DNA from: a virus
Reading direction: 5' to 3' (one strand)
IMG/VR virus record: IMGVR_UViG_3300046791_000258
Location: 1-64,000 of that record
DNA: 64,000 nt
Position 1 is the first letter of the stretch. The number at the start of each line of letters is the position of its first letter. Below are positions 1-64,000 of the stretch, piece by piece. The position numbers and the translations under genes are program-made. Under the pieces are notes generated by a model. It had not been told where the DNA came from. It worked only from the letters and a program-made list of their open reading frames with translations, and made no database searches.

Positions 1-876
1 CCGGCCAAGATTGGCAGCGGCGAGGGCTCGGCGGCGTTCGGTCACGGTTTCTATTCGGCCGAGAATCCCCTGGTCGGCGAAGAGTATCGGCGTATCACTG
101 GTTTCAAGGGAGATAATCCTGGTCGCTGGCTGATCAATGGCGTGCCGGACGATCTGCGTGCGAAGAATGTCATAGAGGCGCTGGCTAAGCAGCACTACGG
201 CTACGAGTCGCCCGCGACCAAGGATGCGACGCGCGAGATCCAGCAGTTGCTCGCGCAAGGCCATCATCCTGATGACGTCGTTCATTTTCTCTCGAACCGC
301 ACGTTGATGCCTAAGATGGATCCTGATCAGACCAGGAGCATCATCCAGGGTCTGCCGCCGGGCTACAGCACGAGCAAACCGGGATACAAGTACACCCTCG
401 ACATTAATGCCAAGCCCGACCAATTCATGGATCTCGATCAGATGATGGACAGCCCCAACAACGCGCGCATTCTGGCCGAGATCGAGCGCGACAAGAGTGG
501 CGTCGCGGGAGCGCTCAGGGGCATAGCAGACCAGCATGGCTTCAACAGTCCATTCGATTCGCCTGATGCCTACACCGGTAAGCAGTTCCACGACGCGCTG
601 CGGCACTGGGACGTCCAGGGCGCTATGCCTAATTCGGTTTACGATGCCGTAGGGCCCGACAACGAGAAGGCGGCGGTGGCTAAATATCTGGGGGGCTTCG
701 ACTTGGCCGGCACCCGCTTTATGGACAGGTTCAGCCGCGGCCGTGATCTCCCAGGCGGTGAGGGCACCCGCAACTACGTCGTGTTCCCGGAATCGTCGAA
801 CCTGATCGACATCGTCAATCGAGAGAAAGCGCGTGGTGGTCGTGTCGCACGCACCGCCTTTGGAGATAACGCATGA
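1..876 (+). CDS. C-terminal part of a large phage polyvalent-type protein (5' truncated by window)
   Basis: The reading frame is open from base 1, so this is the last 291 residues of a longer protein; an internal ATG at 142 should not be taken as the start. Near the visible N-terminus is GEGSAAFGHGFYSAENP, a motif I know from large polyvalent phage proteins and ADP-ribosyltransferase-like modules, which are often packaged in the virion. The rest (DDLRAKNVIEAL onward) is not recognised. The stop overlaps the portal start by 4 bases (ATGA), so the two are probably co-translated. Family placement rests on the short motif only. Confidence 0.6.
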   Translation, partial: PAKIGSGEGSAAFGHGFYSAENPLVGEEYRRITGFKGDNPGRWLINGVPDDLRAKNVIEALAKQHYGYESPATKDATREIQQLLAQGHHPDDVVHFLSNRTLMPKMDPDQTRSIIQGLPPGYSTSKPGYKYTLDINAKPDQFMDLDQMMDSPNNARILAEIERDKSGVAGALRGIADQHGFNSPFDSPDAYTGKQFHDALRHWDVQGAMPNSVYDAVGPDNEKAAVAKYLGGFDLAGTRFMDRFSRGRDLPGGEGTRNYVVFPESSNLIDIVNREKARGGRVARTAFGDNA

Positions 877-3614
877 GTGACGTCAGTGCCTTTAACGACC
901 CCTATGCGCAGCCTGGGCGGGGCCAGCCCGGCACACTGACCGACGTCAAACCTCAAGGCTATCAGGTCCAGTTCGATGAGAACGGCGGTGCGTTCGCCAT
1001 CCCGCCCGACCAGGGTGGCCCCGAGCGCTCGCTGCAGCAGACCGATCACTTCGACAATCTCGCCGAGGTGCTCGACGACACCGAGCTGAACGAGATCTGC
1101 ACCGACCTCCTGGACGCCATCGAGGACGACAAGGACAGCCGCTCCGATCGCGACAAACAGTACGAGCAGGGCCTCAACCGCACTGGCATGGGCAACAACG
1201 TGCCGGGTGGCGCCAACTTCCCAGGCGCCTCGCGCGCGATCCATCCGATGCTCCTGGAGTCGAGCATCGACTTCGGCGGCGCGATGATGAACGAGATGAT
1301 GCCGCCGGAAGGGCCGTGCCGCACCCAGGTCCAGGGCGACGAAAACGAGGAGAAGGACGAGAAGGCGAAGCGCTGCGCGCGCTGGATCAATTACCAATTC
1401 ACCGAGGTAATGCCGGCGGCCTACCACGAGTTCGACATCGGCTTCACGCAGTGTCCGCTCGGCGGCGGCTTCTACACCAAGACCTACGTCGACGAGGTCG
1501 GCAACCCGGCGATCGCCTTCATACCGATCGATCACGTCTACCGGCCGTACAGCGACGGCGACTTCTACACGCAGCCGCGCATCACCCACAACATGACGGT
1601 CGATCGCTGGACCTACCGGCAGAACGTCGACAGCAAGCTGTGGCGAGACGTCGTCGATTACGACGTGCGCGGCGGCAACGTCCCCGAGGAGACGCAGAGC
1701 GACGAGGCGGCGGCGCGGCAGATCGGCAAGACGACGCCGGCCAAGAACCTCGATGCCTATCGCGCGGTCTACGAGACCTCGACCCTGCTCCAGCTTCCAG
1801 GTGACCAGAAGCTGATGCCCTACCTCGTGACGATCGACCTGGAGGCGCGCGAGGTCTTGGCGATCTACCGCAACTGGCGCCAGCAGGACGACGAGGCCGG
1901 CCGCTGTATCTTCCTGATCGAGTGGCCGTTCTGGCCGTGGCGTGGTGGCTACCCGGTCGGCCTCACCCACATGATCGGCTCGCTGAGCGGTGCTGCGACG
2001 GGAGCTCTGCGCGCGCTGCTCGACAGCGCGATGCTCAACACCTCGCAGACCGGCATGCGTCTTAAGGGCGGCTCGACTGCCGGCGGCCAGAACATGACGC
2101 CGCGGGTCACCGAGATCGCCGAGGTCCAGGGCTCGCTCGCCCAGGACGATATTCGCAAGGCCTTCCTGCCGATCCAGTTCAATCCGCCGAGCCCGACCCT
2201 GCTGCAGCTGCTGAGCTTCCTGGTCGATGCCGGCCGCGGTGTCGTGCGCTCGACCTACGACGAGATGGACAAGTTCGGCGCCAACACGCCGGTTGGTACG
2301 ACCCAGATGTTCCTGGAGCAGGGGCTGCGCAACCTGGGCGCCGTCCATCGCCGCATGCATCGCTCGATGCGCCTGCTGCTCAAGGGCCTCTGGCAGATCA
2401 ATGCCGACACCCTGACCGACGCCACGGTGATCGACGCCCAGGGCGAGCTCACGGTGAGCGCCAAGGACTTCCAGGGGCCGATGACGGTGATCCCGGTCAG
2501 CGATCCCAAGCTGTGGAGCGACCTCCAGCGCAAGGCCCTGGCGCAGACCGTGGTGACCCGCGCCAGCGATCCAGTGGCCGGCCCGCTCTACAACACGCGC
2601 GCGACCGAGAGCTATTTCCTGAAGCAGATGGGGGCGAGCAGCCCCGATCAATTTCTCAAGGCCAACCCGCAGCCACAGCGCACCAACGCGGTGGCCGAGA
2701 ACGTCACCGCCTCGCAGGGCCAGCCGATCAAGGCGTTCCCCGGCCAGGACCACGAGGCGCACATCCAGGTCCACGTCGCCTACTTGAAGTCGCCGTTCTT
2801 CGGTCAGACCCAGTCACTGGCGGTCCGCCTGATCCCGCAGATGATCGATCACCTGGGGGACCATCTCGCGCTGTGGTACTCCGATGCCATGCTCGAAGCG
2901 GCGACCCACGCGCTGCGCCAGATCACCGGAAATCAATTCATCACCCTCGAATCGTTCATGGGCACCGGCACTGAGGTCGGGCTCGATCGCCTGATGTCTG
3001 AGCTCGACGACGAAGTGCTGCAGCTTGCCGAGGAGACCCTCAAGGACGTGCCTGAAGTGATCGCTGAGGCGCGTCAGCTGCTCAAGACCCTGGCACCCCC
3101 GCAGCCGATGGATCCCTCCCTGGTGGCCCAGGAGGACGTCCAGCGGCAACGCGAGAAGGACAACGCCGACACCAAGGCCAAGCAGACCGGCCTGGAGATC
3201 CAGCGCAACAAGGGCGAGAGCGACGCCGCCTTCAAGGAGCGCCAGCTGCAGGTCCAGGCCGAGCAGAAGAAGCGCGACGCCGATCTCAAGGCCCAGCAGC
3301 TCGAACAGCAGCGGGTCAAGGATGGTCAGGCGGCCGAGCAGACAGCTCGCGATGCCGAGCGCGACGCGATGACGTCGGCGGCCGATCGTCAGGCCGAGGC
3401 GAACATGGCGGCCGACGATCTCGCGGCGCACGACAAGCGCAACGTCGACGACAACGAGACCGCCATCGAGATCACCGAGATGAAGAACGCTTCGGCCGAA
3501 AAGACGGCGAAGATGTCGGCGGCCGCGGCCAAGGCGCGCGGTACGGGTGCGCCTAAGCCCAAGGGTCGTGGTAATCTGACGACCGGCACAGGCCAAGGAG
3601 GAGGCGAGGAATGA
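873..3614 (+). CDS. Portal protein (head-tail connector)
   Basis: A 913-residue protein that would form the dodecameric portal through which DNA is packaged and ejected. Residues about 104-125 carry NNVPGGANFPGASRAIHP followed by an acidic MMNEMMPPEGP stretch, the typical N-terminal signature of podovirus portals. The core runs to about residue 740. Residues about 750-900 are a long, charged, Gln/Lys/Glu/Ala-rich coiled coil, longer than in most portals, ending in a Gly-rich tail. It is the first large head gene and heads an overlapping run of small head genes, consistent with portal, scaffold, capsid order. Confidence 0.9.
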   Translation: MSDVSAFNDPYAQPGRGQPGTLTDVKPQGYQVQFDENGGAFAIPPDQGGPERSLQQTDHFDNLAEVLDDTELNEICTDLLDAIEDDKDSRSDRDKQYEQGLNRTGMGNNVPGGANFPGASRAIHPMLLESSIDFGGAMMNEMMPPEGPCRTQVQGDENEEKDEKAKRCARWINYQFTEVMPAAYHEFDIGFTQCPLGGGFYTKTYVDEVGNPAIAFIPIDHVYRPYSDGDFYTQPRITHNMTVDRWTYRQNVDSKLWRDVVDYDVRGGNVPEETQSDEAAARQIGKTTPAKNLDAYRAVYETSTLLQLPGDQKLMPYLVTIDLEAREVLAIYRNWRQQDDEAGRCIFLIEWPFWPWRGGYPVGLTHMIGSLSGAATGALRALLDSAMLNTSQTGMRLKGGSTAGGQNMTPRVTEIAEVQGSLAQDDIRKAFLPIQFNPPSPTLLQLLSFLVDAGRGVVRSTYDEMDKFGANTPVGTTQMFLEQGLRNLGAVHRRMHRSMRLLLKGLWQINADTLTDATVIDAQGELTVSAKDFQGPMTVIPVSDPKLWSDLQRKALAQTVVTRASDPVAGPLYNTRATESYFLKQMGASSPDQFLKANPQPQRTNAVAENVTASQGQPIKAFPGQDHEAHIQVHVAYLKSPFFGQTQSLAVRLIPQMIDHLGDHLALWYSDAMLEAATHALRQITGNQFITLESFMGTGTEVGLDRLMSELDDEVLQLAEETLKDVPEVIAEARQLLKTLAPPQPMDPSLVAQEDVQRQREKDNADTKAKQTGLEIQRNKGESDAAFKERQLQVQAEQKKRDADLKAQQLEQQRVKDGQAAEQTARDAERDAMTSAADRQAEANMAADDLAAHDKRNVDDNETAIEITEMKNASAEKTAKMSAAAAKARGTGAPKPKGRGNLTTGTGQGGGEE

Positions 3615-3817
3615 AGCCTAGGAATCGCAATCCAGGCACCCGCTTGGGGCGACCACCAACCATCAAGCCGATCACCGCGCCGCGCACGTCGACCGGGGAA
3701 AAGCAGGGTCTCGGTCCCTCGGAGATGCTTGACACGGCTATTCCAGGCGCGGCTTTTAAGCGGGGCGGCAAGGTGATGCCTCATCACCATGACGATCCTG
3801 CGTACAAGCGGAGGTAG
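3611..3817 (+). CDS. Small basic virion-region protein with GG motif
   Basis: 68 residues, starting inside the portal stop (ATGA) behind an AGGAGG ribosome site. Basic and proline-rich, with FKRGGKVMPHHHDD near the C-terminus. The GGKV element belongs to the GG-type motifs repeated in the large internal proteins at 16.5-24.5 kb, which hints at a shared virion location. Function unknown. Confidence 0.6.
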   Translation: MKPRNRNPGTRLGRPPTIKPITAPRTSTGEKQGLGPSEMLDTAIPGAAFKRGGKVMPHHHDDPAYKRR

Positions 3818-3819
3818 CT

Positions 3820-3963
3820 ATGGCGGACAAAGATACCGGTAAGGCCAAGGGCACGCTGCCGGCCGGCGCGACCAACATGCACAAGAACATGGCGGTCGGC
3901 ATGAGCAAGGACGCGGCGACGGCCAAGGCGACCAACGCCCAGGTCGAACCGAAACCGCGCTGA
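3820..3963 (+). CDS. Very small hypothetical protein (47 aa)
   Basis: ATG at 3820 follows GGAGGTAGCT, a good ribosome site. The 47-residue product is rich in Lys, Ala and Thr and has no recognisable domain. Its TGA overlaps the next ATG (TGATG), the coupling arrangement used throughout this genome, which supports it as a real gene. Confidence 0.55.
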   Translation: MADKDTGKAKGTLPAGATNMHKNMAVGMSKDAATAKATNAQVEPKPR

Positions 3964-4199
3964 TGGCGGACCAGGGGACCAATGCACTCTTCACCTTTGA
4001 AGAGATGCTGCTCCTGGTCGATCTGATGCGCTTCGAGACGATGGAATTGGCCGAAAGTGCGCCCGAGAGCGTGCGTTCGGCCTTCGGCTTCGGGATGGTG
4101 CACGGCCAGCTGAAGGCCGCCAACCGCTTCAAGACGCTGCTCGAAGAAGCCCTAGCGAAGCAGCAGCAACGCGAGGAAAACTTTGAAAAGGAGTTTTGA
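3963..4199 (+). CDS. Hypothetical protein (78 aa)
   Basis: Mostly helical by composition, acidic, with a C-terminal charged helix ending in EENFEKEF. It is coupled by one-base overlaps to both neighbours within the portal-scaffold interval. I do not recognise a family; a head-assembly accessory role is only a guess from position. Confidence 0.6.
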   Translation: MADQGTNALFTFEEMLLLVDLMRFETMELAESAPESVRSAFGFGMVHGQLKAANRFKTLLEEALAKQQQREENFEKEF

Positions 4200-4711
4200 T
4201 GGATGCGCTGACTGAGATCCACGAGCCGATGCCTAATTGGCGCGAGGTCTCCCTACCCAAGATCCCTTCGCTACGCGAGCTCCTGGGCGACGCCTACACC
4301 GACCAGATCAGCCAACATTTTCCTGATGTCGCGCCGCCGGTCTACCCGACGGGCATCAACATCATCGTCCAGCTGCGCATGACCGGGCACTTCAAGATCC
4401 TGGCCAACGGCACGAAGTTCTGGATCCCCGACGAGACTGTCGATCAGGACAAGGCGCGTGCGCAGACTGCCTTGGTGCGCGCTGTCGGTCCTGCCGCCTA
4501 CCGCAATCGCCAGACGCTGCGCCTGTGGCCCGAGGGCTACTGGTGCGTTCCTGGCCAGTTCATCCGCACGCCGATGTATGGGGGCGACCGCATGGAGGTG
4601 CCGGTCGATCCCACTATCCCAGCCGGTGACTTCGCGTTGTTCGTGACGTTCCGCGATCAGGACTGCCTGGGCGTCGTCACCTCCGATCCGCTCAAGATCA
4701 AGACGAGCTAG
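4199..4711 (+). CDS. Hypothetical head-region protein (170 aa)
   Basis: The start chosen is ATG 4199, five bases after AAGGAG; an in-frame TTG at 4196 sits too close to that site. The product has a beta-rich centre (GINIIVQLRMTGHFKILANG) and ends in LKIKTS. No family recognised. It lies between portal and scaffold genes, so a structural or assembly role is plausible but unproven. Confidence 0.6.
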   Translation: MDALTEIHEPMPNWREVSLPKIPSLRELLGDAYTDQISQHFPDVAPPVYPTGINIIVQLRMTGHFKILANGTKFWIPDETVDQDKARAQTALVRAVGPAAYRNRQTLRLWPEGYWCVPGQFIRTPMYGGDRMEVPVDPTIPAGDFALFVTFRDQDCLGVVTSDPLKIKTS

Positions 4712-4723
4712 TGGGGGCAAGCC

Positions 4724-5971
4724 ATGGCACGTGACACGACACGAGTGGCCCGCGGGCAGCGCGGGTTCGATGAGCACGGCGATCCGCAGCTGGGTCACGA
4801 TGAAGCTCTGGTCGGCGGGGCCGACGATCAAGCTGCGACTATCACCATCGATCCTAGCGAGCTCGCCAACAATCCGTTCCTGGGCAGCGAGGATGACGAC
4901 GACTGGGACAAGGGTGGTGACGGCAAGCAGCCGGGTAAGACCGGCGACGCGCCGCCGCGCCGCGAGGAGCCCCGCACCCAGCGGGTAGAGCCCGAGGACG
5001 AGGACGAAGACATCCGGCTCGCCTACGACGAGGGCGAAGGAGAGGAACGCGGTGGTCGTCGCTCCAGGCGCAATCGCTCGCGCCGGCAGGCGATCGACAC
5101 CCGCGACCAGACGATCGTGTCGCTGACCGAGCGCATCGCGCGCCAGGAGCAGATGCTGTCAGGCTTGGTCGGTGGCCAGCTCAATTTGTCGGCTCGCGAC
5201 ATCGATCAGCGGATCCAGTACCACCAGAACGCGATCGACCGGGCTGACGTTGAGATCGCCAAGGCGATCAAAGAAGCCGACGGCGACACCGCGGTCGCCA
5301 TCACGCGCGAGCGCGACAAGATCATTGCCGGCCTGTTCCAGCTTCGTCAGGCCCGTCAGGGTATGGAGGAGCGCGCCAAGGAGATGGCCGAGGGTGGCCA
5401 AGCAGGCCGTCAGCCACCGCCCGAGGTTCGCCAGCAGCTCGCTGCTCAGGACGAGCAGTTCGAGCGCATGCGCGACGTTTTTCTAGATCGCTACTCGTGG
5501 TTCGATCCCGAGCAGGGTGACGACCCCGACCACGACTTCGTCAAGCGGATCGACCGCAAGCTGGTGGATGAAGGCTACAGCCGCCACACCCAGGCCTTCT
5601 GGCATGAAATGGAGAGGCGCATGAAGACAGCTGGGTTCCGACCCGATAGTGGTGGGCGCGACGAGCGCCTCAACGACGACGACGATGATCGCGGCAATCG
5701 ACGCGACTTCCAGAGCCGGCGTGAGACCAACGGCCACGACAATGGTGGGCCGGTGCGTCGCTCGCGCTTGCCTCCGACCGGGCGCGTGCATTCGCAGAGC
5801 CGACCTGGACGTGGCGATCGCGCCTTCCAGCTCGGCGACGAGCAGATCGACCTGCTGCGCCAGGAGGGGCTGCTCGACAACAAGCTCAGCGAGGAAGATC
5901 AGGCCAAGAAGGACCGCATCATCGGCAAGTGGCGACGCGGTGCTGAGGCTCTGCAGGCGACCCGGAGGTAG
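4724..5971 (+). CDS. Putative scaffolding protein
   Basis: 415 residues, strongly acidic in the first 110 (EDDDDWDKG, EDEDEDIRLAYDEGEGEERGG), then a helical, Gln/Arg/Glu-rich coiled-coil segment at about 125-225 and a charged C-terminus. Highly charged, low-complexity coiled-coil proteins encoded between portal and major capsid are usually internal scaffolds that direct prohead assembly and leave before packaging. The assignment rests on position and composition, not on a sequence motif. Confidence 0.5.
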   Translation: MARDTTRVARGQRGFDEHGDPQLGHDEALVGGADDQAATITIDPSELANNPFLGSEDDDDWDKGGDGKQPGKTGDAPPRREEPRTQRVEPEDEDEDIRLAYDEGEGEERGGRRSRRNRSRRQAIDTRDQTIVSLTERIARQEQMLSGLVGGQLNLSARDIDQRIQYHQNAIDRADVEIAKAIKEADGDTAVAITRERDKIIAGLFQLRQARQGMEERAKEMAEGGQAGRQPPPEVRQQLAAQDEQFERMRDVFLDRYSWFDPEQGDDPDHDFVKRIDRKLVDEGYSRHTQAFWHEMERRMKTAGFRPDSGGRDERLNDDDDDRGNRRDFQSRRETNGHDNGGPVRRSRLPPTGRVHSQSRPGRGDRAFQLGDEQIDLLRQEGLLDNKLSEEDQAKKDRIIGKWRRGAEALQATRR

Positions 5972-5973
5972 GC

Positions 5974-6705
5974 ATGTCGAACGGCAAGAACGGCAACAAG
6001 ATCCCTCCTGGTGTCCCCAACCCAGGCGGCAGCGATCTCAGTCAGCCAACCGCCGATGAGGCGACCATGAGCGAGGCGCAGCGGCGCGCCGACGAGATGC
6101 GGTCCCTGGTCGAGCAGGATCTCGGTCGAGACCGCGACGAGCGCTTTCGCCTGGACGACAAGGACGGCCGCGACGAAGACCTCGACATGGCGCGCGGTGG
6201 CGAGCGGGCCTACAGCCGCGACCAGTGGGATCGCTCGATGGTGCCGACCGACCCCGAGCGCCGGCGCCTGATCCAGTCGCGCTTCCGCGACAGCGTGCTG
6301 CCCAACTTGCCCAAGCGCGAGGGCTGGCGCCGCTGCTGGGTCTCGACGACCCACAACTACGACACGCCGCAGTTCCGCATCGGCATCGGCTATCACTTCT
6401 GCACCTACGAGCAGCTCGCCCAGGAGGGTTGGTCGGCCGACGCCTACGCGGTCAAGGACAGCCGCAACGTCTACTCGGGCTGCGTGATGTGGCGCGAGAT
6501 GATCGCCATGGAGACCGACGAAAAGAATTGGTACACGATCATGCGCGAGCTCCACCACGATCAGCCCTACGAGCTGTCCAGGGGCATCTACGACACGCTG
6601 GACGCAGCGGGCGAACGGGTGCGTGATGCGGGTGGTCGAACCTCGATGGCCCCAGGCATGGAGCAGCTGCGCACCTACACACGGCCGCCGAAACAGTTCG
6701 ACTGA
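5974..6705 (+). CDS. Hypothetical head-region protein (243 aa)
   Basis: Begins two bases after the scaffold-like gene. The N-terminal 80 residues are charged and probably disordered; the rest is a compact domain rich in aromatics (YHFCTYEQLAQEGWSADAY, MWREMIAMETDEKNWYTIM). Not recognised. Codon use matches its neighbours. Probably a virion or assembly protein by location. Confidence 0.6.
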   Translation: MSNGKNGNKIPPGVPNPGGSDLSQPTADEATMSEAQRRADEMRSLVEQDLGRDRDERFRLDDKDGRDEDLDMARGGERAYSRDQWDRSMVPTDPERRRLIQSRFRDSVLPNLPKREGWRRCWVSTTHNYDTPQFRIGIGYHFCTYEQLAQEGWSADAYAVKDSRNVYSGCVMWREMIAMETDEKNWYTIMRELHHDQPYELSRGIYDTLDAAGERVRDAGGRTSMAPGMEQLRTYTRPPKQFD

Positions 6706-6769
6706 TCACCGCGTTGTCATCGTTGAGAGCGACTATGCTCTCGGTTCACTCCTTGAAAGGGAGATCCTG

Positions 6770-7096
6770 ATGCTCGTCTACATTCACCAGCTCGGCGGCA
6801 ACTTCGCCACCATCACGCCTGTCGGCGCTGTCGATCCCGGTTTCGGTGTCGGTGGCATGCCTCACCCTGGTCACGGCCTGCCCGGCATGCCGCACCCTGG
6901 TCACGCGCTGCCGCCGCATCTGCCGGGCGTTCCTGACAACACGCTGCCGACCACGCCGCCGCCGCATCCGACGCCGGGCACGGTCGTCGTCCTGGCACGC
7001 GACACTGCCGGCGTGTGGCACTGGGCTGCGATCCCGGCCAACGTGATGCCGACACCGCTCCCCGTTCCGCCGCCGACCGCTGCACCCAAGACCTAA
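6770..7096 (+). CDS. Proline/histidine-rich repeat protein (108 aa)
   Basis: The start at ATG 6770 follows AAAGGGAG; a longer in-frame reading from 6623 overlaps the upstream gene and lacks a site. After a short beta-like N-terminus there are two copies of GMPHPGH plus further Pro/His/Leu repeats (about residues 28-60), then PTPGTVVVLARDTAGVWHW and a Pro-rich tail. Low-complexity Pro-His linkers suggest an extended structural element. No family known to me. Confidence 0.55.
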   Translation: MLVYIHQLGGNFATITPVGAVDPGFGVGGMPHPGHGLPGMPHPGHALPPHLPGVPDNTLPTTPPPHPTPGTVVVLARDTAGVWHWAAIPANVMPTPLPVPPPTAAPKT

Positions 7097-7098
7097 CG

Positions 7099-7127
7099 CT
7101 TGACGACAACACGAGCGCGAGCATAAC
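7099..7127 (+). promoter_or_regulatory. Candidate promoter for the capsid operon
   Basis: CTTGAC at 7099-7104, 17 bases, then CATAAC at 7122-7127, close to the alphaproteobacterial housekeeping pattern. It sits in the 260-base gap before the decoration and capsid genes. A separate promoter would fit the high demand for capsid protein. Confidence 0.4.
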
Positions 7128-7141
7128 CTCCTCGCGCTCGT
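7111..7141 (+). repeat. Perfect 11-bp inverted repeat inside the capsid leader
   Basis: ACGAGCGCGAG (7111-7121) pairs perfectly with CTCGCGCTCGT (7131-7141) around a 9-base loop. It overlaps the promoter spacer and -10 just described, so it could be an operator or a terminator of the upstream operon. No T-run follows. The remaining leader to 7356 holds no gene I can support. Confidence 0.5.
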
Positions 7142-7356
7142 GCCTTGCCCGCACGTGTCCGCCGTAATGGCAGGAGTCAGCCACCCGGGTCTGATCAACC
7201 CGATGAAGAGCTGGTTTAACCACTACGGTTCGGACCTGCGGCAAGTCTGACGGCCTGGAAGTCCCCGCTGTAGGCACAGCGATGAAGGGCATCCGCCTCT
7301 GAAGGAGCATCCGTTTAACCAACGGTCGCGCTTGCTTTGCGCGCTTCGGAGGAACC

Positions 7357-7917
7357 ATGTCAGCTCTTGCAGCCCCCTCGGGGGTTCGGGTGGCGTCCCA
7401 CGTCAGCGGCGACCCCCGCTTCATCGTGCTTGAGGACGGCATTCTGTCGACCTACGGCACCAACCTCTTCACCGGCACGCCGGTGCAGATGGGCACCAAC
7501 GGCACCATCATCGACGGCTCAGGCGCCGCAGCACCGATCTTCGGCATCTTCGCCGGCTGCGAGTTCACCCAGCCCGATGGCATGCGGCGCATCCTGCCGT
7601 ACTGGCCGGCTGGCCAGACCTACATCGCCAAGTCGATGCTCGCCAAGATCGTGCCGATCAACGACCCAGGCGTCATCCTGATCGGTCAGTCGGGCGCCAC
7701 CGTCGCGGCCACCGCGCGCGGCGAGAGCATCGGCACTGCCGCTGTCTCGGGCTCGACGATGACTGGTCTCAGCTCGCAGGCGCTGACCGCGCCGGCCGGC
7801 GTCGGCCCTGGTTCATTCACCATTCTGGATCTCGTCAAGCAGCCCGACAACGATTGGGGTGACCCCTTCGTGTGGCTGTACCTGATGATCCAGACCAAAC
7901 AGGGCCCAGTGGCCTAG
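7357..7917 (+). CDS. Putative head decoration or stabilisation protein
   Basis: 186 residues, Gly/Ala/Thr/Ser-rich and beta-like, directly before the major capsid gene behind GGAGGAACC. This is the place of head decoration proteins in many tailed phages (decoration then capsid), and the size fits. There is no diagnostic motif, so the call rests on context. It shares the leader and probably the transcript with the capsid gene and should be made in large amounts. Confidence 0.45.
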   Translation: MSALAAPSGVRVASHVSGDPRFIVLEDGILSTYGTNLFTGTPVQMGTNGTIIDGSGAAAPIFGIFAGCEFTQPDGMRRILPYWPAGQTYIAKSMLAKIVPINDPGVILIGQSGATVAATARGESIGTAAVSGSTMTGLSSQALTAPAGVGPGSFTILDLVKQPDNDWGDPFVWLYLMIQTKQGPVA

Positions 7918-7932
7918 GAAGGGAGCTGATCG

Positions 7933-8844
7933 ATGCCTACTCCGATGAACAGCTCCCAGTTTCGAATCCTGGTCGAGCCTATTCTCTCCGAGCACTTCGA
8001 CGGTCTCTACGACATCCGCAAGGAGTATCGTGAGATCTTCCGGGTGAAGCCCGGCATCCAGCGCTCCTATCACATGGAGCCTGTGATGTACGGCCTCGGC
8101 ATGGCGCCGCAGATGGGTGAAGGCGGCCCCGTGACCTACCGCGCTGGTGGCGTGGTCTTCAACAAGACCTACGTGTTCCGCCAGTACGGCATCGCCTTTG
8201 GCCTCACCAAGGTGCTCGTCGAGGACGGCGATCACATTTCCATCGGCCGGATCTACTCCGAGCAGATGGGCCAGGGCATGGTCGAGACCGAGGAGACCGA
8301 AACCGCGAACGTGCTCAACCGCGCGTTCAACGGCAACTACCTGGGTGGTGACGGTCAACCGCTGTGCTCGCCTAACCATCCGGTGGTCGGCGGCGTTCAG
8401 TCGAACCAGCTCGCGACGCCTGCAGCGCTCTCGCAGACCAGCGTGCAGTCGACCCTCACGCAGATCCGGCGTGCCCAGGACAACGATCTCAAGCGCGTGC
8501 GGGTCACGCCGCGCAAGCTGATCGTTGCTCCCGACAATGAGTGGCAGGCCGAGATCATCACCAAGTCGGCGCTGTCGACCGGTGGTGCGAACAACGACAT
8601 CAACCCCGTGATGTCGACCAAAGCGTTGCCCGAGGGCTACGTGGTCATCACCCGTCTCTCTTCGCCGACGGCGTGGTGGATCAAGACCGATGAGCAGATG
8701 GGCCTGCAGTTCCTGACGCGCCGCATGGCGCAGAAGAGCATGGAAGGCGACTTCAACAGCGACACGATGCGCTACAAGTGCACCAGCCGCTGGGACGCCT
8801 CCTGGACCAACTGGCGCACCGTCTACGGCACCGCAGGCGCCTAA
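7933..8844 (+). CDS. Major capsid protein
   Basis: 303 residues with the layout of Mu-gpT/HK97-fold-type major head proteins: an N-terminal helix (LVEPILSEHFDGLYDIRKEY), a beta-hairpin region rich in Gly, a long helix (EQMGQGMVETEETETANVLN), then NGNYLGGDGQPLCSPNHP, a familiar capsid motif, and a C-terminal strand region ending in RWDASWTNWRTVYG. The gene has its own leader upstream and a perfect hairpin terminator just downstream, which is typical of the most abundant virion protein. Confidence 0.85.
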   Translation: MPTPMNSSQFRILVEPILSEHFDGLYDIRKEYREIFRVKPGIQRSYHMEPVMYGLGMAPQMGEGGPVTYRAGGVVFNKTYVFRQYGIAFGLTKVLVEDGDHISIGRIYSEQMGQGMVETEETETANVLNRAFNGNYLGGDGQPLCSPNHPVVGGVQSNQLATPAALSQTSVQSTLTQIRRAQDNDLKRVRVTPRKLIVAPDNEWQAEIITKSALSTGGANNDINPVMSTKALPEGYVVITRLSSPTAWWIKTDEQMGLQFLTRRMAQKSMEGDFNSDTMRYKCTSRWDASWTNWRTVYGTAGA

Positions 8845-8861
8845 AACGGCTGCGTTATGTG

Positions 8862-8891
8862 CACCGGCACTCGCCCTCACGAGTGCCGGTG
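8862..8891 (+). terminator. Hairpin terminator after the capsid gene
   Basis: CACCGGCACTCG (8862-8873), six-base loop, then the perfect 12-bp partner (8880-8891) followed by TCTTCC. It lies 18 bases after the capsid stop in a 146-base gap. Probably limits or attenuates transcription beyond the capsid gene. Confidence 0.7.
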
Positions 8892-8990
8892 TCTTCCAAG
8901 CGGTGTCAGCCGCCATCAACCTGACAGAAGGCAAAAAGACGGTCGGCCCGAGCCGGCGGCTCCCGGCAGAGCAAAGTAAGGATCCGAGCC

Positions 8991-9695
8991 ATGGCCCTCA
9001 CGTCGGTTACTCGCTACCCCGGTGGCGTCAACAATGCCCTGGTGAGCGATGGTCTCGCCGATCTCAAGCTCCCGACGGCGTTCGACTACAATCTGCTCCA
9101 GGACGACTTCAACACCTACGTCGCGGCCAACTGGACCGTCGGCGGCACGCTGCCCGGTGTGCCCGCTCTGGTCGCTGGTGCGGCTGGTGACGGTGGCATT
9201 CTGGCGATCCCGACCACGGCTGCGGTCAGCGAGACGTCGGTGGCTCTGCCCAACCTCACGATCACGCCGGCCATCAACAAGGATCTGTTCGTCGCGGCGC
9301 GGCTCAAGCTCGACGACGCGATCCTCGGCGGCTTCTTCTTCGGCATCGGCACGGTGGCGGCCAACCCGCTTGGCGTGTCGCCGACCGACGGGATCTACTT
9401 CCGCAAGCTGGTTGGCACCTTCACGCCCCAGGTCATCCTGCGCATCGGCAGCGTCGATGTCGCGGTGCTCACCTCGCCGATCGATATGGCGAGCAACACT
9501 TGGTACGACCTCGTGATCGCCTACACGGCCATCGACGGTGCTCTGCGCGCCTTCGTTAACGATGGCTCGGTGCGGGTCGCGACCAACCCGGCCAGCCTGG
9601 GCGGCGTGCCGATGAGCCTGATCTTCTCGGCGCGCACGGCGGCGACGCTGCGCACGCTCAGCGTCGACAACTACCTGATCGCCAAGGCGCGTTAG
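8991..9695 (+). CDS. LamG/concanavalin-like virion surface protein
   Basis: 234 residues. Residues about 40-225 read as a beta-sandwich: alternating hydrophobic strands with LFVAARLKLDDAILGGFFFG, TWYDLVIAYTAIDGALRAFV and a final strand LSVDNYLIAKAR, the pattern of LamG or concanavalin-like lectin folds. Such proteins in phages decorate capsids or bind glycans. Preceded by AAGGATCCGAGCC and followed closely by the next gene. Fold assignment is by pattern only. Confidence 0.5.
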   Translation: MALTSVTRYPGGVNNALVSDGLADLKLPTAFDYNLLQDDFNTYVAANWTVGGTLPGVPALVAGAAGDGGILAIPTTAAVSETSVALPNLTITPAINKDLFVAARLKLDDAILGGFFFGIGTVAANPLGVSPTDGIYFRKLVGTFTPQVILRIGSVDVAVLTSPIDMASNTWYDLVIAYTAIDGALRAFVNDGSVRVATNPASLGGVPMSLIFSARTAATLRTLSVDNYLIAKAR

Positions 9696-9698
9696 GTT

Positions 9699-9989
9699 AT
9701 GGCCAACAGCAAGGTCACGCTGCTGAACCAGTCGGCGGCCGGCACGGGCACGGTCTTCGCCTGCGATTGGCAGGTCGAGCCGACGCAGCAGCGTCGCATC
9801 TTCGTGACGATGAACGCCGCCGACAGCATCCTGGTCGAGGGTTCGCCCGACGGCGTACAGTGGACGCCGTTGATCGCGGCCTTCACCGGCAGCGTCAGCG
9901 GGTTCCTCCTGGTCGAGGGGCCCGTTGCATACATCCGCGCGACCAAGACCGGCGCCGCGGGCAATGCTCTGGTGACGGGTCTGATCTAG
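9699..9989 (+). CDS. Small beta-rich virion protein (96 aa)
   Basis: Starts 3 bases after the preceding gene. The sequence (VFACDWQVEPTQQRRIFVTM, SPDGVQWTPLIAAF, AYIRATKTGAAGNALVTG) looks like a single small beta-sandwich of the kind seen in capsid-attached accessory proteins. No named family. Grouped with the lectin-like gene before and the connector gene after. Confidence 0.55.
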   Translation: MANSKVTLLNQSAAGTGTVFACDWQVEPTQQRRIFVTMNAADSILVEGSPDGVQWTPLIAAFTGSVSGFLLVEGPVAYIRATKTGAAGNALVTGLI

Positions 9990-10001
9990 GAAGGAGAGCG
10001 C

Positions 10002-11075
10002 ATGAGCACGTCCGGCAGCAACACCGGAGGCCTGCGCGCCTACACTGCCCGGCAGATCCTGGAGCGCGCTCTCAGGCAGGCTGGCGTGAAGCCGGCGCAG
10101 TTCACCTCCGAGATGGTCGAGACCTCGTTCGACGTCTTCAACACGATGCTCGAAGAAATGTTGAACCTCGGCATGCAGCTGTGGGGACGCGATCGCGTGT
10201 TCCTGCCGCTCTACATCAATCGGGTCACGGCGCCGACGCCGATTGGCACTTCGGTCGTGCTCGACGTTCAGCAGCGCACTTTGATGCGGCCGACGCCTCT
10301 TGCAGTGAACTCCGACCAGGGTGGCATTGCCGCTCTTGCGTTCGACGGTGATCTCAACACGAGCTGCGATCAGATCGCTCCGATGGGTGTGATCACGGCG
10401 CAGTATGCGTTGCCCGGCACGAGCTTCTCGAACTACGGCATCTTCTTCACGACGGCCGGCCTGTACGGTTGGATGGTCGAGTATTCGACCGACGGCGCCA
10501 ACTGGGTGGCGGTCGACGGCGTCTCGGTCGACGTCCAGGCGGGCCAGTGGCTGTGGCGCGAGCTCGACGGTGTGCCGTCGAACTGCATCGGCATGCGGGT
10601 GCGTTCGGTCGATCCTCTGATGCCGCTCCACATCGGCGAGCTCTACTTCGGGAACAACCCGACCGACATCCCGATCGGCGTGATGACCAAGGACGACTAC
10701 GACTCGCTGCCTGACAAGACGACGCCTGGGCCGCCGTGGACGTGGTACCAGGACCGCATCCTGCCATCGCCGGTGCTCTACTTGTGGCCGCGGCCCAACG
10801 ATCTCGCGAAGTTCATGTCCCTGGTGGTGCGTCGTCGGCGCTACCTCGATCAGGTCACCGACATGAGCCAGACGCTCGACATCAGCCCCAGGTGGAACGA
10901 GGCGATCACCTGTTCGATGGCGCGGCGTTTGTGCAAGGAGATCCCCGAGGCTCAGCTCGCTCGTCTGCAGATGCTGACCAGCGAGGAGGGCACGGCCATG
11001 CAGCTCGCGATCGCCGAGGAACGTGATCCGGCGCCGATGCGCTATAATCCTGGCCTGGAGGTCTACAACTTCTGA
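10002..11075 (+). CDS. Head-tail adaptor, P22 gp4-like, with an inserted discoidin-like domain
   Basis: 357 residues. The N-terminal helices (about 10-60, ARQILERALRQAGVK) and the later segment (about 215-345, with PWTWYQDR and VLYLWPRPND) match the gp4-like family that seals the portal after packaging. Between them, residues about 100-212 form a separate beta domain resembling F5/8-type C (discoidin): ALAFDGDLNT, GWMVEYSTDGANWVAV, GMRVRSVDPLMPLHIGELYF. Such insertions occur in this family and may face outward as binding modules. Starts behind AAGGAGAG. Confidence 0.7.
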   Translation: MSTSGSNTGGLRAYTARQILERALRQAGVKPAQFTSEMVETSFDVFNTMLEEMLNLGMQLWGRDRVFLPLYINRVTAPTPIGTSVVLDVQQRTLMRPTPLAVNSDQGGIAALAFDGDLNTSCDQIAPMGVITAQYALPGTSFSNYGIFFTTAGLYGWMVEYSTDGANWVAVDGVSVDVQAGQWLWRELDGVPSNCIGMRVRSVDPLMPLHIGELYFGNNPTDIPIGVMTKDDYDSLPDKTTPGPPWTWYQDRILPSPVLYLWPRPNDLAKFMSLVVRRRRYLDQVTDMSQTLDISPRWNEAITCSMARRLCKEIPEAQLARLQMLTSEEGTAMQLAIAEERDPAPMRYNPGLEVYNF

Positions 11076-11377
11076 TGCCCGTGTTCATCAACACGAAAGG
11101 TGAGTCCACGCTCGGTATCGCGCTCTGCTCGCGTTGTCAGCGCAAGGCGAAGCTTGCCGATCTGATGGACGACGGCAACATCCCGGGCTTCAAGGTGCAC
11201 CGCCCCGAGCTGTCGCCTGGGTGCTGGGACAACTACGATCCGATGCGCCTGCCGCCGCGCGCGCCCGACAAGTACATCCTGCCCTTCGTTCGGCCCGACC
11301 AGGACATCTCGATGAGCGAGGCGGCGCAGCTCGAAGCCGGTTTGCCTCTCACGCCGCCACCGCCTGATGGAGACTAG
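11075..11377 (+). CDS. Conserved small phage protein next to gp4-like adaptor
   Basis: 100 residues starting at a one-base overlap with the adaptor. N-terminal FINTKGESTLGIALCSRCQRK has a CxxC pair, a third Cys lies in LSPGCWDN, and FVRPDQDI follows. I recognise this as a small conserved protein that accompanies gp4-like genes in many phages; its role is unknown. A metal-binding knuckle is possible. Confidence 0.6.
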   Translation: MPVFINTKGESTLGIALCSRCQRKAKLADLMDDGNIPGFKVHRPELSPGCWDNYDPMRLPPRAPDKYILPFVRPDQDISMSEAAQLEAGLPLTPPPPDGD

Positions 11378-11379
11378 GC

Positions 11380-12039
11380 ATGGTCGACGCTGGCCCTACC
11401 GGAATGACGTTCGGCTCGCTGGTCGACGACCTCAAGCGATACGCCGAGCGTGGTGGTGTGCTCGACGAAGACGTCGCGATCCAGATCCCGCGCATCATCA
11501 ACAACACCGAGCGCGACCTTGCCGACGAGATGAAGATCCTGGGCTACCTGGACAGCTACGTCAGCAAGATGAAGATCGGCCAACCGCGGATCTCCAAGCC
11601 GGGCAACTGGCGTTCAACGGTGTCGATCAACTTCGGCACGGGCGTCGACATGCGCCGCCGCAAGTCACTGCGGCTGCGCAGCTACGAGTACGTTCGCGCG
11701 CTCTATCCTGACGACAGCCAGCTCGGCGAGCCCGAGTTCGTCGCCGACTACACCAACAAGATCTGGCTGGTGAAGCCGTCGCCCAACAATGAGTTCCCGT
11801 TCGAGGCGATGATCTGGAAGCTGCCCGATCTTCTGTCGGAGTCGAACAAGGCCAACTACTTGACCGAGATGGTGCCCAACCTGTTGCTCTACCGGTCGCT
11901 CCAGGGGCTGGCGATCTACCTTAAGGATCCGGCCTCGGCGGGCCTGTGGAAGGGTTTCGCCGACGAACGCAAGGCGGCGGTGACCGAGCAGGACTTCAAG
12001 CGGATGACCGACCGCGCCCAGGTGAGGAGCACCGCATGA
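11380..12039 (+). CDS. Tail adaptor protein, SU10-type
   Basis: 219 residues. Helical start (DVAIQIPRIINNTERDLADEM), a SKPGNWRSTVSINFGTG strand pair, RSYEYVRALYPD, then FVADYTNKIWLVKPSPNNEF and a C-terminal helical part beginning YLTEMVPNLLLYRSLQG. This succession is characteristic of the phage adaptor family found in SU10-like podoviruses, which forms the ring between portal and nozzle. Its neighbours (gp4-like before, collar and nozzle after) agree. Confidence 0.75.
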   Translation: MVDAGPTGMTFGSLVDDLKRYAERGGVLDEDVAIQIPRIINNTERDLADEMKILGYLDSYVSKMKIGQPRISKPGNWRSTVSINFGTGVDMRRRKSLRLRSYEYVRALYPDDSQLGEPEFVADYTNKIWLVKPSPNNEFPFEAMIWKLPDLLSESNKANYLTEMVPNLLLYRSLQGLAIYLKDPASAGLWKGFADERKAAVTEQDFKRMTDRAQVRSTA

Positions 12040-14156
12040 GCCCTCCACTCGACAGCGACAGCTACGACGCAACATTTGGCGGTGAGAACCGTTCGCCGGC
12101 GCAGATCGACTATGTCGCCTACACGACCGACGTCGATCTCCATCTGCGCTGGCCGTTCCTGGCGGAAGACGGCGCCTTCATCGCGCCGGCCAAGCTCGAC
12201 ATCATCGCATCGGGTGTTGGTCTCAAGATCTTCATGCCGGACGCTTCGATTGCGTCGGTCGGTCAGGACTGTCTGGTCCGCAACATCGGAGTCAATGCCT
12301 TCACGGTCTGCGACTTCGACGGCAACGTCATCGTCAACATCACGTCGGGCTTGCAGTGGCTGGTGTGGATCGTCAACGACGACACGCCGGCCGGGCAGTG
12401 GGCGTCGGTGCAGTTTGGCGCCAGTGTCTCGAATGCCAATGCAGCGTCCCTCGCCGGCGCCGGCCTGCGTGCCGACATCACCCGGCTCGACCAGCATCTC
12501 ATCACGACGCCTCTGCTCAGCGCCCATGCTCTGACGGCGTCTGACCGAGCTCGCGTGCTGCAGAACAACGGCGGCACAGTGACCTGGACGATTGCCGATG
12601 CCAATGTGCTGGGCAACGGCTGGTTCTGCTACATCATCAACAGCGGCAGCGGCTCTCTGACCATCGATCCGGTGGTGGCCGGTCAGACTGTCGACGGCAG
12701 CGGCACCAAGGTGTTCGCTCCAGGCGAGAACGCCATCCTGTTCTGCGACGGCAGCAATTTCATCACCGTGGGTTATGGCCGCTCGTTGGTCAGCACGGTG
12801 AGCGGCACTTCGATCAGTCTTGCCCCGGGCGGTCTGTTCGTCCTCACGCCGACGCAGATCGCCGCCCAGGTGCAGAACTGGACGGGCACGCTGACCAGCA
12901 ACGCCATCCTCGAATATGGTGGCGGCGTCGGTTACTGGTTCGTCTGGAACAACACCACCGGTGCCTTCACCGTGACGGCGCGCACCGGCGCGCTAGATCC
13001 AGGCGCGGTGATCCCCCAGGGCGCCTTTTCGATCATCCGCTCCGACGGTGCCAACATGCATGTCGCCTTCACGGCGACGACCGGCACGGTGAGCTTGATC
13101 AACACCCAGGCGGGCGAGCTGGTCGGTGGTCCGATCACGTCGACTGGCACCATCGGTCTCGCCGACACGCTGGCGGGTGCCGGCTCGATTGGATCTCCTG
13201 GTACGAGCCCGGCCGATCCGGCGCTGGTTCCTGGCGTCGACTTCGACATCAAGGGACGCATCACCGCGGCGGGTCAGTACCCTCTCAACATCAGCCGTTC
13301 GGTGCCGGTTACCAGCGAGCTGTTCGCCGCGGTGCTCACCGACGAGACGGGCTTCGTGCCTGCGGTGGCGGTGCCACCGACGCCGGCGCGCGGTGTCGCG
13401 GTGTTCAGCGCTGGTCCAACCATCGATGATGCTGTCCTGGCCGGTGCGCCGACTGCACCGACGGCGCCGGCTACACCCAATAGCATCCCCAACAAGGCTT
13501 ATGTCGACGCTGCCATCGCGGCCGCGGTCGGCGCGCTGTTCACCTTCAAGACCGGCGACATTAAGTACACGCTGAACGGCACGCTCGATGCGGGCTTCCT
13601 CTTTCTCGATGGCAGCACGCTGGGAGATGCCACGTCGGGGGCGACCCATGTCGGCGTGACGTTCCAGCCGCTCTACGAGTTCCTCTGGAACAACTTCAAC
13701 AACACGCTGTGCCCGGTGTCGGGCGGTCGAACCGGCTCGGCCACGGCCGACTTCAACGCGCACAAGACGCTGCAGATGATCGACGCCCGCGGTCGCGTGT
13801 TGGCTGGCGCAGACAACATGGGCGGCGTCGCTGCGGGAAGGCTCGGCCCTCCGTCTGATGCGGGAGGCATCATGACAGCGGCCACGCCCGGCGTGTCGGG
13901 TGGTCAGCAGAGCCATGTGTTGACTGCGGCTGAAATCCCGCCAGGAATTAACTCCCCCGCTTCGGTTCTATCGCTTGAGCCGAGCGGTCCGTCTCTTGGT
14001 AATTGTGTTTTCTCGGGTGGCGGGGCATTTCAGTACAACTGGACAAACCAAACGGGGGCCTACGGCGACCCGGCAGCGGCACCGCCACGCTCAGTCGCTA
14101 AGTCGCACAACGTCGTGCAGCCGACCGTGGTGTGCAACGTGCTGGTGAAGATCTGA
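12036..14156 (+). CDS. Tail fibre with C-terminal tail-collar domain
   Basis: Start at ATG 12036, overlapping the adaptor stop; 706 residues. The long beta-rich, Gly/Thr-rich body is fibre-like. Residues about 508-605 carry the collar pattern (GDIKYTLNGTLDAGFLFLDG, then MIDARGRVLAGADNMGG), and the end SHNVVQPTVVCNVLVKI is the classic collar-domain terminus. Between GGQQSHVLTAAEIPPG and RSVAKSHN the DNA (about 13935-14060) is visibly poorer in GC, suggesting a swapped receptor-contacting loop. Confidence 0.75.
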   Translation: MSPPLDSDSYDATFGGENRSPAQIDYVAYTTDVDLHLRWPFLAEDGAFIAPAKLDIIASGVGLKIFMPDASIASVGQDCLVRNIGVNAFTVCDFDGNVIVNITSGLQWLVWIVNDDTPAGQWASVQFGASVSNANAASLAGAGLRADITRLDQHLITTPLLSAHALTASDRARVLQNNGGTVTWTIADANVLGNGWFCYIINSGSGSLTIDPVVAGQTVDGSGTKVFAPGENAILFCDGSNFITVGYGRSLVSTVSGTSISLAPGGLFVLTPTQIAAQVQNWTGTLTSNAILEYGGGVGYWFVWNNTTGAFTVTARTGALDPGAVIPQGAFSIIRSDGANMHVAFTATTGTVSLINTQAGELVGGPITSTGTIGLADTLAGAGSIGSPGTSPADPALVPGVDFDIKGRITAAGQYPLNISRSVPVTSELFAAVLTDETGFVPAVAVPPTPARGVAVFSAGPTIDDAVLAGAPTAPTAPATPNSIPNKAYVDAAIAAAVGALFTFKTGDIKYTLNGTLDAGFLFLDGSTLGDATSGATHVGVTFQPLYEFLWNNFNNTLCPVSGGRTGSATADFNAHKTLQMIDARGRVLAGADNMGGVAAGRLGPPSDAGGIMTAATPGVSGGQQSHVLTAAEIPPGINSPASVLSLEPSGPSLGNCVFSGGGAFQYNWTNQTGAYGDPAAAPPRSVAKSHNVVQPTVVCNVLVKI

Positions 14157-15808
14157 TGCCGCCGGACGGCCAAAACTTCCCGACGGCCAAGCCGCAGCTC
14201 ATGCTGAGCGAGCCGGGCATCCAGCGCGACGGCACGATGTTCAGCTCGACCGGCTACATGGCGGGCGAGTGGTGTCGTTTCTATCAGAAGCGGCCACGCA
14301 AGATGCAGGGCTGTCGCGAGCTGCATCGCGACGTCGGCGGCATCGTGCGCGGCATGGATGTGGAAAGCTACGACGGCTACAGCTGGGTCCACCTGGGCAG
14401 CCAGAATGTGCTGCAGCGCTACACGATCAATCTGCGCACCGGCTTGCCCTCGGGCTTGGTCGACCGCACGCCGGCCGGTCTTGTTCTCAGCCCGGATAAT
14501 AACTGGCAGTTCGCGCTGGTTTATAATACCGCCAACAATTCGAACCTGCTGCTCGCCCATGCCGCGCCCAATATCCAGGACATCTCCGACACCCAAGAGC
14601 GGCTGGTCTACTTCAGCGAAGTGCGCGATCCCAATGCTTTCCTGCCGATCACCGGCTCGGAGGTGTCGGGCGGTGTCGTGTCGATGTGGCCGTACTTCCT
14701 GCGCTACGGCAACGACGGCGAGGTCTCCTGGAACGTCCCAGGCAACATCACTGATCTTACCGGCACTGGCTCGGGCTCGGCGCGGCCGTGGGGCACCAAG
14801 ATAGTGCGCGGCCTGCCAGTGCGCGGCAACGGCACTGGCCCCGCGACACTGCTGTGGTCGCTCGATGCGCTGATCCGCTGTCAGTTCACCGGCGGCACCA
14901 GGATATTCGACTTCGACACGCTGACGACATCGAGCGCGTTGCTGTCGTCAAATGGGATTATAGAGCACGCCGGAATATATTATTGGGCGACGGTCTCGGG
15001 TTTCTCGATGTTCAACGGCGTGATTAAGGACATGGGTAACGAGACCAATCGTCAGTTCCTGCTTCAAAATCTCAACTGGAATATGCGGCAGAAAGTCTTC
15101 GCGATGAAGATGCCGCGCTGGCATGAGATCTGGTGGTGCGCGCCGCTGTTCGGTTCGACCGAATGCAACTGGGCTTTCATTTACAATTATCTCTCGGGAG
15201 CTTGGTACGACACGCCGCTCAACGTCTCGGGCGGCGGCTTCAGCGCCGGCGTCTACGAGCAGATCTACCACTACCCGATCGTGTCTTCGCCCGAGATCAA
15301 CAAGGACACTGGCGGCACCTCGTCGTGGCAGCATGACGTCGGTCTCGACGAAGTGTCCGGCTCGCCGGCGGTGCCCAAGGCGATCCGCTCGTGGTATCGC
15401 ACGCACGAGTTCAATCTCGTGCGGCCTGCGCAGCCGGGCCAGAACGGTCAGAACCAGACCATGTCGTTCTCGTTGATCGAGCCCGACTTCAAGCAGCGCG
15501 GCGACCTGCAGATCTATCTGCTGAGCCGCGCCAACGCGCGCGCCAACACGCGACGCAAGGGGCCGATGATCGTGCCGGCGGTGCCGAGCGGCGCCGAGCA
15601 GATCGCCAAGACGAAGTTCACCGGCCGCCTCACCAGCTTCGTCGTGCTGAGCAATCAGCTCGGTGGCCACTACGAGGCGGGCTCGCCTCTGTTCCACTGG
15701 CAGCCGGCCGACGCGCGCACCGAGGATGGCGGCGCCCAGCCGACCGAGCTCGATACCGAGTTCCCGATCTTCCCTGACCCCCTGCCACGCAGCGAGGTGC
15801 CGGCGTGA
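14156..15808 (+). CDS. Tail nozzle / packaged-DNA stabilisation protein (P22 gp10-like)
   Basis: Start at ATG 14156 (TGATG overlap); 550 residues. WCRFYQKRPRKMQGCRELH near residue 40 and repeated blade-like strands (SYDGYSWVHLGSQNVLQRY, FALVYNTANNSNLLLAH, RLVYFSEVRDPNAFLPI) are typical of the beta-propeller nozzle that plugs podovirus tails. The segment at about 14930-15090 has lower GC and different codon choice from its flanks. Follows adaptor and collar genes as in SU10-type tails. Confidence 0.7.
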   Translation: MPPDGQNFPTAKPQLMLSEPGIQRDGTMFSSTGYMAGEWCRFYQKRPRKMQGCRELHRDVGGIVRGMDVESYDGYSWVHLGSQNVLQRYTINLRTGLPSGLVDRTPAGLVLSPDNNWQFALVYNTANNSNLLLAHAAPNIQDISDTQERLVYFSEVRDPNAFLPITGSEVSGGVVSMWPYFLRYGNDGEVSWNVPGNITDLTGTGSGSARPWGTKIVRGLPVRGNGTGPATLLWSLDALIRCQFTGGTRIFDFDTLTTSSALLSSNGIIEHAGIYYWATVSGFSMFNGVIKDMGNETNRQFLLQNLNWNMRQKVFAMKMPRWHEIWWCAPLFGSTECNWAFIYNYLSGAWYDTPLNVSGGGFSAGVYEQIYHYPIVSSPEINKDTGGTSSWQHDVGLDEVSGSPAVPKAIRSWYRTHEFNLVRPAQPGQNGQNQTMSFSLIEPDFKQRGDLQIYLLSRANARANTRRKGPMIVPAVPSGAEQIAKTKFTGRLTSFVVLSNQLGGHYEAGSPLFHWQPADARTEDGGAQPTELDTEFPIFPDPLPRSEVPA

Positions 15809-16035
15809 GCATCGAGATCGTCCTGCTGCCCAACCCCTTCACCATGGACTGGCAGCCGTGGGCCGACACGGTGGCCGGCTACAACCCAGGTCTCGCGACC
15901 GAGGTCGACCCCGCGGCGCCCTGGCAGGAGTTCGCCCAACGGTTTTCCGAGGCGGTGCCGACGGCGCCGTCGCCCGATCTGTTCACGGCGTGGCAGGACT
16001 GGGCGGCGGCAGTGAAATTGGCGCTGCAGGTTTGA
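15805..16035 (+). CDS. Small hypothetical protein (76 aa)
   Basis: GTG start overlapping the nozzle stop (GTGA). Trp- and Ala-rich, with FTMDWQPWADTV and FTAWQDWAAAVK. No family recognised; probably a tail-associated accessory by position. Confidence 0.5.
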   Translation: MSIEIVLLPNPFTMDWQPWADTVAGYNPGLATEVDPAAPWQEFAQRFSEAVPTAPSPDLFTAWQDWAAAVKLALQV

Positions 16036-16040
16036 CCGCG

Positions 16041-16058
16041 ATGTTTACGATGTTTACG
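16041..16058 (+). repeat. Tandem 9-bp repeat before the HNH gene
   Basis: ATGTTTACG occurs twice in a row at 16041-16058, in the 30-base gap between a tail gene and the HNH-like gene. AT-rich compared with its surroundings; it may mark an insertion boundary of the nuclease gene. Confidence 0.5.
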
Positions 16059-16065
16059 CTAAAGA

Positions 16066-16452
16066 ATGGCCCCTTTCACGTTTCCCGACAGCAACTGCAG
16101 CAAGTGCGGAAACCCGAATTATCGGCATCCCCGGCCCTACTGCCACCCCTGCTGGGCGGCCTACATGCGGGAGTACCGGCGGACCCATTCGACGCCCCGA
16201 AACAGGCCGGATCGGGTGGTCCGCCAGCGGGTGAACAACCGCGCTTTGCTGGCCAAAAGACGAGGCCGTCTCGTGCCCGAGCCGTGCGAGTGGTGCGGCT
16301 CGCCGCACACCGAGATGCACCATCCCGACTATGCGGCTCCCGAGGCCGTTCGTTGGCTGTGCCGGGAGTGTCACACTCGCCTGCACAAGGTCCAGCGGGT
16401 CGCGCCTACGGTCGATTTGAGGAAGCCCCCTAGTTGGGCGACTGAAACGTAG
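16066..16452 (+). CDS. HNH-type endonuclease with zinc fingers
   Basis: 128 residues. An N-terminal CSKCG plus CHPC pair (about 11-32) precedes a basic linker, then CEWCG, TEMHHPDYAAPEAV and WLCRECHTRLHK at about 80-112. The C-x2-C, HH, C-x2-CH, LH order is that of phage HNH homing endonucleases. Such genes are often freestanding mobile elements among late genes; here it splits the tail genes from the ejection proteins and follows a 9-bp tandem repeat. Activity is not shown. Confidence 0.65.
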   Translation: MAPFTFPDSNCSKCGNPNYRHPRPYCHPCWAAYMREYRRTHSTPRNRPDRVVRQRVNNRALLAKRRGRLVPEPCEWCGSPHTEMHHPDYAAPEAVRWLCRECHTRLHKVQRVAPTVDLRKPPSWATET

Positions 16453-16520
16453 AGTAGATTGTTGATCTGAGCGCTGGGGCAAGCGGCCGCTCGAAGACGC
16501 CTCTTTGAGGAGCCCTAGGC

Positions 16521-18623
16521 ATGACCATGCAGTCCCAGCGCGACGCCGACCGCCAGGAGCGTGAAGCTCGCCGCCGCGAGCAGGGCCAGACGGCGTTTAG
16601 CGGGCCTTCCTGGTGGCAGCGCAACTTCGGGGGTGTGGACCCCACCCATCCCAGCGAACGTGCCCAGAAGGCCTGGGACAGCTCCATGGACGAGTTTATC
16701 CGGTCCGGCCGCTACGCCGCCCAGAACCCGCTCGGGCGCCTCGACGACCAGAGCCGCACGGCGGCCTACGATCCGATGGCCGACTACCCCGATCCGCGCA
16801 ACGCCCAGCCGGTCGACTTCAGCGGTCGGACCTTGTGGGACAACGGTCCGATGGCCAATCAGGGCCAGCCGGTGACCAAGCTGTCGACGGCGCCGGCGAT
16901 CGCCAAGAAGATCAACGCCACCCTGCAGCCGCAGCCGTCGTCGAACTACGACGTGCCGCCCGACGCCTACTCGCCCGACCGCGGGGTCCAGCCGCAGTTC
17001 TCGGACAACTACGACGTGCCGCCCGACGCCCAGGCAGCGCCGGCGCCCCAGGCCTATGCCGGCACCCGCTACCCCGATGAAGACTATCTGCCACCTAGTT
17101 GGTGGCCGACGGCGGCGGCGGTGGCGCCCAGCGTGCCACCCCGGGTGCCGCGGCCGGTCCAGGCGGGCATGATCCCGCCGGCGTGGCTCGACGCGGCGAG
17201 CTCGTGGTTCCGGCGCAAGAAGGCCGAGGGTGGTCCGGTCGGCTACGCCGAGGGCGGACGACCGGATCTGAGCGGCTTCATGCCGCTGACTGCCTTTGGC
17301 GGTCCCGGCAAAGTAAGTGCGGCGCATGCGGTGGTCGGTCAGAACGCACCGATGCCGACGGGATCGCTGGCGGGCGCGCGGAGCGGCGGCGCCGACGACG
17401 GCATGAGCAAGGGTACGTCGGCGATGCTCGGCAACATGATCAAGGGTTTCCGCAAGGGTGCCAACCCCGACAGCGACATCGATCAGCAGATCGCCGACTG
17501 GTCGAAGTATTACGATGGCGGTCCGGTGCGGGGCTACGCCCAGGGCGGCATGTTCGAAGGCGACATGAACACTGAGGGCGCGCTCGGCATGCTCGATCCG
17601 GCGGCCGGTTTGATCGGTGGCATCTTGGGCGGCGGCAAGGAAGGTGGCGGTGGCCTTGGCGATATCGCCAAGCTGCTGTCGCCCCTGGGGATGCTCCTGG
17701 GCGGGGGTGGTGGCGGCGGTCTGTTCGCGCACGGTGGACCGGTCGGCTATGCCGGCGGCGGCGGCATCGAAGATTTCCTGGGCGGTGATGCTCTGGGCGG
17801 TCTCGGCAAGCCGCAGGACGACGACGACTTCAAGCCGCTGTCGGCGTTCGGTGCGCCGTCGAATATCGGCGAGAGCCACGCGGTGGTCGGCCAGAACGCG
17901 CCGGCGCCGTCGATGGGAGGCGGTGGTGGAGGCGGCGGCAGCAGTGGTGGAGGCGGTGGCGGCTTCGGCGACATCCTGAAGATGGGCATGTCGATCTTGC
18001 CTGCGGTGCTGCCGATGTTCAGCGACGAGCGGCTCAAGGACAACATCAAGCCGGTGGGCAAGACGCGCTCGGGCATGAAGGCGATCCAGTTCAACTACAA
18101 GGGATCGCCGCACACCCAGATCGGCTTGTCGGCGCAGGACGTCGAGAAGAAGCGGCCCGAGGCAGTCGGCGAGGTCGGCGGCTACAAGACGGTCGACTAC
18201 AAGAAGGCGCTGATGGCGTTCGGTGGTCCGATCCCGATGATGCGCGGTGGCTATCCCGAGCTCTACACGCGGCCGACCCGCAAGACCTTCTCAACCGGCG
18301 GCGGCGACAACTACGTGCGGCCCGACGGGCGTGGCAATGGCCGCAGCGATCACATCGATGCGTCGCTCTCTCCAGGCGAGTTCGTGATGGATGCCGAGAC
18401 GGTGTCGCTGGCCGGCGACGGCGACAACGATGCTGGCGCGCGCCAAATGGAGAACCTGCGCAAGAACATTCGCGTCCACAAGGGCAGGCAGCTCGCCAAG
18501 GGCAAGTTCTCGCCCAAGGCGAAGCCGGTCGAGAGCTACATGAGCCCCAAGCTCACGGCGGCCGATCGTGCGGCGCATGCCGGCATGAGTGAAGGTCTTG
18601 GTCAGATCGGGAGGCGCAAGTGA
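16521..18623 (+). CDS. Large internal virion protein with peptidase S74-like domain
   Basis: 700 residues behind TGAGGAG. Disordered Pro-rich N-terminus, then Gly-rich blocks with GGPVGYAEGG-type motifs (about 235, 335, 410). Residues about 500-565 hold SDERLKDNIKPVGKTRSG and TQIGLSAQDVEKKRPEAV, the intramolecular-chaperone (S74) core with its Ser and Lys positions. The C-terminal part, with RSDHIDASLSPGEFVMDAET, is a module I know from podovirus internal proteins. S74 is normally C-terminal on fibres, so an internal location is unusual. It may self-cleave or may have lost that activity. Confidence 0.6.
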   Translation: MTMQSQRDADRQEREARRREQGQTAFSGPSWWQRNFGGVDPTHPSERAQKAWDSSMDEFIRSGRYAAQNPLGRLDDQSRTAAYDPMADYPDPRNAQPVDFSGRTLWDNGPMANQGQPVTKLSTAPAIAKKINATLQPQPSSNYDVPPDAYSPDRGVQPQFSDNYDVPPDAQAAPAPQAYAGTRYPDEDYLPPSWWPTAAAVAPSVPPRVPRPVQAGMIPPAWLDAASSWFRRKKAEGGPVGYAEGGRPDLSGFMPLTAFGGPGKVSAAHAVVGQNAPMPTGSLAGARSGGADDGMSKGTSAMLGNMIKGFRKGANPDSDIDQQIADWSKYYDGGPVRGYAQGGMFEGDMNTEGALGMLDPAAGLIGGILGGGKEGGGGLGDIAKLLSPLGMLLGGGGGGGLFAHGGPVGYAGGGGIEDFLGGDALGGLGKPQDDDDFKPLSAFGAPSNIGESHAVVGQNAPAPSMGGGGGGGGSSGGGGGGFGDILKMGMSILPAVLPMFSDERLKDNIKPVGKTRSGMKAIQFNYKGSPHTQIGLSAQDVEKKRPEAVGEVGGYKTVDYKKALMAFGGPIPMMRGGYPELYTRPTRKTFSTGGGDNYVRPDGRGNGRSDHIDASLSPGEFVMDAETVSLAGDGDNDAGARQMENLRKNIRVHKGRQLAKGKFSPKAKPVESYMSPKLTAADRAAHAGMSEGLGQIGRRK

Positions 18624-21109
18624 GCAAGCGGCGCACGGCGTTCGGTCCTCCGCGGCGCAAGCGCGGGCAGAAGGGTATGTTCCTGGGCGGCCTGTTTGGC
18701 GCCGGCAGCACCGCGGGTCCAAGCAGCTCGGGATCGTCGAGCAGCACGACGTCGACGCAGATCGATCCGGGCGGCAACTACACGCCGCTGATGGAGTCGG
18801 TGCTCGGTGTCGGCCAGGGCCTGCTCAACAAGCAGTACGAGGGCTACGACCCGTCCAAGCGCTTCGAAGGCTTCAGCGCCGACCAGACGGCGGCGCAGCA
18901 GGGCGTGCGCGACGCCCAGGGCAACTGGCAGCCCAACTTCAATCAGGCGCAGACCGCGTTGAATGCTGGTCAGGCCGGCGCCGCGGGTGTCGGTGCGGCA
19001 GGCCAGACGGCGTTTGGTACTGCGGCGGCAGGCCCTGGTGGTCTCGGTGCAGCCAACCCGTACCTCAACAAGGCGAGCGGCAGCTGGACCGATCCAGGCA
19101 CCGCCAGCGCCTGGATGAACCCCTACACCAAGAACGTCACCGACGCGACGGCGCAGCAGGCGAACGAGGCGTTCCGCGGGCCCGGTGGTGCTCTCGAAGG
19201 TCTCACCGGTGCGTTCACCGGTGGCGGCGCCGCGCAGTTCGGTCGCGAGCGCATGGGCGACGTCGCGGGCAAGCTCTCGGCCGACTTCGGCCGCGGCCTG
19301 ACGCAGTCGCTCGCGACGGTCAACCAGCAGGGCTACAACCAGGGCCAGACGGCGTTCGGCAACGAGCAGCAGCGCATGGGCCAGCTCGGCCAGACCGCCG
19401 GCGGCCTGGGCGTGCAGGACGTCCAAGCGCAGACCAACCTGGGAACCGCTCAGACCAACGCGGCGGCCACCGGCGCGCGTTCGAACATCGAAGCGGGGCA
19501 AGCCCAGTCGAAGATGGGCCAGGACACTTCGGCGGCGGCCTACAAGGACGCCTCGATGCTCGGCACCAGCGGCGCCACGCAGCAGGCGTTCGGCCAGCAG
19601 GCGAAGGACTTCGACTACCAGCAGAACCGCGAGGCCTACAACTGGGACTTCCAGCGCGCCCAGCAGGCGCAGAGCTTGGCCCAGGGTTGGCAGCTGCCGA
19701 CCACGACCAACAGCACGACGAGCACCCAGCAGCAGACCACCCAGCCGAGCGGCTCGGTGGCCGGCAACATCCTGGGAGCGGCGACGGCGATCGGCGGTCT
19801 GTCGACCGGCAAGGACACCACGGTGGCCGGCGACGTCGGCACGTGGCTGGGCAAGCAGACCGCGGCCGAGGGTGGTCACATCCATGCGGCAACGGGAGGC
19901 CACCTCGCGTTCGGTCCAGGTGGTCAGGTGCCGGTCACCCGCGCGGTACGAGCGCGCGCCCAGCGCCGGCAGCCGGCGATCATGGCCCGCCTGCAGGCCA
20001 TGGGAGGGCCTGGGATCACGCCCGGCCAGACCCCCGGTATGATGCCGCCACCCACCGCGTTCGCGTCTGGCGGCCGGGTTTACCCGGTCCAGAGCCGGAC
20101 CAAGGACTACGAGCTCTATCATCCCTCGATGTGGCAGGAGGACTGGAGCGGCCTCGGCTGGGCGCGCGGTGGGCAGGTCGATGACGACGCGCATGATCGC
20201 GAGATGATCCGCAACGCGGTGTGGGCGCACGAGCGCGCGATGCACGATGCCAACGATCGCCAGCTGACGGCGCTCAAGCGCTTCGCCTTCGGCGGGCCGG
20301 TCGGCTATGCCGAGGGCGGCTCGTCGAACTTCATCCCGGTCGGTGGCGGCACTCGTGTGGCGCCGACGGCGTTCGATGACATGCGCGATCCGCGCGTCGA
20401 TCCGGCGCCCACGAGCATGATGGTGCTGCCGATGGATATTCTGGGCGGTGCAGCGACCGGAGCGGCTGGCACCGGCCAGGGCGGTGTCGGAGGTGCGGGT
20501 GCCGATGCGGCGTCGGAGGGCAGCGCGGCCGCAGGCACCAGCGGCGATGCCGGCAGCGACGGTGGTGGCACCTACGCCTTCGGTGGTCGAGCTCGCTACG
20601 ACGAAGGCGGCCCGAGCGACACCAGCGACTGGTTCGCACAGCGCGATGCGATGCGTCGAGCCAACCTGCGCCAGCGCTTGATGGAGAGCACGCTGCGCAA
20701 CAGCGAACACGAGAGCGAAGCTCGCGCCGATCCGGCCGGCTATTGGGCCGACACTTCGAAGCAGTTCGCGCGCGGTCTGCTGAGCCCGACCACGTTGCTC
20801 GGCGTTCCTGGCAGCGCGCTCAACATGTGGCGCGACTTCGCTGATCTCGAAGGCAAGTCGTCATTGCCGACCTACAGCGGCATGAACCGCTTCCTCGACA
20901 ACACCTTCGGTGATCCACGCACGGCCGGCGGTCGTGGGGGATCGGAGGCGGGTCGCACGTTGGCCAATGCCTTCGGTGTCGGTGCTGGCAATCGTGTTGC
21001 CAGTGGCATCGGTGGCCTGAGCAGGTTGGGCCGCACCCTGGCAGGCGCAGCTCCCTTCGGTGACGCCTGGAACCTCGGCAACGTCCTGCAAAGCGCGTTC
21101 GGTGATTGA
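18620..21109 (+). CDS. Large internal / ejection-type virion protein (829 aa)
   Basis: Starts in the preceding stop (GTGAGC overlap). Low-complexity Ala/Gly/Gln-rich helical body with NPYLNKASGSW and WMNPYTKNVTDATAQQANEAF (about 155-195), a pattern seen in podovirus internal proteins. Five GG-type elements follow (for example FAFGGPVGYAEGGSS near 555 and YAFGGRARYDEGG near 650). The C-terminal 180 residues form a more ordered helical domain. Probably packaged in the head and ejected with DNA; the exact role is unknown. Confidence 0.55.
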   Translation: MSKRRTAFGPPRRKRGQKGMFLGGLFGAGSTAGPSSSGSSSSTTSTQIDPGGNYTPLMESVLGVGQGLLNKQYEGYDPSKRFEGFSADQTAAQQGVRDAQGNWQPNFNQAQTALNAGQAGAAGVGAAGQTAFGTAAAGPGGLGAANPYLNKASGSWTDPGTASAWMNPYTKNVTDATAQQANEAFRGPGGALEGLTGAFTGGGAAQFGRERMGDVAGKLSADFGRGLTQSLATVNQQGYNQGQTAFGNEQQRMGQLGQTAGGLGVQDVQAQTNLGTAQTNAAATGARSNIEAGQAQSKMGQDTSAAAYKDASMLGTSGATQQAFGQQAKDFDYQQNREAYNWDFQRAQQAQSLAQGWQLPTTTNSTTSTQQQTTQPSGSVAGNILGAATAIGGLSTGKDTTVAGDVGTWLGKQTAAEGGHIHAATGGHLAFGPGGQVPVTRAVRARAQRRQPAIMARLQAMGGPGITPGQTPGMMPPPTAFASGGRVYPVQSRTKDYELYHPSMWQEDWSGLGWARGGQVDDDAHDREMIRNAVWAHERAMHDANDRQLTALKRFAFGGPVGYAEGGSSNFIPVGGGTRVAPTAFDDMRDPRVDPAPTSMMVLPMDILGGAATGAAGTGQGGVGGAGADAASEGSAAAGTSGDAGSDGGGTYAFGGRARYDEGGPSDTSDWFAQRDAMRRANLRQRLMESTLRNSEHESEARADPAGYWADTSKQFARGLLSPTTLLGVPGSALNMWRDFADLEGKSSLPTYSGMNRFLDNTFGDPRTAGGRGGSEAGRTLANAFGVGAGNRVASGIGGLSRLGRTLAGAAPFGDAWNLGNVLQSAFGD

Positions 21110-21111
21110 TC

Positions 21112-22617
21112 ATGGCTGAGCCCGATCCCTACGCCGATCCCTATGCCTCGCCAGCTCCGGTCACGGTCCAGGCACCACCGCAGGACTACGGCAACCCGAG
21201 CGCCTACGCGCCGATGCTCGAACGCCACCAGACGGCGTTCAACGAGCGCGAGAAGGAGCGGCAGCAGATCGAGGCCAAGCAGCAGCTCAACACCGACCAG
21301 ATGTCGACCCTCCTGGAGGACGCGGCGAAGACCATCCGCAAGAGCCGCGAGGGCCGCTCGAACCTGCCGATGATCGCGCTCGGCGCCGGCATGATGGGCA
21401 CGCCTGGAGACTTCGGCACCCAGGTCGGTGCCGGCCTGCGCGCGATGGTGCCGCAGATCCAGAAGCAGCGCGAGGACGAGGACAAGACCGAGCTGACGCT
21501 CGCTGAGCTGGGCACCAAGGCGGGCGAGATCCGCAACATGCCGCTCAAGACCAAGCTCGACTATCTGAAGGCGATCCAGCTTGGCGATATCGCGACGATC
21601 CGCGCCATCGAGACCGCGCAAGTGCGCGCCCAGGCGCAGCAGGGCAACAAGAGCGGCACGCTCGATCTCAACACCCAGAAGGCGCACGCCGCGGTGATGC
21701 AGAAGGCCTCGGCCGAGGCCTTCAAGCAGCTCCAGGAGCTGAACAAGGACAACGACTACACCCAGGAGGAGATGCAGAAGGTCTACTCCGATCTGCTCAA
21801 GCAGCAGATCACTCTCCAGGCGGGCGCGTCGGGCATGCAGCTCAACGACGAATACGTCAACAAGGCGCTGCAGGCGCAGATGCCGGGTATGGGTGTCGCG
21901 TCCAACCAGTTCCCCAATCTGGCCGACATGAAGGCAGAGGGCGAAAAGGAAGGCCTGCCGGCGATGCCGCCGACCTACGACACGATGGGCGCCAAGGATC
22001 GCAGCAAGCAGCGCCTGAAGGAGGCTGAGGCTTACCGCAAGGAGAGCACAAAGTGGGACGAGCAGGCCGGCACTGACAAGACCATGGACAACGACCTGCG
22101 CGAGGCCCAGGCGATCATCCAGGCGAACCCCGATCTGATCGGCAAGATCAAGGGTCGCGGTTGGAACATATCGCCGGAAGCGGATCGTCTGGCGAAGATC
22201 CTGGCGCGTCTCGAAACTACCAGCGTACCCAAGGGCCAGGGGCAGATCACCGACTTCGAGCGTCGGCTGTTCAAGGAAGCGCTGCCGACGATGACCAGCA
22301 ACCCGGAGGCTGCGTTGCGCACTCTCCAGGTGATGCGCGACGCCAACAACCGCAGCTCCGAGCAGCGCGCGTTTATGGACAAATACTACCGCACCTATCG
22401 CACGCTCGAAGGCGCGAACACCAAGTGGGAAGAGTACATGAAGTCGCCGACCGGCTCCTACGTGACCGAGCAGGGCGGCAAGCTGGTGCCCAACGCCGAT
22501 CGGATGTCGTCCGACATCTACTTCAAGTGGCAGCGCATGGGCTCGCCGGAAGTTCGCCGGGGGCCAAACGGCGAGTGGATGGTGCGTCGCGACGGTAAGG
22601 TCGAGGTGCTGAAGTGA
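21112..22617 (+). CDS. Coiled-coil internal virion protein (501 aa)
   Basis: ATG 21112 is preferred; the in-frame TTG at 21106 overlaps the previous stop without a better site. The N-terminus is YADPYASP-type and Pro-rich, followed by long Lys/Glu/Gln helices (about 35-260) and a helical C-terminal domain ending in a strand, WMVRRDGKVEVLK. Composition and place between ejection-type proteins suggest an internal virion or ejectosome component. No motif identifies it. Confidence 0.5.
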   Translation: MAEPDPYADPYASPAPVTVQAPPQDYGNPSAYAPMLERHQTAFNEREKERQQIEAKQQLNTDQMSTLLEDAAKTIRKSREGRSNLPMIALGAGMMGTPGDFGTQVGAGLRAMVPQIQKQREDEDKTELTLAELGTKAGEIRNMPLKTKLDYLKAIQLGDIATIRAIETAQVRAQAQQGNKSGTLDLNTQKAHAAVMQKASAEAFKQLQELNKDNDYTQEEMQKVYSDLLKQQITLQAGASGMQLNDEYVNKALQAQMPGMGVASNQFPNLADMKAEGEKEGLPAMPPTYDTMGAKDRSKQRLKEAEAYRKESTKWDEQAGTDKTMDNDLREAQAIIQANPDLIGKIKGRGWNISPEADRLAKILARLETTSVPKGQGQITDFERRLFKEALPTMTSNPEAALRTLQVMRDANNRSSEQRAFMDKYYRTYRTLEGANTKWEEYMKSPTGSYVTEQGGKLVPNADRMSSDIYFKWQRMGSPEVRRGPNGEWMVRRDGKVEVLK

Positions 22618-24527
22618 CCGACCTCAACGACCTGTGGGAGACTGCCCGACCGGTGCAGCCTGGAGGCGGCACGACGGCTGGCACCACCGGGCCGCGGCAG
22701 CCGCAGCAGCAACCCAACACCACCACCGTGGCGCCGGTCGACGAGCAGTGGAATGCCGCCAAGCCGGTGAACCCCGACTACGGCAGCACCGCGGTGCCAG
22801 TGACGGCACCCGATGCGACGTCGGCGCCGCACGACCCCTCCTGGGCCGAGGCGGGGAAGGCGATGGTTGACCCTCGCAAGATCAAGGAATCGCTTGCTCA
22901 GATGGGCCAGGACATCGTCGAGGGTGGCAGCAAGGCGGTACACGATCTGGTCGCTGACCCCCTGGGCGACATCGACAAGAGGCTGAAGCGATCGGCGAAG
23001 TTCCTCGGCTCGCCTGGGCTGAGCTTCGCGCTGCCGTTTATGAACGAGGAGATGCAGGCCAAGGTCAAACAGGTGATGGGTGGAGCGGCGCCGGAAGGCG
23101 ATCCGATCGTCCAGGCTCTGATCGAGCGCTACGGCAGCCTCGATAAATTGCGCAACACGATGTTCAAGGATCCCGGCGGCACGTGGCTCGACATCGCGTC
23201 GATCTTCGCCGGCGGCGAGAGCTTGGCAGCGCGCGGTGCGGCGCAGGGCGTGCGAGGTGCGGGGACGACGGCGAAGATTGCCGGCATCGGCGCGCGTCTC
23301 GATCCGATCACGCTGGCGGCGCGCGGCATCCCCGAGATCGGCCTCCCAGGCCTTGAGAGCGTGGCGTCGAAGGCGATCCCCAAGACCCTGGGCTGGCGCT
23401 CGGGCGTTGGGCCCGAGGTCATCACCGACATCAAGGACATCCACAAGCCGGGCAGTGAGTCCTGGAACAAGTACGGCGAGGAGGGCCCCAAAGACTTCAA
23501 CGACGCCTTCAAGGGCAACGTCACGCCACGTCAGGTCGTCGACCGTGCCGAGCAGGGCATCGACAATATGCGGAGCAGCGCCAACCTCGGCTACGGCCTC
23601 AACAAGGACGAGTGGCTGAACGCTGGTGGCAAGCTCGACATGTCGGTGATCGATCAGGCCGAGAACGACATGCGCGCGAGCCTGCACACCAGTGGCGGGT
23701 CGAGCCTGCTCAGCGAGGAGCAGCGTAAATCTTTCACCAAGATGCAGGAAATCATCGACGAGTTCCGCAAGCGCGGTCCTGGTGGCTGGACGGTCGAAGA
23801 GATGGACGCGCTAAAGCGCAACCTCAACAAGATCTCGGTGCCGCTCGGCGATCGCGAGCTGCTGCGTGTCAGGACGGCTCTCTCCAATTCGGTGAAAGAC
23901 AACATCCTGGCCAATGCGTCGGGCACCAAATACCACGAGTCGATGGGTCAGTATCAGGCGGCGATGACTGACCTCGATGAGATGAAGAGCGCGCTGTCGC
24001 TCGGTAAGGATGCGCCTCAACACACCGTGATGTCGAAGCTGCAGTCGATCCTGCGCAACAACGCGGCGACACAATACGGCACACGTCAGGGGCTGTTCGA
24101 TCTCCTGGAGAAGGAGGGCGGCGTTCGTCTCAAGCCGTGGTTGCTCGGCATGGCGACCAACGTCGATGCGCCGCGCGGCATCACCGGCGCGATCGCTGGC
24201 GGTGGCGGCGGTGGTGCAGGCCTTGGCGCTGCTACCGGTATGCTTTTGGGCGGCCCGGGCGGCGCTGCGGCGGGCGCCGGTGCGGGCGCCATTCTTGGTA
24301 TACCGATGGCGATGGCTGACATGTACGCGCGATCGCCGCGGGTTGCTGCTCGTGTTGGCAGGACGATGGGGGAGCACGGCGACGCCTTCTCGGAGGCCTT
24401 CCCCCTGGCGCGCTACGGCGCCTATTCAACCGGCCACGAGAATCGGGAGGAGGATGAGAAGAAGCGCCAGCACAAGGCGACCGGGGGCACTGTGCGAAAG
24501 GCGGCGTTTTCCAGGTACACGAGATGA
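22614..24527 (+). CDS. Internal / ejection-type virion protein with glycine-rich hydrophobic segment
   Basis: GTG start overlapping the previous stop; 637 residues. The Pro/Thr-rich N-terminus holds two DLWETARPV / DEQWNAAKPV repeats. A helical middle follows, and about 520-565 is a Gly/Ala-rich hydrophobic stretch (GAGLGAATGMLLGGPGGAAA) that could insert in membranes. The end ATGGTVRKAAF carries the GG-type motif shared by neighbouring virion proteins. A role in the DNA-ejection channel is plausible. Confidence 0.5.
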   Translation: MTDLNDLWETARPVQPGGGTTAGTTGPRQPQQQPNTTTVAPVDEQWNAAKPVNPDYGSTAVPVTAPDATSAPHDPSWAEAGKAMVDPRKIKESLAQMGQDIVEGGSKAVHDLVADPLGDIDKRLKRSAKFLGSPGLSFALPFMNEEMQAKVKQVMGGAAPEGDPIVQALIERYGSLDKLRNTMFKDPGGTWLDIASIFAGGESLAARGAAQGVRGAGTTAKIAGIGARLDPITLAARGIPEIGLPGLESVASKAIPKTLGWRSGVGPEVITDIKDIHKPGSESWNKYGEEGPKDFNDAFKGNVTPRQVVDRAEQGIDNMRSSANLGYGLNKDEWLNAGGKLDMSVIDQAENDMRASLHTSGGSSLLSEEQRKSFTKMQEIIDEFRKRGPGGWTVEEMDALKRNLNKISVPLGDRELLRVRTALSNSVKDNILANASGTKYHESMGQYQAAMTDLDEMKSALSLGKDAPQHTVMSKLQSILRNNAATQYGTRQGLFDLLEKEGGVRLKPWLLGMATNVDAPRGITGAIAGGGGGGAGLGAATGMLLGGPGGAAAGAGAGAILGIPMAMADMYARSPRVAARVGRTMGEHGDAFSEAFPLARYGAYSTGHENREEDEKKRQHKATGGTVRKAAFSRYTR

Positions 24528-25399
24528 GCGACATCTGGGGCGCCGACGACGAGGAGAGCCCGCTCAGCCCGTTCAGCGCGGGCGTAGGCGCCGGCATCAA
24601 TCCGGCGGTCAGTCGCGTGCGCCGCAGCTTCTTCACGCCGGTCGGCGTCACGGGCAAGAAGATCCCGCTCAGCAAGGCGATCACTGCCACCGCGCCCAAG
24701 GTTGACATGCCGTCGATCGCCAAGAGCCAGAGCTCGTCGTCGGGTGGTGGTGGCAGCGATGCCGGCGGTATCATGGGCGGCATCGCCAGCCTGTGGAACG
24801 CGCCGTTCGAACAGAAGCGCGCCCAGGAGAAGACGGCCGAGGTCGAGAAGCTGCGCCGCGATGCGCTCGCGATGGCTGCGTCGAACAAGGCGCCGGTGGT
24901 TACTTCCGACGACGCCGCATCGACGTCGAGCGGCACGACCGGCGGCGTGCCCCAGGGCATGCCCCTCCCAGGCGGCAGCTACGAGGCCAAGGCGCGCGCG
25001 CTCGAATCGGGTGGCAACGATGCTGCGGTCAACGCATCGGGCGCAGCCGGTCGCTATCAGTTCATGCCGAGCACGGCCGAGGGACTGATCAAGGCCAACC
25101 CGCATCTCAACATCAGCTCGAACTGGAGGACCAACGCCGACGACCAGGAGAAGCTGATGAAGGTCTACACCGACACCAGCCGCGAGCTCCTGCGCAAGGC
25201 CCTGGGGCGTGAGCCGACCGGCGGCGAGCTGTATGCTCTGCACATGTTCGGGCACGGCAAGGGCCCGACGATCGTGGGCGCGGGGAACGCGCCGCTCGCT
25301 TCTGTGACCAGCGAAGCGGAGCGCTCGGGCAATCCGTGGCTTAAGCGCTTTGCGACAGCTGCTGACCTGATGGCGTACTTCAACAAACGATTCAGTTAG
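24524..25399 (+). CDS. Virion-associated lytic transglycosylase
   Basis: 291 residues. After a low-complexity N-terminus (about 1-145), residues about 158-290 read ALESGGNDAAVNASGAAGRY then QFMPSTAEGLI, the soluble-lytic-transglycosylase pattern. The Glu of ESGG is the expected catalytic acid, and GRYQFMP lies in the substrate groove. YALHMFGHGKGPTIV follows. The enzyme would cut peptidoglycan during DNA entry. It closes the block of ejection proteins and its TAG abuts the next ATG. Confidence 0.75.
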   Translation: MSDIWGADDEESPLSPFSAGVGAGINPAVSRVRRSFFTPVGVTGKKIPLSKAITATAPKVDMPSIAKSQSSSSGGGGSDAGGIMGGIASLWNAPFEQKRAQEKTAEVEKLRRDALAMAASNKAPVVTSDDAASTSSGTTGGVPQGMPLPGGSYEAKARALESGGNDAAVNASGAAGRYQFMPSTAEGLIKANPHLNISSNWRTNADDQEKLMKVYTDTSRELLRKALGREPTGGELYALHMFGHGKGPTIVGAGNAPLASVTSEAERSGNPWLKRFATAADLMAYFNKRFS

Positions 25400-28300
25400 A
25401 TGCCCGACAGCCTTCTGCCGCCGTTCGCGGTGCCGATCGCCAAGAACGAGCTGCCTGGAGCCCAGGCGCCGCTCGCCAGGACGACTGTGCCGACGGCTGG
25501 GGCACCGGTGGCCCGCAGCACGATGCCCCCAGGCGGGCCTCCGGTGGCCCGCAGCGTCATCCCTCCAGGCGCACCGCAGCCCGACGCTTTTGGCAGCACG
25601 ACCGGCCTGCGCCAGTTCGTGACCCTGGTGGTCAAGGGCGGCGTGCCGGTGATGCTGGCCGACGCCTTCGGCAGCCCCTACCCGACGACCGGCCACGGCG
25701 CCCTGGTGTTCAACGTCCAGCCCGAGTTGTTCGATCCGACTATCCACGGCGGTACGTTCGACGACGCGGTGTTCAACGATCCGGTCTTCAACAACCCGAC
25801 GTTCCCTGGCCTGCTGAACGAGCTCGGCGATCTGATCACCCACAACGGCACGGCGCCGGCACGCCTGGACATGGGCGTGCCTGGGACGCTGCTGACGGCG
25901 ACGCCGACCGGTTTGCAGTGGCTGAACCCGCCGCCGCCTGTGGCGATCACCTCGCTGACGCAGGGTACGGGCATCGTCCTAACGCCCAACCCGATCACGG
26001 TGGCGGGCACTATCGCTCTCGGCAACACGGCCGTGGCGGCTGGGGGTTATGGCGACGCCACGCATGTCGCGCAGTTCACTGTCGATCAGCAGGGCCGGCT
26101 CACGGCGGCGGCTGCCGTCGCCATCACCTATCCGGCGCCGCCGACGTCGCTGCCTCCGAGTGGTCCGGCGGGCGGCGCGTTGACCGGGAGCTACCCCAAC
26201 CCGACGCTGGTCGGCGGCCCGCTCAGCAACTACGCGCTGATCTCGTCGATCCCGACGACGCTGCCACCGAATGGTCCGGCGAGCGGCGATCTCACCGGCA
26301 ACTACCCTGGGCCGACGATCAAGGCCGACGTCAATCTGACTGGCAACCCGACCACGACTACCCAAGCGGTCGACAACAGCACGACACGCATCGCGACGAC
26401 GGCCTACGTCGTGGGCCAAGGCTATTTGAAGTCGGCGACCGCAGCTCTGACTTATCAGCCGCTCGACGCGACGCTGACCGCGCTGGCTGGCCTCAACGCG
26501 ACGCTTGGGTTGGTCGAGCAGACCGGCGTCGATGTCTTCGCCAAGCGGCTGATCGGCGTCGCGAATGCCACTGACATTCCGACGCGAGCTGATGCCGATG
26601 CTCGCTATGTTCAGAGCAGCACGTTCAACGAGCAAGTCGATGACCGCGTTGCCGTCTTGATTGTCGGCGGCACCAACATCACCACGGTCTACAACGACGT
26701 CGCCAACACGCTGACGATCAATGCGGCGGCTTACCCGACGACGCTGCCTCCGAGTGGCGCGGCGAGCGGCGATCTCGCAGGGAACTACCCAGGGCCGACG
26801 CTCGCCTGGATCTCTCGCTCCGCAGCTCAGACGCTCAACATCGGCACCGGCGGCACGCTGGGCTCCAACGCCTTCACCTCGACGGCTTACCAGCCGCTCG
26901 ATGCCGGTCTGACGTCGCTGGCTGGTCTCGCGTTCTCGGCAAGCAGCCTCGTCGAGCAGACGGCGCTCGATACCTTCGCGACGCGCTTGATCGGTGTCGG
27001 CGCCGGCACCTCGATCCCGACCACCGCCCAGGGTGACGCGCGTTGGCTCGGCATCGCCGCCGCGGCGGGTGGCGCGCTCGCGGGCAACTACCCCAACCCG
27101 ACCCTGGTCGGCGGGCCGCTCAGCAACTACCTGACGACGGCGACCGCGGCGACGACCTACTTGCCGCTCGCCGGCGGCACGCTCACCGGCAAGCTGACCG
27201 GCATCGCATCGCTGACGACAGCGGCGCCTCTCAACCTGCCGCATGGTGTTGCGCCGACCACCGGTCTCGCCAACGGCGATCTGTGGACGACGACCGCGGG
27301 TCTGTTCACCAGGATCAACGGCGCCACGGTTGGTCCGCTTGGTTCGAGTGGCACCGGCAGCGTCACCACTGTCTCGGTCGTCAATGCGAACGGCTTCAAT
27401 GGCACTGTCGCCAATCCTACGACGACCCCTGCGATCACGATCAGCACGACGATCACTGGTCTGCTGAAAGGCAACGGCACTGCGGTCAGCGCGGCGGTTG
27501 CCGGCACCGATTATATGACGCCGGGCAATGTGTCGGCGCTTTATCTGCCGCTCGCGGGCGGTACGCTGACCGGCGCGCTGATCGGCACGACGTTGGCGCT
27601 CAGTACCAGCCTAGATGTGGGGACAGGAGGCACCGAGGGTTATATTCACATCAACGAGGGCGGGGCATCGAACGCAGGTTATGTTGCGTTCCACAAAGCC
27701 GACAATACTCGCATTGGTTATCTCGGGTTTCTCAATGATCGCATGGCCTACACCGCCGAGATGGCGGGGGGGTTTCATACATTCTACGGCCCCGGTGGTG
27801 TTCGCTGGGCCGAGCTTAATTCGACGGGATGGCACGCCGGTATTCCAACTGGCATAACTGCACCTGCATCGCCCATCGACAATCAACTGTGGTGGAACAG
27901 CGACGGCAGCGCGGGCGGCGGCCAGCTTTATATTCGATACAACGATGGCTCGACGACTCAGTGGGTGCCTGCCGTTGCGCCTACAGCGGTCGGAGGCATT
28001 CTCGGTCGCATGGTGGCCGACAATACCGGCTTCGGCATCCTGACCGGCACAATCCCGGCAGACAACACGATTCCTCAGATCAGCGAGGGTGTCGCTCACA
28101 TTTCACTCGCCTACACGGTCAAGGTTACTGGCTCCAAGCTCCGCATCAAGTATCACGCTGAGATTTCTTCGAGCGGTGCGATGGTTGCCATAATGGCGCT
28201 GTTCAGGGACAGCAACGTGAACGCGATCAGGACTTGCTATTCCGTTCAGCAGGCAAGCAACTGGTCGGGAACCCTGGAAATGGATTTTGAATATGTGCAT

Positions 28301-28444
28301 GGGTCGACGGCGGGGACAGTAGTTAATCTCAGCACGCGGCTTGGTACGAACACCTCAATCGGGATGTTTTTGAACGGCTATAATGGCGCGGCTCTGTTTG
28401 GCGGAACCAATGGCATGTTTCTCTCGGTCGAGGAATATATGTAA
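25400..28444 (+). CDS. Long tail fibre (1014 aa) with repeated modules
   Basis: Four related units, near residues 250, 288, 449 and 552, share a [G/A]x(A/G)xGxYPxPT core (for example GALTGSYPNPT and GDLTGNYPGPT), a well-known phage fibre repeat. Two YLPLAGGTLTG units follow at about 587 and 714. TYQPLD/AYQPLD shaft units lie between. From about 27600 on, DNA is clearly poorer in GC; the C-terminal 130 residues look like a beta jelly-roll receptor tip. Shares a TAATG overlap with the next gene. Confidence 0.75.
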   Translation: MPDSLLPPFAVPIAKNELPGAQAPLARTTVPTAGAPVARSTMPPGGPPVARSVIPPGAPQPDAFGSTTGLRQFVTLVVKGGVPVMLADAFGSPYPTTGHGALVFNVQPELFDPTIHGGTFDDAVFNDPVFNNPTFPGLLNELGDLITHNGTAPARLDMGVPGTLLTATPTGLQWLNPPPPVAITSLTQGTGIVLTPNPITVAGTIALGNTAVAAGGYGDATHVAQFTVDQQGRLTAAAAVAITYPAPPTSLPPSGPAGGALTGSYPNPTLVGGPLSNYALISSIPTTLPPNGPASGDLTGNYPGPTIKADVNLTGNPTTTTQAVDNSTTRIATTAYVVGQGYLKSATAALTYQPLDATLTALAGLNATLGLVEQTGVDVFAKRLIGVANATDIPTRADADARYVQSSTFNEQVDDRVAVLIVGGTNITTVYNDVANTLTINAAAYPTTLPPSGAASGDLAGNYPGPTLAWISRSAAQTLNIGTGGTLGSNAFTSTAYQPLDAGLTSLAGLAFSASSLVEQTALDTFATRLIGVGAGTSIPTTAQGDARWLGIAAAAGGALAGNYPNPTLVGGPLSNYLTTATAATTYLPLAGGTLTGKLTGIASLTTAAPLNLPHGVAPTTGLANGDLWTTTAGLFTRINGATVGPLGSSGTGSVTTVSVVNANGFNGTVANPTTTPAITISTTITGLLKGNGTAVSAAVAGTDYMTPGNVSALYLPLAGGTLTGALIGTTLALSTSLDVGTGGTEGYIHINEGGASNAGYVAFHKADNTRIGYLGFLNDRMAYTAEMAGGFHTFYGPGGVRWAELNSTGWHAGIPTGITAPASPIDNQLWWNSDGSAGGGQLYIRYNDGSTTQWVPAVAPTAVGGILGRMVADNTGFGILTGTIPADNTIPQISEGVAHISLAYTVKVTGSKLRIKYHAEISSSGAMVAIMALFRDSNVNAIRTCYSVQQASNWSGTLEMDFEYVHGSTAGTVVNLSTRLGTNTSIGMFLNGYNGAALFGGTNGMFLSVEEYM

Positions 28445-28920
28445 TGGCTGCCATCGACTTCCCCGCCTCGCCAACCACGGGTCAGACCTTCGCCGCGCCA
28501 AATGGTGTCGTCTATCAATTCACCGCTGGCGGGATTTGGATCGTCAATGGACTAGCACTCACTGGTAACTCTGCCACTGTAGCGCCGGGTGGTGATATTT
28601 CTCTGAGTGGTTCAGCATACATTACAACGATGACGTTGCCGTCTGTTGGTGCTGCTGGTCAGGTGTGGTTTGCAGAACTCACTTTCAGTTATTACGGCGG
28701 CACAGGCGCATGGCTTAACGTCGCCATTCTTGCCAACGGTTCCCCTGTTCAGAGTACAACGGCTTATGACGTAAGCGGAGCAAACACCACCGTTCCCGTT
28801 CATTGGCTAGGCGCTCTTACAGGAGCGACTGTTTTTACCGCCGCCGGGCATCCTAATGGGGCTACCGGGGTACACTGGAATGGTGACGGGTCGAGACTTA
28901 GCGCGTTCAGGCTCTCGTAG
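28444..28920 (+). CDS. Second fibre-tip / receptor-binding-like protein (158 aa)
   Basis: Begins AAIDFPASPTTGQTFAAPNG, a standard N-terminus of phage fibre proteins, followed by a short strand and a Gly/Thr-rich beta domain. GC is low like the end of the preceding fibre, so both tips may have been acquired together. Possibly attaches to or caps the long fibre. Confidence 0.55.
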   Translation: MAAIDFPASPTTGQTFAAPNGVVYQFTAGGIWIVNGLALTGNSATVAPGGDISLSGSAYITTMTLPSVGAAGQVWFAELTFSYYGGTGAWLNVAILANGSPVQSTTAYDVSGANTTVPVHWLGALTGATVFTAAGHPNGATGVHWNGDGSRLSAFRLS

Positions 28921-28928
28921 GAGAAACT

Positions 28929-29189
28929 ATGGCCGAGGTTCGATACAGGGTGATGGCGGCACGGCTGGGCGAAATCGACGTTCGGTTTCGGGTGAACATC
29001 GGGACGCGCGTGATCGAACTGACGCGCACCCTTGAGTGGGACGGGCATCCAGAGTTCGATGCTTTCATTCAAGTGCAAGTAAGCCTCGCCCATCTTCGCC
29101 TGCTGCAACTCGCGGACAGTATTGACCTCAATCCGTTTGTCGGGCGGCGTGGCACCCTCACGCCGCATGTGCCGCCATTCCCGCCATGA
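28929..29189 (+). CDS. Small hypothetical protein (86 aa)
   Basis: Starts behind TAGGAGAAACT. Beta-strand-like N-terminal half (YRVMAARLGEIDVRFRVNIG), then helical, with a Pro-rich end. Not recognised. May be a fibre-assembly helper by position. Confidence 0.5.
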   Translation: MAEVRYRVMAARLGEIDVRFRVNIGTRVIELTRTLEWDGHPEFDAFIQVQVSLAHLRLLQLADSIDLNPFVGRRGTLTPHVPPFPP

Positions 29190-29192
29190 GCG

Positions 29193-29429
29193 ATGGACCG
29201 TCCGCCCTTCGATCCGCTGCGCGCCAGCTTCTGGCTGATCGCAACCATCCTGGGCGTGCAATGCGTTGTCGCCCTGGCCAGCGCCGCGGTCTGCGTCTAC
29301 TGGACGACGGCCATCGTCGAAGGGAAGATCTCGTGTGAGCCGGTGATGAACCGGCTGGGCGAGCTACTGACTGCCGCTCTTGCTGCCGCCCTGGCGTTCA
29401 CGGCGGGCTTCACCAGGAGAGACAAATAG
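29193..29429 (+). CDS. Small membrane protein with two helices, holin-like
   Basis: 78 residues: a hydrophobic segment at about 13-36 (LIATILGVQCVVALASAAVC), a short charged loop, a second at about 55-72 (LLTAALAAALAFTAGF), then a basic tail FTRRDK. Two helices plus a charged end fit small phage holins, but no lysis enzyme is adjacent, so the role is open. Confidence 0.5.
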   Translation: MDRPPFDPLRASFWLIATILGVQCVVALASAAVCVYWTTAIVEGKISCEPVMNRLGELLTAALAAALAFTAGFTRRDK

Positions 29430-29438
29430 GAGGCTGCC

Positions 29439-29588
29439 ATGCTGCTCATGATCTTGTTCTGGGTGATATTGGTCTTGGCCGCGCTCGGCGGCGGCTACTA
29501 CTATCGCATCCAACCCTGGTTCCCCGGCGTCGGCGTCGTGCTGGTGCTGCTGGCCCTGCTCGGATGGAAAGTGTTCCCGCCCGGATGA
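29439..29588 (+). CDS. Tiny membrane protein, related to the next gene (49 aa)
   Basis: ATG behind TAGGAGGCTGCC. The layout is helix, GGGYYY, FPGVG, helix (about 3-16 and 31-42). The same layout recurs in the following gene, so the two look like tandem relatives. They overlap by ATGA. Membrane location likely; function unknown. Confidence 0.55.
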   Translation: MLLMILFWVILVLAALGGGYYYRIQPWFPGVGVVLVLLALLGWKVFPPG

Positions 29589-29743
29589 CCCTCTTAATCA
29601 TCATCCTGGTGATCGTGCTGCTCGGTGGCGGCTGGTTCGGACACGCGAACTGGGGTTACCCTGGGCTCGGCGGTGTGCTCGGCCTCGTGTTGGTCGTGTT
29701 GCTGATCCTGGCACTCACAGGCAACCTGCACGGCTTAGGTTGA
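29585..29743 (+). CDS. DUF3309-like tiny membrane protein (52 aa)
   Basis: LLIIILVIVLLGGG, then NWGYPGLGGVLGLVLVVLLI: two hydrophobic segments around a Gly/aromatic turn. This resembles the short DUF3309 proteins common in proteobacteria. Last gene of the virion transcription unit; a strong hairpin follows 7 bases later. Role unknown. Confidence 0.55.
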   Translation: MTLLIIILVIVLLGGGWFGHANWGYPGLGGVLGLVLVVLLILALTGNLHGLG

Positions 29744-29749
29744 CCGGCG

Positions 29750-29775
29750 GCCCCAGGCGAGCTCCCGCCTGGGGC
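29750..29775. terminator. Bidirectional hairpin between converging units
   Basis: GCCCCAGGCG (29750-29759), six-base loop, CGCCTGGGGC (29766-29775): a perfect 10-bp stem between the end of the virion operon (+) and the end of the minus-strand gene at 29783. TATTTCTT follows on the plus strand. Confidence 0.7.
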
Positions 29776-29782
29776 ACACTGC

Positions 29783-30211
29783 CTATTTCTTGGCTCCCGC
29801 CAAAGCGCGCGCCTTGATCTCCTCGGGGTCGAGCTCGTCGCCCTCCTCGTCGTCCTCGGGCTGATAACCCATCAGCACCAGGAGCTGGCCGGCGGCGACC
29901 GGCGTGTAGATCCGGTTGAGGTCGTCCTCGATCACCTTGATCATCTTGCGGCTGATGTAGAGCTCGCCGTTCTCGGCGTTCTCCTTGGCCTTGGTCGCGT
30001 TGAGCGCCAGGGTGTAGCGCATCACCTGCTCGCGCGAGGTGTACGGCTTGTTCGGCTGGCCGGGCTGCAGTGCGACGTGCACCAGGATGTCGCCCACCGT
30101 CATCGGCTCGCCCTTGACGGTGACCTTGCCGTCCTTGTCCTTCTCGTCGGGCGACGACATCAGCGCGACGCCGTTGGGATGGCGCATGATGAACCGGGTG
30201 TCGATCTTCAA
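29783..30211 (-). CDS. Hypothetical protein, lone minus-strand gene (142 aa)
   Basis: Start supported by CCAAGGAGGTTTG just upstream on the minus strand. Begins MKIDTRFIMRHPNGVALMSS, has a helical centre and an acidic EDDEEGDELDPEEIKA stretch near the C-terminus, ending AGAKK. Not recognised. It is transcribed away from the 30264 gene and toward the virion operon, so it may belong to the early programme. Confidence 0.65.
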   Translation of the reverse strand: MKIDTRFIMRHPNGVALMSSPDEKDKDGKVTVKGEPMTVGDILVHVALQPGQPNKPYTSREQVMRYTLALNATKAKENAENGELYISRKMIKVIEDDLNRIYTPVAAGQLLVLMGYQPEDDEEGDELDPEEIKARALAGAKK

Positions 30212-30249
30212 ACAAACCTCCTTGGGGGTTCCCCCATTCAGAATCCTAC

Positions 30250-30277
30250 CTTAGTGTAGAGCGATGAACACACTAAG
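30250..30277. repeat. Dyad CTTAGTGT / ACACTAAG over a start codon
   Basis: CTTAGTGT (30250-30257) and its exact reverse complement (30270-30277) flank the ATG at 30264. The divergent intergenic region is only 52 bases. It could be an operator or an RNA hairpin that controls the plus-strand gene. The second arm is inside the coding sequence, so chance remains possible. Confidence 0.3.
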
Positions 30278-31025
30278 TCCCTCTGAACTGTTCGAACGTG
30301 CTCCAGGCGCCCAGCCTCTCGCCAAGAAGCATTCGCCCGGACTGATCGACACCAACGAGTTCATGGCGGTGATCCGCAAGACGCTCGGTCATAAGCCGGT
30401 GATGGCCGTCCAGGGTCGCGCCCACAGCGACGTCGACGGTATGTCCAAGAAGGCGGCGATCGCCAAGCGCGAGCGCCAGGGCCGCCACCTGATCGTCTGC
30501 GCCGACGAGAGCTCGGGCGCCGCGACGATCGTGCTGAACAGCCACACCGTCCGGCGCAAGGCCTGGATCGCCGCCGGCTTCTACGAGCCCAAGCGCGGAC
30601 TGCTGCTGGTCGGGGTCGCCCTGCCGCTGCAGCGTTGGCGGGGCTACAAGACGGCCCTGGACGAGCTGGAGCGCTACCGTGCCCAGCTGACCAGGGCTCG
30701 GCGAGAACTGCGCCAGCGGGCTCCCCAGGGCCCGGAGATCGATGCTTTCGCAGAGCGGGTCTCCAAGGAGGCCTACCTGCCTGGGCACAAGCCGATCGCC
30801 CCAGGCGAGCTGGTGTCGGTCCGCTCGGGATCGGTTTTCCGGGTGCTGTTCGACATGCTGGCCAGGGTGGTCGAGGGCAACCTGCCGGCCGCTGAGCAGG
30901 ACCGCCGCAAGGTCAAGCCGATCAAGGGCCCCGACGCGCTGATGCATGCCGGCAACGTGATGTGGAACATCGGCACCGACTCTCTCGCCCACCCGCCGGC
31001 GCTGCCCAAATATCGCAAGACGTGA
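30264..31025 (+). CDS. Hypothetical protein (253 aa)
   Basis: No good ribosome site precedes ATG 30264; it may be leaderless, or start at ATG 30363. The N-terminal half (AVIRKTLGHKPVMAVQGRAH, RHLIVCADESSGAATIVLNS) looks like an alpha/beta domain, and the C-terminal half is helical and basic. Not recognised. Overlaps the nuclease-like gene by GTGA, so both are probably co-expressed early. Confidence 0.6.
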   Translation: MNTLSPSELFERAPGAQPLAKKHSPGLIDTNEFMAVIRKTLGHKPVMAVQGRAHSDVDGMSKKAAIAKRERQGRHLIVCADESSGAATIVLNSHTVRRKAWIAAGFYEPKRGLLLVGVALPLQRWRGYKTALDELERYRAQLTRARRELRQRAPQGPEIDAFAERVSKEAYLPGHKPIAPGELVSVRSGSVFRVLFDMLARVVEGNLPAAEQDRRKVKPIKGPDALMHAGNVMWNIGTDSLAHPPALPKYRKT

Positions 31026-31339
31026 CCTGGGCAAACGAGACGCTGTTGTGGGAGTACCAGCTGCCGCGGCTGCGCGGCTGGTGGCGGCGCCTGGAAGCCT
31101 CGACACCCGAGGGGGTGCCCGACAGCTTCGGCCTGTGGAACGCCGAGACGCACTGGCTGGAGCGCAAGATCGGCAAGCCGTCGAAAGACGCGCTGCGGCC
31201 CAAGCAGGCCGAGTTCGGCCTGGAGTGCATGCGCCGCGGCATCAGCTACTACGTCTGCTTCGGCTATCGCGACGAGGTGCTGTTCTTCAAGGACTACACC
31301 TTCCTGATCGCGGTGACCCCACCGTACTGGAAGGCCTAA
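31022..31339 (+). CDS. Putative PD-(D/E)XK (VRR-NUC-like) nuclease
   Basis: GTG start at 31022 overlapping the previous stop; 105 residues. Residues about 33-85 read GVPDSFGLWNAETHWLERKI then LRPKQAEF and YYVCFGYRD. The Asp of PDSF and the ExK of WLERK have the spacing of PD-(D/E)XK nucleases, and a trailing Q-x3-F and G-x2-D agree with the VRR-NUC or resolvase-like branch. It could process phage recombination intermediates or host DNA. Size is that of a single nuclease domain. Confidence 0.55.
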   Translation: MTWANETLLWEYQLPRLRGWWRRLEASTPEGVPDSFGLWNAETHWLERKIGKPSKDALRPKQAEFGLECMRRGISYYVCFGYRDEVLFFKDYTFLIAVTPPYWKA

Positions 31340-31340
31340 A

Positions 31341-31368
31341 GGCGGCGAGGCTTCCCGGCCCCGCCGCC
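31341..31368. terminator. GC-rich hairpin between convergent genes
   Basis: GGCGGCG (31341-31347) pairs with CGCCGCC (31362-31368) in the 45-base gap between the nuclease-like gene and the minus-strand DUF932 gene. Short stem and no T-run, so only a candidate. Confidence 0.35.
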
Positions 31369-31384
31369 CCTGGGCGCTCGTAGG

Positions 31385-32206
31385 TTAAGCGAGCACCGGT
31401 ACGGATGCCGGCCTCGCCTCGGCAGCCAGCGAACTGGCTGCCGCCCAGAGCTTGCGATTGAAGTCGACGTCGGCTGCCAACGTCGAGATGCGCTTCAGGC
31501 TAGCACGCTTGCCAGTCGACGTGCGACCCGACGCGCCACCCTTCGTGATGTTCTCCTGGACCCGGTTGAAGGTGTTCCACAGGTTGAGTTCATAGTCGCC
31601 CTCGCGGCGGGCGATCAGCAGCGCGTCAGGATGGACGTCAAGCGCGGTGCCCCGCGCCATCAACGCGGCGCTGGCGAAGCGGGTCGCCTGGAGCCCGTTG
31701 AGCTTGATCTTCGACCAGTCCTGGGCGATCTCGATCGTGCGGTTGAGGTTCTTCATCAGCATCTGCATGCCGGTATGGAGCTGCTCGACACGGTCCTTGC
31801 CGGTGTGCCGCACCTTGAACGACATGTCGACGAGCTGGCTGTCGAACACCCGCATGCCGTTGGTGCAGACCGCGCGATGCAGACCGCTGTCGAACGACAG
31901 GCCGCTGGTGCGATCGTGACTGTTGAGGAACAGCAGCTCGGGCGAGAGCTCACCGAGCTCGGGCGCCTGGGCGTAGTCGCTGATCCGGCGGAAGCGGACC
32001 TCGTGCATGGCGTACTGCCGGCCGTCGGGTTGCCGCTTCTTGCCCTCGCGCGCCGACACGGCCTCGAAGCCCAGGCTGCGCAGCTCACGCACCACGCGGT
32101 AGCTCGGCAGGTAGGCGTAGCGCTCGCTGACGCTGGGCGCCGCGACGGTCGCGAAGATTGACGGTGCCGCCTCGCGCAGCATGTCGTCGGTCATGGAATT
32201 GAACAT
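31385..32206 (-). CDS. DUF932 family protein
   Basis: 273 residues. RYAYLPSYRVVRELRSLGFE, then RQYAMHEVRFRRISDY, PELLFLNSHDRTSGLSFDSG and HRAVCTNGMRVFD are the successive conserved blocks of DUF932, a domain widespread in phages and plasmids, without an established reaction. It is the last gene of a three-gene minus-strand operon started by the promoter at 33108-33150. It also has its own start cassette, ACGGAGACTTCCTGATG. Confidence 0.8.
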   Translation of the reverse strand: MFNSMTDDMLREAAPSIFATVAAPSVSERYAYLPSYRVVRELRSLGFEAVSAREGKKRQPDGRQYAMHEVRFRRISDYAQAPELGELSPELLFLNSHDRTSGLSFDSGLHRAVCTNGMRVFDSQLVDMSFKVRHTGKDRVEQLHTGMQMLMKNLNRTIEIAQDWSKIKLNGLQATRFASAALMARGTALDVHPDALLIARREGDYELNLWNTFNRVQENITKGGASGRTSTGKRASLKRISTLAADVDFNRKLWAAASSLAAEARPASVPVLA

Positions 32207-32230
32207 CAGGAAGTCTCCGTTGGTTGGATG

Positions 32231-32746
32231 TTACTGCTTCGCCTTGAGGCTCGCCAGCAGCTGGCGAGCCCCTTCTTTGCTGACGCTGATGGACCCGCCG
32301 TGGCTGTTGCGGAACATCTGCTTGTAGTCGTTTTCGTCGTTCGGCATCGGCTCGCCGACCAGGGCGTAGAGCACCCGGCGCAAGTCGCTGACGGTCTCCT
32401 TCTCTTCGGTCTCCCGCCGGATCTTCTCGGTGGTCTCGCGCTGCTTGCGCTCGACCAGGACGAGATGCTCCTGGTAGGGCCCGAGCAGAGCGTCGGGCGT
32501 CACGTAGGTGACGTTCTTGACGCCGTGCTCGGCGTTCTCAGCCCACTGCGGCCGATCGGGATGATCTTCGATGATCACCCCCTCGACCATCGACTTGTAG
32601 TCGTGCGGCGAGCCGGTGTTGCGATGGCGTGTCGTCGTCACCGCGGTGACCCGCAGGCGGACCAGCTCACGACCCTCGTCGTTCTTGGTCACGTCGGGAC
32701 GGTAGATCGCGTAGACCGTCCCGATCTGGATCTTCGAGGCCTGCAT
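32231..32746 (-). CDS. Hypothetical protein (171 aa), middle gene of minus operon
   Basis: Its ATG immediately follows the TAG of the upstream gene. N-terminal beta part (IQIGTVYAIYRPDVTKND, VRLRVTAVTTT), then a charged helix rich in Glu/Arg/Lys (about 95-120). Not recognised. Probably acts with the flanking DUF932 and small helical proteins. Confidence 0.65.
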   Translation of the reverse strand: MQASKIQIGTVYAIYRPDVTKNDEGRELVRLRVTAVTTTRHRNTGSPHDYKSMVEGVIIEDHPDRPQWAENAEHGVKNVTYVTPDALLGPYQEHLVLVERKQRETTEKIRRETEEKETVSDLRRVLYALVGEPMPNDENDYKQMFRNSHGGSISVSKEGARQLLASLKAKQ

Positions 32747-33070
32747 CTAAGCCGCCATCTTGCGGGCCGACACCTTGGCGACCGTCACTTCGGTGGTCGT
32801 GGTGTGGGCAGCGATGAACTGCGGCGAGAGCTTGGCGCGGACCGCCTCCATGTCGAGGCGGTTCTGCTCCTGAGTGAACACGTTCACTTCGTAGAGCTGG
32901 CCCTGGTAGCGCTCGGGGCCGAGGCCCTTCAGCTTGTTGAGGTCGGCCTTGAGCACCTCTTCGAGAGGGGCGAGCTGGGCCTTGAGCAACCCGATCTTGT
33001 CAACCAGCTCGACGATCTGTTCGGCGGTCAGGGTGACGGGGGCGGGCTTAGTCTTTACTGCGGTTGCCAT
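32747..33070 (-). CDS. Small helical protein (107 aa), first gene of minus operon
   Basis: Start set at 33070 because the start cassette ACGGAGACTTCCCATG precedes it; the frame stays open 22 codons further upstream. A Leu/Lys heptad-like helix (IVELVDKIGLLKAQLAPLEE) spans about 22-55. Not recognised. Directly under the dyad-containing promoter at 33108-33150. Confidence 0.65.
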   Translation of the reverse strand: MATAVKTKPAPVTLTAEQIVELVDKIGLLKAQLAPLEEVLKADLNKLKGLGPERYQGQLYEVNVFTQEQNRLDMEAVRAKLSPQFIAAHTTTTEVTVAKVSARKMAA

Positions 33071-33107
33071 GGGAAGTCTCCGTATTGGCTGTTGTTGCGA
33101 CCCGACA

Positions 33108-33150
33108 GAGATAGGATGCCTGATCACGATGTTCAAGGACTATTTTAGCG
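33108..33150 (-). promoter_or_regulatory. Dyad promoter, copy A (minus strand)
   Basis: On the minus strand: CGCTAAAATAGTCC, TTGAAC (33131-33136), 17 bases, TATCTC (33108-33113). The dyad after the -35 is TTGAAC ATCGT GATCA, with one change from the GTTCA of the other copies. Drives 33070 to 31385. Confidence 0.65.
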
Positions 33151-33165
33151 GGAACCTCTTAGCCC

Positions 33166-33193
33166 TTGCGGTGCCCAGGCGGCGTGCTATTTT
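33166..33193 (+). promoter_or_regulatory. Candidate promoter for the polymerase-side operon
   Basis: TTGCGG (33166-33171), 16 bases, TATTTT (33188-33193), divergent from copy A. It lacks the dyad. Would serve the 33223, SSB-like and polymerase genes. Confidence 0.4.
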
Positions 33194-33222
33194 CCCGTTT
33201 CCTCTCACCCCAGGAGCCCCCA

Positions 33223-33735
33223 ATGCTGGCTGATGTCGTCCAGGCTCTCGTCGATTGCCGCCGCCGGATCAAGCGTCTTGAGGCCGAGCTCGAACTGGCC
33301 AAGGCCGAGCGAAAGCACCTGGAGGAGATCGACCTGCCGCCGCTGTTCCTGGCCGCCAAGACGTCGAGCTTCACCCTGGCCGACACCGGCGTCATCGCGA
33401 CCAAGAGCCTGTTCGCCTACATCCGGCTGGCCAAGGAAGGGCCCAAGCGGCTGGCCACGTTGGCGTGGTTGGAGCAGGTTGGCGAGAACGATGCGATCAA
33501 GGCCAAGCTGACCGCCGAGTGGAGCCGTGGCGAGATCGAGATCGCGCGCAAGGCCTACGAGGCGCTGGCCAAGGACGGCAGCGCCAAGGTCGACCTCGCG
33601 GAAGATATCCACTGGACGACGCTGCAAAGCATCGTCCTGGAGCGGGTCAAGCGCGGCGACGTGGTGCCGCTCGACGAGATCGGCGCCACGGTCGGCGACC
33701 ACGTCACGATCACCCGCGAGCCCGCGTTGCGGTGA
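33223..33735 (+). CDS. Hypothetical coiled-coil protein (170 aa)
   Basis: Start at ATG 33223 after CAGGAG; longer readings run into the promoter. Residues about 8-38 form a coiled coil (RRRIKRLEAELELAKAERKH). An alpha/beta middle follows, then a C-terminal segment with DEIGATVGDHVTITRE. Not recognised. First gene of the operon carrying the SSB-like protein and polymerase, so a replication link is likely but unproven. Confidence 0.6.
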   Translation: MLADVVQALVDCRRRIKRLEAELELAKAERKHLEEIDLPPLFLAAKTSSFTLADTGVIATKSLFAYIRLAKEGPKRLATLAWLEQVGENDAIKAKLTAEWSRGEIEIARKAYEALAKDGSAKVDLAEDIHWTTLQSIVLERVKRGDVVPLDEIGATVGDHVTITREPALR

Positions 33736-33777
33736 GCGGTATCCAATCAGCGTCCAACTAGATACCAGGAGAATTGC

Positions 33778-34770
33778 ATGGCAAAGGCGACCACCGAGAC
33801 CAAGACGAAAGAGCAGGAAGCGGCCGACATGGCCGACAAGCTGGCCGACAAGCTGGCCGAGGAGAAGGCCGGCAACGTCACGACGACGAGCAACGGTGGG
33901 GTGGCGCTGAGCGAGGATCAGCTGAAGATGATGGCCGGTGATGCCGGCAAGCAGAGCTTCACGATCCGCGAGCTGATGGTGCCGGTGCTGAAGATCTGCA
34001 ACACCGCCGGCGGCGTGATGAAGGCGTCGAGCCCGGAGTACATCAAGGAGGCGAAGGAGGGCCAGCTGCTCGACACGCTGACCAACCAGCTCTACGACCC
34101 GCCGGTCACCGTCGTGATCGTTCGCTTCCAGACCAACTACATCGAATCGCTGCCCAAGATGGGTCGCACGGTGAAGCTGTGGGGCCAGGATCGCACCGGC
34201 TACGATCGCGCGATCGGCGGCGACGTCGGCGTGCGGGTGACCAAGGACGGCAACGAGATCCGCGAGGTCGGCACCTACTACGCGATGCTGCTGCGGCCTG
34301 ACCTGTCGACGCTGCCCTGCCTGATGTACCTGGGCAGCACGAGCTGGAAGGAAGCGCGCCGGCTCAACGCTCTCCTGGGAGGCCTGGAGCTGATGGGCCC
34401 CGACGGTCCGTTCATCGCGCCGCCCTACGCGCGGACCTTCAAGATCCGCACCGTGCCCGACTCGAACGAGAAAAATACGTGGATGACCTGGAAGTTCGAC
34501 ATGGGCCCGCTGACGCTGACGGTGCCCAACGGCAAGCACTACTACAATCGCGCCAAGGAGCTCGAAGAGGCGATCGACAAGAGCCAGACCCGGATCGTCG
34601 GCACCCAGGACGATGAGGCGTTCGCCGAAAGGCAAGCAGCCAGCTCGGGAAATAAAACCGAGGTGGGTGCTGGTCCGCCCAGGGAGGAGCCGCCGCCGCC
34701 GGCCAGCGAGGCCGACTACGGCGGCGCCCAGGGGGCGACCAAGCAGGCGACGGACAAGATTCCTTTCTAG
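33778..34770 (+). CDS. Putative single-stranded DNA-binding protein
   Basis: 330 residues. The body (about 60-265) begins ELMVPVLKICNTAGGVMKAS and continues with VVIVRFQTNYIE, a domain pattern I associate with phage replication proteins of the ssDNA-binding type. The last 60 residues are acidic, Pro/Gly-rich and disordered, ending TDKIPF. An acidic tail capped by IPF is how bacterial SSBs recruit partners. It lies next to the DNA polymerase. No OB-fold is provable by eye. Confidence 0.5.
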   Translation: MAKATTETKTKEQEAADMADKLADKLAEEKAGNVTTTSNGGVALSEDQLKMMAGDAGKQSFTIRELMVPVLKICNTAGGVMKASSPEYIKEAKEGQLLDTLTNQLYDPPVTVVIVRFQTNYIESLPKMGRTVKLWGQDRTGYDRAIGGDVGVRVTKDGNEIREVGTYYAMLLRPDLSTLPCLMYLGSTSWKEARRLNALLGGLELMGPDGPFIAPPYARTFKIRTVPDSNEKNTWMTWKFDMGPLTLTVPNGKHYYNRAKELEEAIDKSQTRIVGTQDDEAFAERQAASSGNKTEVGAGPPREEPPPPASEADYGGAQGATKQATDKIPF

Positions 34771-34808
34771 CAAGGCGCTGGCCGCGGCCTGCACTGGAAG
34801 GTACCTCA

Positions 34809-34883
34809 TTGTACAATCCGCCCAGGCTCAAGATGAGGCGCGCGCGGCGCCGTAAGAACCCGTTGCTGAAGAGGATGTGGTGA
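34809..34883 (+). CDS. Possible 24-aa basic leader peptide before the polymerase
   Basis: TTG start seven bases after GGAAGG; the product is very basic (MRRARRRKNPLLKRMW at its end). Its TGA overlaps the polymerase ATG at 34883, the coupling style of this genome. It might tune polymerase translation. Evidence is thin. Confidence 0.25.
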   Translation: MYNPPRLKMRRARRRKNPLLKRMW

Positions 34884-36886
34884 TGATGCAGCCCGGGCTG
34901 TTCGACTCGTTGGCGATGGTCGATCACCCGGAGCTGCGGCTACCCAGGAAAAAACGACAGCTCACACGTCCTGACTTCACCCGGCCCGCCGACTGGCAAC
35001 CGCATCAGGATCTGCCCGAGCTGCACGGGCTGGTCGCCGTTGATCTTGAGACCAAGGATGTAGGCCTTGCTGAGGGGCGCGGCACTTCCTGGTACCGGCG
35101 CGACGGGGGTTTCATCTGCGGCGCGGCTGTCGCCACCCTCGACAGCGCGTTCTACCTGCCACTGCGTCACGCCCAGGGAAACGTGGACGCGGAACGCACG
35201 ATGAAGTGGCTCAAGCATCAGCTCGAAAAGCCCGACGTCGAGGCGATTTATTGCAACGGTCCCTACGACCTGGGCTGGCTGCAACGCGACGATGTCGTAC
35301 CGCGGCGGCTGCCGCACGACGTGCAGATCCAGGCGGCGCTGCTCGATGAGCACAAGCTTGACTATTCGCTTGATGCGCTCGGGCTCGAATATCTCGGCGA
35401 GGGCAAGGCGGATGATCCGTTCAAGAAAGCCTGCCTGTATGGTGGTCTCCGCGATCCGATGTCCCACATGGATCTCGTACCGGCGTGGCTCGCGGAGGCT
35501 TATGCGTTGCAGGACGTGCGGCTGACCGTGCGGCTGTTTCGACACCTCGGTGCGCAGATCACCGACCAGGGCCTCGATCAGATCTACGATCTTGAGCGAG
35601 AATGTGCCCTCGGTGCCGTCGACATGAAGGCAATGGGCGTAAGGGTTGACCTCGACCAGATCGAGCGCGTGCGCCAGGACTTCGTCAGACGACGCGACGA
35701 ATACATCGCTCTCGTACACGAGATTACACAGGTTCATGTTCGCCCGCATGACACCGACTCCATCATCAAGGCACTCAAGGTCGGCGACCCCAAGCTCGCA
35801 CTGCCACGCACCGCCCAGGGTCGCGAGTCGATCCGGGCCGAGGTGCTCGACGATCTGCCGAGCTCTCCCATTGTGGTCGCGCTACAGTGGATGCGGAAAT
35901 ACGAAAAGGCTATCGGCACGACGCTGAGCGGTCTCCAGGAGCATCAGTACAAGGGCCGCATCCACGCCGACTTCACGCCGCTGCGCCGGGTCGACGAGAT
36001 CGGCTCGGGCGGCGCCTCGACCGGCCGCTACAGTTCTTCCAACCCAAACCTGCAGAACATCCCGATCAGGATCCCCGAGATCGGCATCCCGATCCGCTCG
36101 TGCTTCGTGCCCGATGAGGGCTGCGACTGGGCCAAGCTCGACTACGCATCGCAGGAGCCCAGGCTCACGATCCACTATGCCGCGCTGCTCAAGCTCAAGG
36201 GCGCCGCCGCGATGGTCAAGCGCTTCCACCTCGACCCGATGACCGACCTTCACCTGGAGACTGCGCTGCTGATGTTCGGCCACACCCGCGCGACCTGGGA
36301 GGCGCTCGACAAGGCGCAGCGCAAGGTGCTGAGGCAGCGCGCCAAGGTGATCAACCTCGCGCTGGCGTATGGCGCGGGTGGCGCCAACATCGCCGGCCAG
36401 CTCGGGCTGGCGACCGAGCATCGCAGCTTCGAGAAGAACGGCCAGACGATCAGCTATGTCGGTGCCGGGCCCGAGGCCCAGGCGTTGCTCGACAGGCACG
36501 CGAGGGCGGTGCCGTTCATGAAGAGCCTACAGAAGATCGCCAAGGATCGTGCCGAGGAGCAGGGCTATGTCACGACCATCGGTGGGCGTCGCTCGCGTTT
36601 CAAATCGTTCGGCCGCGGCGAGTATTCCCGCACCCACAAGGCGCTGAACAGCGTGATCCAGGGGTCGGCCGCCGACCAGATGAAGCAGGCGCTGGTGCTG
36701 CTGCGCCGCGAGGGGATCGTGGTGCCGCTGATCGTTCATGACGAGGGTGACCTCTCTGTTCCGCGGGGCGCCGCTGCCTACATCGCCAGGGTCAAGGCGG
36801 TGATGGAGGCAGCGGTCCCGCTGCTCCTCCCGGTGGTCGCCGAGGTCAAGCTCGGCGCTCACTGGGGGGAGGTCTCGGCCGACTAG
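34883..36886 (+). CDS. DNA polymerase, family A, with 3'-5' exonuclease
   Basis: Start at ATG 34883, eight bases after AGAGG; 667 residues. Exonuclease motifs: VAVDLETKD (about 51), YCNGPYDLGW (about 122), YALQDVRLTV (about 206). Polymerase motifs: TGRYSSSNPNLQNIPIR (about 380), AKLDYASQEPRL (A, about 416), RQRAKVINLALAYGAG (B, about 484) and IVHDEGD (C, about 617). All expected acidic residues are present. No 5'-3' exonuclease domain. This is the replicative polymerase of the phage. Confidence 0.95.
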   Translation: MMQPGLFDSLAMVDHPELRLPRKKRQLTRPDFTRPADWQPHQDLPELHGLVAVDLETKDVGLAEGRGTSWYRRDGGFICGAAVATLDSAFYLPLRHAQGNVDAERTMKWLKHQLEKPDVEAIYCNGPYDLGWLQRDDVVPRRLPHDVQIQAALLDEHKLDYSLDALGLEYLGEGKADDPFKKACLYGGLRDPMSHMDLVPAWLAEAYALQDVRLTVRLFRHLGAQITDQGLDQIYDLERECALGAVDMKAMGVRVDLDQIERVRQDFVRRRDEYIALVHEITQVHVRPHDTDSIIKALKVGDPKLALPRTAQGRESIRAEVLDDLPSSPIVVALQWMRKYEKAIGTTLSGLQEHQYKGRIHADFTPLRRVDEIGSGGASTGRYSSSNPNLQNIPIRIPEIGIPIRSCFVPDEGCDWAKLDYASQEPRLTIHYAALLKLKGAAAMVKRFHLDPMTDLHLETALLMFGHTRATWEALDKAQRKVLRQRAKVINLALAYGAGGANIAGQLGLATEHRSFEKNGQTISYVGAGPEAQALLDRHARAVPFMKSLQKIAKDRAEEQGYVTTIGGRRSRFKSFGRGEYSRTHKALNSVIQGSAADQMKQALVLLRREGIVVPLIVHDEGDLSVPRGAAAYIARVKAVMEAAVPLLLPVVAEVKLGAHWGEVSAD

Positions 36887-37503
36887 CTTTCGACCACCTG
36901 GGCGCCGGCATCGACCAGCCGCTTCAGGGTGACGCCGCGGCCGGCCATCATGGTGGCGATCCTTTTATTGGCACCCTGGCCCCCAGGCGCCCGGGTGCGC
37001 AGGCCGCGGGCCTTCACGTTGCCGCCGCGGTTGCTCTCGCCAACCCGGTGACGAGCCGGCTGGAGATGCACGACGATCTTGCCGCCGGCCTCGTCGATCC
37101 GCTTGATCAGCTCGCGCTCGTTGCGCTTGTCGAACAGCGGCGCGATGTCGTCCCGGTGCTCGTACTTGACGCACTCGATCGGGATGCCGTTCTTGTCGAC
37201 CCGGCTGACCACGTAGGCGGTCTTGTAGAGCCAGTCGACGAAGCCCGCGTAGGGATGCGGGAAGACGTTCTTCTGCCGCTTGACGCTCTGGGCCATCGCG
37301 CAGCACGTGGTGTTGCCGCAGCCGCCGACGTCCAGGGACTTCATCACGTCGGCCTTGGTCAGCGCGATGTCGACCGGCAGCCGGGCCGGCTTCACCTTCG
37401 TCCAATACTTCAGCACCTTGGGCGGCTCGCCGTCGTGCATGTCCATCTCGCTCTCGAAGCAGTGCCTCGGGTGAGCCCGCTTCATCGCCTTCTTCTTGGC
37501 CAT
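36883..37503 (-). CDS. Hypothetical minus-strand protein (206 aa)
   Basis: Start at 37503, behind GAGGTTCAA on the minus strand. Basic N-terminus (AKKKAMKRAHPRH), a CGNTTCCAMAQSVKR cysteine patch near 75, an alpha/beta middle, and a basic, Gly-rich C-terminal third. It converges on the polymerase gene with a 4-base overlap. Cysteines suggest metal binding. Not recognised. Confidence 0.65.
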   Translation of the reverse strand: MAKKKAMKRAHPRHCFESEMDMHDGEPPKVLKYWTKVKPARLPVDIALTKADVMKSLDVGGCGNTTCCAMAQSVKRQKNVFPHPYAGFVDWLYKTAYVVSRVDKNGIPIECVKYEHRDDIAPLFDKRNERELIKRIDEAGGKIVVHLQPARHRVGESNRGGNVKARGLRTRAPGGQGANKRIATMMAGRGVTLKRLVDAGAQVVES

Positions 37504-37532
37504 TTGAACCTCATGTGAAATTATCCCTTCGT

Positions 37533-37564
37533 GGGACAGGGGCAACGTGGTCCCGGGACAGGGG
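37533..37564. repeat. Direct repeat GGGACAGGGG x2, 22 bp apart
   Basis: GGGACAGGGG at 37533-37542 and 37555-37564, with the palindrome GTCCCGGGAC overlapping the second. Outer arms TTATCCC (37521) and GGGATAA (37562-37568) are also complementary. The 22-bp period is two helical turns. Possible regulator or initiator binding site between divergent genes. Confidence 0.45.
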
Positions 37565-37601
37565 ATAAGTCAAGCGGTCCCCCCAAAATAAATCCAGACC
37601 G

Positions 37602-37644
37602 CCTCGAAATAGTCCTTGAACACCGTGTTCAGGTACCCTATTTG
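37602..37644 (+). promoter_or_regulatory. Dyad promoter, copy B
   Basis: CGAAATAGTCC, TTGAAC (37616-37621), 17 bases, TATTTG (37639-37644). The dyad TGAACACCGTGTTCA is a perfect 7-bp palindrome with a one-base centre. Drives the 37681 gene and probably the following small genes. Confidence 0.65.
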
Positions 37645-37680
37645 AGAGGGGCCAAACGACAAACCCTACGGAGCTTCCCA

Positions 37681-38592
37681 ATGTCCATCGACTTCAACAG
37701 CGGCGACGACCTCAGCGACCTGATCGGTGGCGCCGCCCCCACGACCCCCCGCGCGCTGCCCCAGGACGAGACCTTCGTCCGCATCCGCGCGACCGTCCCC
37801 GAGATCGTCGAGAGCTGCCCCAAGTGCCGCGGCACCGGCCGCTTCGTCAGCTACTCTGGCCGCCTGCTCGGCCCGTGCTTCGCCTGCAAGGGCGTCGGTT
37901 CGAAGAGCTTCAAGAACTCAGCGCCGGTGCGCGCTGCCAACCGGGAGAAGGCCGCCAACCGCAAGGTCGTCCAGGGCGACACCAACATGACCCACTACGC
38001 CGAGAAGGGTCAGGTCGAGGCTGCTCGCGTCGCCTGGATCCTGGCCAAGGGCGACACCTTCGGCTTCGCTGCCGCGATGCACGAGGCGGTCCGCAAGTAC
38101 AGCAACCTGACTGCCGGCCAAGAGGCGGCGATCGACCGCTGCATGGCGAGCGACGCCGAGCGGGCCTCCAGGAAGGCCACAGCGGCCCAGCAGACGGTGT
38201 CGGCCAGCCCGGCAGTGTCCTACCCCCAGATCCGCGCCTTCCTCCAGGCGGCCAAGGGCAAGGGCCTGAAGGCCCCCGGCTTCGGCGCCGGCCGGATCGC
38301 CCTGTCGATGGCCAAGGACGGCAGCCGCAACCCCGGCGCAGTCTATGTGAAGTGGGACGGCAACTACGCCGGCAAGATCGACCTCGCCGGCGTCTATCGC
38401 CCGGTCGGCGACTTCGGTGGCAACGCCGAGCTGGCCGCCGCCCTGGCCCTGATCGAAGCCGATCCCAAGGCCTGGACCAAGACGGTCGGCATCGAGACCG
38501 GCAGCTGCGCCTGCTGCGGCCTCACCCTCACCGACCCGACGAGCATCGCTCGCGGCATCGGCCCGATCTGCTGGGACAAGTGGGGCTTCTAG
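37681..38592 (+). CDS. DUF6011-type zinc protein (303 aa)
   Basis: Start at ATG 37681 after the cassette ACGGAGCTTCCCA. Residues about 45-75 hold CPKCRGTGRF and CFACKGVG, a DnaJ-like double CxxCxGxG zinc site. The C-terminus CACCGLTLTDPTSIARGIGP followed by CW matches DUF6011. The middle is helical and basic. Role unknown; zinc sites suggest nucleic-acid or protein binding. Under promoter copy B and likely well expressed. Confidence 0.65.
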   Translation: MSIDFNSGDDLSDLIGGAAPTTPRALPQDETFVRIRATVPEIVESCPKCRGTGRFVSYSGRLLGPCFACKGVGSKSFKNSAPVRAANREKAANRKVVQGDTNMTHYAEKGQVEAARVAWILAKGDTFGFAAAMHEAVRKYSNLTAGQEAAIDRCMASDAERASRKATAAQQTVSASPAVSYPQIRAFLQAAKGKGLKAPGFGAGRIALSMAKDGSRNPGAVYVKWDGNYAGKIDLAGVYRPVGDFGGNAELAAALALIEADPKAWTKTVGIETGSCACCGLTLTDPTSIARGIGPICWDKWGF

Positions 38593-38630
38593 CCCCACCC
38601 CTTCCTCTCACCTTTGAACGGAGACTTCCC

Positions 38631-38954
38631 ATGTCAAGCTACACCCGCATCAAGCATCTGCACTGCCGCCCCGAGCCCGGCGCTCCCGAGTACATCGTCG
38701 AGCGGCACGACGATCCCGACAAGCGCTGGCACTTCAAGTTCAGCGTGGTCGGCAAGGGCCGCTTCCCGTTCGACATGCTGCGCCACGATCGCTGCTATCC
38801 GCGCGACAGTGTCGCCGCAAGCTGGCTCGATGACGGCGAGCGCGGCGTGCGCGAGATCGAGCTGGTCTCCGAGCAGCTGCAGCGCGGCTGGCTGCCAACC
38901 TTCGAACGCTGGCGCAGCTTCGGCTGGGTCGTCGTCACCGATGCGGAGGGCTGA
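38631..38954 (+). CDS. Hypothetical protein (107 aa)
   Basis: Start fixed by the exact cassette ACGGAGACTTCCCATG. Rich in aromatics, His and Arg (YIVERHDDPDKRWHFKFSVV, TFERWRSFGWVVV). Compact alpha/beta by pattern. Not recognised. Confidence 0.6.
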   Translation: MSSYTRIKHLHCRPEPGAPEYIVERHDDPDKRWHFKFSVVGKGRFPFDMLRHDRCYPRDSVAASWLDDGERGVREIELVSEQLQRGWLPTFERWRSFGWVVVTDAEG

Positions 38955-38957
38955 GCC

Positions 38958-39329
38958 ATGCCGATCACCGTCGAGCCGATCACCGCCCAGGAGCGGGTGC
39001 ATTGCGCCTACTGCAACAAGCCGCTGCAGCCCAACACCAGCTGCCGCAAGACGTTCTATCGCGGCACCATGGACGCCCAGGGCCGCACGCCCGAGGAGCA
39101 GCTCGCCGCCTACTCGACCAACCGCCGCGTCGTGCGCATCGCGCGATCGTATGGCTCGAAGTTGGATACGCCGGATGTCCGCGAGGTCTGGCGCATCGAG
39201 GTCGTGCACTTCCCCGAGCCTGACGACTGGGGCTTCTGGGGCACGTTCTGCGGCCAGCTCTGCGCGTCGCGCTTCGGCTACGCCTCGCATCGCGCCGGCT
39301 ATCGAATGAAGAGGAAAGCAGCAGCATGA
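38958..39329 (+). CDS. Zinc-ribbon-like hypothetical protein (123 aa)
   Basis: CAYCNKPL at about 16-23, a further Cys in TSCRK, and CGQLCASRF at about 98 provide candidate zinc ligands. The middle is alpha/beta. Its ATGA overlaps the TetR-like gene, so the two are probably co-translated. Function unknown. Confidence 0.6.
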   Translation: MPITVEPITAQERVHCAYCNKPLQPNTSCRKTFYRGTMDAQGRTPEEQLAAYSTNRRVVRIARSYGSKLDTPDVREVWRIEVVHFPEPDDWGFWGTFCGQLCASRFGYASHRAGYRMKRKAAA

Positions 39330-39625
39330 GCAACGAGATCGCCCCCGACGGCCGCAATGCGCGGCGTGACATCTCCAGGCGCAAGCTGCTGCTGGCCGGC
39401 CTGCGCATGGTCGAGAAGGGCGACTTCCGCTTCTCGCTGCAGGACGTTGCCGATCGTGCCGACATGCACCGCCGATCGATCCACGACATCTTCGGCAACT
39501 TCGACAACTACCTGGAGGAGCTCCTGGCCGAGCACGAGGCGTCGATCCAGGCGGCGGTCCACGAGACCGCACGCAAGAAGGAGATCAGCCTCGCCCGCCT
39601 CGTGCTGATCGGGAGGCCGCGCTGA
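39326..39625 (+). CDS. TetR-like DNA-binding domain protein (99 aa)
   Basis: Residues about 17-66 match the TetR N-terminal domain: RRKLLLAGLRMVEKGDF, FSLQDVADRADMHRRSIHDI as the helix-turn-helix, and FGNFDNYLEEL as helix 4. The usual ligand/dimer domain (about 130 residues) is missing, leaving only a short C-terminal helix. A stand-alone domain could be a phage regulator, and is the clearest candidate in the window to bind the repeated promoter dyads. Confidence 0.6.
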   Translation: MSNEIAPDGRNARRDISRRKLLLAGLRMVEKGDFRFSLQDVADRADMHRRSIHDIFGNFDNYLEELLAEHEASIQAAVHETARKKEISLARLVLIGRPR

Positions 39626-40071
39626 TGGCGGCCCGTCGTCCCAGGCGCCAGAGCACACACGGTGCGCCGCCGGTCGAGGTCAACGAGCGCGCGCTCGCCC
39701 ATCTCTATCGCGAGGTGCTGCTGCGCTACCAATACCTCACGGCCATCGAGGCAGTGACGCTGATGGCGGTCCGGCTGTTCGTGAAGCGGGTCGGCTTCGA
39801 CCGCATGCTCAACGTGCTGGTGACCTACGGCACCGCGGTGGTGGCCGAGCGCTGCCGCCACGAGCTGACGCTGCGCCAGGAGTTCATGGCGCACATGCTG
39901 GCCAAGTACCCGCCCGAGAACCCGGTCGAGGGCCAGGAGGCCATCGAGGAGATGGCCGAGGATCTCGCGGTGATCGACTGCCCAGAGGGCGCGATGCGCC
40001 TGCTACGGTTCCTCGACCGGGTGCGCAACCGCGAGATCCTGATGCGCGCCAAAGCCGGAACGGTGCACTGA
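39625..40071 (+). CDS. Hypothetical helical protein (148 aa)
   Basis: Basic disordered N-terminus, then helices throughout (LYREVLLRYQYLTAIEAVTL, RRELTLRQ-like and EEMAEDLAV segments). Coupled by one-base overlaps on both sides. Not recognised; it might partner the TetR-like protein. Confidence 0.55.
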   Translation: MAARRPRRQSTHGAPPVEVNERALAHLYREVLLRYQYLTAIEAVTLMAVRLFVKRVGFDRMLNVLVTYGTAVVAERCRHELTLRQEFMAHMLAKYPPENPVEGQEAIEEMAEDLAVIDCPEGAMRLLRFLDRVRNREILMRAKAGTVH

Positions 40072-40490
40072 TGAAGTCGTACAACGAGATGAACCTCGAC
40101 GAGCGCATGGAGTTCCTGCACGCCGGTTTCCGGCTGCTGGAGGCGACTGGCCGCATGCAGAAGTCCGACACGATCTTCAAGCCGGCCCTGGTCGGGCTGT
40201 GGGCGATGAGCTACGGCCGCGAGGTCCACAATGTGTGGGTGCAGTACGACATCGATGCCGAGGCCTGCATCAACGAGACGATCCGCGCCGGCGTGGCGTT
40301 CTTCACCAACCTGATCGAGATGTCGGATGACAAGCCGCCACCGCCGGTGATCACGCCGACGATGCTGCAGGACATGCGCGGCCGCGCCAGGGCGACGATC
40401 AAGATCCTGAACGACCCCAAGTACCGCAAGGTCGTCGCCGACGTGCTCAAAGAGTTCTTCGACGATCAACGCAAGCAAGGTGCGCTATGA
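40071..40490 (+). CDS. Hypothetical helical protein (139 aa)
   Basis: All-helical by pattern, with MNLDERMEFLHAGFRLLEAT at the start and KVVADVLKEFFDDQRKQG at the end. Overlaps the helicase gene by ATGA. Not recognised. Confidence 0.55.
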   Translation: MKSYNEMNLDERMEFLHAGFRLLEATGRMQKSDTIFKPALVGLWAMSYGREVHNVWVQYDIDAEACINETIRAGVAFFTNLIEMSDDKPPPPVITPTMLQDMRGRARATIKILNDPKYRKVVADVLKEFFDDQRKQGAL

Positions 40491-42277
40491 GCCTGTCGGT
40501 CAATGTCGGTCCCGCCTGGACCCAGCTGCGCGACGGCGATGCCGTGCAGATCAACGACCTGATCCGCAACGCGCCCGAGCCGCCGTTCGCGGTGACCGAT
40601 GGGCGCCGGCCGGTCGACTACTGCAGGAGCTGCAGCGCCAACCTGTTGTACCTGGAGCAGCAGCTGCCCGACGCAACGTGGCGCGATCCCCATAACAGAT
40701 TGTTCGAGGCCAAGGCCTATCGCTTCCTGTCGAAGATCCGCGACAGCGCGCCTGGAGAGTACGAGCTCAACTGGCCGTTCAAGCTGAAGCCCGACGACTT
40801 CCAGCTCCAGGTCTTCACGCATGCCCGCATGCTGCGCGAGATTGCGCTGGCGCCGGCCGCGCTGGGCACCGGCAAAACCAAGATGGCGCTCGACATCGCG
40901 GCCGACAAGTTCATGCGCGGCGAGATCCAGGGTGTGATCGTGATCGCCCCCAACGGGGTACACCGCCAGTGGATCCAGGAGGCGATCCCCCAGCACATGA
41001 CCGACAGCGTGCCCGTCATCACGCACATCTGGAAGCCGACCAAGAAGGTCGCCAAGGCGTTCCCGCTCAACCCCAATGAGAGTCTAAAACGACTCAGGGT
41101 GATGACCTTCAACGTCGAGGCGTTCAGCGCCAGCGCGGGCAAGGCGATGAAGGCGGCGCGTGCGCTGATGCAGACCGGCCGCTGGCTCCTGGTGATGGAC
41201 GAGTCGACGCGCATCAAGAACGGCCGCGCGATGCGCACCCGGGTGATCGTGAAGTACCTGGGGCCTCTCGCGGCCTGCCGGATGATCCTGACCGGCACGC
41301 CGGTGACCAAGGGCCTGGAGGATTTCTACTCGCAGTACGACTTCCTCAACCCGGGTATCATCGGCCTCTCCTCCTGGACGGCGTTCCGCAATCGCTACTG
41401 CGTCACCATCCCGGCCTATCGCGGTGCCGCGCTCGGGGCGGTGCGGGTGATCGGCTACAAGAACCAGGAGGAGCTGTTCCGCAAGATGGCGCCGGTCACC
41501 TTCATGATCGGCGCCGAGGTGCTCGGCCTCGGCGAGCCGATCCGGCTGCGTCGCGAGGTCTCGATGACGGCCGAGCAGGAGAGCATCTACAACGCGCTGG
41601 CCGAGCGGCTCTATGCCGACCTGATCGCGCAGCGCATCTCGACGCCGCAGAACACCCTGGTCGAGCTGCTGCGCCTGCAGCAGGTGCTGTGCGGCTGGGT
41701 CTACGAGACGGCGGTCGACGAGGAGGGCCTGGAGAAGGCGGTCGGCCGGCGGATCGAGAGCCGCCGTCTCAACGTGCTGCGTCAAGTGCTCGACGACACC
41801 GACGAGCAGGTGCTCACCTGGGCGCGCTTCACCAACGACATCGACGACATCTGCGGCATGCTGGAGATCCAGGACGCCGCGGCGATCAAGGAGGGCTCGC
41901 CCAGGCGGTGGCGCCACGCGCGCTACGATGGCGTGGTCAAGGCGGCGGTGCGCGACGAGGGCAAGGGCCAGTTCAGGGACGGCGAGATCGAGTACATGGT
42001 CGGCAACCCGGCGGCCGGCGGTACCGGTGTCGACGGGCTCCAGGAGAATTGCAGCCTCGCGGTCTACTACTCCAACTCCTTCAACCGCGAGCATCGCTGG
42101 CAGAGCGAGGGCCGGCTCTACCGGCGCGGCCAGAAGGCTGTCGGGAGGGTGCGCTTCCTCGATCTGGTGGTGCCCGACACGGTCGACGAGCTGTTCCTCC
42201 AGGCCTACGAATCGACCGAGGAGCTGGCTAAGATGGTGATGACTTCACCTGACATGTTGCGAGGAGGCCGTCGATGA
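40487..42277 (+). CDS. SNF2-type (superfamily 2) DNA helicase/translocase
   Basis: 596 residues. N-terminal CRSC site, then Walker A AALGTGKTKMALD (about 125), a DExx-type box VMDESTRIKN (about 237), motif III ILTGTPV (about 267), and motifs V/VI AGGTGVDGLQ and QSEGRLYRRGQ (about 510-545). These are the SNF2/RAD54-like blocks in order. It would use ATP to move along or remodel DNA in replication, recombination or takeover. Last large gene of the operon under copy B. Confidence 0.85.
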   Translation: MSLSVNVGPAWTQLRDGDAVQINDLIRNAPEPPFAVTDGRRPVDYCRSCSANLLYLEQQLPDATWRDPHNRLFEAKAYRFLSKIRDSAPGEYELNWPFKLKPDDFQLQVFTHARMLREIALAPAALGTGKTKMALDIAADKFMRGEIQGVIVIAPNGVHRQWIQEAIPQHMTDSVPVITHIWKPTKKVAKAFPLNPNESLKRLRVMTFNVEAFSASAGKAMKAARALMQTGRWLLVMDESTRIKNGRAMRTRVIVKYLGPLAACRMILTGTPVTKGLEDFYSQYDFLNPGIIGLSSWTAFRNRYCVTIPAYRGAALGAVRVIGYKNQEELFRKMAPVTFMIGAEVLGLGEPIRLRREVSMTAEQESIYNALAERLYADLIAQRISTPQNTLVELLRLQQVLCGWVYETAVDEEGLEKAVGRRIESRRLNVLRQVLDDTDEQVLTWARFTNDIDDICGMLEIQDAAAIKEGSPRRWRHARYDGVVKAAVRDEGKGQFRDGEIEYMVGNPAAGGTGVDGLQENCSLAVYYSNSFNREHRWQSEGRLYRRGQKAVGRVRFLDLVVPDTVDELFLQAYESTEELAKMVMTSPDMLRGGRR

Positions 42278-42537
42278 GCCAGTCGAGCCTGGACCACTTC
42301 GTCACTCAGATGCGGGCCGCCCAGGATCGCGGCCTGCCGCTCACCGCCAACGACGTCCTGGAGGGCCTGCAGTTCGCCTTGGTCGAGCGCCGGGGCGGCA
42401 CGGCGATCCGCTACGCCGAGGGCATCGACCACGTCGAGAACATCATCAGGAGCCGCCTGGAGGCCCACCGCACGCCACGCCAGCAGGCCGAGGCCGGGCA
42501 GCAAACTATTTTGCCGTTCGCCCAAAAAAGTCCTTGA
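42274..42537 (+). CDS. Hypothetical protein with QQTILPF C-terminal motif (87 aa)
   Basis: Overlaps the helicase stop by ATGA. Helical, with a C-terminal QQTILPFAQ that resembles sliding-clamp binding peptides (Q-x2-I/L-x-x-F). That reading is speculative. The reversed element ACTATTTTG (42505-42513) of the promoter family lies in its 3' end. Confidence 0.5.
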   Translation: MSQSSLDHFVTQMRAAQDRGLPLTANDVLEGLQFALVERRGGTAIRYAEGIDHVENIIRSRLEAHRTPRQQAEAGQQTILPFAQKSP

Positions 42538-42562
42538 ACCCCCGGTTCAGGTACCCTAAGTC
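42520..42562 (+). promoter_or_regulatory. Dyad promoter, copy C
   Basis: CCAAAAAAGTCC, TTGAAC (42534-42539), 17 bases, TAAGTC (42557-42562). The dyad is TGAACC CCC GGTTCA. GGTACCC follows exactly as in copy B. Drives the small-gene run from 42596. Confidence 0.6.
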
Positions 42563-42595
42563 AGGGGGGCGAAACGACAACCAACGGAGCTTCCC

Positions 42596-42910
42596 ATGAC
42601 TTCCCTGATCTGGACTTCCACGACCTTCAGCGACCGCACGGTCTACCTCGCGGTCAACGGTCGCAAAGGTGTCTACGAGATGCGCGCGGCGCGCGCTCCC
42701 GACGGTGACCTGATCGTCACCACCTACCTCAACGACAAGCCGATCTCGGTCGGCCACATCGGCTACCAGGACGCCGCCGACTTCGCCCAGTCCAACGACA
42801 ACGGCGACTTTGATGCCGATCACTTCGACGGCAGCCGCGGCGAGCATGCCCACGGCATGCCGATGGTCCCGTCCGACGTCGAGACCTTCCACAGCCCGCG
42901 GGAGGAGTAG
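42596..42910 (+). CDS. Hypothetical protein (104 aa)
   Basis: Start by cassette ACGGAGCTTCCCATG under copy C. Beta-rich first half (DRTVYLAVNGRKGVYEMRAA), acidic, His-containing end. First of about ten small genes that look like host-takeover factors. Not recognised. Confidence 0.6.
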   Translation: MTSLIWTSTTFSDRTVYLAVNGRKGVYEMRAARAPDGDLIVTTYLNDKPISVGHIGYQDAADFAQSNDNGDFDADHFDGSRGEHAHGMPMVPSDVETFHSPREE

Positions 42911-42913
42911 GCG

Positions 42914-43084
42914 ATGTTCGAGATCCAGCAAGTCTTCAAGGATCCTCGCTCGGGCGAGGATTTCGCCACCTCCTACATGAGTTTCCCGACCAAGGCCGAG
43001 GCGCTGAAGGAGGCGCGCAAGCTCAAGGGTCGTTGGCGGATCATCGAGACCCGCATCGTCGCGTGGTCGAAGGAGACCGCGTGA
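42914..43084 (+). CDS. Hypothetical protein (56 aa)
   Basis: ATG 42914 three bases after the preceding stop, with GGAGGAGTAGGCG as ribosome site. A small alpha/beta product (FEIQQVFKDPRSG, WRIIETRIVAW). TGATG coupling with the next gene. Not recognised. Confidence 0.55.
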   Translation: MFEIQQVFKDPRSGEDFATSYMSFPTKAEALKEARKLKGRWRIIETRIVAWSKETA

Positions 43085-43296
43085 TGGCCAACCCGACAAC
43101 CCCACGCATGGTCGGCCGGCGCTTCGCCAAGGGCAAAGTGCACTGCCTCAAGCCGACCGCCAAGAAGAACGGACCGCACCGGCTCTACCTGTGCTGGCTC
43201 GACGATGGCAGCGATCGCGGCCAGCTGATCCTGGTGCAAGGCAACAACCTGCGCAGCCGCGGCTACAGCGGCGCGCCGTTGAGGAGAGCAGCATGA
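43084..43296 (+). CDS. Hypothetical basic protein (70 aa)
   Basis: Start at ATG 43084. Basic N-terminal half, then a strand pair HRLYLCWLDDGSDRGQLILV, which resembles a small SH3-like fold. Not recognised. Confidence 0.55.
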   Translation: MANPTTPRMVGRRFAKGKVHCLKPTAKKNGPHRLYLCWLDDGSDRGQLILVQGNNLRSRGYSGAPLRRAA

Positions 43297-43523
43297 GCTG
43301 GTGTGCCGAGGTGATCGCCGACAACAGCGGCAAGTGGGTGGGCAACCAGATCCGCCTGCCCGACAAGGAGCAGGCCTACGCCTACGCCAAGGATCTCTCG
43401 TGGCGCTGGACCCTGGTGCGCGACTACCGCGTGGTCGAGAGCACCGAGCCGGTCAACTACCACTTCGTCGACGGCAAGCTAGTCGACGCTGTCGCGGCGA
43501 ACTTCACGGGGATCTCGGGATGA
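43293..43523 (+). CDS. Hypothetical protein (76 aa)
   Basis: Start ATG 43293 after GAGGAGAGCAGC. Alpha/beta with many aromatics (AYAKDLSWRWTLVRDYRVVE). Not recognised. Confidence 0.55.
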   Translation: MSWCAEVIADNSGKWVGNQIRLPDKEQAYAYAKDLSWRWTLVRDYRVVESTEPVNYHFVDGKLVDAVAANFTGISG

Positions 43524-43708
43524 AAAAGAAAAAGCTGCAGATGGGGCCGCTGCTCGGCGTGGTGATGACCTATCTGCTGATCGCCGGTCCGCCGTTCGCC
43601 CTGCTCGCCGCCGCCGTCGATGCAACGACCGGCCAGTGCCTGCTCGCCGGCATCGCGGGGCCGCTCGTCCTGGTCGGGCTCGGCGTCATCGAGCGGGGCT
43701 GGCCGTGA
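43520..43708 (+). CDS. Small membrane protein (62 aa)
   Basis: KKKK at the N-terminus, hydrophobic segments at about 11-32 and 40-57 with a short polar turn, and a short end ERGWP. Two-helix inner-membrane protein; might be a holin-like or superinfection-exclusion factor. Coupled on both sides. Confidence 0.55.
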   Translation: MKKKKLQMGPLLGVVMTYLLIAGPPFALLAAAVDATTGQCLLAGIAGPLVLVGLGVIERGWP

Positions 43709-43956
43709 GCATCCGCCCGGTCTGCGTCGCCTGCGAGGTGTTCTACCGGCCGCTCAAGAACGGCATCTTCCTGCTGGAGCAGATCAAGACCACGAGCGGC
43801 CGGCGACCTTACAAGATCTGGTCGGCCGACCATTGGAAGTGCCCGGGCTGCGGCCACGAGATCGTGGTCGGCAGCGGCAGCAAGCCGGTGCGCGAGGATC
43901 ACGCCGCGGACTTCGACGAGTGGCGCGAGCAGACCACGGTGACGGTCAATGGCTGA
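43705..43956 (+). CDS. Zinc-ribbon protein (83 aa)
   Basis: GTG start overlapping the previous stop. CVACEVFYRP (about 6-15) and CPGCGHEIVVG (about 46-56) give a two-knuckle CxxC zinc ribbon. Probably a small nucleic-acid or RNA-polymerase-interacting protein; no direct evidence for a target. Confidence 0.6.
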   Translation: MSIRPVCVACEVFYRPLKNGIFLLEQIKTTSGRRPYKIWSADHWKCPGCGHEIVVGSGSKPVREDHAADFDEWREQTTVTVNG

Positions 43957-44161
43957 CGCGAGCATCAAGGAGATCGAGCACCTGGGCGACGGCGTCTATG
44001 CCGGCCACGACGGCTGGCAGGTCTGGGTGAGGGCCAACAACCATCATTTCGGCGAGTGGTCGGAGACGCCGGACGTCGCCCTGGAGCCGCGGGTGCTGTT
44101 CGCCTTGATCGACTACGCCGAGCGCAAGGGATTGATTAAACGCAAACCGGAGAACGGATGA
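43949..44161 (+). CDS. Hypothetical protein (70 aa)
   Basis: Alpha/beta pattern: DGVYAGHDGWQVWVRANNHH then FALIDYAERKGLIKRK. Overlaps the gene before by 8 bases and the gene after by 4. Not recognised. Confidence 0.55.
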   Translation: MADASIKEIEHLGDGVYAGHDGWQVWVRANNHHFGEWSETPDVALEPRVLFALIDYAERKGLIKRKPENG

Positions 44162-44628
44162 TGACCCGACTAAGAACCTTCGCCTGCCTGGGCGTGCTGC
44201 TCGCGACCCCCGCCTGGGGCCAGACCCCGACCCCGCTTGGCGAGATCCGCCGGCCGGCCTACCAGGAGCCCGAGGGCCCGCCAGCACCGCGTGCGCCGAT
44301 CCGGGCCAGGGCGACCGCCAAGGCCGCCCAGGCGCCCGCTGGAGGGCAAGTCCTGGTGCCGTGCTGGTACGTGCCCAACGGGGCGGCCATCACCCTGCAG
44401 TGCGCTAATGGCTTCTGGCAGACCATCATGCCCGACGGGCTGGTCGTCACTGGCCACGGCATGCCCGACCCCAACGAGGCGGTGCGCGGCTCGGGGCTGG
44501 TCATCAACCCGGGGACCGGTGGGCCCTACATCGGCAACGGCCCGACCGTGACCCCGCCCACCCAGGTGGTGCCGACGCCGGCGCCTGGGCAGGCCAGCCA
44601 GTACGGCCTGCCGCCCCTGGAGCAGTGA
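44158..44628 (+). CDS. Exported hypothetical protein (156 aa)
   Basis: N-terminal signal peptide: RLRTFACLGVLLATPAWGQ, with a likely cut after AWG or WGQ (about 22). The mature part has a Pro/Ala-rich linker, one Cys pair (VPCWYVPNG, LQCANG) that could form a disulfide, and a Pro/Gly-rich end. Would be periplasmic. An exported protein among early genes suggests a role at the cell envelope. Confidence 0.6.
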   Translation: MMTRLRTFACLGVLLATPAWGQTPTPLGEIRRPAYQEPEGPPAPRAPIRARATAKAAQAPAGGQVLVPCWYVPNGAAITLQCANGFWQTIMPDGLVVTGHGMPDPNEAVRGSGLVINPGTGGPYIGNGPTVTPPTQVVPTPAPGQASQYGLPPLEQ

Positions 44629-44629
44629 C

Positions 44630-44848
44630 ATGGTCGACGTGGTGTGCGAGCGCGAGGGGGTCTCGCTGCGGATCGCCGGCGTGGTCTATGCAGTCACGCT
44701 GCAGCAGAACAGACGGGGCCGCGGCTGGTCGGCGATCCTGGCGGACTACCCGACGCCCCAGGGCCCGCTGATCGGCGACGGCCCGAGCGAGGTCGCCGCC
44801 CTGGCCGGACTGATCGACCACGCCGCCCGCCTGGAGGGGGCGACGTGA
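44630..44848 (+). CDS. Hypothetical protein (72 aa)
   Basis: Beta-strand start (GVSLRIAGVVYAVTLQQNRR) and a C-terminal helix (EVAALAGLIDHAARLE), reminiscent of small HicB-like folds. The next gene is faintly HicA-like, but neither match is firm. GTGA overlap with it. Confidence 0.5.
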   Translation: MVDVVCEREGVSLRIAGVVYAVTLQQNRRGRGWSAILADYPTPQGPLIGDGPSEVAALAGLIDHAARLEGAT

Positions 44849-45075
44849 GCCGGCGCCACCACATACGCGAGCTCGCCAAGGTGGCCGAGGCGCTGGGCTA
44901 CACCCAGGAGGGGCTGACAAGCCGGCAGCACGTCAGGTGGCGCAACGCCCAGGGCGTGCTGGTGATCACCGCCTCGGACCTCCCGACGACCCGCCACATG
45001 CGCAACTGCGAGACCTTCCTGCGGCGCTACAGCGCCAAGGACATCAAAAGTATTTTAGCGGAAAAACGAAAATAA
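44845..45075 (+). CDS. Small basic protein, faintly HicA-like (76 aa)
   Basis: GTG start overlapping the previous stop. The order helix (ELAKVAEALGYTQ), strands with HVRWRNAQGVLVITAS, then a helix beginning TRHMRNCETFLRRY resembles the dsRBD-like fold of HicA-type RNA toxins and of phage proteins of that shape. The catalytic His cannot be confirmed. Its 3' end includes TATTTTAGCG, the reverse of the promoter upstream element. Confidence 0.5.
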   Translation: MSRRHHIRELAKVAEALGYTQEGLTSRQHVRWRNAQGVLVITASDLPTTRHMRNCETFLRRYSAKDIKSILAEKRK

Positions 45076-45080
45076 CCCCA

Positions 45081-45117
45081 GGCGGTCCTTGAACCTAGTG
45101 TTCAAGTACCCATCTGG
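45081..45117 (+). promoter_or_regulatory. Dyad promoter, copy D
   Basis: GGCGGTCC, TTGAAC (45089-45094), 17 bases, ATCTGG (45112-45117). The dyad is TTGAAC CTAGT GTTCAA, followed by GTACCC as in B and C. Drives 45154 onward to the terminator at 47390. Confidence 0.6.
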
Positions 45118-45153
45118 GGAGGGAGACAGACGACCAACCAACGGAGCTTCCCA

Positions 45154-45651
45154 GTGACCAACCATTTCTACGTCATCGATCCCCAGGGCGTCGCCCACAC
45201 CCGCAGCTCGAAGAACCGGACCTACACGCACACCGTGCTCATCTTCCGCGGCCCGGCCATGGAGGCTGCCGCCCTGGCCCGCGCCCAGCGCAGCACGCTG
45301 GCCGACAGCATCAAGACCCACGCGACCTACATCAGCTGGTCGCAGTGCGTTGATCTCGGAAGCCGCCCAAGGCCGATCGTCGCCGGCGACTACCTGAACC
45401 AGCGCGGCCTGGAGCATGTCGCCAAGTTCGCCTCGGCCGAGGCCTACGAGGCCTCGCAGCTGGCGTGGCGCCTGCAGTGCCATGCCAAGGACGTCGCCAA
45501 GGGCCAGTACAGCAAGTGGCACAATGCCGGCTGGTGCGGCCGCCCCGATCTGGCCGTCAAGCTGGCCGCCCAGGAGACGGTCACGACGAAGATCCTGGAG
45601 GCCCAGGTCGGCAAGCCGCCCAAGGCCACCAAGCAGCAGGAGGCAGCGTGA
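45154..45651 (+). CDS. Hypothetical protein (165 aa)
   Basis: GTG start behind ACGGAGCTTCCCA, the shared cassette. Alpha/beta N-terminus (NHFYVIDPQGVAHTR), helical C-terminal half and a Lys/Gln-rich tail. Not recognised. First gene under copy D. Confidence 0.6.
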   Translation: MTNHFYVIDPQGVAHTRSSKNRTYTHTVLIFRGPAMEAAALARAQRSTLADSIKTHATYISWSQCVDLGSRPRPIVAGDYLNQRGLEHVAKFASAEAYEASQLAWRLQCHAKDVAKGQYSKWHNAGWCGRPDLAVKLAAQETVTTKILEAQVGKPPKATKQQEAA

Positions 45652-46010
45652 TGCGCCAGGATCCGATCCGCTTCGAGTGGAGCGAGAAAATCGACCGCCT
45701 GGGCCACGTCAAGGCGACCCTGCAGTGCGACGAGCTGCGCGCCGCCCGGTCCTGGTGCACGATCACCGAGATCGACCTCGGCCATGGCGACGGCAACAGC
45801 CAGCGCTTCTCGCGCAAGACCTGCAACGGCAGCGCCGGCTCGACCCGCTACGCCCAGTTCAAGACCCTGGCCGAGGCCTACGAGGCGACGGTGCCGTGGA
45901 TCAAGCGCAAGGTCTACGATCATCGCCAACAGGTCGGCATCCGCACCGCCTCCACGATGTTCCGGTTCGCCCGCCTGCTGGCGACCGGCAGCCAGTGGGG
46001 GCCGCGATGA
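45651..46010 (+). CDS. Hypothetical protein (119 aa)
   Basis: Start ATG 45651 overlapping the stop before. Strand-rich first part (LGHVKATLQCDEL, SWCTITEIDLGHG), then a helix with AYEATVPWIKRKVYDH. Not recognised. Confidence 0.55.
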   Translation: MRQDPIRFEWSEKIDRLGHVKATLQCDELRAARSWCTITEIDLGHGDGNSQRFSRKTCNGSAGSTRYAQFKTLAEAYEATVPWIKRKVYDHRQQVGIRTASTMFRFARLLATGSQWGPR

Positions 46011-46240
46011 GGATCACCCGCAACAACCTCGTCGCGGTGGCCCGTGCTCAGGGCTGCACGACGACCCCCGAGGCGAGCCGGATCCTGATCAAGCGCGGCG
46101 ACACGGTCGTGGTGCTGAGCGAGGACGGTTCGATGTACCGCGGCGACGTGCTGCTCCACCTCGCCCGCGCGATGCGGGTGTCGGATGCAGTGCGGGCGCT
46201 GAAGCTCGATACCGAGCGCGGCCAAGCAAGAGGACACTGA
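46007..46240 (+). CDS. Hypothetical protein (77 aa)
   Basis: ATG 46007, ATGA overlap. Basic N-terminus, a short beta hairpin (DTVVVLSEDGSMYRGDV), then a helix (LHLARAMRVSDAVRAL). Size and pattern suggest a small DNA- or protein-binding factor. Not recognised. Confidence 0.55.
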   Translation: MRITRNNLVAVARAQGCTTTPEASRILIKRGDTVVVLSEDGSMYRGDVLLHLARAMRVSDAVRALKLDTERGQARGH

Positions 46241-46241
46241 C

Positions 46242-46622
46242 ATGACCGAGGAGACCAAGACACCGCCCAGGCTCACCTATGTGAGCAAGACCGAGGGCGA
46301 GCTGGAGAAGCTCGCCTGGGACGTGGTGGGTGGTCAGGTGTTCGGCACGTGGAGCCATCCCGAGGCCGCCAAGCTCAGCTTCATGGTGCTGATGTTCTTG
46401 GACAACGAGCAGCGCCAGCAGATGCGCGACGCCAAGATCGTCCACATCTACGAGTACATCGACAAGGCGGGACCACGATCGATCAACGGCCTGCCGTCGT
46501 TCATGAGCATGCAGCTGCTCGACGAGACCGACGCCGAGAAGCTGCGCATGCGGGTGTTCGAGCTCGACAAGCTCAAGGACGCGCGGCTCAAGGCGACGGC
46601 ACCCAGGAAGGAAGAGACATGA
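46242..46622 (+). CDS. Hypothetical protein (126 aa)
   Basis: Acidic helical protein (EGELEKLAWDVVGGQVF, SFMVLMFLDNEQRQQMR). Overlaps the following gene by ATGA. Not recognised. Confidence 0.55.
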   Translation: MTEETKTPPRLTYVSKTEGELEKLAWDVVGGQVFGTWSHPEAAKLSFMVLMFLDNEQRQQMRDAKIVHIYEYIDKAGPRSINGLPSFMSMQLLDETDAEKLRMRVFELDKLKDARLKATAPRKEET

Positions 46623-46825
46623 GCATCAGCAAGCTGCTCAAGGCGGTCGAAGCACAAGACCGCGAGATCGAGCGCTGGCTGGAGCTGAGCCACGACGCGG
46701 GCTGGAGCGACACCGAGAAGGCGCGCGTGCTGATCGGGTGGCTCGGTACCGAGCGGGCCAAGGAGATGAACGACTTCATCAGCGAGGGCAAAGACAAACG
46801 ACCAGTCCAGGAGAACAAGTCATGA
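46619..46825 (+). CDS. Hypothetical helical protein (68 aa)
   Basis: All-helical and highly charged, with KLLKAVEAQDREIERWLELS. Coupled on both sides. Not recognised. Confidence 0.5.
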   Translation: MSISKLLKAVEAQDREIERWLELSHDAGWSDTEKARVLIGWLGTERAKEMNDFISEGKDKRPVQENKS

Positions 46826-47046
46826 GCGACCCCAAGGCCTACCTGCTCGACGAGCTGATGTTCGAGCGGCTGAAGCGGATCAAGGACCGGCTGTACGATG
46901 ACAAGCCGCTGAGCGGCGACCAGCGCCGCGATCTCGCCAACACGCTCGACGCGGTGATGCACAGCTTCCAGCCGCTGCTCGACGAGCGCGACGCCACCAA
47001 GCTGGTGTGCGGGCCACGCGAGATCCAGGCCGGGCTCAAGCGATGA
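46822..47046 (+). CDS. Hypothetical helical protein (74 aa)
   Basis: ATG 46822 after CAGGAGAACAAGT. All-helical with LLDELMFERLKRIKDRLYDD and RRDLANTLDAVMHSF; resembles small two-helix assembly proteins. Not recognised. Confidence 0.55.
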   Translation: MSDPKAYLLDELMFERLKRIKDRLYDDKPLSGDQRRDLANTLDAVMHSFQPLLDERDATKLVCGPREIQAGLKR

Positions 47047-47138
47047 GCGGCGCCCTGGTCGTCAAGCTGATCGCGCTGTGGTGCAAGCTGATCGTGTGGA
47101 CCCACATCATCGACGCGCTGCGCGAGCTCACGCAATGA
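47043..47138 (+). CDS. Micro-protein with membrane helix (31 aa)
   Basis: SGALVVKLIALWCKLIVWTH is amphipathic to hydrophobic. The gene is bounded by ATGA overlaps on both sides, which is the main argument that it is real. Confidence 0.4.
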   Translation: MSGALVVKLIALWCKLIVWTHIIDALRELTQ

Positions 47139-47374
47139 GCTGGCTGCTCGGCCTGCTGATCGTGTTGGCGATGGCGCCGACGGTGGCGATCGTCGGGCTC
47201 GGCCTGTGGATCCTGGTCGACTGCATACGCAGGCGCCACGCCGGCTGTCGCGGGGAAGAGGAGATGCCCAGCCCCGACAGACGGCGCCTGGAGAAGCTGC
47301 AGCGCAAGCTGTGGGCCGAGCATCACGCACGCGAGCGGCGACGATCGTTCAAGGTCGTGCAGGGTCGCGACTAA
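47135..47374 (+). CDS. Single-pass membrane protein (79 aa)
   Basis: Hydrophobic segment at about 2-30 (LLGLLIVLAMAPTVAIVGLG), then a Cys pair and a strongly basic cytoplasmic-type tail. The topology is like a small signal-anchor protein. Last gene before a strong terminator. Function unknown. Confidence 0.55.
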   Translation: MSWLLGLLIVLAMAPTVAIVGLGLWILVDCIRRRHAGCRGEEEMPSPDRRRLEKLQRKLWAEHHARERRRSFKVVQGRD

Positions 47375-47389
47375 GGCGGGGACACGAAG

Positions 47390-47417
47390 AAGGGGCTGTG
47401 GATTAACACAGCCCCTT
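47390..47417 (+). terminator. Strong hairpin terminator
   Basis: AAGGGGCTGTG (47390-47400), loop GATTAA, CACAGCCCCTT (47407-47417): a perfect 11-bp stem 16 bases after the last gene of the copy D operon. The rest of the gap to 47551 shows only a ribosome site at its end. Confidence 0.75.
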
Positions 47418-47551
47418 CCCCTGTCGCCGTCGAAGGATTACGGTTTGCGTGCGGTCGCCGAAACCCCAAGACGTCGAAGCTCGGAAGCTAAGACCCTATT
47501 TCCATTTTGGTGGTCGCGTCAACCAGGAGAGAACTCCAGGAGCGCGTTGCC

Positions 47552-48547
47552 ATGTTCAGCCAAGACGTCAGCTTCTCGGTCGTGCAGGACGCGCACGACA
47601 ACTGGCCGGTCAAGTACACCCTGCCGTGGCCCGCCCTGGCCGGCCGGCTGGCTGACCATCGCCTGGGCGACAAGGATGGCAGCGCGCTGATCTGCGGCAC
47701 GTTCAGCGGCACCCGCAGCAGCAAGACCCTCCTGGAGCGCTGGCTGGTGGCGCTCGATGTCGAGGAGAACAAGCTGACCGGCGAGGTGCCGCCCGACCCC
47801 GAGAGCGTGGCCCACCTGCTGATGGCCAAGGGGCTGGCCGGCGTGCTGTGGACGACCTGGAGCTCGACCCCGGCAACGCCGCGCTACCGGATCGTGCTGC
47901 CGCTCGACAAGCCGATCAGGCCGCTCCAGGTGAGCCGGCCGATCGACCGGCTGTACAGCGCGCTGGCCGCGGCGAACCTCCGTCTCAACGGGGTGGTCGA
48001 CAAGGGCAAGTTCGGCGCCGCCAGCCTGATGTTCCTGGCCCGTCATCCTCCAGGCGGATCGTTCTTCAGCCGGGTGGTCGAAGGCGTGGCGCTCGATGCT
48101 GCAGACATCGGCGCGGTGGCGCACATGGTGAACGAGAAGGATGCGATGCGCGAGGCGCAGCGCGAGGCCTTGAAGGCGACGACCCAGTTCGCGCCCGAGG
48201 TGCGGGCCAAGATCGACCGCTACAACGGCCTGCATGAGATCGGGGATCTGCTGTCGCAGTATGGCTATCGGCGCGGCGGCGATCGGTTCAAGAGCCGCTA
48301 CCAGCATCCGAGCTCGCAGCCGGCGACGGCGATTTTCCCGGGCGACGAGATGTGGTGCACGTTCTCGCAGTCCGACATCGATGCAGGCCTGGGGACAAAG
48401 AGCCAGGACGGCGACAGCGCGTTCGGCGATGCGTTCGCGCTCTACCTGCACTACGAGCACGGCGGCAATTTCAGGACGGCGCTCAGCGCCATCGAACTGC
48501 CCGAGGATTGGAAGGCCGAGCATGGAGCAGAACAAGGATCCGCTTGA
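47552..48547 (+). CDS. Putative primase (AEP/bifunctional-primase-like)
   Basis: Start at ATG 47552 after CCAGGAG; 331 residues. Residues about 105-125, with TTWSSTPATPRYRIVLPL then DKPI, match the block that follows the catalytic site in phage archaeo-eukaryotic-type primases paired with VapE or D5 helicases. Upstream LICGTFSGTRSSKTLLE lies where catalytic acidic residues would be expected, but I cannot point to a complete DxD-His set. The VapE-type helicase 1.2 kb downstream supports the call. Confidence 0.5.
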   Translation: MFSQDVSFSVVQDAHDNWPVKYTLPWPALAGRLADHRLGDKDGSALICGTFSGTRSSKTLLERWLVALDVEENKLTGEVPPDPESVAHLLMAKGLAGVLWTTWSSTPATPRYRIVLPLDKPIRPLQVSRPIDRLYSALAAANLRLNGVVDKGKFGAASLMFLARHPPGGSFFSRVVEGVALDAADIGAVAHMVNEKDAMREAQREALKATTQFAPEVRAKIDRYNGLHEIGDLLSQYGYRRGGDRFKSRYQHPSSQPATAIFPGDEMWCTFSQSDIDAGLGTKSQDGDSAFGDAFALYLHYEHGGNFRTALSAIELPEDWKAEHGAEQGSA

Positions 48548-48782
48548 TGAGCCGAGTGGCGTGTTCGTGATGCGTCAGGCGAAAGGCGGCGGCGAGGTCG
48601 AAGTCGAGCTGACGTTTCGAGAACTGTCTCGCGAGTGTGCAAGCGGCGGCGGTATGATGAACACCTGGGACACTATCGGTCCTGACCTGCGCGCCAAGAA
48701 CCAAGTCGGCAACGACCCGGCCTATCGTCCGATCAGGCCTTATGCCGGGCTCAAGAAGCACAAGCGTTGGAGGGGGAGCTGA
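48522..48782 (+). CDS. Hypothetical protein (86 aa)
   Basis: Overlaps the end of the primase-like gene by 26 bases, a longer overlap than usual here. Contains EVEVELTFRELSREC and a basic end (GLKKHKRWRGS). TGATG coupling to the next gene. Not recognised. Confidence 0.5.
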   Translation: MEQNKDPLDEPSGVFVMRQAKGGGEVEVELTFRELSRECASGGGMMNTWDTIGPDLRAKNQVGNDPAYRPIRPYAGLKKHKRWRGS

Positions 48783-49387
48783 TGAACCTCGATGTCGGGC
48801 TGCTGATCAAGATCATGGGGCGCACCCAGTCAAGCAGCGACGGCGAGGTGCTGATCGCCATACGCAAGGCCAACGAGATGCTGGCCAAGGCGCGGGTCGG
48901 CTGGACCGAGGTGATCAGCCTGGGCAACGGCACGGGTGCTGCGGTGCGCGACGAGATCCTGCGTCAGGCGACCGCCCAGGCGAGAGAGCGCAACTTCGGC
49001 GAGGAGCTGCGGGCACGTCAGGCACAGCGTGATCGGGCGGCCGACGAGCGGCGCTTCGCGCCGGACTTCGCGACCGACGGGTTGAGCGGCTGGACGACGC
49101 GCGACGCCTACACGGCCGAGCGTGCGCCAAAGCCCGACTGGAAGATCCCAGACGACGAGGCAGACGAGATCGCGGCACGCGAGATGGCGCATCAGATCGA
49201 GGGCGAGCTGGAGCAGACCAACCTGTTCGTGTTCGCGATGAACGAACCCGAGATCGCGCGCTGGCTGTTCGAGCAGCGCAACAGCGGGATCTTCACGCGG
49301 GTGTTGTTCAGGCAGGTCTGCGAGCGCGGCGAGCTCGCCGCCGGGCAGCGCGTAGTGTGTCACCACATGAGGGAGCGTGGGCGATGA
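48782..49387 (+). CDS. DUF2786-like N-terminal domain protein (201 aa)
   Basis: Behind GGAGGGGAGCTG. N-terminal SSDGEVLIAIRKANEMLAKA then GWTEVI resembles the helical repeat of DUF2786 (A-x2-A-x2-ML). The same block recurs in the next gene. The rest is charged and helical, with a C-terminal FARxxFEQRNSGIFTR-like segment. Possibly replication-associated by position between primase and helicase. Confidence 0.5.
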   Translation: MNLDVGLLIKIMGRTQSSSDGEVLIAIRKANEMLAKARVGWTEVISLGNGTGAAVRDEILRQATAQARERNFGEELRARQAQRDRAADERRFAPDFATDGLSGWTTRDAYTAERAPKPDWKIPDDEADEIAAREMAHQIEGELEQTNLFVFAMNEPEIARWLFEQRNSGIFTRVLFRQVCERGELAAGQRVVCHHMRERGR

Positions 49388-49785
49388 GTGCACAGGCCAA
49401 GCCCGAGTTCAACCGCGAGAAGTTCGCCAAGCTGTGCGAGATGATGACGTCGGACCATGACGCCGAGGCGCTGACTGCGCTGCGCATGGCGAGCCGCATG
49501 CTGAAGGGTTCGGGCCTGACCTGGAGCGAGATTGTGCTGGCCGAGCCGGTCGAGCGCGAGCCTGACTGGAGCGACGAGCCGAGTGCCGCGGTGACTGCCG
49601 AGATGAGGCGCTGGGCGGTGTTCGCCAACAGCTATCCGAGGCACGCCAAGTGGATGCTGGAGAATGCCGCGACGTTCGAGTTTGCGGCCTCGCTCAAGGC
49701 AGGCGTGATGCAGTGGGGGCGGCTGACACCGAGGCAGCAGGCGGCGGTCGAGAAGTGCATGCGACGCGACCCGGCCTACGGTTAG
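49384..49785 (+). CDS. DUF2786-like protein, related to the preceding gene (133 aa)
   Basis: DHDAEALTALRMASRMLKGS then GLTWSEIVL parallels the N-terminus of the 48782 product, so the two look like tandem paralogues. The C-terminal half (WMLENAATFEFAASLKAG, RLTPRQQAAVEKCM) resembles small phage proteins seen near helicases. Function unknown. Confidence 0.5.
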   Translation: MSAQAKPEFNREKFAKLCEMMTSDHDAEALTALRMASRMLKGSGLTWSEIVLAEPVEREPDWSDEPSAAVTAEMRRWAVFANSYPRHAKWMLENAATFEFAASLKAGVMQWGRLTPRQQAAVEKCMRRDPAYG

Positions 49786-49789
49786 CGCG

Positions 49790-51532
49790 ATGAGCAGCAC
49801 GACCGGCGCACAGACCGACGGCGATGCCCTGGAGGCACTCGCAACACGTCTGCTGCAGATGATACGGGCCGGCGAGCGCTACCCGCTCAGGCTGATCTCT
49901 GACGATGACGCCGAGCTCCTGGTGCGCTGCTACGCCAACTCGATGCTGGCAGTGCATCGCTTCGAGGCCGAGCTGGAGCGGCTGTGTCGCGAGCACAAGA
50001 TCACGGCGCGCTACTACAGCCTGGGCAATTTCAAGAAGCGCGGCCGCGCCCAGGCCAAGCAGGCTGACGAGATGGCGCGTGCGAGGGAGCGCGCGCAGCG
50101 GGCAAGCGGCACACACAACACCGCCCAGCAGCAGCAGACCAGACGACGCGCCGAGCAACCCGCCTCGAACGCCGAGCAGATGATGCTGCACGACGACCCG
50201 ATGGTGCGGATCATCGGGTTGCTGCTGCACTTCCGCAACAAGCGGATCTGGGTCGACGACTTCCACAAGACGATCCGGCTCGACTGGAAGGGCGACGACA
50301 GCGCGGTGGTGCCGGCATTCAATCTCGATGACCCGACGATGCTGACGATCATGGTGTGGGCGAACAGCCAGGACAGCGAGCTGGCAGGCGCCACCAAGCA
50401 GCGCTTCGTCGATGCGATCGAGTATGTCGCGAACCTCGATCACCGCAACGAGGTCAAGGACTGGCTGGTCGCTCTCGCCTGGGACAAGACGCCGAGGCTC
50501 GACGTGATGATGCCCGAGATCTTCCACACCGAGGCTTCCGAGTTCAACTGCGCGGTCGGCACCAACATGCTGGTCGCGATGGTCGCCAGGATCTTCGAGC
50601 CTGGCTGTCAGTTCGATAATCTCGCGGTATTGATTGGAGGCCAGGGCCTGTACAAGTCGCAGTCGCTCAGGGTGCTCGGTGGCCAGTGGTACCGCTCGCT
50701 CCAGGCGGGGATCGACAGCGAGAACTTCGTGCGCGGCATGCACGGCGCCTGGGTGATCGAGCTGCCCGAGCTCAGCAGCATGACGTCCAACCGGGCAGGC
50801 GCCGAGCAGATCAAGGCGCGGCTCAGCACGCAGGTCGATTCGCAGCGGCCGCTGTACAAGAACTTCTATCGCGACATGCCGCGCAACAGCGTGCCGTGGG
50901 GCACCACCAACGACGAGCGCTTCCATCACGATCCGACCAGTGATGATGCGCGTCGCTACTGGCCAGTGTTCGTGTCGGTCGACGGCGAGATGATCGAGCT
51001 CGATCGGCTCAAGGCCGAGCGCGACCAGCTGATGGCTGAGGCGGTGGTGCGCTATCGCGCCGGCCACAAATACTGGGACGTGCCACGCGAGGGACAGCGC
51101 AGCGCAGTGCGCCTCGTCGAACGCAGCAACGAGTTCCTCGACCCGATCACAATCTGGCTCGACCACCAGGAGGCGATCGGCCTGATCTACGACGGCATCA
51201 GGACCGACGTGCGGCCGGTCTCGTGGAACGGCGGCGATCAGCCCGAGGACTTCGGCACCATGGTCAGCACCCATCGTGTCGCCAAGGTCTGCCTGGGCCT
51301 CACCAAAGCGCAGCTGCAACAGAACCAGAACGCACGCACGATTGCAGAGGCACTGCGTCGCCTGGGCTGGTCCAATCGCCAGCGGCGGCCACACGGCGGC
51401 AACGCGGTCATGGTTTGGCAGCGCGCCTGGGGTGGCCTGACAGACACCATGGAAACGGCCTTACGGGCCGATCAACCAGAGGCCGATGGGTCTCCTGGTG
51501 CAGCTGGTGTGCAAGGCGACATCCCCTTCTAA
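49790..51532 (+). CDS. VapE/D5-type replicative helicase
   Basis: 580 residues. A helical N-terminal part, then DWLVALAWDKTPRLDVMM (about 223), the entry block of virulence-associated-E helicases, Walker A GGQGLYKSQSLRVLGG (about 282), a Walker B-like strand AWVIELPEL (about 320), and an arginine-finger candidate DDARRYWPV (about 384). The C-terminus ends QGDIPF after a disordered stretch, like an SSB-type tip. With the primase-like gene it would open and prime the phage origin. Confidence 0.75.
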   Translation: MSSTTGAQTDGDALEALATRLLQMIRAGERYPLRLISDDDAELLVRCYANSMLAVHRFEAELERLCREHKITARYYSLGNFKKRGRAQAKQADEMARARERAQRASGTHNTAQQQQTRRRAEQPASNAEQMMLHDDPMVRIIGLLLHFRNKRIWVDDFHKTIRLDWKGDDSAVVPAFNLDDPTMLTIMVWANSQDSELAGATKQRFVDAIEYVANLDHRNEVKDWLVALAWDKTPRLDVMMPEIFHTEASEFNCAVGTNMLVAMVARIFEPGCQFDNLAVLIGGQGLYKSQSLRVLGGQWYRSLQAGIDSENFVRGMHGAWVIELPELSSMTSNRAGAEQIKARLSTQVDSQRPLYKNFYRDMPRNSVPWGTTNDERFHHDPTSDDARRYWPVFVSVDGEMIELDRLKAERDQLMAEAVVRYRAGHKYWDVPREGQRSAVRLVERSNEFLDPITIWLDHQEAIGLIYDGIRTDVRPVSWNGGDQPEDFGTMVSTHRVAKVCLGLTKAQLQQNQNARTIAEALRRLGWSNRQRRPHGGNAVMVWQRAWGGLTDTMETALRADQPEADGSPGAAGVQGDIPF

Positions 51533-51562
51533 TCCGCAATAGTCAAATCACGAGGCCTAAAA

Positions 51563-51589
51563 TCAGCCCACAGCCTGTGCATGGGCTGA
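51563..51589 (+). terminator. Hairpin after the helicase gene
   Basis: TCAGCCCA (51563-51570) pairs with TGGGCTGA (51582-51589) around an 11-base loop, 30 bases after the helicase stop. Likely end of the primase-helicase operon. Confidence 0.45.
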
Positions 51590-51624
51590 CCGAAATTGTC
51601 GTGTCGTTTCAACGCGGTCCGTCC

Positions 51625-51720
51625 GTCAACCTATATCAACCCATTTTCATTATAAATGACTATACGGGTGGTAGACGTAATTATATTACCTGTACACGAT
51701 GTGCACGATTAAATTAAAAA
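51625..51720. other. AT-rich intergenic patch, candidate origin or control region
   Basis: About 95 bases dominated by A and T (for example TTTTCATTATAAATGACTAT and GATTAAATTAAAAAACG) in a genome that is otherwise GC-rich. It includes a near-dyad GTACAC-gat-GTGCAC at about 51692. Located between the replication helicase and the packaging-like gene. No coding sequence. A melting region for replication start or a strong promoter are both possible. Confidence 0.4.
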
Positions 51721-51754
51721 ACGTACCTGAGAGAGTTACCCCCCCACGTGCCTT

Positions 51755-51768
51755 GACCGTTGACGGTC
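51755..51768. repeat. Short dyad GACCG-ttga-CGGTC before 51776
   Basis: A five-base arm dyad eight bases before the ATG at 51776, where a ribosome site would be expected. May control the terminase-small-like gene. Short enough to be chance. Confidence 0.25.
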
Positions 51769-51775
51769 CGAGCTC

Positions 51776-52279
51776 ATGAGCGATGAGAAGATCCCCCAGG
51801 CGCCGCCATCGAGCGCCAAGCTGCGTGCCGCCGACCTCGCGCTGCTGGAGGAGGACGCCCGGCGCTACGTGGTGCGGGACCGGCCGGCCACCGATGCCCT
51901 CTGGGTGGCCCTGCTGAAGCCCAGGGACGTGATCCTGCGGGAGGCTAGGGTGATCCACCAGCGATGGGGCGATCTCGATCCTGGGGCTCCCCTGGGCCGC
52001 CTGGAGGCCGTCCTGGGCGGGCCGGCGGCGATCCAGTGCATCGCGACCGCGGTGGTGGCCAAGGCGATGATGGGCGACACGGCCTCCCAGGCGCAGGTTT
52101 TCGACCGCATCGAGGGCCGGCCAGCCCAGCGCAAGCTCGACGAGACCGAGGCCGCGGAGAGCCGGGCGACGATGATCGCCGGCATCGAGGGGCTGGTGCG
52201 CGAGATGAACCGCCACCGCCCAGGCGACAATGCAGTCGATGTGACACCGGTGCGTGATGACGGGCCGGCCAAACCCTAG
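51776..52279 (+). CDS. Terminase small subunit-like protein (167 aa)
   Basis: Disordered Pro/Ser start, then an all-helical region. Residues about 85-120, AIQCIATAVVAKAMMGD and AQVFDRIEGRPAQRK, match the segment of small terminases and related phage proteins in which an A-x6-G helix precedes DRxxGxP. It lies 6 kb before the large terminase rather than beside it. The match is to a generic pattern, so another DNA-binding role is possible. Confidence 0.45.
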   Translation: MSDEKIPQAPPSSAKLRAADLALLEEDARRYVVRDRPATDALWVALLKPRDVILREARVIHQRWGDLDPGAPLGRLEAVLGGPAAIQCIATAVVAKAMMGDTASQAQVFDRIEGRPAQRKLDETEAAESRATMIAGIEGLVREMNRHRPGDNAVDVTPVRDDGPAKP

Positions 52280-52460
52280 CCGGTGGATCCCGGCCGTGCG
52301 CACGGCTGAGCTCCAGGAGGGCCAGGGCTGCCCGGTGTGTGGTGGTGTGTTCATGGACTGCCCGTGCCCCGCCGATTACATGGCCGAGCTGTACGAGTAC
52401 CGGGACGGCCCTGGTGGGCGCCTGGAGGCGCGGCTGAAGCTGCCCGAGGACCGCGGCTAA
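52254..52460 (+). CDS. Small Cys-rich hypothetical protein (68 aa)
   Basis: Starts 26 bases inside the previous gene. GCPVCGGVFMDCPCPADY supplies four cysteines in a zinc-knuckle-like cluster. Not recognised. ATG 52254 or 52257. Confidence 0.5.
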   Translation: MMTGRPNPSRWIPAVRTAELQEGQGCPVCGGVFMDCPCPADYMAELYEYRDGPGGRLEARLKLPEDRG

Positions 52461-52515
52461 CCGGTTAGCCCGTCAGATTTTCCATAATGGCCGTTATACG
52501 ATCTTGGCGATCCCG

Positions 52516-52567
52516 CTAAAATAGTTTTGGCCCACTACTTGAACATCATGTTCAATAATACCATCTG
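52516..52567 (+). promoter_or_regulatory. Dyad promoter, copy E
   Basis: CTAAAATAGT (52516-52525), then TTGAAC (52539-52544), 17 bases, CATCTG (52562-52567). The dyad TTGAACAT-c-ATGTTCAA has perfect 8-bp arms, the best of the set. Drives the PAPS-reductase-like gene. Confidence 0.65.
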
Positions 52568-52588
52568 CGTAGGGAACGGAGACTTCCC

Positions 52589-53407
52589 ATGCAGATCAAG
52601 ATCACCCCGGCTATCCAACAGCTCATCGACGACGGCGCCCTGTTCGCCATTAATCACAGCGGTGGCAAGGACAGCCAAGCGATGGCGATCGAGCTGGAGA
52701 AGATCATCCCCAAGGCGCAGCTGGTCTACGTGCACGCTGACCTGGGCCGCATCGAGTATGAGGGCACGCTGGCTCATGCCAAGGCCCAGGCCGATGCCGC
52801 CGGCATCCCCTTCCTGGTCGCCAATGCGGTCTACAAGGATGGCAAGGCCAAGACGTTCTTCAATTATGCCGAGCATCGCAAGGAAGTGAACCCGACCGCC
52901 CCGAGCTTCCCCTCGGCCAACGACGCGCGGTGGTGCACCAGCGAGCTCAAGCGCGATCCGATCAACCGCGTGCTGCGCCAGTACGCCAACAAGCACGGCT
53001 TCAAGGCGATCGTGAGCTGCCAGGGCATCCGCGCCCAGGAGAGCACGAGCCGCTCGAAGAAGCAGCCCTGGGCGGTCGAGGATCGCCTGGACTGCGCCAA
53101 GCGCGCCGGCTTCGTGTGGTACCCGATCTTCGAGATGTCGGTCGCCCAGGTGAAGGCGGTGGTGGCCGAGGCCGGCCAGCAGCTGCACCCGGCATACGCC
53201 GCGGGCAATGATCGGCTGAGCTGCGTGTTCTGCATCATGGCCAGCGACAACGACATCCTGAACGGCGCCCTGGCCCGCCCCGAGCTGCTGGCCGAGTACA
53301 TCGCCCTCGAAGAGAAGCTTGGCTACACCATGCACGTCAGCCGTCGCAGCCTGGGACAGATCGTGGCCGACGCCCAGGCGGCCGCGGAGCTGCCGATGGC
53401 AGCCTAG
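52589..53407 (+). CDS. PAPS reductase-type (adenine nucleotide alpha-hydrolase) protein
   Basis: 272 residues, start by cassette ACGGAGACTTCCCATG. INHSGGKDSQAMAIEL (about 21-36) is the PP-loop of the PAPS-reductase/DndC/tRNA-sulfur superfamily; VYVHADLGRIEYEGT follows as in PAPS reductases. CTSELKRDPINR, GIRAQES and a CVFCIMAS cysteine pair (about 212) complete the family pattern. In phages such proteins are common; proposals include nucleotide or DNA/RNA sulfur modification. It has its own promoter and appears to be a single-gene unit. Substrate unknown. Confidence 0.75.
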   Translation: MQIKITPAIQQLIDDGALFAINHSGGKDSQAMAIELEKIIPKAQLVYVHADLGRIEYEGTLAHAKAQADAAGIPFLVANAVYKDGKAKTFFNYAEHRKEVNPTAPSFPSANDARWCTSELKRDPINRVLRQYANKHGFKAIVSCQGIRAQESTSRSKKQPWAVEDRLDCAKRAGFVWYPIFEMSVAQVKAVVAEAGQQLHPAYAAGNDRLSCVFCIMASDNDILNGALARPELLAEYIALEEKLGYTMHVSRRSLGQIVADAQAAAELPMAA

Positions 53408-53426
53408 CCTGCGGCAGGCGGTCGCG

Positions 53427-53478
53427 CTAAAATAGTTGAGCCGATGTCCTTGAACATCGTGTTCAAGATCCCCATCTC
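53427..53478 (+). promoter_or_regulatory. Dyad promoter, copy F
   Basis: CTAAAATAGT (53427-53436), then TTGAAC (53450-53455), 17 bases, CATCTC (53473-53478). Dyad TTGAACA-tcg-TGTTCAA. Drives 53498 and following genes to the hairpin at 54019. Confidence 0.65.
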
Positions 53479-53497
53479 GGTGGGGAAGGAGACAACT

Positions 53498-53695
53498 GTG
53501 AACACTTACATCCTCGCCATCGACGCCGCCGTCCGCGGCATCCCCTCTCCCCCGCAGCCCTGGGCCTGCGCCCAGGTCGAGATCCAGGCCGATGGCAGCT
53601 ACCGCGTGATCGAGGTGTTCACCTTCCACGCGACTGTCAACGGCGCCAAGGCGGCTTGCCGGCACCGCAAGCTGAAGATGACTGCAGTCCAGTAA
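53498..53695 (+). CDS. Hypothetical protein (65 aa)
   Basis: GTG start after GGAAGGAGACAACT. Alpha/beta, with a basic C-terminus containing one Cys (AACRHRKLKMT). Not recognised. First gene under copy F. Confidence 0.55.
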   Translation: MNTYILAIDAAVRGIPSPPQPWACAQVEIQADGSYRVIEVFTFHATVNGAKAACRHRKLKMTAVQ

Positions 53696-53718
53696 CACTT
53701 AACCAACGGAGACTTCCC

Positions 53719-53994
53719 ATGTACAACGTCTACACCATCGTCCCGACCTACTGCGACCGCGACGGCATCAACGGTCATCGCGCCATCCGTCACCCCTACG
53801 TCTTCCACACCGAGCTGGGCGCCAAGGCGGTGGCCGTGCTCCTGGCCAACGACGGTGACGACATGGCCTATCACGTCGCGGTGCCGGTCGGCGCCTCGCC
53901 CTTCGATCACAAGGCGGCCATGCGGCTCTACCGCTCGCTGCCGACCCGGGCGCTCCAGGAGGCCGCTGACCCGATGGACGACTGCCCCTTCTGA
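53719..53994 (+). CDS. Hypothetical protein with SSB-like acidic tip (91 aa)
   Basis: Start by the cassette ACGGAGACTTCCCATG. Alpha/beta body, then a helical end closing with ADPMDDCPF. A final acidic stretch capped by Pro-Phe mimics the SSB tail that binds replication and repair proteins. Function unknown. Confidence 0.55.
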   Translation: MYNVYTIVPTYCDRDGINGHRAIRHPYVFHTELGAKAVAVLLANDGDDMAYHVAVPVGASPFDHKAAMRLYRSLPTRALQEAADPMDDCPF

Positions 53995-54018
53995 GATGCA
54001 GCACCCTGCAACCCTATC

Positions 54019-54051
54019 GCCCCGCCCAGGCCTGAGAACCTGGAGCGGGGC
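54019..54051 (+). terminator. Hairpin terminator
   Basis: GCCCCGCCCAGG (54019-54030) pairs with CCTGG-A-GCGGGGC (54039-54051), one bulged A. Located 25 bases after the 53994 stop. A small palindrome CCAGCATGTGCTGG (54061-54074) follows. Confidence 0.65.
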
Positions 54052-54099
54052 TTCGAGGTGCCAGCATGTGCTGGTGGCAACAAGCAACGGAGACTTCCC

Positions 54100-54378
54100 A
54101 TGGGTGTAGCTATTCCCCGCCCCGCCATGAGGGCACGCGAGGACCGGATCATCAGAGCGCGGCTCAAGTTCTACGATCGGCGCAGCTTCGAGCTCCAGGC
54201 GCACGGCATGCTGACTGCCGACGCCAGCAAGCAGGCCTACGACGAGGCGCGCAAGCTGCGCTTCAACCGCAAGGGCGAGGTGGTGGAGGACGACAGCCCG
54301 GCCGTCACCCGCTCGCGGGTCGCGCACGAGGCGATGGCCGAGCGCATCGAGGCGCAGGCCATCAAGGCGAGGAGCTGA
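54100..54378 (+). CDS. Hypothetical basic protein (92 aa)
   Basis: Start by cassette ACGGAGACTTCCCATG, although no dyad promoter precedes it. Helical and basic, rich in Arg and Ala (ASKQAYDEARKLRFNRKGE). Not recognised. Confidence 0.55.
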   Translation: MGVAIPRPAMRAREDRIIRARLKFYDRRSFELQAHGMLTADASKQAYDEARKLRFNRKGEVVEDDSPAVTRSRVAHEAMAERIEAQAIKARS

Positions 54379-54381
54379 GCC

Positions 54382-54609
54382 ATGGCCAAGCAGACCTACG
54401 TGGTGTCGCGCGACTTCGTGCGCACCAGGGGCAAGCTCGGCACGCCCGAGCGCACCAGCTATCGCACCAGGGTCGACGTCGAGATCGAGATCGACATGGC
54501 GACGCTGGCCGAGAGCTTGGGCTGGAAGGCGCTGATCAACAAGAGCGGCAAGAGCCGGGCGCTCGGCGGTGCGATCATCGTGCGCGCCAAGAACCAGAGG
54601 ATCGTGTGA
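54382..54609 (+). CDS. Hypothetical protein (75 aa)
   Basis: Basic strands and a central helix (DMATLAESLGWKALINKSG). TGATG coupling to the next gene. Not recognised. Confidence 0.55.
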   Translation: MAKQTYVVSRDFVRTRGKLGTPERTSYRTRVDVEIEIDMATLAESLGWKALINKSGKSRALGGAIIVRAKNQRIV

Positions 54610-54857
54610 TGGCCGACCCCAACCACATCCGCCTGCGCAAGGCAGCGCAGGATGCCCTGGGCAGGCTGATGGCGCTGATCCCCGAGGCCAGCCACGCCAA
54701 GGCCAACGTCGAGCTCGACGTGCTCCAGGAGGCGCTGTTCGCGCACAGCGAGGGCGACACGCGGCTGCGTCAGATCCAGGGTCAGGCCGAGGCCTACCAG
54801 GACGAGCTGAGGCATCGCCTGGATCGTATTGCCGAGATCAATGCACTGAAGCGTTGA
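54609..54857 (+). CDS. Hypothetical helical protein (82 aa)
   Basis: Start ATG 54609. All-helical (RLRKAAQDALGRLMALIPEA, YQDELRHRLDRIAEINAL), with probable coiled coil at the end. A perfect hairpin lies just downstream. Not recognised. Confidence 0.55.
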   Translation: MADPNHIRLRKAAQDALGRLMALIPEASHAKANVELDVLQEALFAHSEGDTRLRQIQGQAEAYQDELRHRLDRIAEINALKR

Positions 54858-54866
54858 TATCCTCTG

Positions 54867-54895
54867 AGGCGGTCGCTATCTTGGCGCGACCGCCT
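54867..54895 (+). terminator. Hairpin terminator
   Basis: AGGCGGTCGC (54867-54876) and GCGACCGCCT (54886-54895), perfect 10-bp stem with a 9-base loop, between the stop at 54857 and the ATG at 54910. Confidence 0.65.
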
Positions 54896-54909
54896 TCGAG
54901 GGAGATGAC

Positions 54910-55179
54910 ATGGCCAAGGCAGCAGCGACCACCAGCGACATCGAGGAGCTCGGCAGCCAGCTCAACAACGGGGTTGGCGTGCAGGCGCTGCTCCAGGCGC
55001 GGGCCCGCGAGGTGTTCGACGTGGCGCTGACCAAGGTCGACACCTTCGAGGAGGCGTTGGGTGCGGTGCTGCACTATGGCTACACGATGGGCAAGCAGGC
55101 CAAGAAGCCGCGCAAGAGCCGGGCCAAGCGCGAGCCGGTGCCGGCCTTCACGCCGCCGCAGACCCAGGCGGGGGCGTGA
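54910..55179 (+). CDS. Hypothetical protein (89 aa)
   Basis: Helical with a strongly basic KKPRKSRAKRE segment near the end and a Pro-rich tail. Might bind nucleic acid. GTGA overlap with the next frame. Not recognised. Confidence 0.55.
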   Translation: MAKAAATTSDIEELGSQLNNGVGVQALLQARAREVFDVALTKVDTFEEALGAVLHYGYTMGKQAKKPRKSRAKREPVPAFTPPQTQAGA

Positions 55180-55334
55180 GGCAACGCACCGGCCCGCTGC
55201 CGTATGGCCGGCCGGGCAAGCAGCTTGGCGACTGCCGCTACAGTTACGACGGCGGCTGTGCGCGCTACCCGGTCTGTCCCGACGAGGTCTGTGACCCCGC
55301 GAACTACGACGAGCTTCATCCCCCAGGAGGAACC

Positions 55335-55679
55335 ATGACCGAGTCCGAATCATTGAAGGCGACCGAGAAGCTGGGCAGCGCCGGCGCCACCCATCCGCGG
55401 ATCACGCTTGACTACATCAAGGGCCAGATCAGGAGCGTGGCTTATGGTCCGGCGTCGATCGGCATGCACCGCGAGCACGCGAGCCCGCATCTCGATGCGA
55501 TGACCTTGTGCAAGATGGAGCTGCAGTCGGGCTTCGTGGTGATTGGCAAGAGCGCACCGCTCAGCCCCGAGAACTTCGACCGCGCCAAGGGCGAGGTGTT
55601 CGCCTACGAGGACTGCATCCGACAGTTGTGGCCGATGTTTGCCTTCCACCAGCTCCAGGCGAAGTACGAGGCCGACTGA
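55335..55679 (+). CDS. Phage gp49_66-family protein (114 aa; longer form possible from GTG 55176)
   Basis: ATG 55335 follows AGGAGGAACC, the strongest ribosome site in the area. The domain reads HPRITLDYIKGQIRSVAY, then MELQSGFVVIGKSAPLSPEN and FDRAKGEVFAYEDCIRQLW, matching the family known as gp49/gp66, of unknown function. The frame is open upstream to GTG 55176, which overlaps the previous stop. The 53-residue extension is Cys-rich (CRYSYDGGCARYPVCPDEVC). Both forms could be made. Confidence 0.65.
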   Translation: MTESESLKATEKLGSAGATHPRITLDYIKGQIRSVAYGPASIGMHREHASPHLDAMTLCKMELQSGFVVIGKSAPLSPENFDRAKGEVFAYEDCIRQLWPMFAFHQLQAKYEAD

Positions 55680-55924
55680 TGGCCGACATCGGCTGGGCGA
55701 TCAAGCATCTGCGCAAGGGCGAGCTGGTTCGCCGCGCCGGGTGGAACGGTGTGGAGGCCGGCCGGCCGATGTGGCTTGAGCTCCAGGAGCCCGACTCTAA
55801 ATCCAAGATGAGTCTGCCCTACGTGTTCCTGACGGTCGGCAAGGGGGTCACGTTCGCCAGCCGTATACCGTGGACCTGTTCGCAGTACGACCTGCTGGCG
55901 ACCGACTGGGAGATCGCCAAGTGA
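55679..55924 (+). CDS. tad2: DUF2829 protein, Tad2-like anti-Thoeris candidate
   Basis: 81 residues, start ATG 55679. IGWAIKHLRKGELVRRAGWN, then MWLELQEPD, LPYVFLTV, and the end PWTCSQYDLLATDWEIA match DUF2829 along its whole length. DUF2829 proteins include Tad2, which soaks up the cyclic ADP-ribose-type signal of the bacterial Thoeris defence. That function is established for other homologues, and here it is inferred from family alone. It sits in a run of small genes coupled by overlaps. Confidence 0.75.
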   Translation: MADIGWAIKHLRKGELVRRAGWNGVEAGRPMWLELQEPDSKSKMSLPYVFLTVGKGVTFASRIPWTCSQYDLLATDWEIAK

Positions 55925-56013
55925 AGCGGGCGCGTCACTGGGCCGAGACCATCGTGGTCGTGGTGCTGCTCGTGATGACGGCGTACATGATCAGCACGCT
56001 GGTGTTCACGTGA
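55921..56013 (+). CDS. Micro membrane protein (30 aa)
   Basis: GTG start overlapping the DUF2829 stop, TGA overlapping the next GTG. Basic N-terminus, then the single hydrophobic helix TIVVVVLLVMTAYMISTLVF. Overlaps on both sides argue for a real gene. Confidence 0.45.
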   Translation: MKRARHWAETIVVVVLLVMTAYMISTLVFT

Positions 56014-56300
56014 GCCTCGCCTTCACGCTGATCGACAAGAACAAGTCGCGCAAGTTCAAGCACGCGGGCTACGTCCAGCCGGTCCAGGATCGCTACGGCC
56101 TGCTGACCATGAAGCCGGGCGAGACCAAGTCGGTGCACGAGGAGAACGAGCGCGAGCGGATCGAGTACCGGCGCTGGGCCATCGTCAACTCGGGCACCTA
56201 CTACCGCAAGACCGGGCGCACGACGCATCGCTTCTACACGCTGGTTGATCGCAATGGCGCGCGCGCCACCATCACCTATGGCATCAGGAGCGGCGCGTGA
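56010..56300 (+). CDS. Hypothetical basic protein (96 aa)
   Basis: GTG start. Rich in Arg/Lys/Tyr with strand-like segments (RYGLLTMKPGETKSVHE, HRFYTLVDRNGARATITYG). Not recognised. Coupled on both sides. Confidence 0.55.
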   Translation: MSLAFTLIDKNKSRKFKHAGYVQPVQDRYGLLTMKPGETKSVHEENERERIEYRRWAIVNSGTYYRKTGRTTHRFYTLVDRNGARATITYGIRSGA

Positions 56301-56530
56301 GCCTGTTCGGTCGCGTGGTCGACTGGTGGCATGCCCGCCAGCGCGCGCTCGACATCGAGCTGCTGTGGCCGGTCTGTTGCGAGCAGGCCGCCGACCTCGA
56401 CAGTGCCAAGACGGCGTTCGCAGTGCACGCCTTCAACGATCCGGCGTGGCTGCATCTCAGCCGCAAGCAGATCTTCATGATCATCGACAGCCTGCAATGT
56501 CCCGAGGGGAGTTTCCATGTCCAGGCGTGA
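56297..56530 (+). CDS. Hypothetical protein (77 aa)
   Basis: GTG start. Helical, with a Cys pair (WPVCCEQAADLD) and a C-terminal part in which the next gene's start lies. Not recognised. Confidence 0.5.
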   Translation: MSLFGRVVDWWHARQRALDIELLWPVCCEQAADLDSAKTAFAVHAFNDPAWLHLSRKQIFMIIDSLQCPEGSFHVQA

Positions 56531-56672
56531 GCGACGCTACGAGTGGCGACGACTCGGCGGCGACTACCCCAACCCGGTGCTTGAGCTGCTGTGGTTCGTG
56601 TTCCTGCTTGCCGGCGGCTTCGGCTTCACCATGTTGCTCGCCTACAGCTTGCAGAGGATGATGACGCAATGA
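56517..56672 (+). CDS. Small membrane protein (51 aa)
   Basis: ATG 56517 after GAGGGGAGTTTCC. Basic N-terminus (SRRERRYEWRR), one hydrophobic helix at about 21-45 (VLELLWFVFLLAGGFGFTML). Overlaps the next ATG. Positive-inside topology expected. Confidence 0.5.
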   Translation: MSRRERRYEWRRLGGDYPNPVLELLWFVFLLAGGFGFTMLLAYSLQRMMTQ

Positions 56673-56935
56673 CCGACGAGGTGATGCGCGACTGGGTGGC
56701 CGGCCACAACGACGAGGCGCTGCTCGCCGATGGCTTCGAGGCCGCGCTGATCGGTGTCGCCGAGCGCTGCAGCCAGCCGACGCTTGCGGTCTACGACGCC
56801 CAGAAGTGCGTCGAGATCCTGATGACCCGCGACGGCATGGACGCGACGGAGGCCTTGGAGTTCTTCACCTTCAACACGCTGGGCGCCTGGGTTGGTCCGA
56901 TGACGCCGTTGTTCCTGTGGCGCTACGAAGCGTGA
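56669..56935 (+). CDS. Hypothetical acidic protein (88 aa)
   Basis: Start ATG 56669. Helical with GMDATEALEFFTFNTLGAWV, typical of a short conserved phage protein whose function is not known to me. Coupled on both sides. Confidence 0.55.
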   Translation: MTDEVMRDWVAGHNDEALLADGFEAALIGVAERCSQPTLAVYDAQKCVEILMTRDGMDATEALEFFTFNTLGAWVGPMTPLFLWRYEA

Positions 56936-57144
56936 TGCCGGGCGCCGGCTGGCCAGTGCCGCGGTTCGGCTATGGCGATCGGGTGATCATCCGGCCGCTC
57001 GACAACAACGTCCAGGCGCGGGTCGTCGACCTGCACTTCCTGGGCATGATCGGCACCATCGAGTATGACGTGCGCTACTTCCTCGACGGCAAGGAGCACA
57101 AGATCCGGGTGTTCGAGGACGAGCTCAGGGAGGATCCGGGATGA
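56935..57144 (+). CDS. Hypothetical beta-barrel-like protein (69 aa)
   Basis: FGYGDRVIIRPLDNNVQARV, then GTIEYDVRYFLDGKEHKIRV and FEDEL form the strand order of a small SH3/Tudor-like barrel. Such folds bind peptides or nucleic acid. Not assigned to a family. Confidence 0.55.
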   Translation: MPGAGWPVPRFGYGDRVIIRPLDNNVQARVVDLHFLGMIGTIEYDVRYFLDGKEHKIRVFEDELREDPG

Positions 57145-57410
57145 ACCGCAGGGTGAGCCGCCGCGGCTTCCTGGCCGGGCTGGTGGCGGCGCCTACCATC
57201 ATCGGCATCGATCGTCGGATGAAGTTCTTCACGCCGCTGCGGCTGGTCTTGCCGCCGCACTTTGCGGTGATCAACCCGGGCCTGCTGATCGTGCCGCCCG
57301 AGCTGCAGGCCCAAGCGCAGCGGATGCTCGACTCGGCTCGGTTCCGCGAGCTGATCGAGCCCGGCTTGCGCGAGGTGTTTGCTTCCGCTTATGACCAGGA
57401 GGTCGCATGA
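57141..57410 (+). CDS. Tat-signal-like exported protein (89 aa)
   Basis: The N-terminus NRRVSRRGFLAGLVAAPTII has a twin-arginine motif (SRRGFLAG) followed by a moderately hydrophobic stretch, as in Tat substrates. The mature part is short with no recognised domain. If exported by Tat it would be folded in the cytoplasm first. Unusual for a phage accessory gene. Confidence 0.5.
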   Translation: MNRRVSRRGFLAGLVAAPTIIGIDRRMKFFTPLRLVLPPHFAVINPGLLIVPPELQAQAQRMLDSARFRELIEPGLREVFASAYDQEVA

Positions 57411-57877
57411 CCATCGAGCAGCTCGAAGCCCGCGTCACCGCGTTGGAGAACCACCTCCAGGAGGTCATCACGCGCGGCGCCGAGTTCAGGGCAGGCACCA
57501 ACCGGGCGGCGATGCAGGTCGCCCAGGAGCTCCAGATGACCCACCAGCGCTGGGAGGGCCAGAAGGTGCGGATCGACCGGATCCTGGGGACGTGCGACGA
57601 CCTGTTGAAGCGGTTCGAGGCGTGGAAGACGGTCGGCAACGAGATGGGCCGCGACGTTGTCGCTCTGCAGAAGGTCGTGAACACCCACACCACGATGTTC
57701 GACTCGATCATCGAACGCCAGGATCTGCAGTCCAAGATGCTCGGCAATCTGGTGACGATGGCTGATGACATGCGCGCCTTCATGCGCGAGGTTCAGTCGA
57801 TCCTCGGCACCTCGAAGCCCGAGCCGACGAGCAGCCATCCTGGGGATGAAGGGACGGCGACCAACGTAAGAGACTAG
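57407..57877 (+). CDS. Coiled-coil protein (156 aa)
   Basis: Starts MTIEQLEARVTALENHLQEV, with heptad-like helices through about residue 130, then a Ser/Pro-rich tail. Likely an elongated oligomer. Not a named family. Confidence 0.55.
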   Translation: MTIEQLEARVTALENHLQEVITRGAEFRAGTNRAAMQVAQELQMTHQRWEGQKVRIDRILGTCDDLLKRFEAWKTVGNEMGRDVVALQKVVNTHTTMFDSIIERQDLQSKMLGNLVTMADDMRAFMREVQSILGTSKPEPTSSHPGDEGTATNVRD

Positions 57878-57895
57878 CAGGAGGAGACCGTCACC

Positions 57896-58177
57896 ATGAT
57901 TGGATGCCTCGTTCTCGCGTTCGCGCTATGTCAGGCGGGTTACGCCGGCGGCGGCTACGTTCAGCCGGCCTACTACCCGCAACAGCCCCAGGTGGTCTAT
58001 GCCCAGCCGGCTCCGGTCTACTACGTCGCGCAGCCGGTCTACTACGCCCAGCCGATCGCCCAGCCCTACTACGGTGGCGGCTATGGATACGGTGGCGGGC
58101 CGTCGATCAGTCTCAATTTCGGCGGCCAAGGCTACCGCGGCGGCTACTACAACGCCGGCCACCGGCGCTGCTGCTAA
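57896..58177 (+). CDS. Exported Tyr/Pro/Gln-rich protein (93 aa)
   Basis: Behind AGGAGGAG. Signal-like start (IGCLVLAFALCQAGYAGG), then low-complexity YYPQQPQVVYAQPAPVYYV-type repeats and a Gly/Tyr-rich end with CC. Resembles small secreted or surface-associated proteins of alphaproteobacteria; perhaps host-derived. Confidence 0.5.
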   Translation: MIGCLVLAFALCQAGYAGGGYVQPAYYPQQPQVVYAQPAPVYYVAQPVYYAQPIAQPYYGGGYGYGGGPSISLNFGGQGYRGGYYNAGHRRCC

Positions 58178-58340
58178 AGCGAAGCTGGCCTGCGATCTGT
58201 GCGGCCGGCTGCGCCCGATCGCCAAGCGTCTCGGCGCCTATCGTTGGTGCAAGCGCTGCCATGCGCTCCTGGAGAAGGCGCGTATGATGGTCCGCGATGA
58301 CAACGAACGAGCTCGATCTCGCGGGCGCCAGCACCGGTGA
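58083..58340 (+). CDS. Possible overlapping zinc-ribbon ORF (85 aa)
   Basis: In the frame between the exported protein and the terminase, CDLCGRLRPIAKRLGAYRW then CKRCHALLEKARM form a clear two-knuckle zinc ribbon (about 58187-58270). No other frame explains it. The only ATG in frame is 58083, inside the upstream gene, with a poor ribosome site, and the end overlaps the terminase by 44 bases. The true start is uncertain. Confidence 0.35.
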   Translation: MDTVAGRRSVSISAAKATAAATTTPATGAAAKAKLACDLCGRLRPIAKRLGAYRWCKRCHALLEKARMMVRDDNERARSRGRQHR

Positions 58341-59997
58341 CCTAGCCTTCCTCGATGCCGAGCGCGCCTGGACGTCGGGCGGCTGGCCTCGCCAGGGTCG
58401 CAACCACCAACGCATCCCGCTCGACCGCTGGCTCGACGACCAGCTGACCGCGGTCCAGGATCCCAAGGACGATCAGGCCTGGATCGAGCGCGAGCTCGGC
58501 GGCAAGAACTCGACCGGCGTCTGCCTGATCATGAGCGGCCGCGGTTGGGGCAAGACCAAGACCGGCAGCCAGTGGGTGCGCCGTCAGGCCGGCATGTATC
58601 CCGGCTCGATCACCCACATCGTCGCGCCTACCTACAGCGATCTCAGAGGCGTGGTGTTCGAGGGGCCGAGCGGCCTGCGCGCCACCATCCCGGCGCCCTG
58701 CGTGCGCTCGATGACCTACTCGCCCTATCCAGAAATGGTTCTCTGGAACGGCAGCGTGATCCGGGGCTTCTCCTCCGAGGTGCCCGATCGGCTGCGCGGT
58801 CCCCAGGCGACCTTCGTGTGGGGCGACGAGGTGAGCTCCTGGTATCGCCCAGGCGACTGCATTGCCAATATCGATTTCTCCACGCGCGTTGCCTACCGCA
58901 AGTCCGACGGCACCGTGGTGCAGCCGCAGAAGCTCTACACCACGACGCCCAAGCCTCTGCAGTGGCTGACCACGCTGATCAAGAAGGGACTGCGGCTGGT
59001 GCGTGGCAGCACCTACGAGAACCGCCGCAATCTGGCCGAGGACTTCTTCAACGAGGTCGCCCAGTACGAGGGCACCCAGATCGGCCGCCAGGAGCTGCAC
59101 GGCGAGCTGATCGACATCACCGAGTCGGCGATCATCAAGAAGAGTTGGCTTCGGATGTGGAAGGCCGACGATAAGCTGCCGTGGTTCGAATACATCATGG
59201 TCTCGATGGACACCGCGTTCACCGAGAAGACCTACGACAAGAAGACGTTTGCCTCGGATCCCACCGCGTGCAGCGTGTGGGGCGTGTTCAAGTGGGAGAA
59301 GAAGTGGAACCTCCTGCTACTCGAATGCTGGGAGGAGTGGCTCGGTTTCCCCGAGCTCGTCAAGCGCGCCAAGAAGGAGATGACGGCGATCTACGGCCAC
59401 CGCGAGGAGGCGATGTTCCAGCCGCTGATCCCCGACAAGCGCCAGCACTTCCTGCACCACCAGCAGAAGAAGCCTGACCTGCTTGTCATCGAAGAGAAAG
59501 GATCGGGCATTAGCCTGCGCCAAGTGCTTAGCAACGAGGGACAGGACAGCTATCCGTACAATCCCGGCAAGGCCGACAAGATCGCCCGGGTCCACGCCGT
59601 GTCGCATTTGCCACACGCCGGGCGGATCTGGATCCCCGAGGGTCGACGGCGTAACAAGGAGACGAATAAGATCCGCGGCACCGGGCAGTTCGCCGAGTGG
59701 ACCGACATGCTGGTCGAGCAGCTCTGCACCTACTCGGGGCCCGGCACGACGGCCCACGACGACCATGTCGATACCTGCTCCCAGGCGTGGCGCGTGTTCG
59801 CCGATCAGTTCGTGTCGAGTGGCGTCAACGCTAAATTGCCCGAGGACAACCAGCCCACCCCACAGACCGAGCCCCCCGACGATCCGCGGATGCTGGTCGA
59901 GGATCAGCGCCACGATTACCTGTACCGGCCCGACGACAGTCCCCTGGAGCCGGTGCTGCCGCACGCCCCCAGCGAGCGCGGGGCATATGACGGTTAA
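58297..59997 (+). CDS. Terminase large subunit (packaging ATPase/nuclease)
   Basis: 566 residues. ATPase: LIMSGRGWGKTKTGSQW (Walker A, about 77), SVIRGFSSEVPDRLRGPQ, FVWGDEVSSW (Walker B, about 173), and the coupling motif LYTTTPKP (about 212). Nuclease: VSMDTAFTEK (about 301), LVIEEKGSG (about 397) and AHDDHVDTCSQAW (about 486), the RNase H-like acidic residues. A complete Terminase_6-type motor. The small subunit candidate is at 51776, so packaging genes are split from each other and from the portal. Confidence 0.92.
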   Translation: MTTNELDLAGASTGDLAFLDAERAWTSGGWPRQGRNHQRIPLDRWLDDQLTAVQDPKDDQAWIERELGGKNSTGVCLIMSGRGWGKTKTGSQWVRRQAGMYPGSITHIVAPTYSDLRGVVFEGPSGLRATIPAPCVRSMTYSPYPEMVLWNGSVIRGFSSEVPDRLRGPQATFVWGDEVSSWYRPGDCIANIDFSTRVAYRKSDGTVVQPQKLYTTTPKPLQWLTTLIKKGLRLVRGSTYENRRNLAEDFFNEVAQYEGTQIGRQELHGELIDITESAIIKKSWLRMWKADDKLPWFEYIMVSMDTAFTEKTYDKKTFASDPTACSVWGVFKWEKKWNLLLLECWEEWLGFPELVKRAKKEMTAIYGHREEAMFQPLIPDKRQHFLHHQQKKPDLLVIEEKGSGISLRQVLSNEGQDSYPYNPGKADKIARVHAVSHLPHAGRIWIPEGRRRNKETNKIRGTGQFAEWTDMLVEQLCTYSGPGTTAHDDHVDTCSQAWRVFADQFVSSGVNAKLPEDNQPTPQTEPPDDPRMLVEDQRHDYLYRPDDSPLEPVLPHAPSERGAYDG

Positions 59998-60010
59998 AAG
60001 CGGGTTCCCC

Positions 60011-60051
60011 CTAAAATAGTTCTTGCGGCCTTTTTGTGATCGTGCTTTCTT
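60011..60051 (+). promoter_or_regulatory. Promoter-like element G, without dyad
   Basis: CTAAAATAGT (60011-60020), two bases, TTGCGG (60023-60028), 17 bases, TTTCTT. The upstream element and its spacing to the -35 match copy A exactly, but the GTTCA arm is missing. Lies in the gap after the terminase, before two exported proteins. Confidence 0.4.
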
Positions 60052-60110
60052 CCCGACCGCGGGTGTGGGGAGGCAGCCAGTTGTTGGCCAAGGCTCCACG
60101 GCGCATTGAC

Positions 60111-60124
60111 CAACTAGCTAGTTG
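60111..60124. repeat. Perfect 14-bp palindrome CAACTAGCTAGTTG
   Basis: Located 12 bases before the ATG at 60136 and overlapping the likely ribosome-binding region (GAAAGG follows). Candidate operator or RNA hairpin for the exported protein gene. Confidence 0.45.
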
Positions 60125-60135
60125 AAAGGTACTCC

Positions 60136-60546
60136 ATGAAGAAGATCACTGCCGCGCTGCTCGCCAGCGCGTTTGCCTTCATCGCCGTTCCGGCGATGGC
60201 GGCTTCTCTGACGTTCGGCGTTGGCGGTACCACCGCCGGGTCGGGCAGCGTCGGCGGATCGACCTCCACCAGCAATGGCGGAACGGCGATCATCGGCGTG
60301 ACGGCCGGCACCACGAGCGGCGCCAGCCACAACGACAGCAACGGCGCTGCTTCGCAGCAGACCACGCCGGGCGGCACCGTCGGTCAGACGGCCAGCCAGA
60401 CGACCTCCGGGTCGACCGCCAACAACGCCTCGTTCAGCCTCGGCCTCGCGGCCAACGGCAGCGGCTCCACGGCTGGTGCGAACGGCGCCGGCGGCGGCAC
60501 CGCGGCGGGCAATTTCTTCACGATCGTGCTCAGCCCGCTGCCCTAA
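60136..60546 (+). CDS. Exported Gly/Ser/Thr/Asn-rich protein (136 aa)
   Basis: Classical signal peptide KKITAALLASAFAFIAVPAMAA, cut after AMA (about 22). The mature protein is low-complexity (Gly, Ser, Thr, Ala, Asn), ending GNFFTIVLSPLP, with no Cys. No family known to me. Has its own upstream control elements and a terminator block behind it, so it is an independent, perhaps strongly expressed unit. Confidence 0.6.
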   Translation: MKKITAALLASAFAFIAVPAMAASLTFGVGGTTAGSGSVGGSTSTSNGGTAIIGVTAGTTSGASHNDSNGAASQQTTPGGTVGQTASQTTSGSTANNASFSLGLAANGSGSTAGANGAGGGTAAGNFFTIVLSPLP

Positions 60547-60564
60547 GCAGCGACCACTGCTTTG

Positions 60565-60641
60565 CGCCTGGACGTAATGCCCCAGGCGTGAGGTTCCCCT
60601 TTCCGAGGGGAAGGCCCCCGGTACCCCACGTTCCGGGGGCC
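60565..60641 (+). terminator. Three consecutive hairpins
   Basis: CGCCTGG/CCAGGCG (60565-60588), TTCCCCT/AGGGGAA (60594-60612) and GGCCCCCGG/CCGGGGGCC (60613-60641), the last followed by CTCTGGTTTT. A strong stop between two exported-protein genes. Confidence 0.7.
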
Positions 60642-60694
60642 ACCCTCTGGTTTTCAATATCGTGGGTAAACATTCGAGAGGTTCGAGACAGACT

Positions 60695-61399
60695 ATGAAC
60701 TACCGCAAGACTATCGCTGGCATCCTGTTCAGCGCTTCCTTCATCGCCCTCATGGCGGCCAACGAAGGCAAGGCCCAGACCGCCAACGCCGGCGCCAATG
60801 CCGGTGCAAGCTCCAGTGCCGGCTCGTCGTCCAACTCCGGTTCGGGCGCCGCTGCCGTGATCAACCAGAACACCACCAACACCGTGCCGGCCAACACGAC
60901 GTCGACCAACACGACCAACGTCAACGAGCGCTTCTCGGGCGGCACCAACAGCACCGTCACCAACCAGGGCTACACCAGCTCCGACGTGACCGTGCGCTCG
61001 GCGCCGCAGGTCTACGCGCCGCCGGTCAGCGGCGGCAATCCGTGCACGCTCGCGGTTTCCGCCGGCGTCTCGGTGATCGGCTGGGGTGCAGCCGGCGGCG
61101 GCACCTTCGTCGACGAGGATTGCGCGCGTCGGCAGAAGATCGCGATGATCCACAACAGCGGACAGGCTGGCATCGCGTTCGAGCTGATGTGCAACGACCG
61201 CGAGACCTACAATGCGGCCAAGTCGGCGGGTGGCAAGCAGTGCGCCTTCCGGCCCGACTTCGAGCCCAAGGGTGCAGCGGCACCGGCGCCCCAGGTCTAC
61301 GCCCCGACCCCGGTGGTGATGCCCGCGCCGATGGTGCAGGCTCAGCCCAAGGTCTATCCGCGCTGCACCGCGCAGATCCGCGACAACTGCCAGAGCTAG
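60695..61399 (+). CDS. Exported Asn/Thr/Ser-rich protein with Cys-containing domain (234 aa)
   Basis: Start ATG 60695; signal peptide NYRKTIAGILFSASFIALMA with a likely cut near KAQ (about 29). Residues about 30-110 are low-complexity with NTTNTVPANTTSTNTT. About 110-185 form a compact part with four Cys (NPCTLAVSAGVSVIGWG, DEDCARRQK, MCNDRE, KQCAFRP). A Pro/Val-rich linker and CTAQIRDNC close it. Periplasmic or secreted; family unknown. Confidence 0.6.
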   Translation: MNYRKTIAGILFSASFIALMAANEGKAQTANAGANAGASSSAGSSSNSGSGAAAVINQNTTNTVPANTTSTNTTNVNERFSGGTNSTVTNQGYTSSDVTVRSAPQVYAPPVSGGNPCTLAVSAGVSVIGWGAAGGGTFVDEDCARRQKIAMIHNSGQAGIAFELMCNDRETYNAAKSAGGKQCAFRPDFEPKGAAAPAPQVYAPTPVVMPAPMVQAQPKVYPRCTAQIRDNCQS

Positions 61400-61410
61400 G
61401 CTTAACCCGA

Positions 61411-61438
61411 GACCCCGCCCCACGCCTGGGGCGGGGCT
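61411..61438 (+). terminator. Hairpin terminator
   Basis: CCCCGCCCCA (61413-61422), loop CGCC, TGGGGCGGGG (61427-61436), flanked by GAGA and CTCTC that extend the stem imperfectly. Follows the exported protein gene by 12 bases. Confidence 0.7.
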
Positions 61439-61457
61439 CTCACCAGGAGGACTAGCT

Positions 61458-61640
61458 ATGAATTGCATCGCCGGCGCGATCATGTACTGCGCCACCGCTC
61501 TCTACGTCCAAGGCCCGATCGGCCACGCCCCGAGCGTCACCACCGCGGCCTGGAGCTACGCCGCGGCCTACAGCGTGCCGCTCCTGGCGCCTCGTCCGAT
61601 GGGCTTCCCAGGCGAGTTTCCGATCTTGCGCCGCAGCTAA
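61458..61640 (+). CDS. Small hypothetical protein (60 aa)
   Basis: Behind CAGGAGGACTAGCT. Two Cys near the N-terminus (NCIAGAIMYCATALYV), moderately hydrophobic, Pro-rich end. Flanked by terminators on both sides, so transcribed alone or by read-through. Not recognised. Confidence 0.5.
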   Translation: MNCIAGAIMYCATALYVQGPIGHAPSVTTAAWSYAAAYSVPLLAPRPMGFPGEFPILRRS

Positions 61641-61730
61641 CGACCGTCCAACGCCATAGGGGGCTGACCGGGGTGCCGTCATACTCCCCCCGGAGTGCAC
61701 ACACCGGGCAGTCGGCGTTGGGTCATCGTG

Positions 61731-61768
61731 CGGGGAGGGAACACAGGTGTCCCTCCCCGTATTTTATT
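61731..61768 (+). terminator. Intrinsic terminator with T-rich tail
   Basis: CGGGGAGGGA-ACAC pairs with GTGT-CCCTCCCCG (61731-61759, one bulged A), followed by TATTTTATT. The clearest intrinsic terminator in the window; it separates the exported-protein genes from the lysis-side genes. The rest of the gap (61641-61782) shows nothing else. Confidence 0.8.
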
Positions 61769-61782
61769 GTAGGGTTCCCGCC

Positions 61783-62370
61783 ATGACAGATGCCCCCGAG
61801 CCGACCCTCGCCCATGTCGCCAAGATCCTGGAGACCGACAAGCCGTACACTCTCTACGAGCGGCTGTTCATGCGGGCCTACGAGATCGAGCTCACCCAGA
61901 TCGAGGACGATGCCGGCAAGCTGGTCGACGGCAAGAGCCGGGTGGTGCCCAAGGACTCCGATCTCGTCCAGGCCTACCAGCTGCTGATCGCCCAGCGCCA
62001 CGTGCTGCTGCTGTGCGCGCGCCAGTTCCGCCGCTATGGCGACGACGAGCAGCGCCAGCTCGACAACAGCCACCTGTCGATGGTCGAGAGCCAGGGGCTG
62101 AAGGCCCGGATCGAGCGCAACCACGGCATCGCCGGCATCATCGAGGGGCTGATCAGCACCAGCCCGGCGGTGCCACCCGACGATTGGCGGCTGATCAAGA
62201 CGGCGCCCCAGGACGGCCGGCCGATTCGCCTGCTCGGCAAGCGTGAAGACGGCACGACCTACATCGAGACCGGCCGGTGGGCGAACATCGCCTGGAGCGT
62301 CGAGCAGCAGCGCGGTCATCAGGCGCCGACCCACTGGATGGAGATCGAGCGCCTGCCCGAGGGGTACTGA
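61783..62370 (+). CDS. Hypothetical protein with DUF551-like C-terminus (195 aa)
   Basis: Start ATG 61783. Helical N-terminal 130 residues (RLFMRAYEIELTQIEDDAGK). About 150-195 read DWRLIKTAPQDGRPIRLLGK ending PTHWMEIERLP, the W-x-TAP-DG ... HWM pattern of DUF551-type domains. Function unknown. Overlaps the next gene by TGATG. Confidence 0.6.
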   Translation: MTDAPEPTLAHVAKILETDKPYTLYERLFMRAYEIELTQIEDDAGKLVDGKSRVVPKDSDLVQAYQLLIAQRHVLLLCARQFRRYGDDEQRQLDNSHLSMVESQGLKARIERNHGIAGIIEGLISTSPAVPPDDWRLIKTAPQDGRPIRLLGKREDGTTYIETGRWANIAWSVEQQRGHQAPTHWMEIERLPEGY

Positions 62371-62813
62371 TGAATTTCGAGTATCACTTTCCAGGGGCCG
62401 TGAAGTGGGAAACCTTCATTACCAGGACAGAGGTCGGTCGCGCGTTGCATTACTGCGAGGTGCCGCTCACTAAGACCGGGCGAAAGTCGCCGCTCAAGCA
62501 GCGAGCAATTAGGATCTGTTTGTATTTGAACCTGGAGACCCGCAAACAGGTCGAAGATTATCCGTTGCACGAGTTCCTGCTGCAGCCCGATGCCGGTCCG
62601 GCTACGCTGCGCTTCCTCTATCAGATGTTGAATCTTCCGGTGCCGTTGTTCCTGCTCGACCGGAAATCTCGGATACCGCCCGACATGGAGCGCAAGGTCC
62701 GCGCGTTCATGAAGGAAACCGGCTACGGCTGGATCCAGTTGCGTTCGCTGGTCGGCCATGTGCTGGCGCGCCTCGATCCTGATCGAGATCCTGAAGAGGA
62801 GGATAAGAATTGA
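62370..62813 (+). CDS. Hypothetical protein (147 aa)
   Basis: Start ATG 62370. Aromatic N-terminus (NFEYHFPGAVKWETF), helical middle and an acidic end (DPDRDPEEEDKN). Local GC is a little lower than its neighbours. Not recognised. Confidence 0.55.
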   Translation: MNFEYHFPGAVKWETFITRTEVGRALHYCEVPLTKTGRKSPLKQRAIRICLYLNLETRKQVEDYPLHEFLLQPDAGPATLRFLYQMLNLPVPLFLLDRKSRIPPDMERKVRAFMKETGYGWIQLRSLVGHVLARLDPDRDPEEEDKN

Positions 62814-62947
62814 GCCTCGATCGACAGAAGGCTTTTGCGCTCGCCCATCCGGTGTTCGATCCGCAGAAGCAGATCCTGACCGGCCACGGCTGGCCGATCG
62901 ATCGTCACACCAGCGGCGTGCTGACCGTCAACATCGGCATGGAATGA
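62810..62947 (+). CDS. 5' part of a UGA-interrupted gene (45 aa)
   Basis: TTG start behind AGAGGAGGATAAGAA, a strong ribosome site. It runs SLDRQKAFALAHPVF through HTSGVLTVNIGME and then meets TGA at 62945. The same frame continues without another stop to 63206. Either translation ends here, or the UGA is read through, or the gene is broken. Confidence 0.55.
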   Translation: MSLDRQKAFALAHPVFDPQKQILTGHGWPIDRHTSGVLTVNIGME

Positions 62948-63004
62948 AGCGTCTACGCCCAGGGGCGGCCGCTGTGGCATCTGTCACTGTCGCCGCAGCC
63001 CCGG

Positions 63005-63208
63005 GTGCCGGTGTCCCGTTGGGACCGCGCTACACGCCGCCGCATCGAAGCGATCAGGGACAGCATCATGAGCCGCCTGGGGACCAACGAAGCACTGATC
63101 GAGGAGCGAGGCGACGTGCTGCCTCACTGGCGAAAGCCGCTGACCTTGGCCGAGGTCAACCAGATGGCGCAGACCCCCGAGGTCCGCGCGCGCCCTGGGC
63201 GCCCGTGA
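63005..63208 (+). CDS. 3' part of the UGA-interrupted gene (67 aa from GTG 63005)
   Basis: In the same frame as 62810-62947. Codons just after the UGA read SVYAQGRPLWHLSLSPQPRV, which joins naturally to VLTVNIGME and is not explained by any start between. From GTG 63005 or ATG 63068 a shorter product could be made, with RATRRRIEAIRDSIMSRLG and LPHWRKPLTLAEVNQM. No strong ribosome site precedes either start. Confidence 0.4.
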   Translation: MPVSRWDRATRRRIEAIRDSIMSRLGTNEALIEERGDVLPHWRKPLTLAEVNQMAQTPEVRARPGRP

Positions 63209-63375
63209 TGCGTGACATGGTCGCCCTGGTGCTGCTGGTGATCGGCGCCTCGCTGCTGTTCTTCGGCGTCATGTTGGCGCTCGAAGGGTCGGAGATGTGG
63301 CCGATCTCGGGTATCGTGTCGTTCATCGGCGGCCTGGGCATCGGTTTCGGAAGTTGGACGTTGCTGACGAGGTAG
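63208..63375 (+). CDS. Two-helix membrane protein, holin candidate (55 aa)
   Basis: ATG 63208. Hydrophobic segments at about 4-24 (MVALVLLVIGASLLFFGVML) and 31-50 (WPISGIVSFIGGLGIGFG), with a short acidic turn. Small size, two helices and the M15 endolysin 255 bases downstream make it the best holin candidate in the window. Confidence 0.5.
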   Translation: MRDMVALVLLVIGASLLFFGVMLALEGSEMWPISGIVSFIGGLGIGFGSWTLLTR

Positions 63376-63377
63376 CA

Positions 63378-63707
63378 ATGAGCAAGCAACAGTATGTCGA
63401 GGACTGCGTCGGCTGCCGGCCGGTCGCGGTCGACCTGCAGACCGGCCAGCCGTGCGGCGAGGATCATCCGCTGTCGCGCGCGCTCGCCCGGGTGTGGGGG
63501 CAGATGGGACCGCTGCACAAGGCGGCGTTCCACCGCGTGACCTGCCTGAGCAGCCGCAACCCGCTCGACCTCGCCCTGGCCAAAGAGTACATCACCAGGG
63601 TCAAGGCGGCGGCGCTTAAGGAACAAGGCAATGGGAACCTACCTGACCCACCACTTCAGCCTGGAGGAGATGACGGCAAGCCAGACGGCAAGCCGGTGCT
63701 CCATTGA
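63378..63707 (+). CDS. Hypothetical protein (109 aa)
   Basis: ATG 63378. CVGCRP near residue 10 and a helical core (LSRALARVWGQMGPLHKAAF, NPLDLALAKEYITRVKAAA), Pro/Gly-rich tail. Its end overlaps the endolysin gene by 77 bases in another frame. May be a lysis regulator by position only. Confidence 0.5.
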   Translation: MSKQQYVEDCVGCRPVAVDLQTGQPCGEDHPLSRALARVWGQMGPLHKAAFHRVTCLSSRNPLDLALAKEYITRVKAAALKEQGNGNLPDPPLQPGGDDGKPDGKPVLH

Positions 63708-64000
63708 CAACGATCCCACCGACCAGCAGCTCGTCGAGCTGACGCGCACCTGCCAGATGCTGGAGCTGGTGCGCGCGCTGTTCGGCCAGCCGATCCTGAT
63801 CAGCTCGGGCTATCGCTGCGAGGCGCTCAACGAGGAGTGCGGCGGCTCGGAGAACAGCCAGCACTGCCTGGGGCAGGCGGCAGACTTCACCAGCCCGGCG
63901 GCCGGCACGCCGCGCGAGATCTGCGAGCGGATCGTTGCCGACGGCATGATCCCGTTTGACCAGTTGATCCTGGAGTACGGCGACTGGGTGCATATCTCGC
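63631..64000 (+). CDS. M15-family peptidase, endolysin (3' truncated by window)
   Basis: The visible 123 residues match Peptidase_M15_3: HFSLEEMTASQTASR at the start, PILISSGYRCEALN, then GGSENSQHCLGQAADF, which supplies the first zinc His and Asp, and FDQLILEYGDWVHIS with the last His. Such enzymes cut peptidoglycan cross-links, and here probably act as the endolysin for release. Stands alone after a holin-like gene. The end lies beyond base 64000. Confidence 0.85.
   Translation, partial: MGTYLTHHFSLEEMTASQTASRCSIDNDPTDQQLVELTRTCQMLELVRALFGQPILISSGYRCEALNEECGGSENSQHCLGQAADFTSPAAGTPREICERIVADGMIPFDQLILEYGDWVHIS

Follow-up and report, generated by a model that had tools for sequence, protein, structure and literature searches.

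The stretch of viral DNA analysed here (the window; positions 1 to 64,000 of IMG/VR virus record IMGVR_UViG_3300046791_000258) carries two overlapping genes whose products belong to two families of immune-signal sponges. The downstream gene encodes a relative of Tad2. The upstream gene, which the preliminary description left unnamed, encodes a protein that sequence and model place in the Acb4 family, and the most valuable point of the analysis lies there, one gene to the left of the Tad2-like gene. Because a Tad2 relative and an Acb4 relative adjoin in one phage, the pair can be read as a coupled two-gene cassette, in which the Acb4-like protein probably traps the cyclic dinucleotides of CBASS and the Tad2-like protein a TIR/Thoeris-type ADP-ribose signal. 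Family membership, gene overlap, and recurrent adjacency and fusion of the two families across unrelated phages are established here, as are the two folds at the level of predicted models. Each of the two proteins adds a member to an already known sponge family, and no report of a coupled or fused double sponge was found in the searchable literature, which was limited. The features of the locus are given in Table 1.

Table 1. Features of the Acb4-like and Tad2-like gene pair and its surroundings (window coordinates).
Feature	Positions	Strand	Remarks
Shine-Dalgarno AGGAGG of Acb4-like gene	55325..55330	+	4 nt before ATG
Acb4-like gene (PF13876, Phage_gp49_66)	55335..55679	+	114 aa; predicted CBASS cyclic dinucleotide sponge; stop TGA 55677-55679
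GAGG, Shine-Dalgarno-like, in end of Acb4-like gene	55668..55671	+	7 nt before Tad2-like ATG
TGATG, Acb4-like stop overlapping Tad2-like start by 1 nt	55677..55681	+	translational coupling inferred
Tad2-like gene (PF11195, formerly DUF2829)	55679..55924	+	81 aa; predicted to trap an immune signal, an ADP-ribose-type or related nucleotide
VEAG insertion, codons 25-28 (V25-E26-A27-G28)	55751..55762	+	in loop beta1-beta2, part of the Tad2 ligand pocket
Tyr codon 70 (SQYD; family SQ[T/S]D)	55886..55888	+	pocket position
Coupled 30-aa ORF	55921..56013	+	a single membrane-spanning stretch predicted by eye; GTGA overlap at each end

Identity and fold of the Tad2-like protein

The 81-residue product had been described as matching DUF2829 from end to end, and this holds to near full length. 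Pfam family PF11195.14 ('Tad2-like') matches it at E 8.6e-16 and 58.7 bits (cut-off 25) over profile positions 2-72 of 73 (71/73), a score that rules out a chance match of this open reading frame. Both motifs pointed out in the preliminary description, RRAGWN and the terminal SQYDLLATDWE, are present. A six-frame search across the entire 68.6-kb virus record gave no second copy of the family. Relatives in genome contigs had to be sought with a profile, as a single-sequence query found none. A profile built from 14 Tad2-like relatives, of which SPO1 Tad2 is itself one row, retrieves every solved Tad2 in the PDB: SPO1 gp34.65 (1.3e-27), SptTad2, HgmTad2/AcrIIA7 and the Tad2 of M. odoratus.

The AlphaFold model of the protein has a pLDDT of 88.8 (64-sequence alignment). 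In a single-chain fold search, its 20 best PDB matches are all Tad2 structures from SPO1 or M. odoratus (E 5e-5 to 6e-4, probability 1.00, TM on query 0.67-0.76), and the first match outside Tad2 appears at E 0.2. Structure prediction, which had been proposed as a check on the identification, leaves solved Tad2 structures as the sole strong matches. The view that the product is a true Tad2 relative, in family and in predicted fold, is well supported. By analogy with Tad2, the protein is predicted to assemble as a homotetramer, in which two ligand pockets would lie between protomers.

Comparison with characterised members places the protein at some distance from each of them. SPO1 Tad2 (gp34.65; PDB 8sme/8smf/8smg) is likewise a small phage protein, with the same fold (TM 0.7-0.76), the RxGWN block and the W..SQ-D-LA-DW ending, whereas identity is only about 30%; the window protein is without some 13 SPO1 residues between beta2 and the next strands, and adds VEAG in loop beta1-beta2 as well as the SQYD variant. 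Similarly, MoTad2 of a Myroides odoratus prophage (PDB 8v3e, 9eib) shares the fold and core motif at about 30% identity, but differs in the beta2-beta3 region. HgmTad2, SptTad2 and AcrIIA7 (PDB 8kbi, 8wjd, 9kzr) are the best single-sequence PDB matches, by virtue of the N-terminal block, but they carry an insertion of 20-30 residues, used for cyclic dinucleotides, that the window protein does not have.

The upstream Acb4-like gene

A 2024 preprint identified PF13876, named 'N4 Gp49/Sf6 gene 66' in Pfam, as the Acb4 family, and described SPO1 Acb4 as a tetrameric sponge for 3'3'-cGAMP; all eight of the diverse homologues tested by its authors bound the same molecule (PMC11722364). The upstream product scores 48.4 bits against this family (cut-off 27). 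A profile made from the window protein and three relatives matched Acb4 (9e4w) alone in the PDB, at E 5e-6. The AlphaFold model has a pLDDT of 89.3, and its top 13 PDB fold matches are all chains of 9e4w (probability 1.00, E 3e-3 to 6e-3, TM-target 0.63-0.74).

SPO1 Acb4 (gp1.3) has the same fold as the window protein and the same conserved core, GF.V.G.SA..SPENF, whereas identity over the fold alignment is 18%, several pocket side chains are lost, and the C-terminal helix has diverged. When mapped by hand, the pocket residues F48 and F62 of SPO1 each align with a conserved Phe of the window protein, while E49, V56, Y57, I66, T70 and K81 become V, P, L, K, F and P, respectively. These losses are not decisive, since eight diverse homologues all bind 3'3'-cGAMP and E49 is not retained in the PF13876 family consensus either. 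Further departures at positions conserved in >90% of the family (for example N65S, L101M, L106Q and L110K) lie mostly in the C-terminal helix. By sequence and model, the upstream gene product is a divergent member of the Acb4 family and a predicted anti-CBASS sponge.

Pocket residues and the question of the ligand

The ligand pocket of SPO1 Tad2 is built from two protomers: one contributes loop beta1-beta2, loop beta3-beta4 and strand beta4, and the second loop beta1-beta2, loop beta4-alpha3 and helix alpha3 (review, PMC12043709). Among 231 distinct homologues, R19, W22, W65, S68, D71, L73, D76 and W77 are conserved at about 100%, and N23 and Q69 at 98%; the window protein keeps all of them, together with the near-invariant G21. 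Most of these residues fall in loop beta1-beta2, loop beta4-alpha3 and alpha3, that is, in elements that line the pocket.

The comparison with Tad2 pocket residues suggested in the preliminary description had a divided outcome: the invariant residues are retained, but the VEAG insertion and Y70 depart at pocket positions. The insertion lengthens loop beta1-beta2 by four residues, in columns with an occupancy of about zero in the 231 homologues. Position 70 is T in 86% of these homologues and Y in the window protein only. As far as these alignments indicate, both changes are essentially private to the window protein and lie at published pocket positions.

Known Tad2 proteins trap different molecules, and therefore the ligand is not readable from the protein sequence. 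SPO1 Tad2 binds gcADPR (PMC12043709), MoTad2 binds His-ADPR (PMC13299392; PDB 9eib), and HgmTad2 and SptTad2 also bind cyclic dinucleotides, via an insertion between beta2 and beta5 (PMC12043709). In the alignments, the window protein has no long beta2-beta5 insertion of the HgmTad2 kind; in its place, it carries the PDxxSKMxLPY block of what we term the SKM-type subgroup, whose motif occurs in 189 of the 266 Tad2-like domains retrieved. When four characterised Tad2s were placed in a tree with 194 Tad2-like proteins, none of the four fell in the neighbourhood of this subgroup, although support for the 81-residue protein is weak, and too weak for fine claims.

The product is a predicted Tad2-like sponge. 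The preliminary interpretation is partly supported: family and fold are borne out, whereas a strict anti-Thoeris role, with gcADPR, the type I signal, as ligand, is only a possible one. The chances are close to even, if somewhat lower, that the protein is instead a sponge for a signal other than that of type I Thoeris, such as the type II Thoeris signal His-ADPR, a cyclic dinucleotide or an undescribed molecule. Such a specificity would accord with the differing ligands of the characterised members, with the PDxxSKMxLPY block and its subgroup neighbourhood empty of characterised Tad2s, and with the unique changes in two pocket elements. It sits less easily with the retention of the invariant pocket residues, and the subgroup tree that helps to suggest it is weakly supported.

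Both window proteins are, by their sequences, divergent members of their families, and this is a point against the cassette reading. Unique substitutions in both, at positions otherwise >85-90% conserved, could even mark the two genes as relics that no longer bind a signal. We consider such decay unlikely, as neither ORF is broken, each is preceded by a good ribosome-binding site, and the two overlap in the manner of coupled genes; moreover, the invariant cores are retained and both models fold with high confidence.

Recurrence of the gene pair

To place the pair in a wider context, relatives of each protein were fetched and all flanks were searched with profiles of both families. Viral loci fetched with the Tad2 query hold Acb4 in 6 of 82 cases, always at ≤412 bp and on the same strand. 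With the Acb4 query, Tad2 was found in 5 of 80 viral loci, on the same strand and within 1 kb in all five, and within 500 bp in three. Bacterial loci fetched with the Tad2 query (16-kb windows) hold Acb4 in 8 of 80, of which seven are within 500 bp on the same strand; these seven are from Dyella, Ruminococcus, Variovorax, Pseudomonas, Methylobacterium, Acidobacteriaceae and a proteobacterial MAG. Viral loci fetched with a fusion query, a set picked for carrying both families, have the pair in 10 of 80, with 9 of the 10 within 500 bp on the same strand. Random placement would be expected to give 0.3-0.75 pairs within 500 bp per set. The P values against it, which count a few near-identical loci as independent, are 1e-7 (viral, Tad2 query), 2e-9 (bacterial, Tad2 query), 6e-10 (viral, fusion query) and 2e-3 (viral, Acb4 query).

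The pair is recurrent, but not obligatory. No Acb4 lies within 6 kb in 76 of the 82 loci of the closest Tad2-like relatives, although many of these contigs end early. Loci with both families nearly always have them side by side on one strand, and this holds for bacterial genomes as well as for viral contigs. Either gene order is found, and intergenic gaps vary. A draw of 295 genomes of the Lelliottia family includes 15 that are Tad2-positive; PF13876 is present anywhere in two of these, and lies beside Tad2 in both.

The closest parallel to the window pair in a classic laboratory phage is found in N4, where gp48 (PF13876) is followed by gp49 (PF11195) with the same 1-nt start-stop overlap, the difference being an extra N-terminal domain on N4 gp49 (see below). 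The pair is also present in Klebsiella phage KP8, Escherichia phage Huey, Shigella phage Moonfish and an uncultured siphovirus (MW202545). No function of N4 gp48-gp49 is reported in the searchable literature, which was limited; within the same bounds, the pairing itself is unreported, and the only texts found to name both families, the Acb4 preprint and one review, do not pair them in the parts available. Two points concern nomenclature. PF13876 is named after 'N4 Gp49', yet in the N4 record (NC_008720) gp48 is the PF13876 protein and gp49 the Tad2-like one. In addition, the Acb4-family and Tad2-like genes of Huey (PQ850609) and phi1_146050 (PP889499) are labelled 'anti-CRISPR protein', which is probably misleading.

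Fusions, linkers and repeats

The two families also occur within single ORFs. Fusions in which both Pfam domains exceed their cut-offs were found in a Ruminococcus MAG (L200), an Enterobacteriaceae genome of the Lelliottia family (L259), Pasteurella phage Pmp13 (gp45; L343) and three viral contigs (L263, L268, L320), and four further loci (L264-L267) hold near relatives of the fusion ORFs, found with the profiles built in this analysis. Most fusions carry an SKM-type Tad2. The linkers take at least three forms, being short in some, about 95 aa in L259, and occupied in L320 by an uncharacterised domain, here called YIGTK. Linkers of such different kinds suggest more than one fusion event.

Adjacency could simply reflect the gathering of small accessory genes in one phage region, with no joint action of the two proteins. 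Both gene orders and varying gaps are what anti-defence islands show, and SPO1 has both genes under names from different series (gp1.3 and gp34.65), these distant numbers contrasting with the overlap of the window genes. We regard this explanation as less likely than not, given that single-ORF fusions exist with at least three linker forms and that same-strand proximity is far above random placement. Inhibition of Cas9, as first reported for the DUF2829 protein AcrIIA7, is a very improbable function for the Tad2-like protein. It is true that the family includes PDB 8kbi ('Inhibitor of Type II CRISPR-Cas system', HgmTad2) and 9kzr (AcrIIA7), and that several phage records label such genes anti-CRISPR. 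However, relatives of like kind are nucleotide-signal sponges (PMC12043709), and pairing or fusion with Acb4, itself a signal sponge, better fits signal sequestration.

The YIGTK domain comprises 45-75 aa with the motif YIGxK...EGY.VEY.D...GYxSWSPK..F...Y, is absent from Pfam and has no PDB relative by profile. It is N-terminal on many Tad2-like proteins (L344:2743-3225, which is N4 gp49; L012:2252-2746; L014:2270-2770; L345:3384-3848), separates Acb4 from Tad2 in the L320 fusion and precedes Acb4 in that of L268, and is joined to Acb4 alone in phrog_9467. It is a candidate third module of signal-sponge systems.

Tad2-like domains may also be multiplied. In some phages, a pair of Tad2-like domains or genes lies less than 1 kb apart (L045:5396-5602 and 6010-6216; L016:1996-2220 and 2495-2746), perhaps as sponges for two different signals. 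A 478-aa frame in a Lelliottia-family genome (G179; L261:1265-2698) contains three tandem Tad2-like repeats, and the same set of bacterial genomes has several long ORFs, about 250-290 aa in length, that include Tad2.

Proposed mechanism and significance

In the cassette reading, we infer that one transcript would yield both proteins, their amounts being coupled. Tetramers of the Acb4-like protein would trap the cyclic dinucleotide signals of CBASS, and tetramers of the Tad2-like protein a TIR/Thoeris-type ADP-ribose signal, presumably of the gcADPR or His-ADPR class. The alarm molecules would be sequestered rather than degraded during infection, and the suicide effectors of two immune systems would stay off, which would protect the phage.

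A broader proposal is more speculative, and we rate it as rather improbable. It holds that a composite module of Acb4 and Tad2, coupled or fused, jointly blocks both signals in phages of Proteobacteria and Firmicutes, including N4, and that its SKM-type Tad2 subgroup, which includes the window protein, has as ligand a signal distinct from those of known Tad2s.

That an anti-CBASS sponge and an anti-Thoeris-type sponge are repeatedly coupled or fused would imply that phages often face the two defences at once, and counter both by means of a single transcript or protein. The pairing makes a direct test possible in N4, through gp48-gp49. It also offers a guilt-by-association rule for finding more signal sponges, an example being the YIGTK domain, which is fused to both families.

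Gene neighbourhood and phage context

The preliminary description placed the Tad2-like gene within a run of small coupled genes, which it regarded as a possible anti-defence island. The run is real, with overlaps of 1 nt (TGATG) and 4 nt (GTGA); the 30-aa ORF and the next one (56010-56300) each overlap their upstream neighbour by 4 nt, and more small ORFs lie beyond. The island reading finds partial support in the Acb4-family gene directly upstream. The other small coupled genes at 54.0-58.2 kb have no informative match in Pfam or PHROG; NCBIfam likewise yielded no hit, either to the pair or to those small neighbours that were compared with it, and the 30-aa ORF has no PHROG match. The one strong PHROG match besides the pair, that of 56669-56935 to PHROG 13182, is to a family of unknown function, and the suggestion that all neighbours at 54.9-57.4 kb are anti-defence genes is unsupported.

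No near phage was found at the DNA level for the 49-64 kb region in the annotated phage collection. The terminase is about 46% identical to those of Caulobacter phages GB2A, RLK and KcrB, which are the nearest, and a host named from this likeness would be only a guess. In the terminase region of these three phages, no annotation refers to Tad2 or to the gp49 family. The record is that of a tailed phage; its genes include those for a PolA-type polymerase and a helicase/primase-like protein, and one that is PAPS-reductase-like. The last of these, of PAPS-reductase or DndC-like sulfotransferase type, is located at window positions 52589-53407 (+), about 2 kb upstream of the pair; PAPS-reductase and DndC-like genes are common phage accessory genes.
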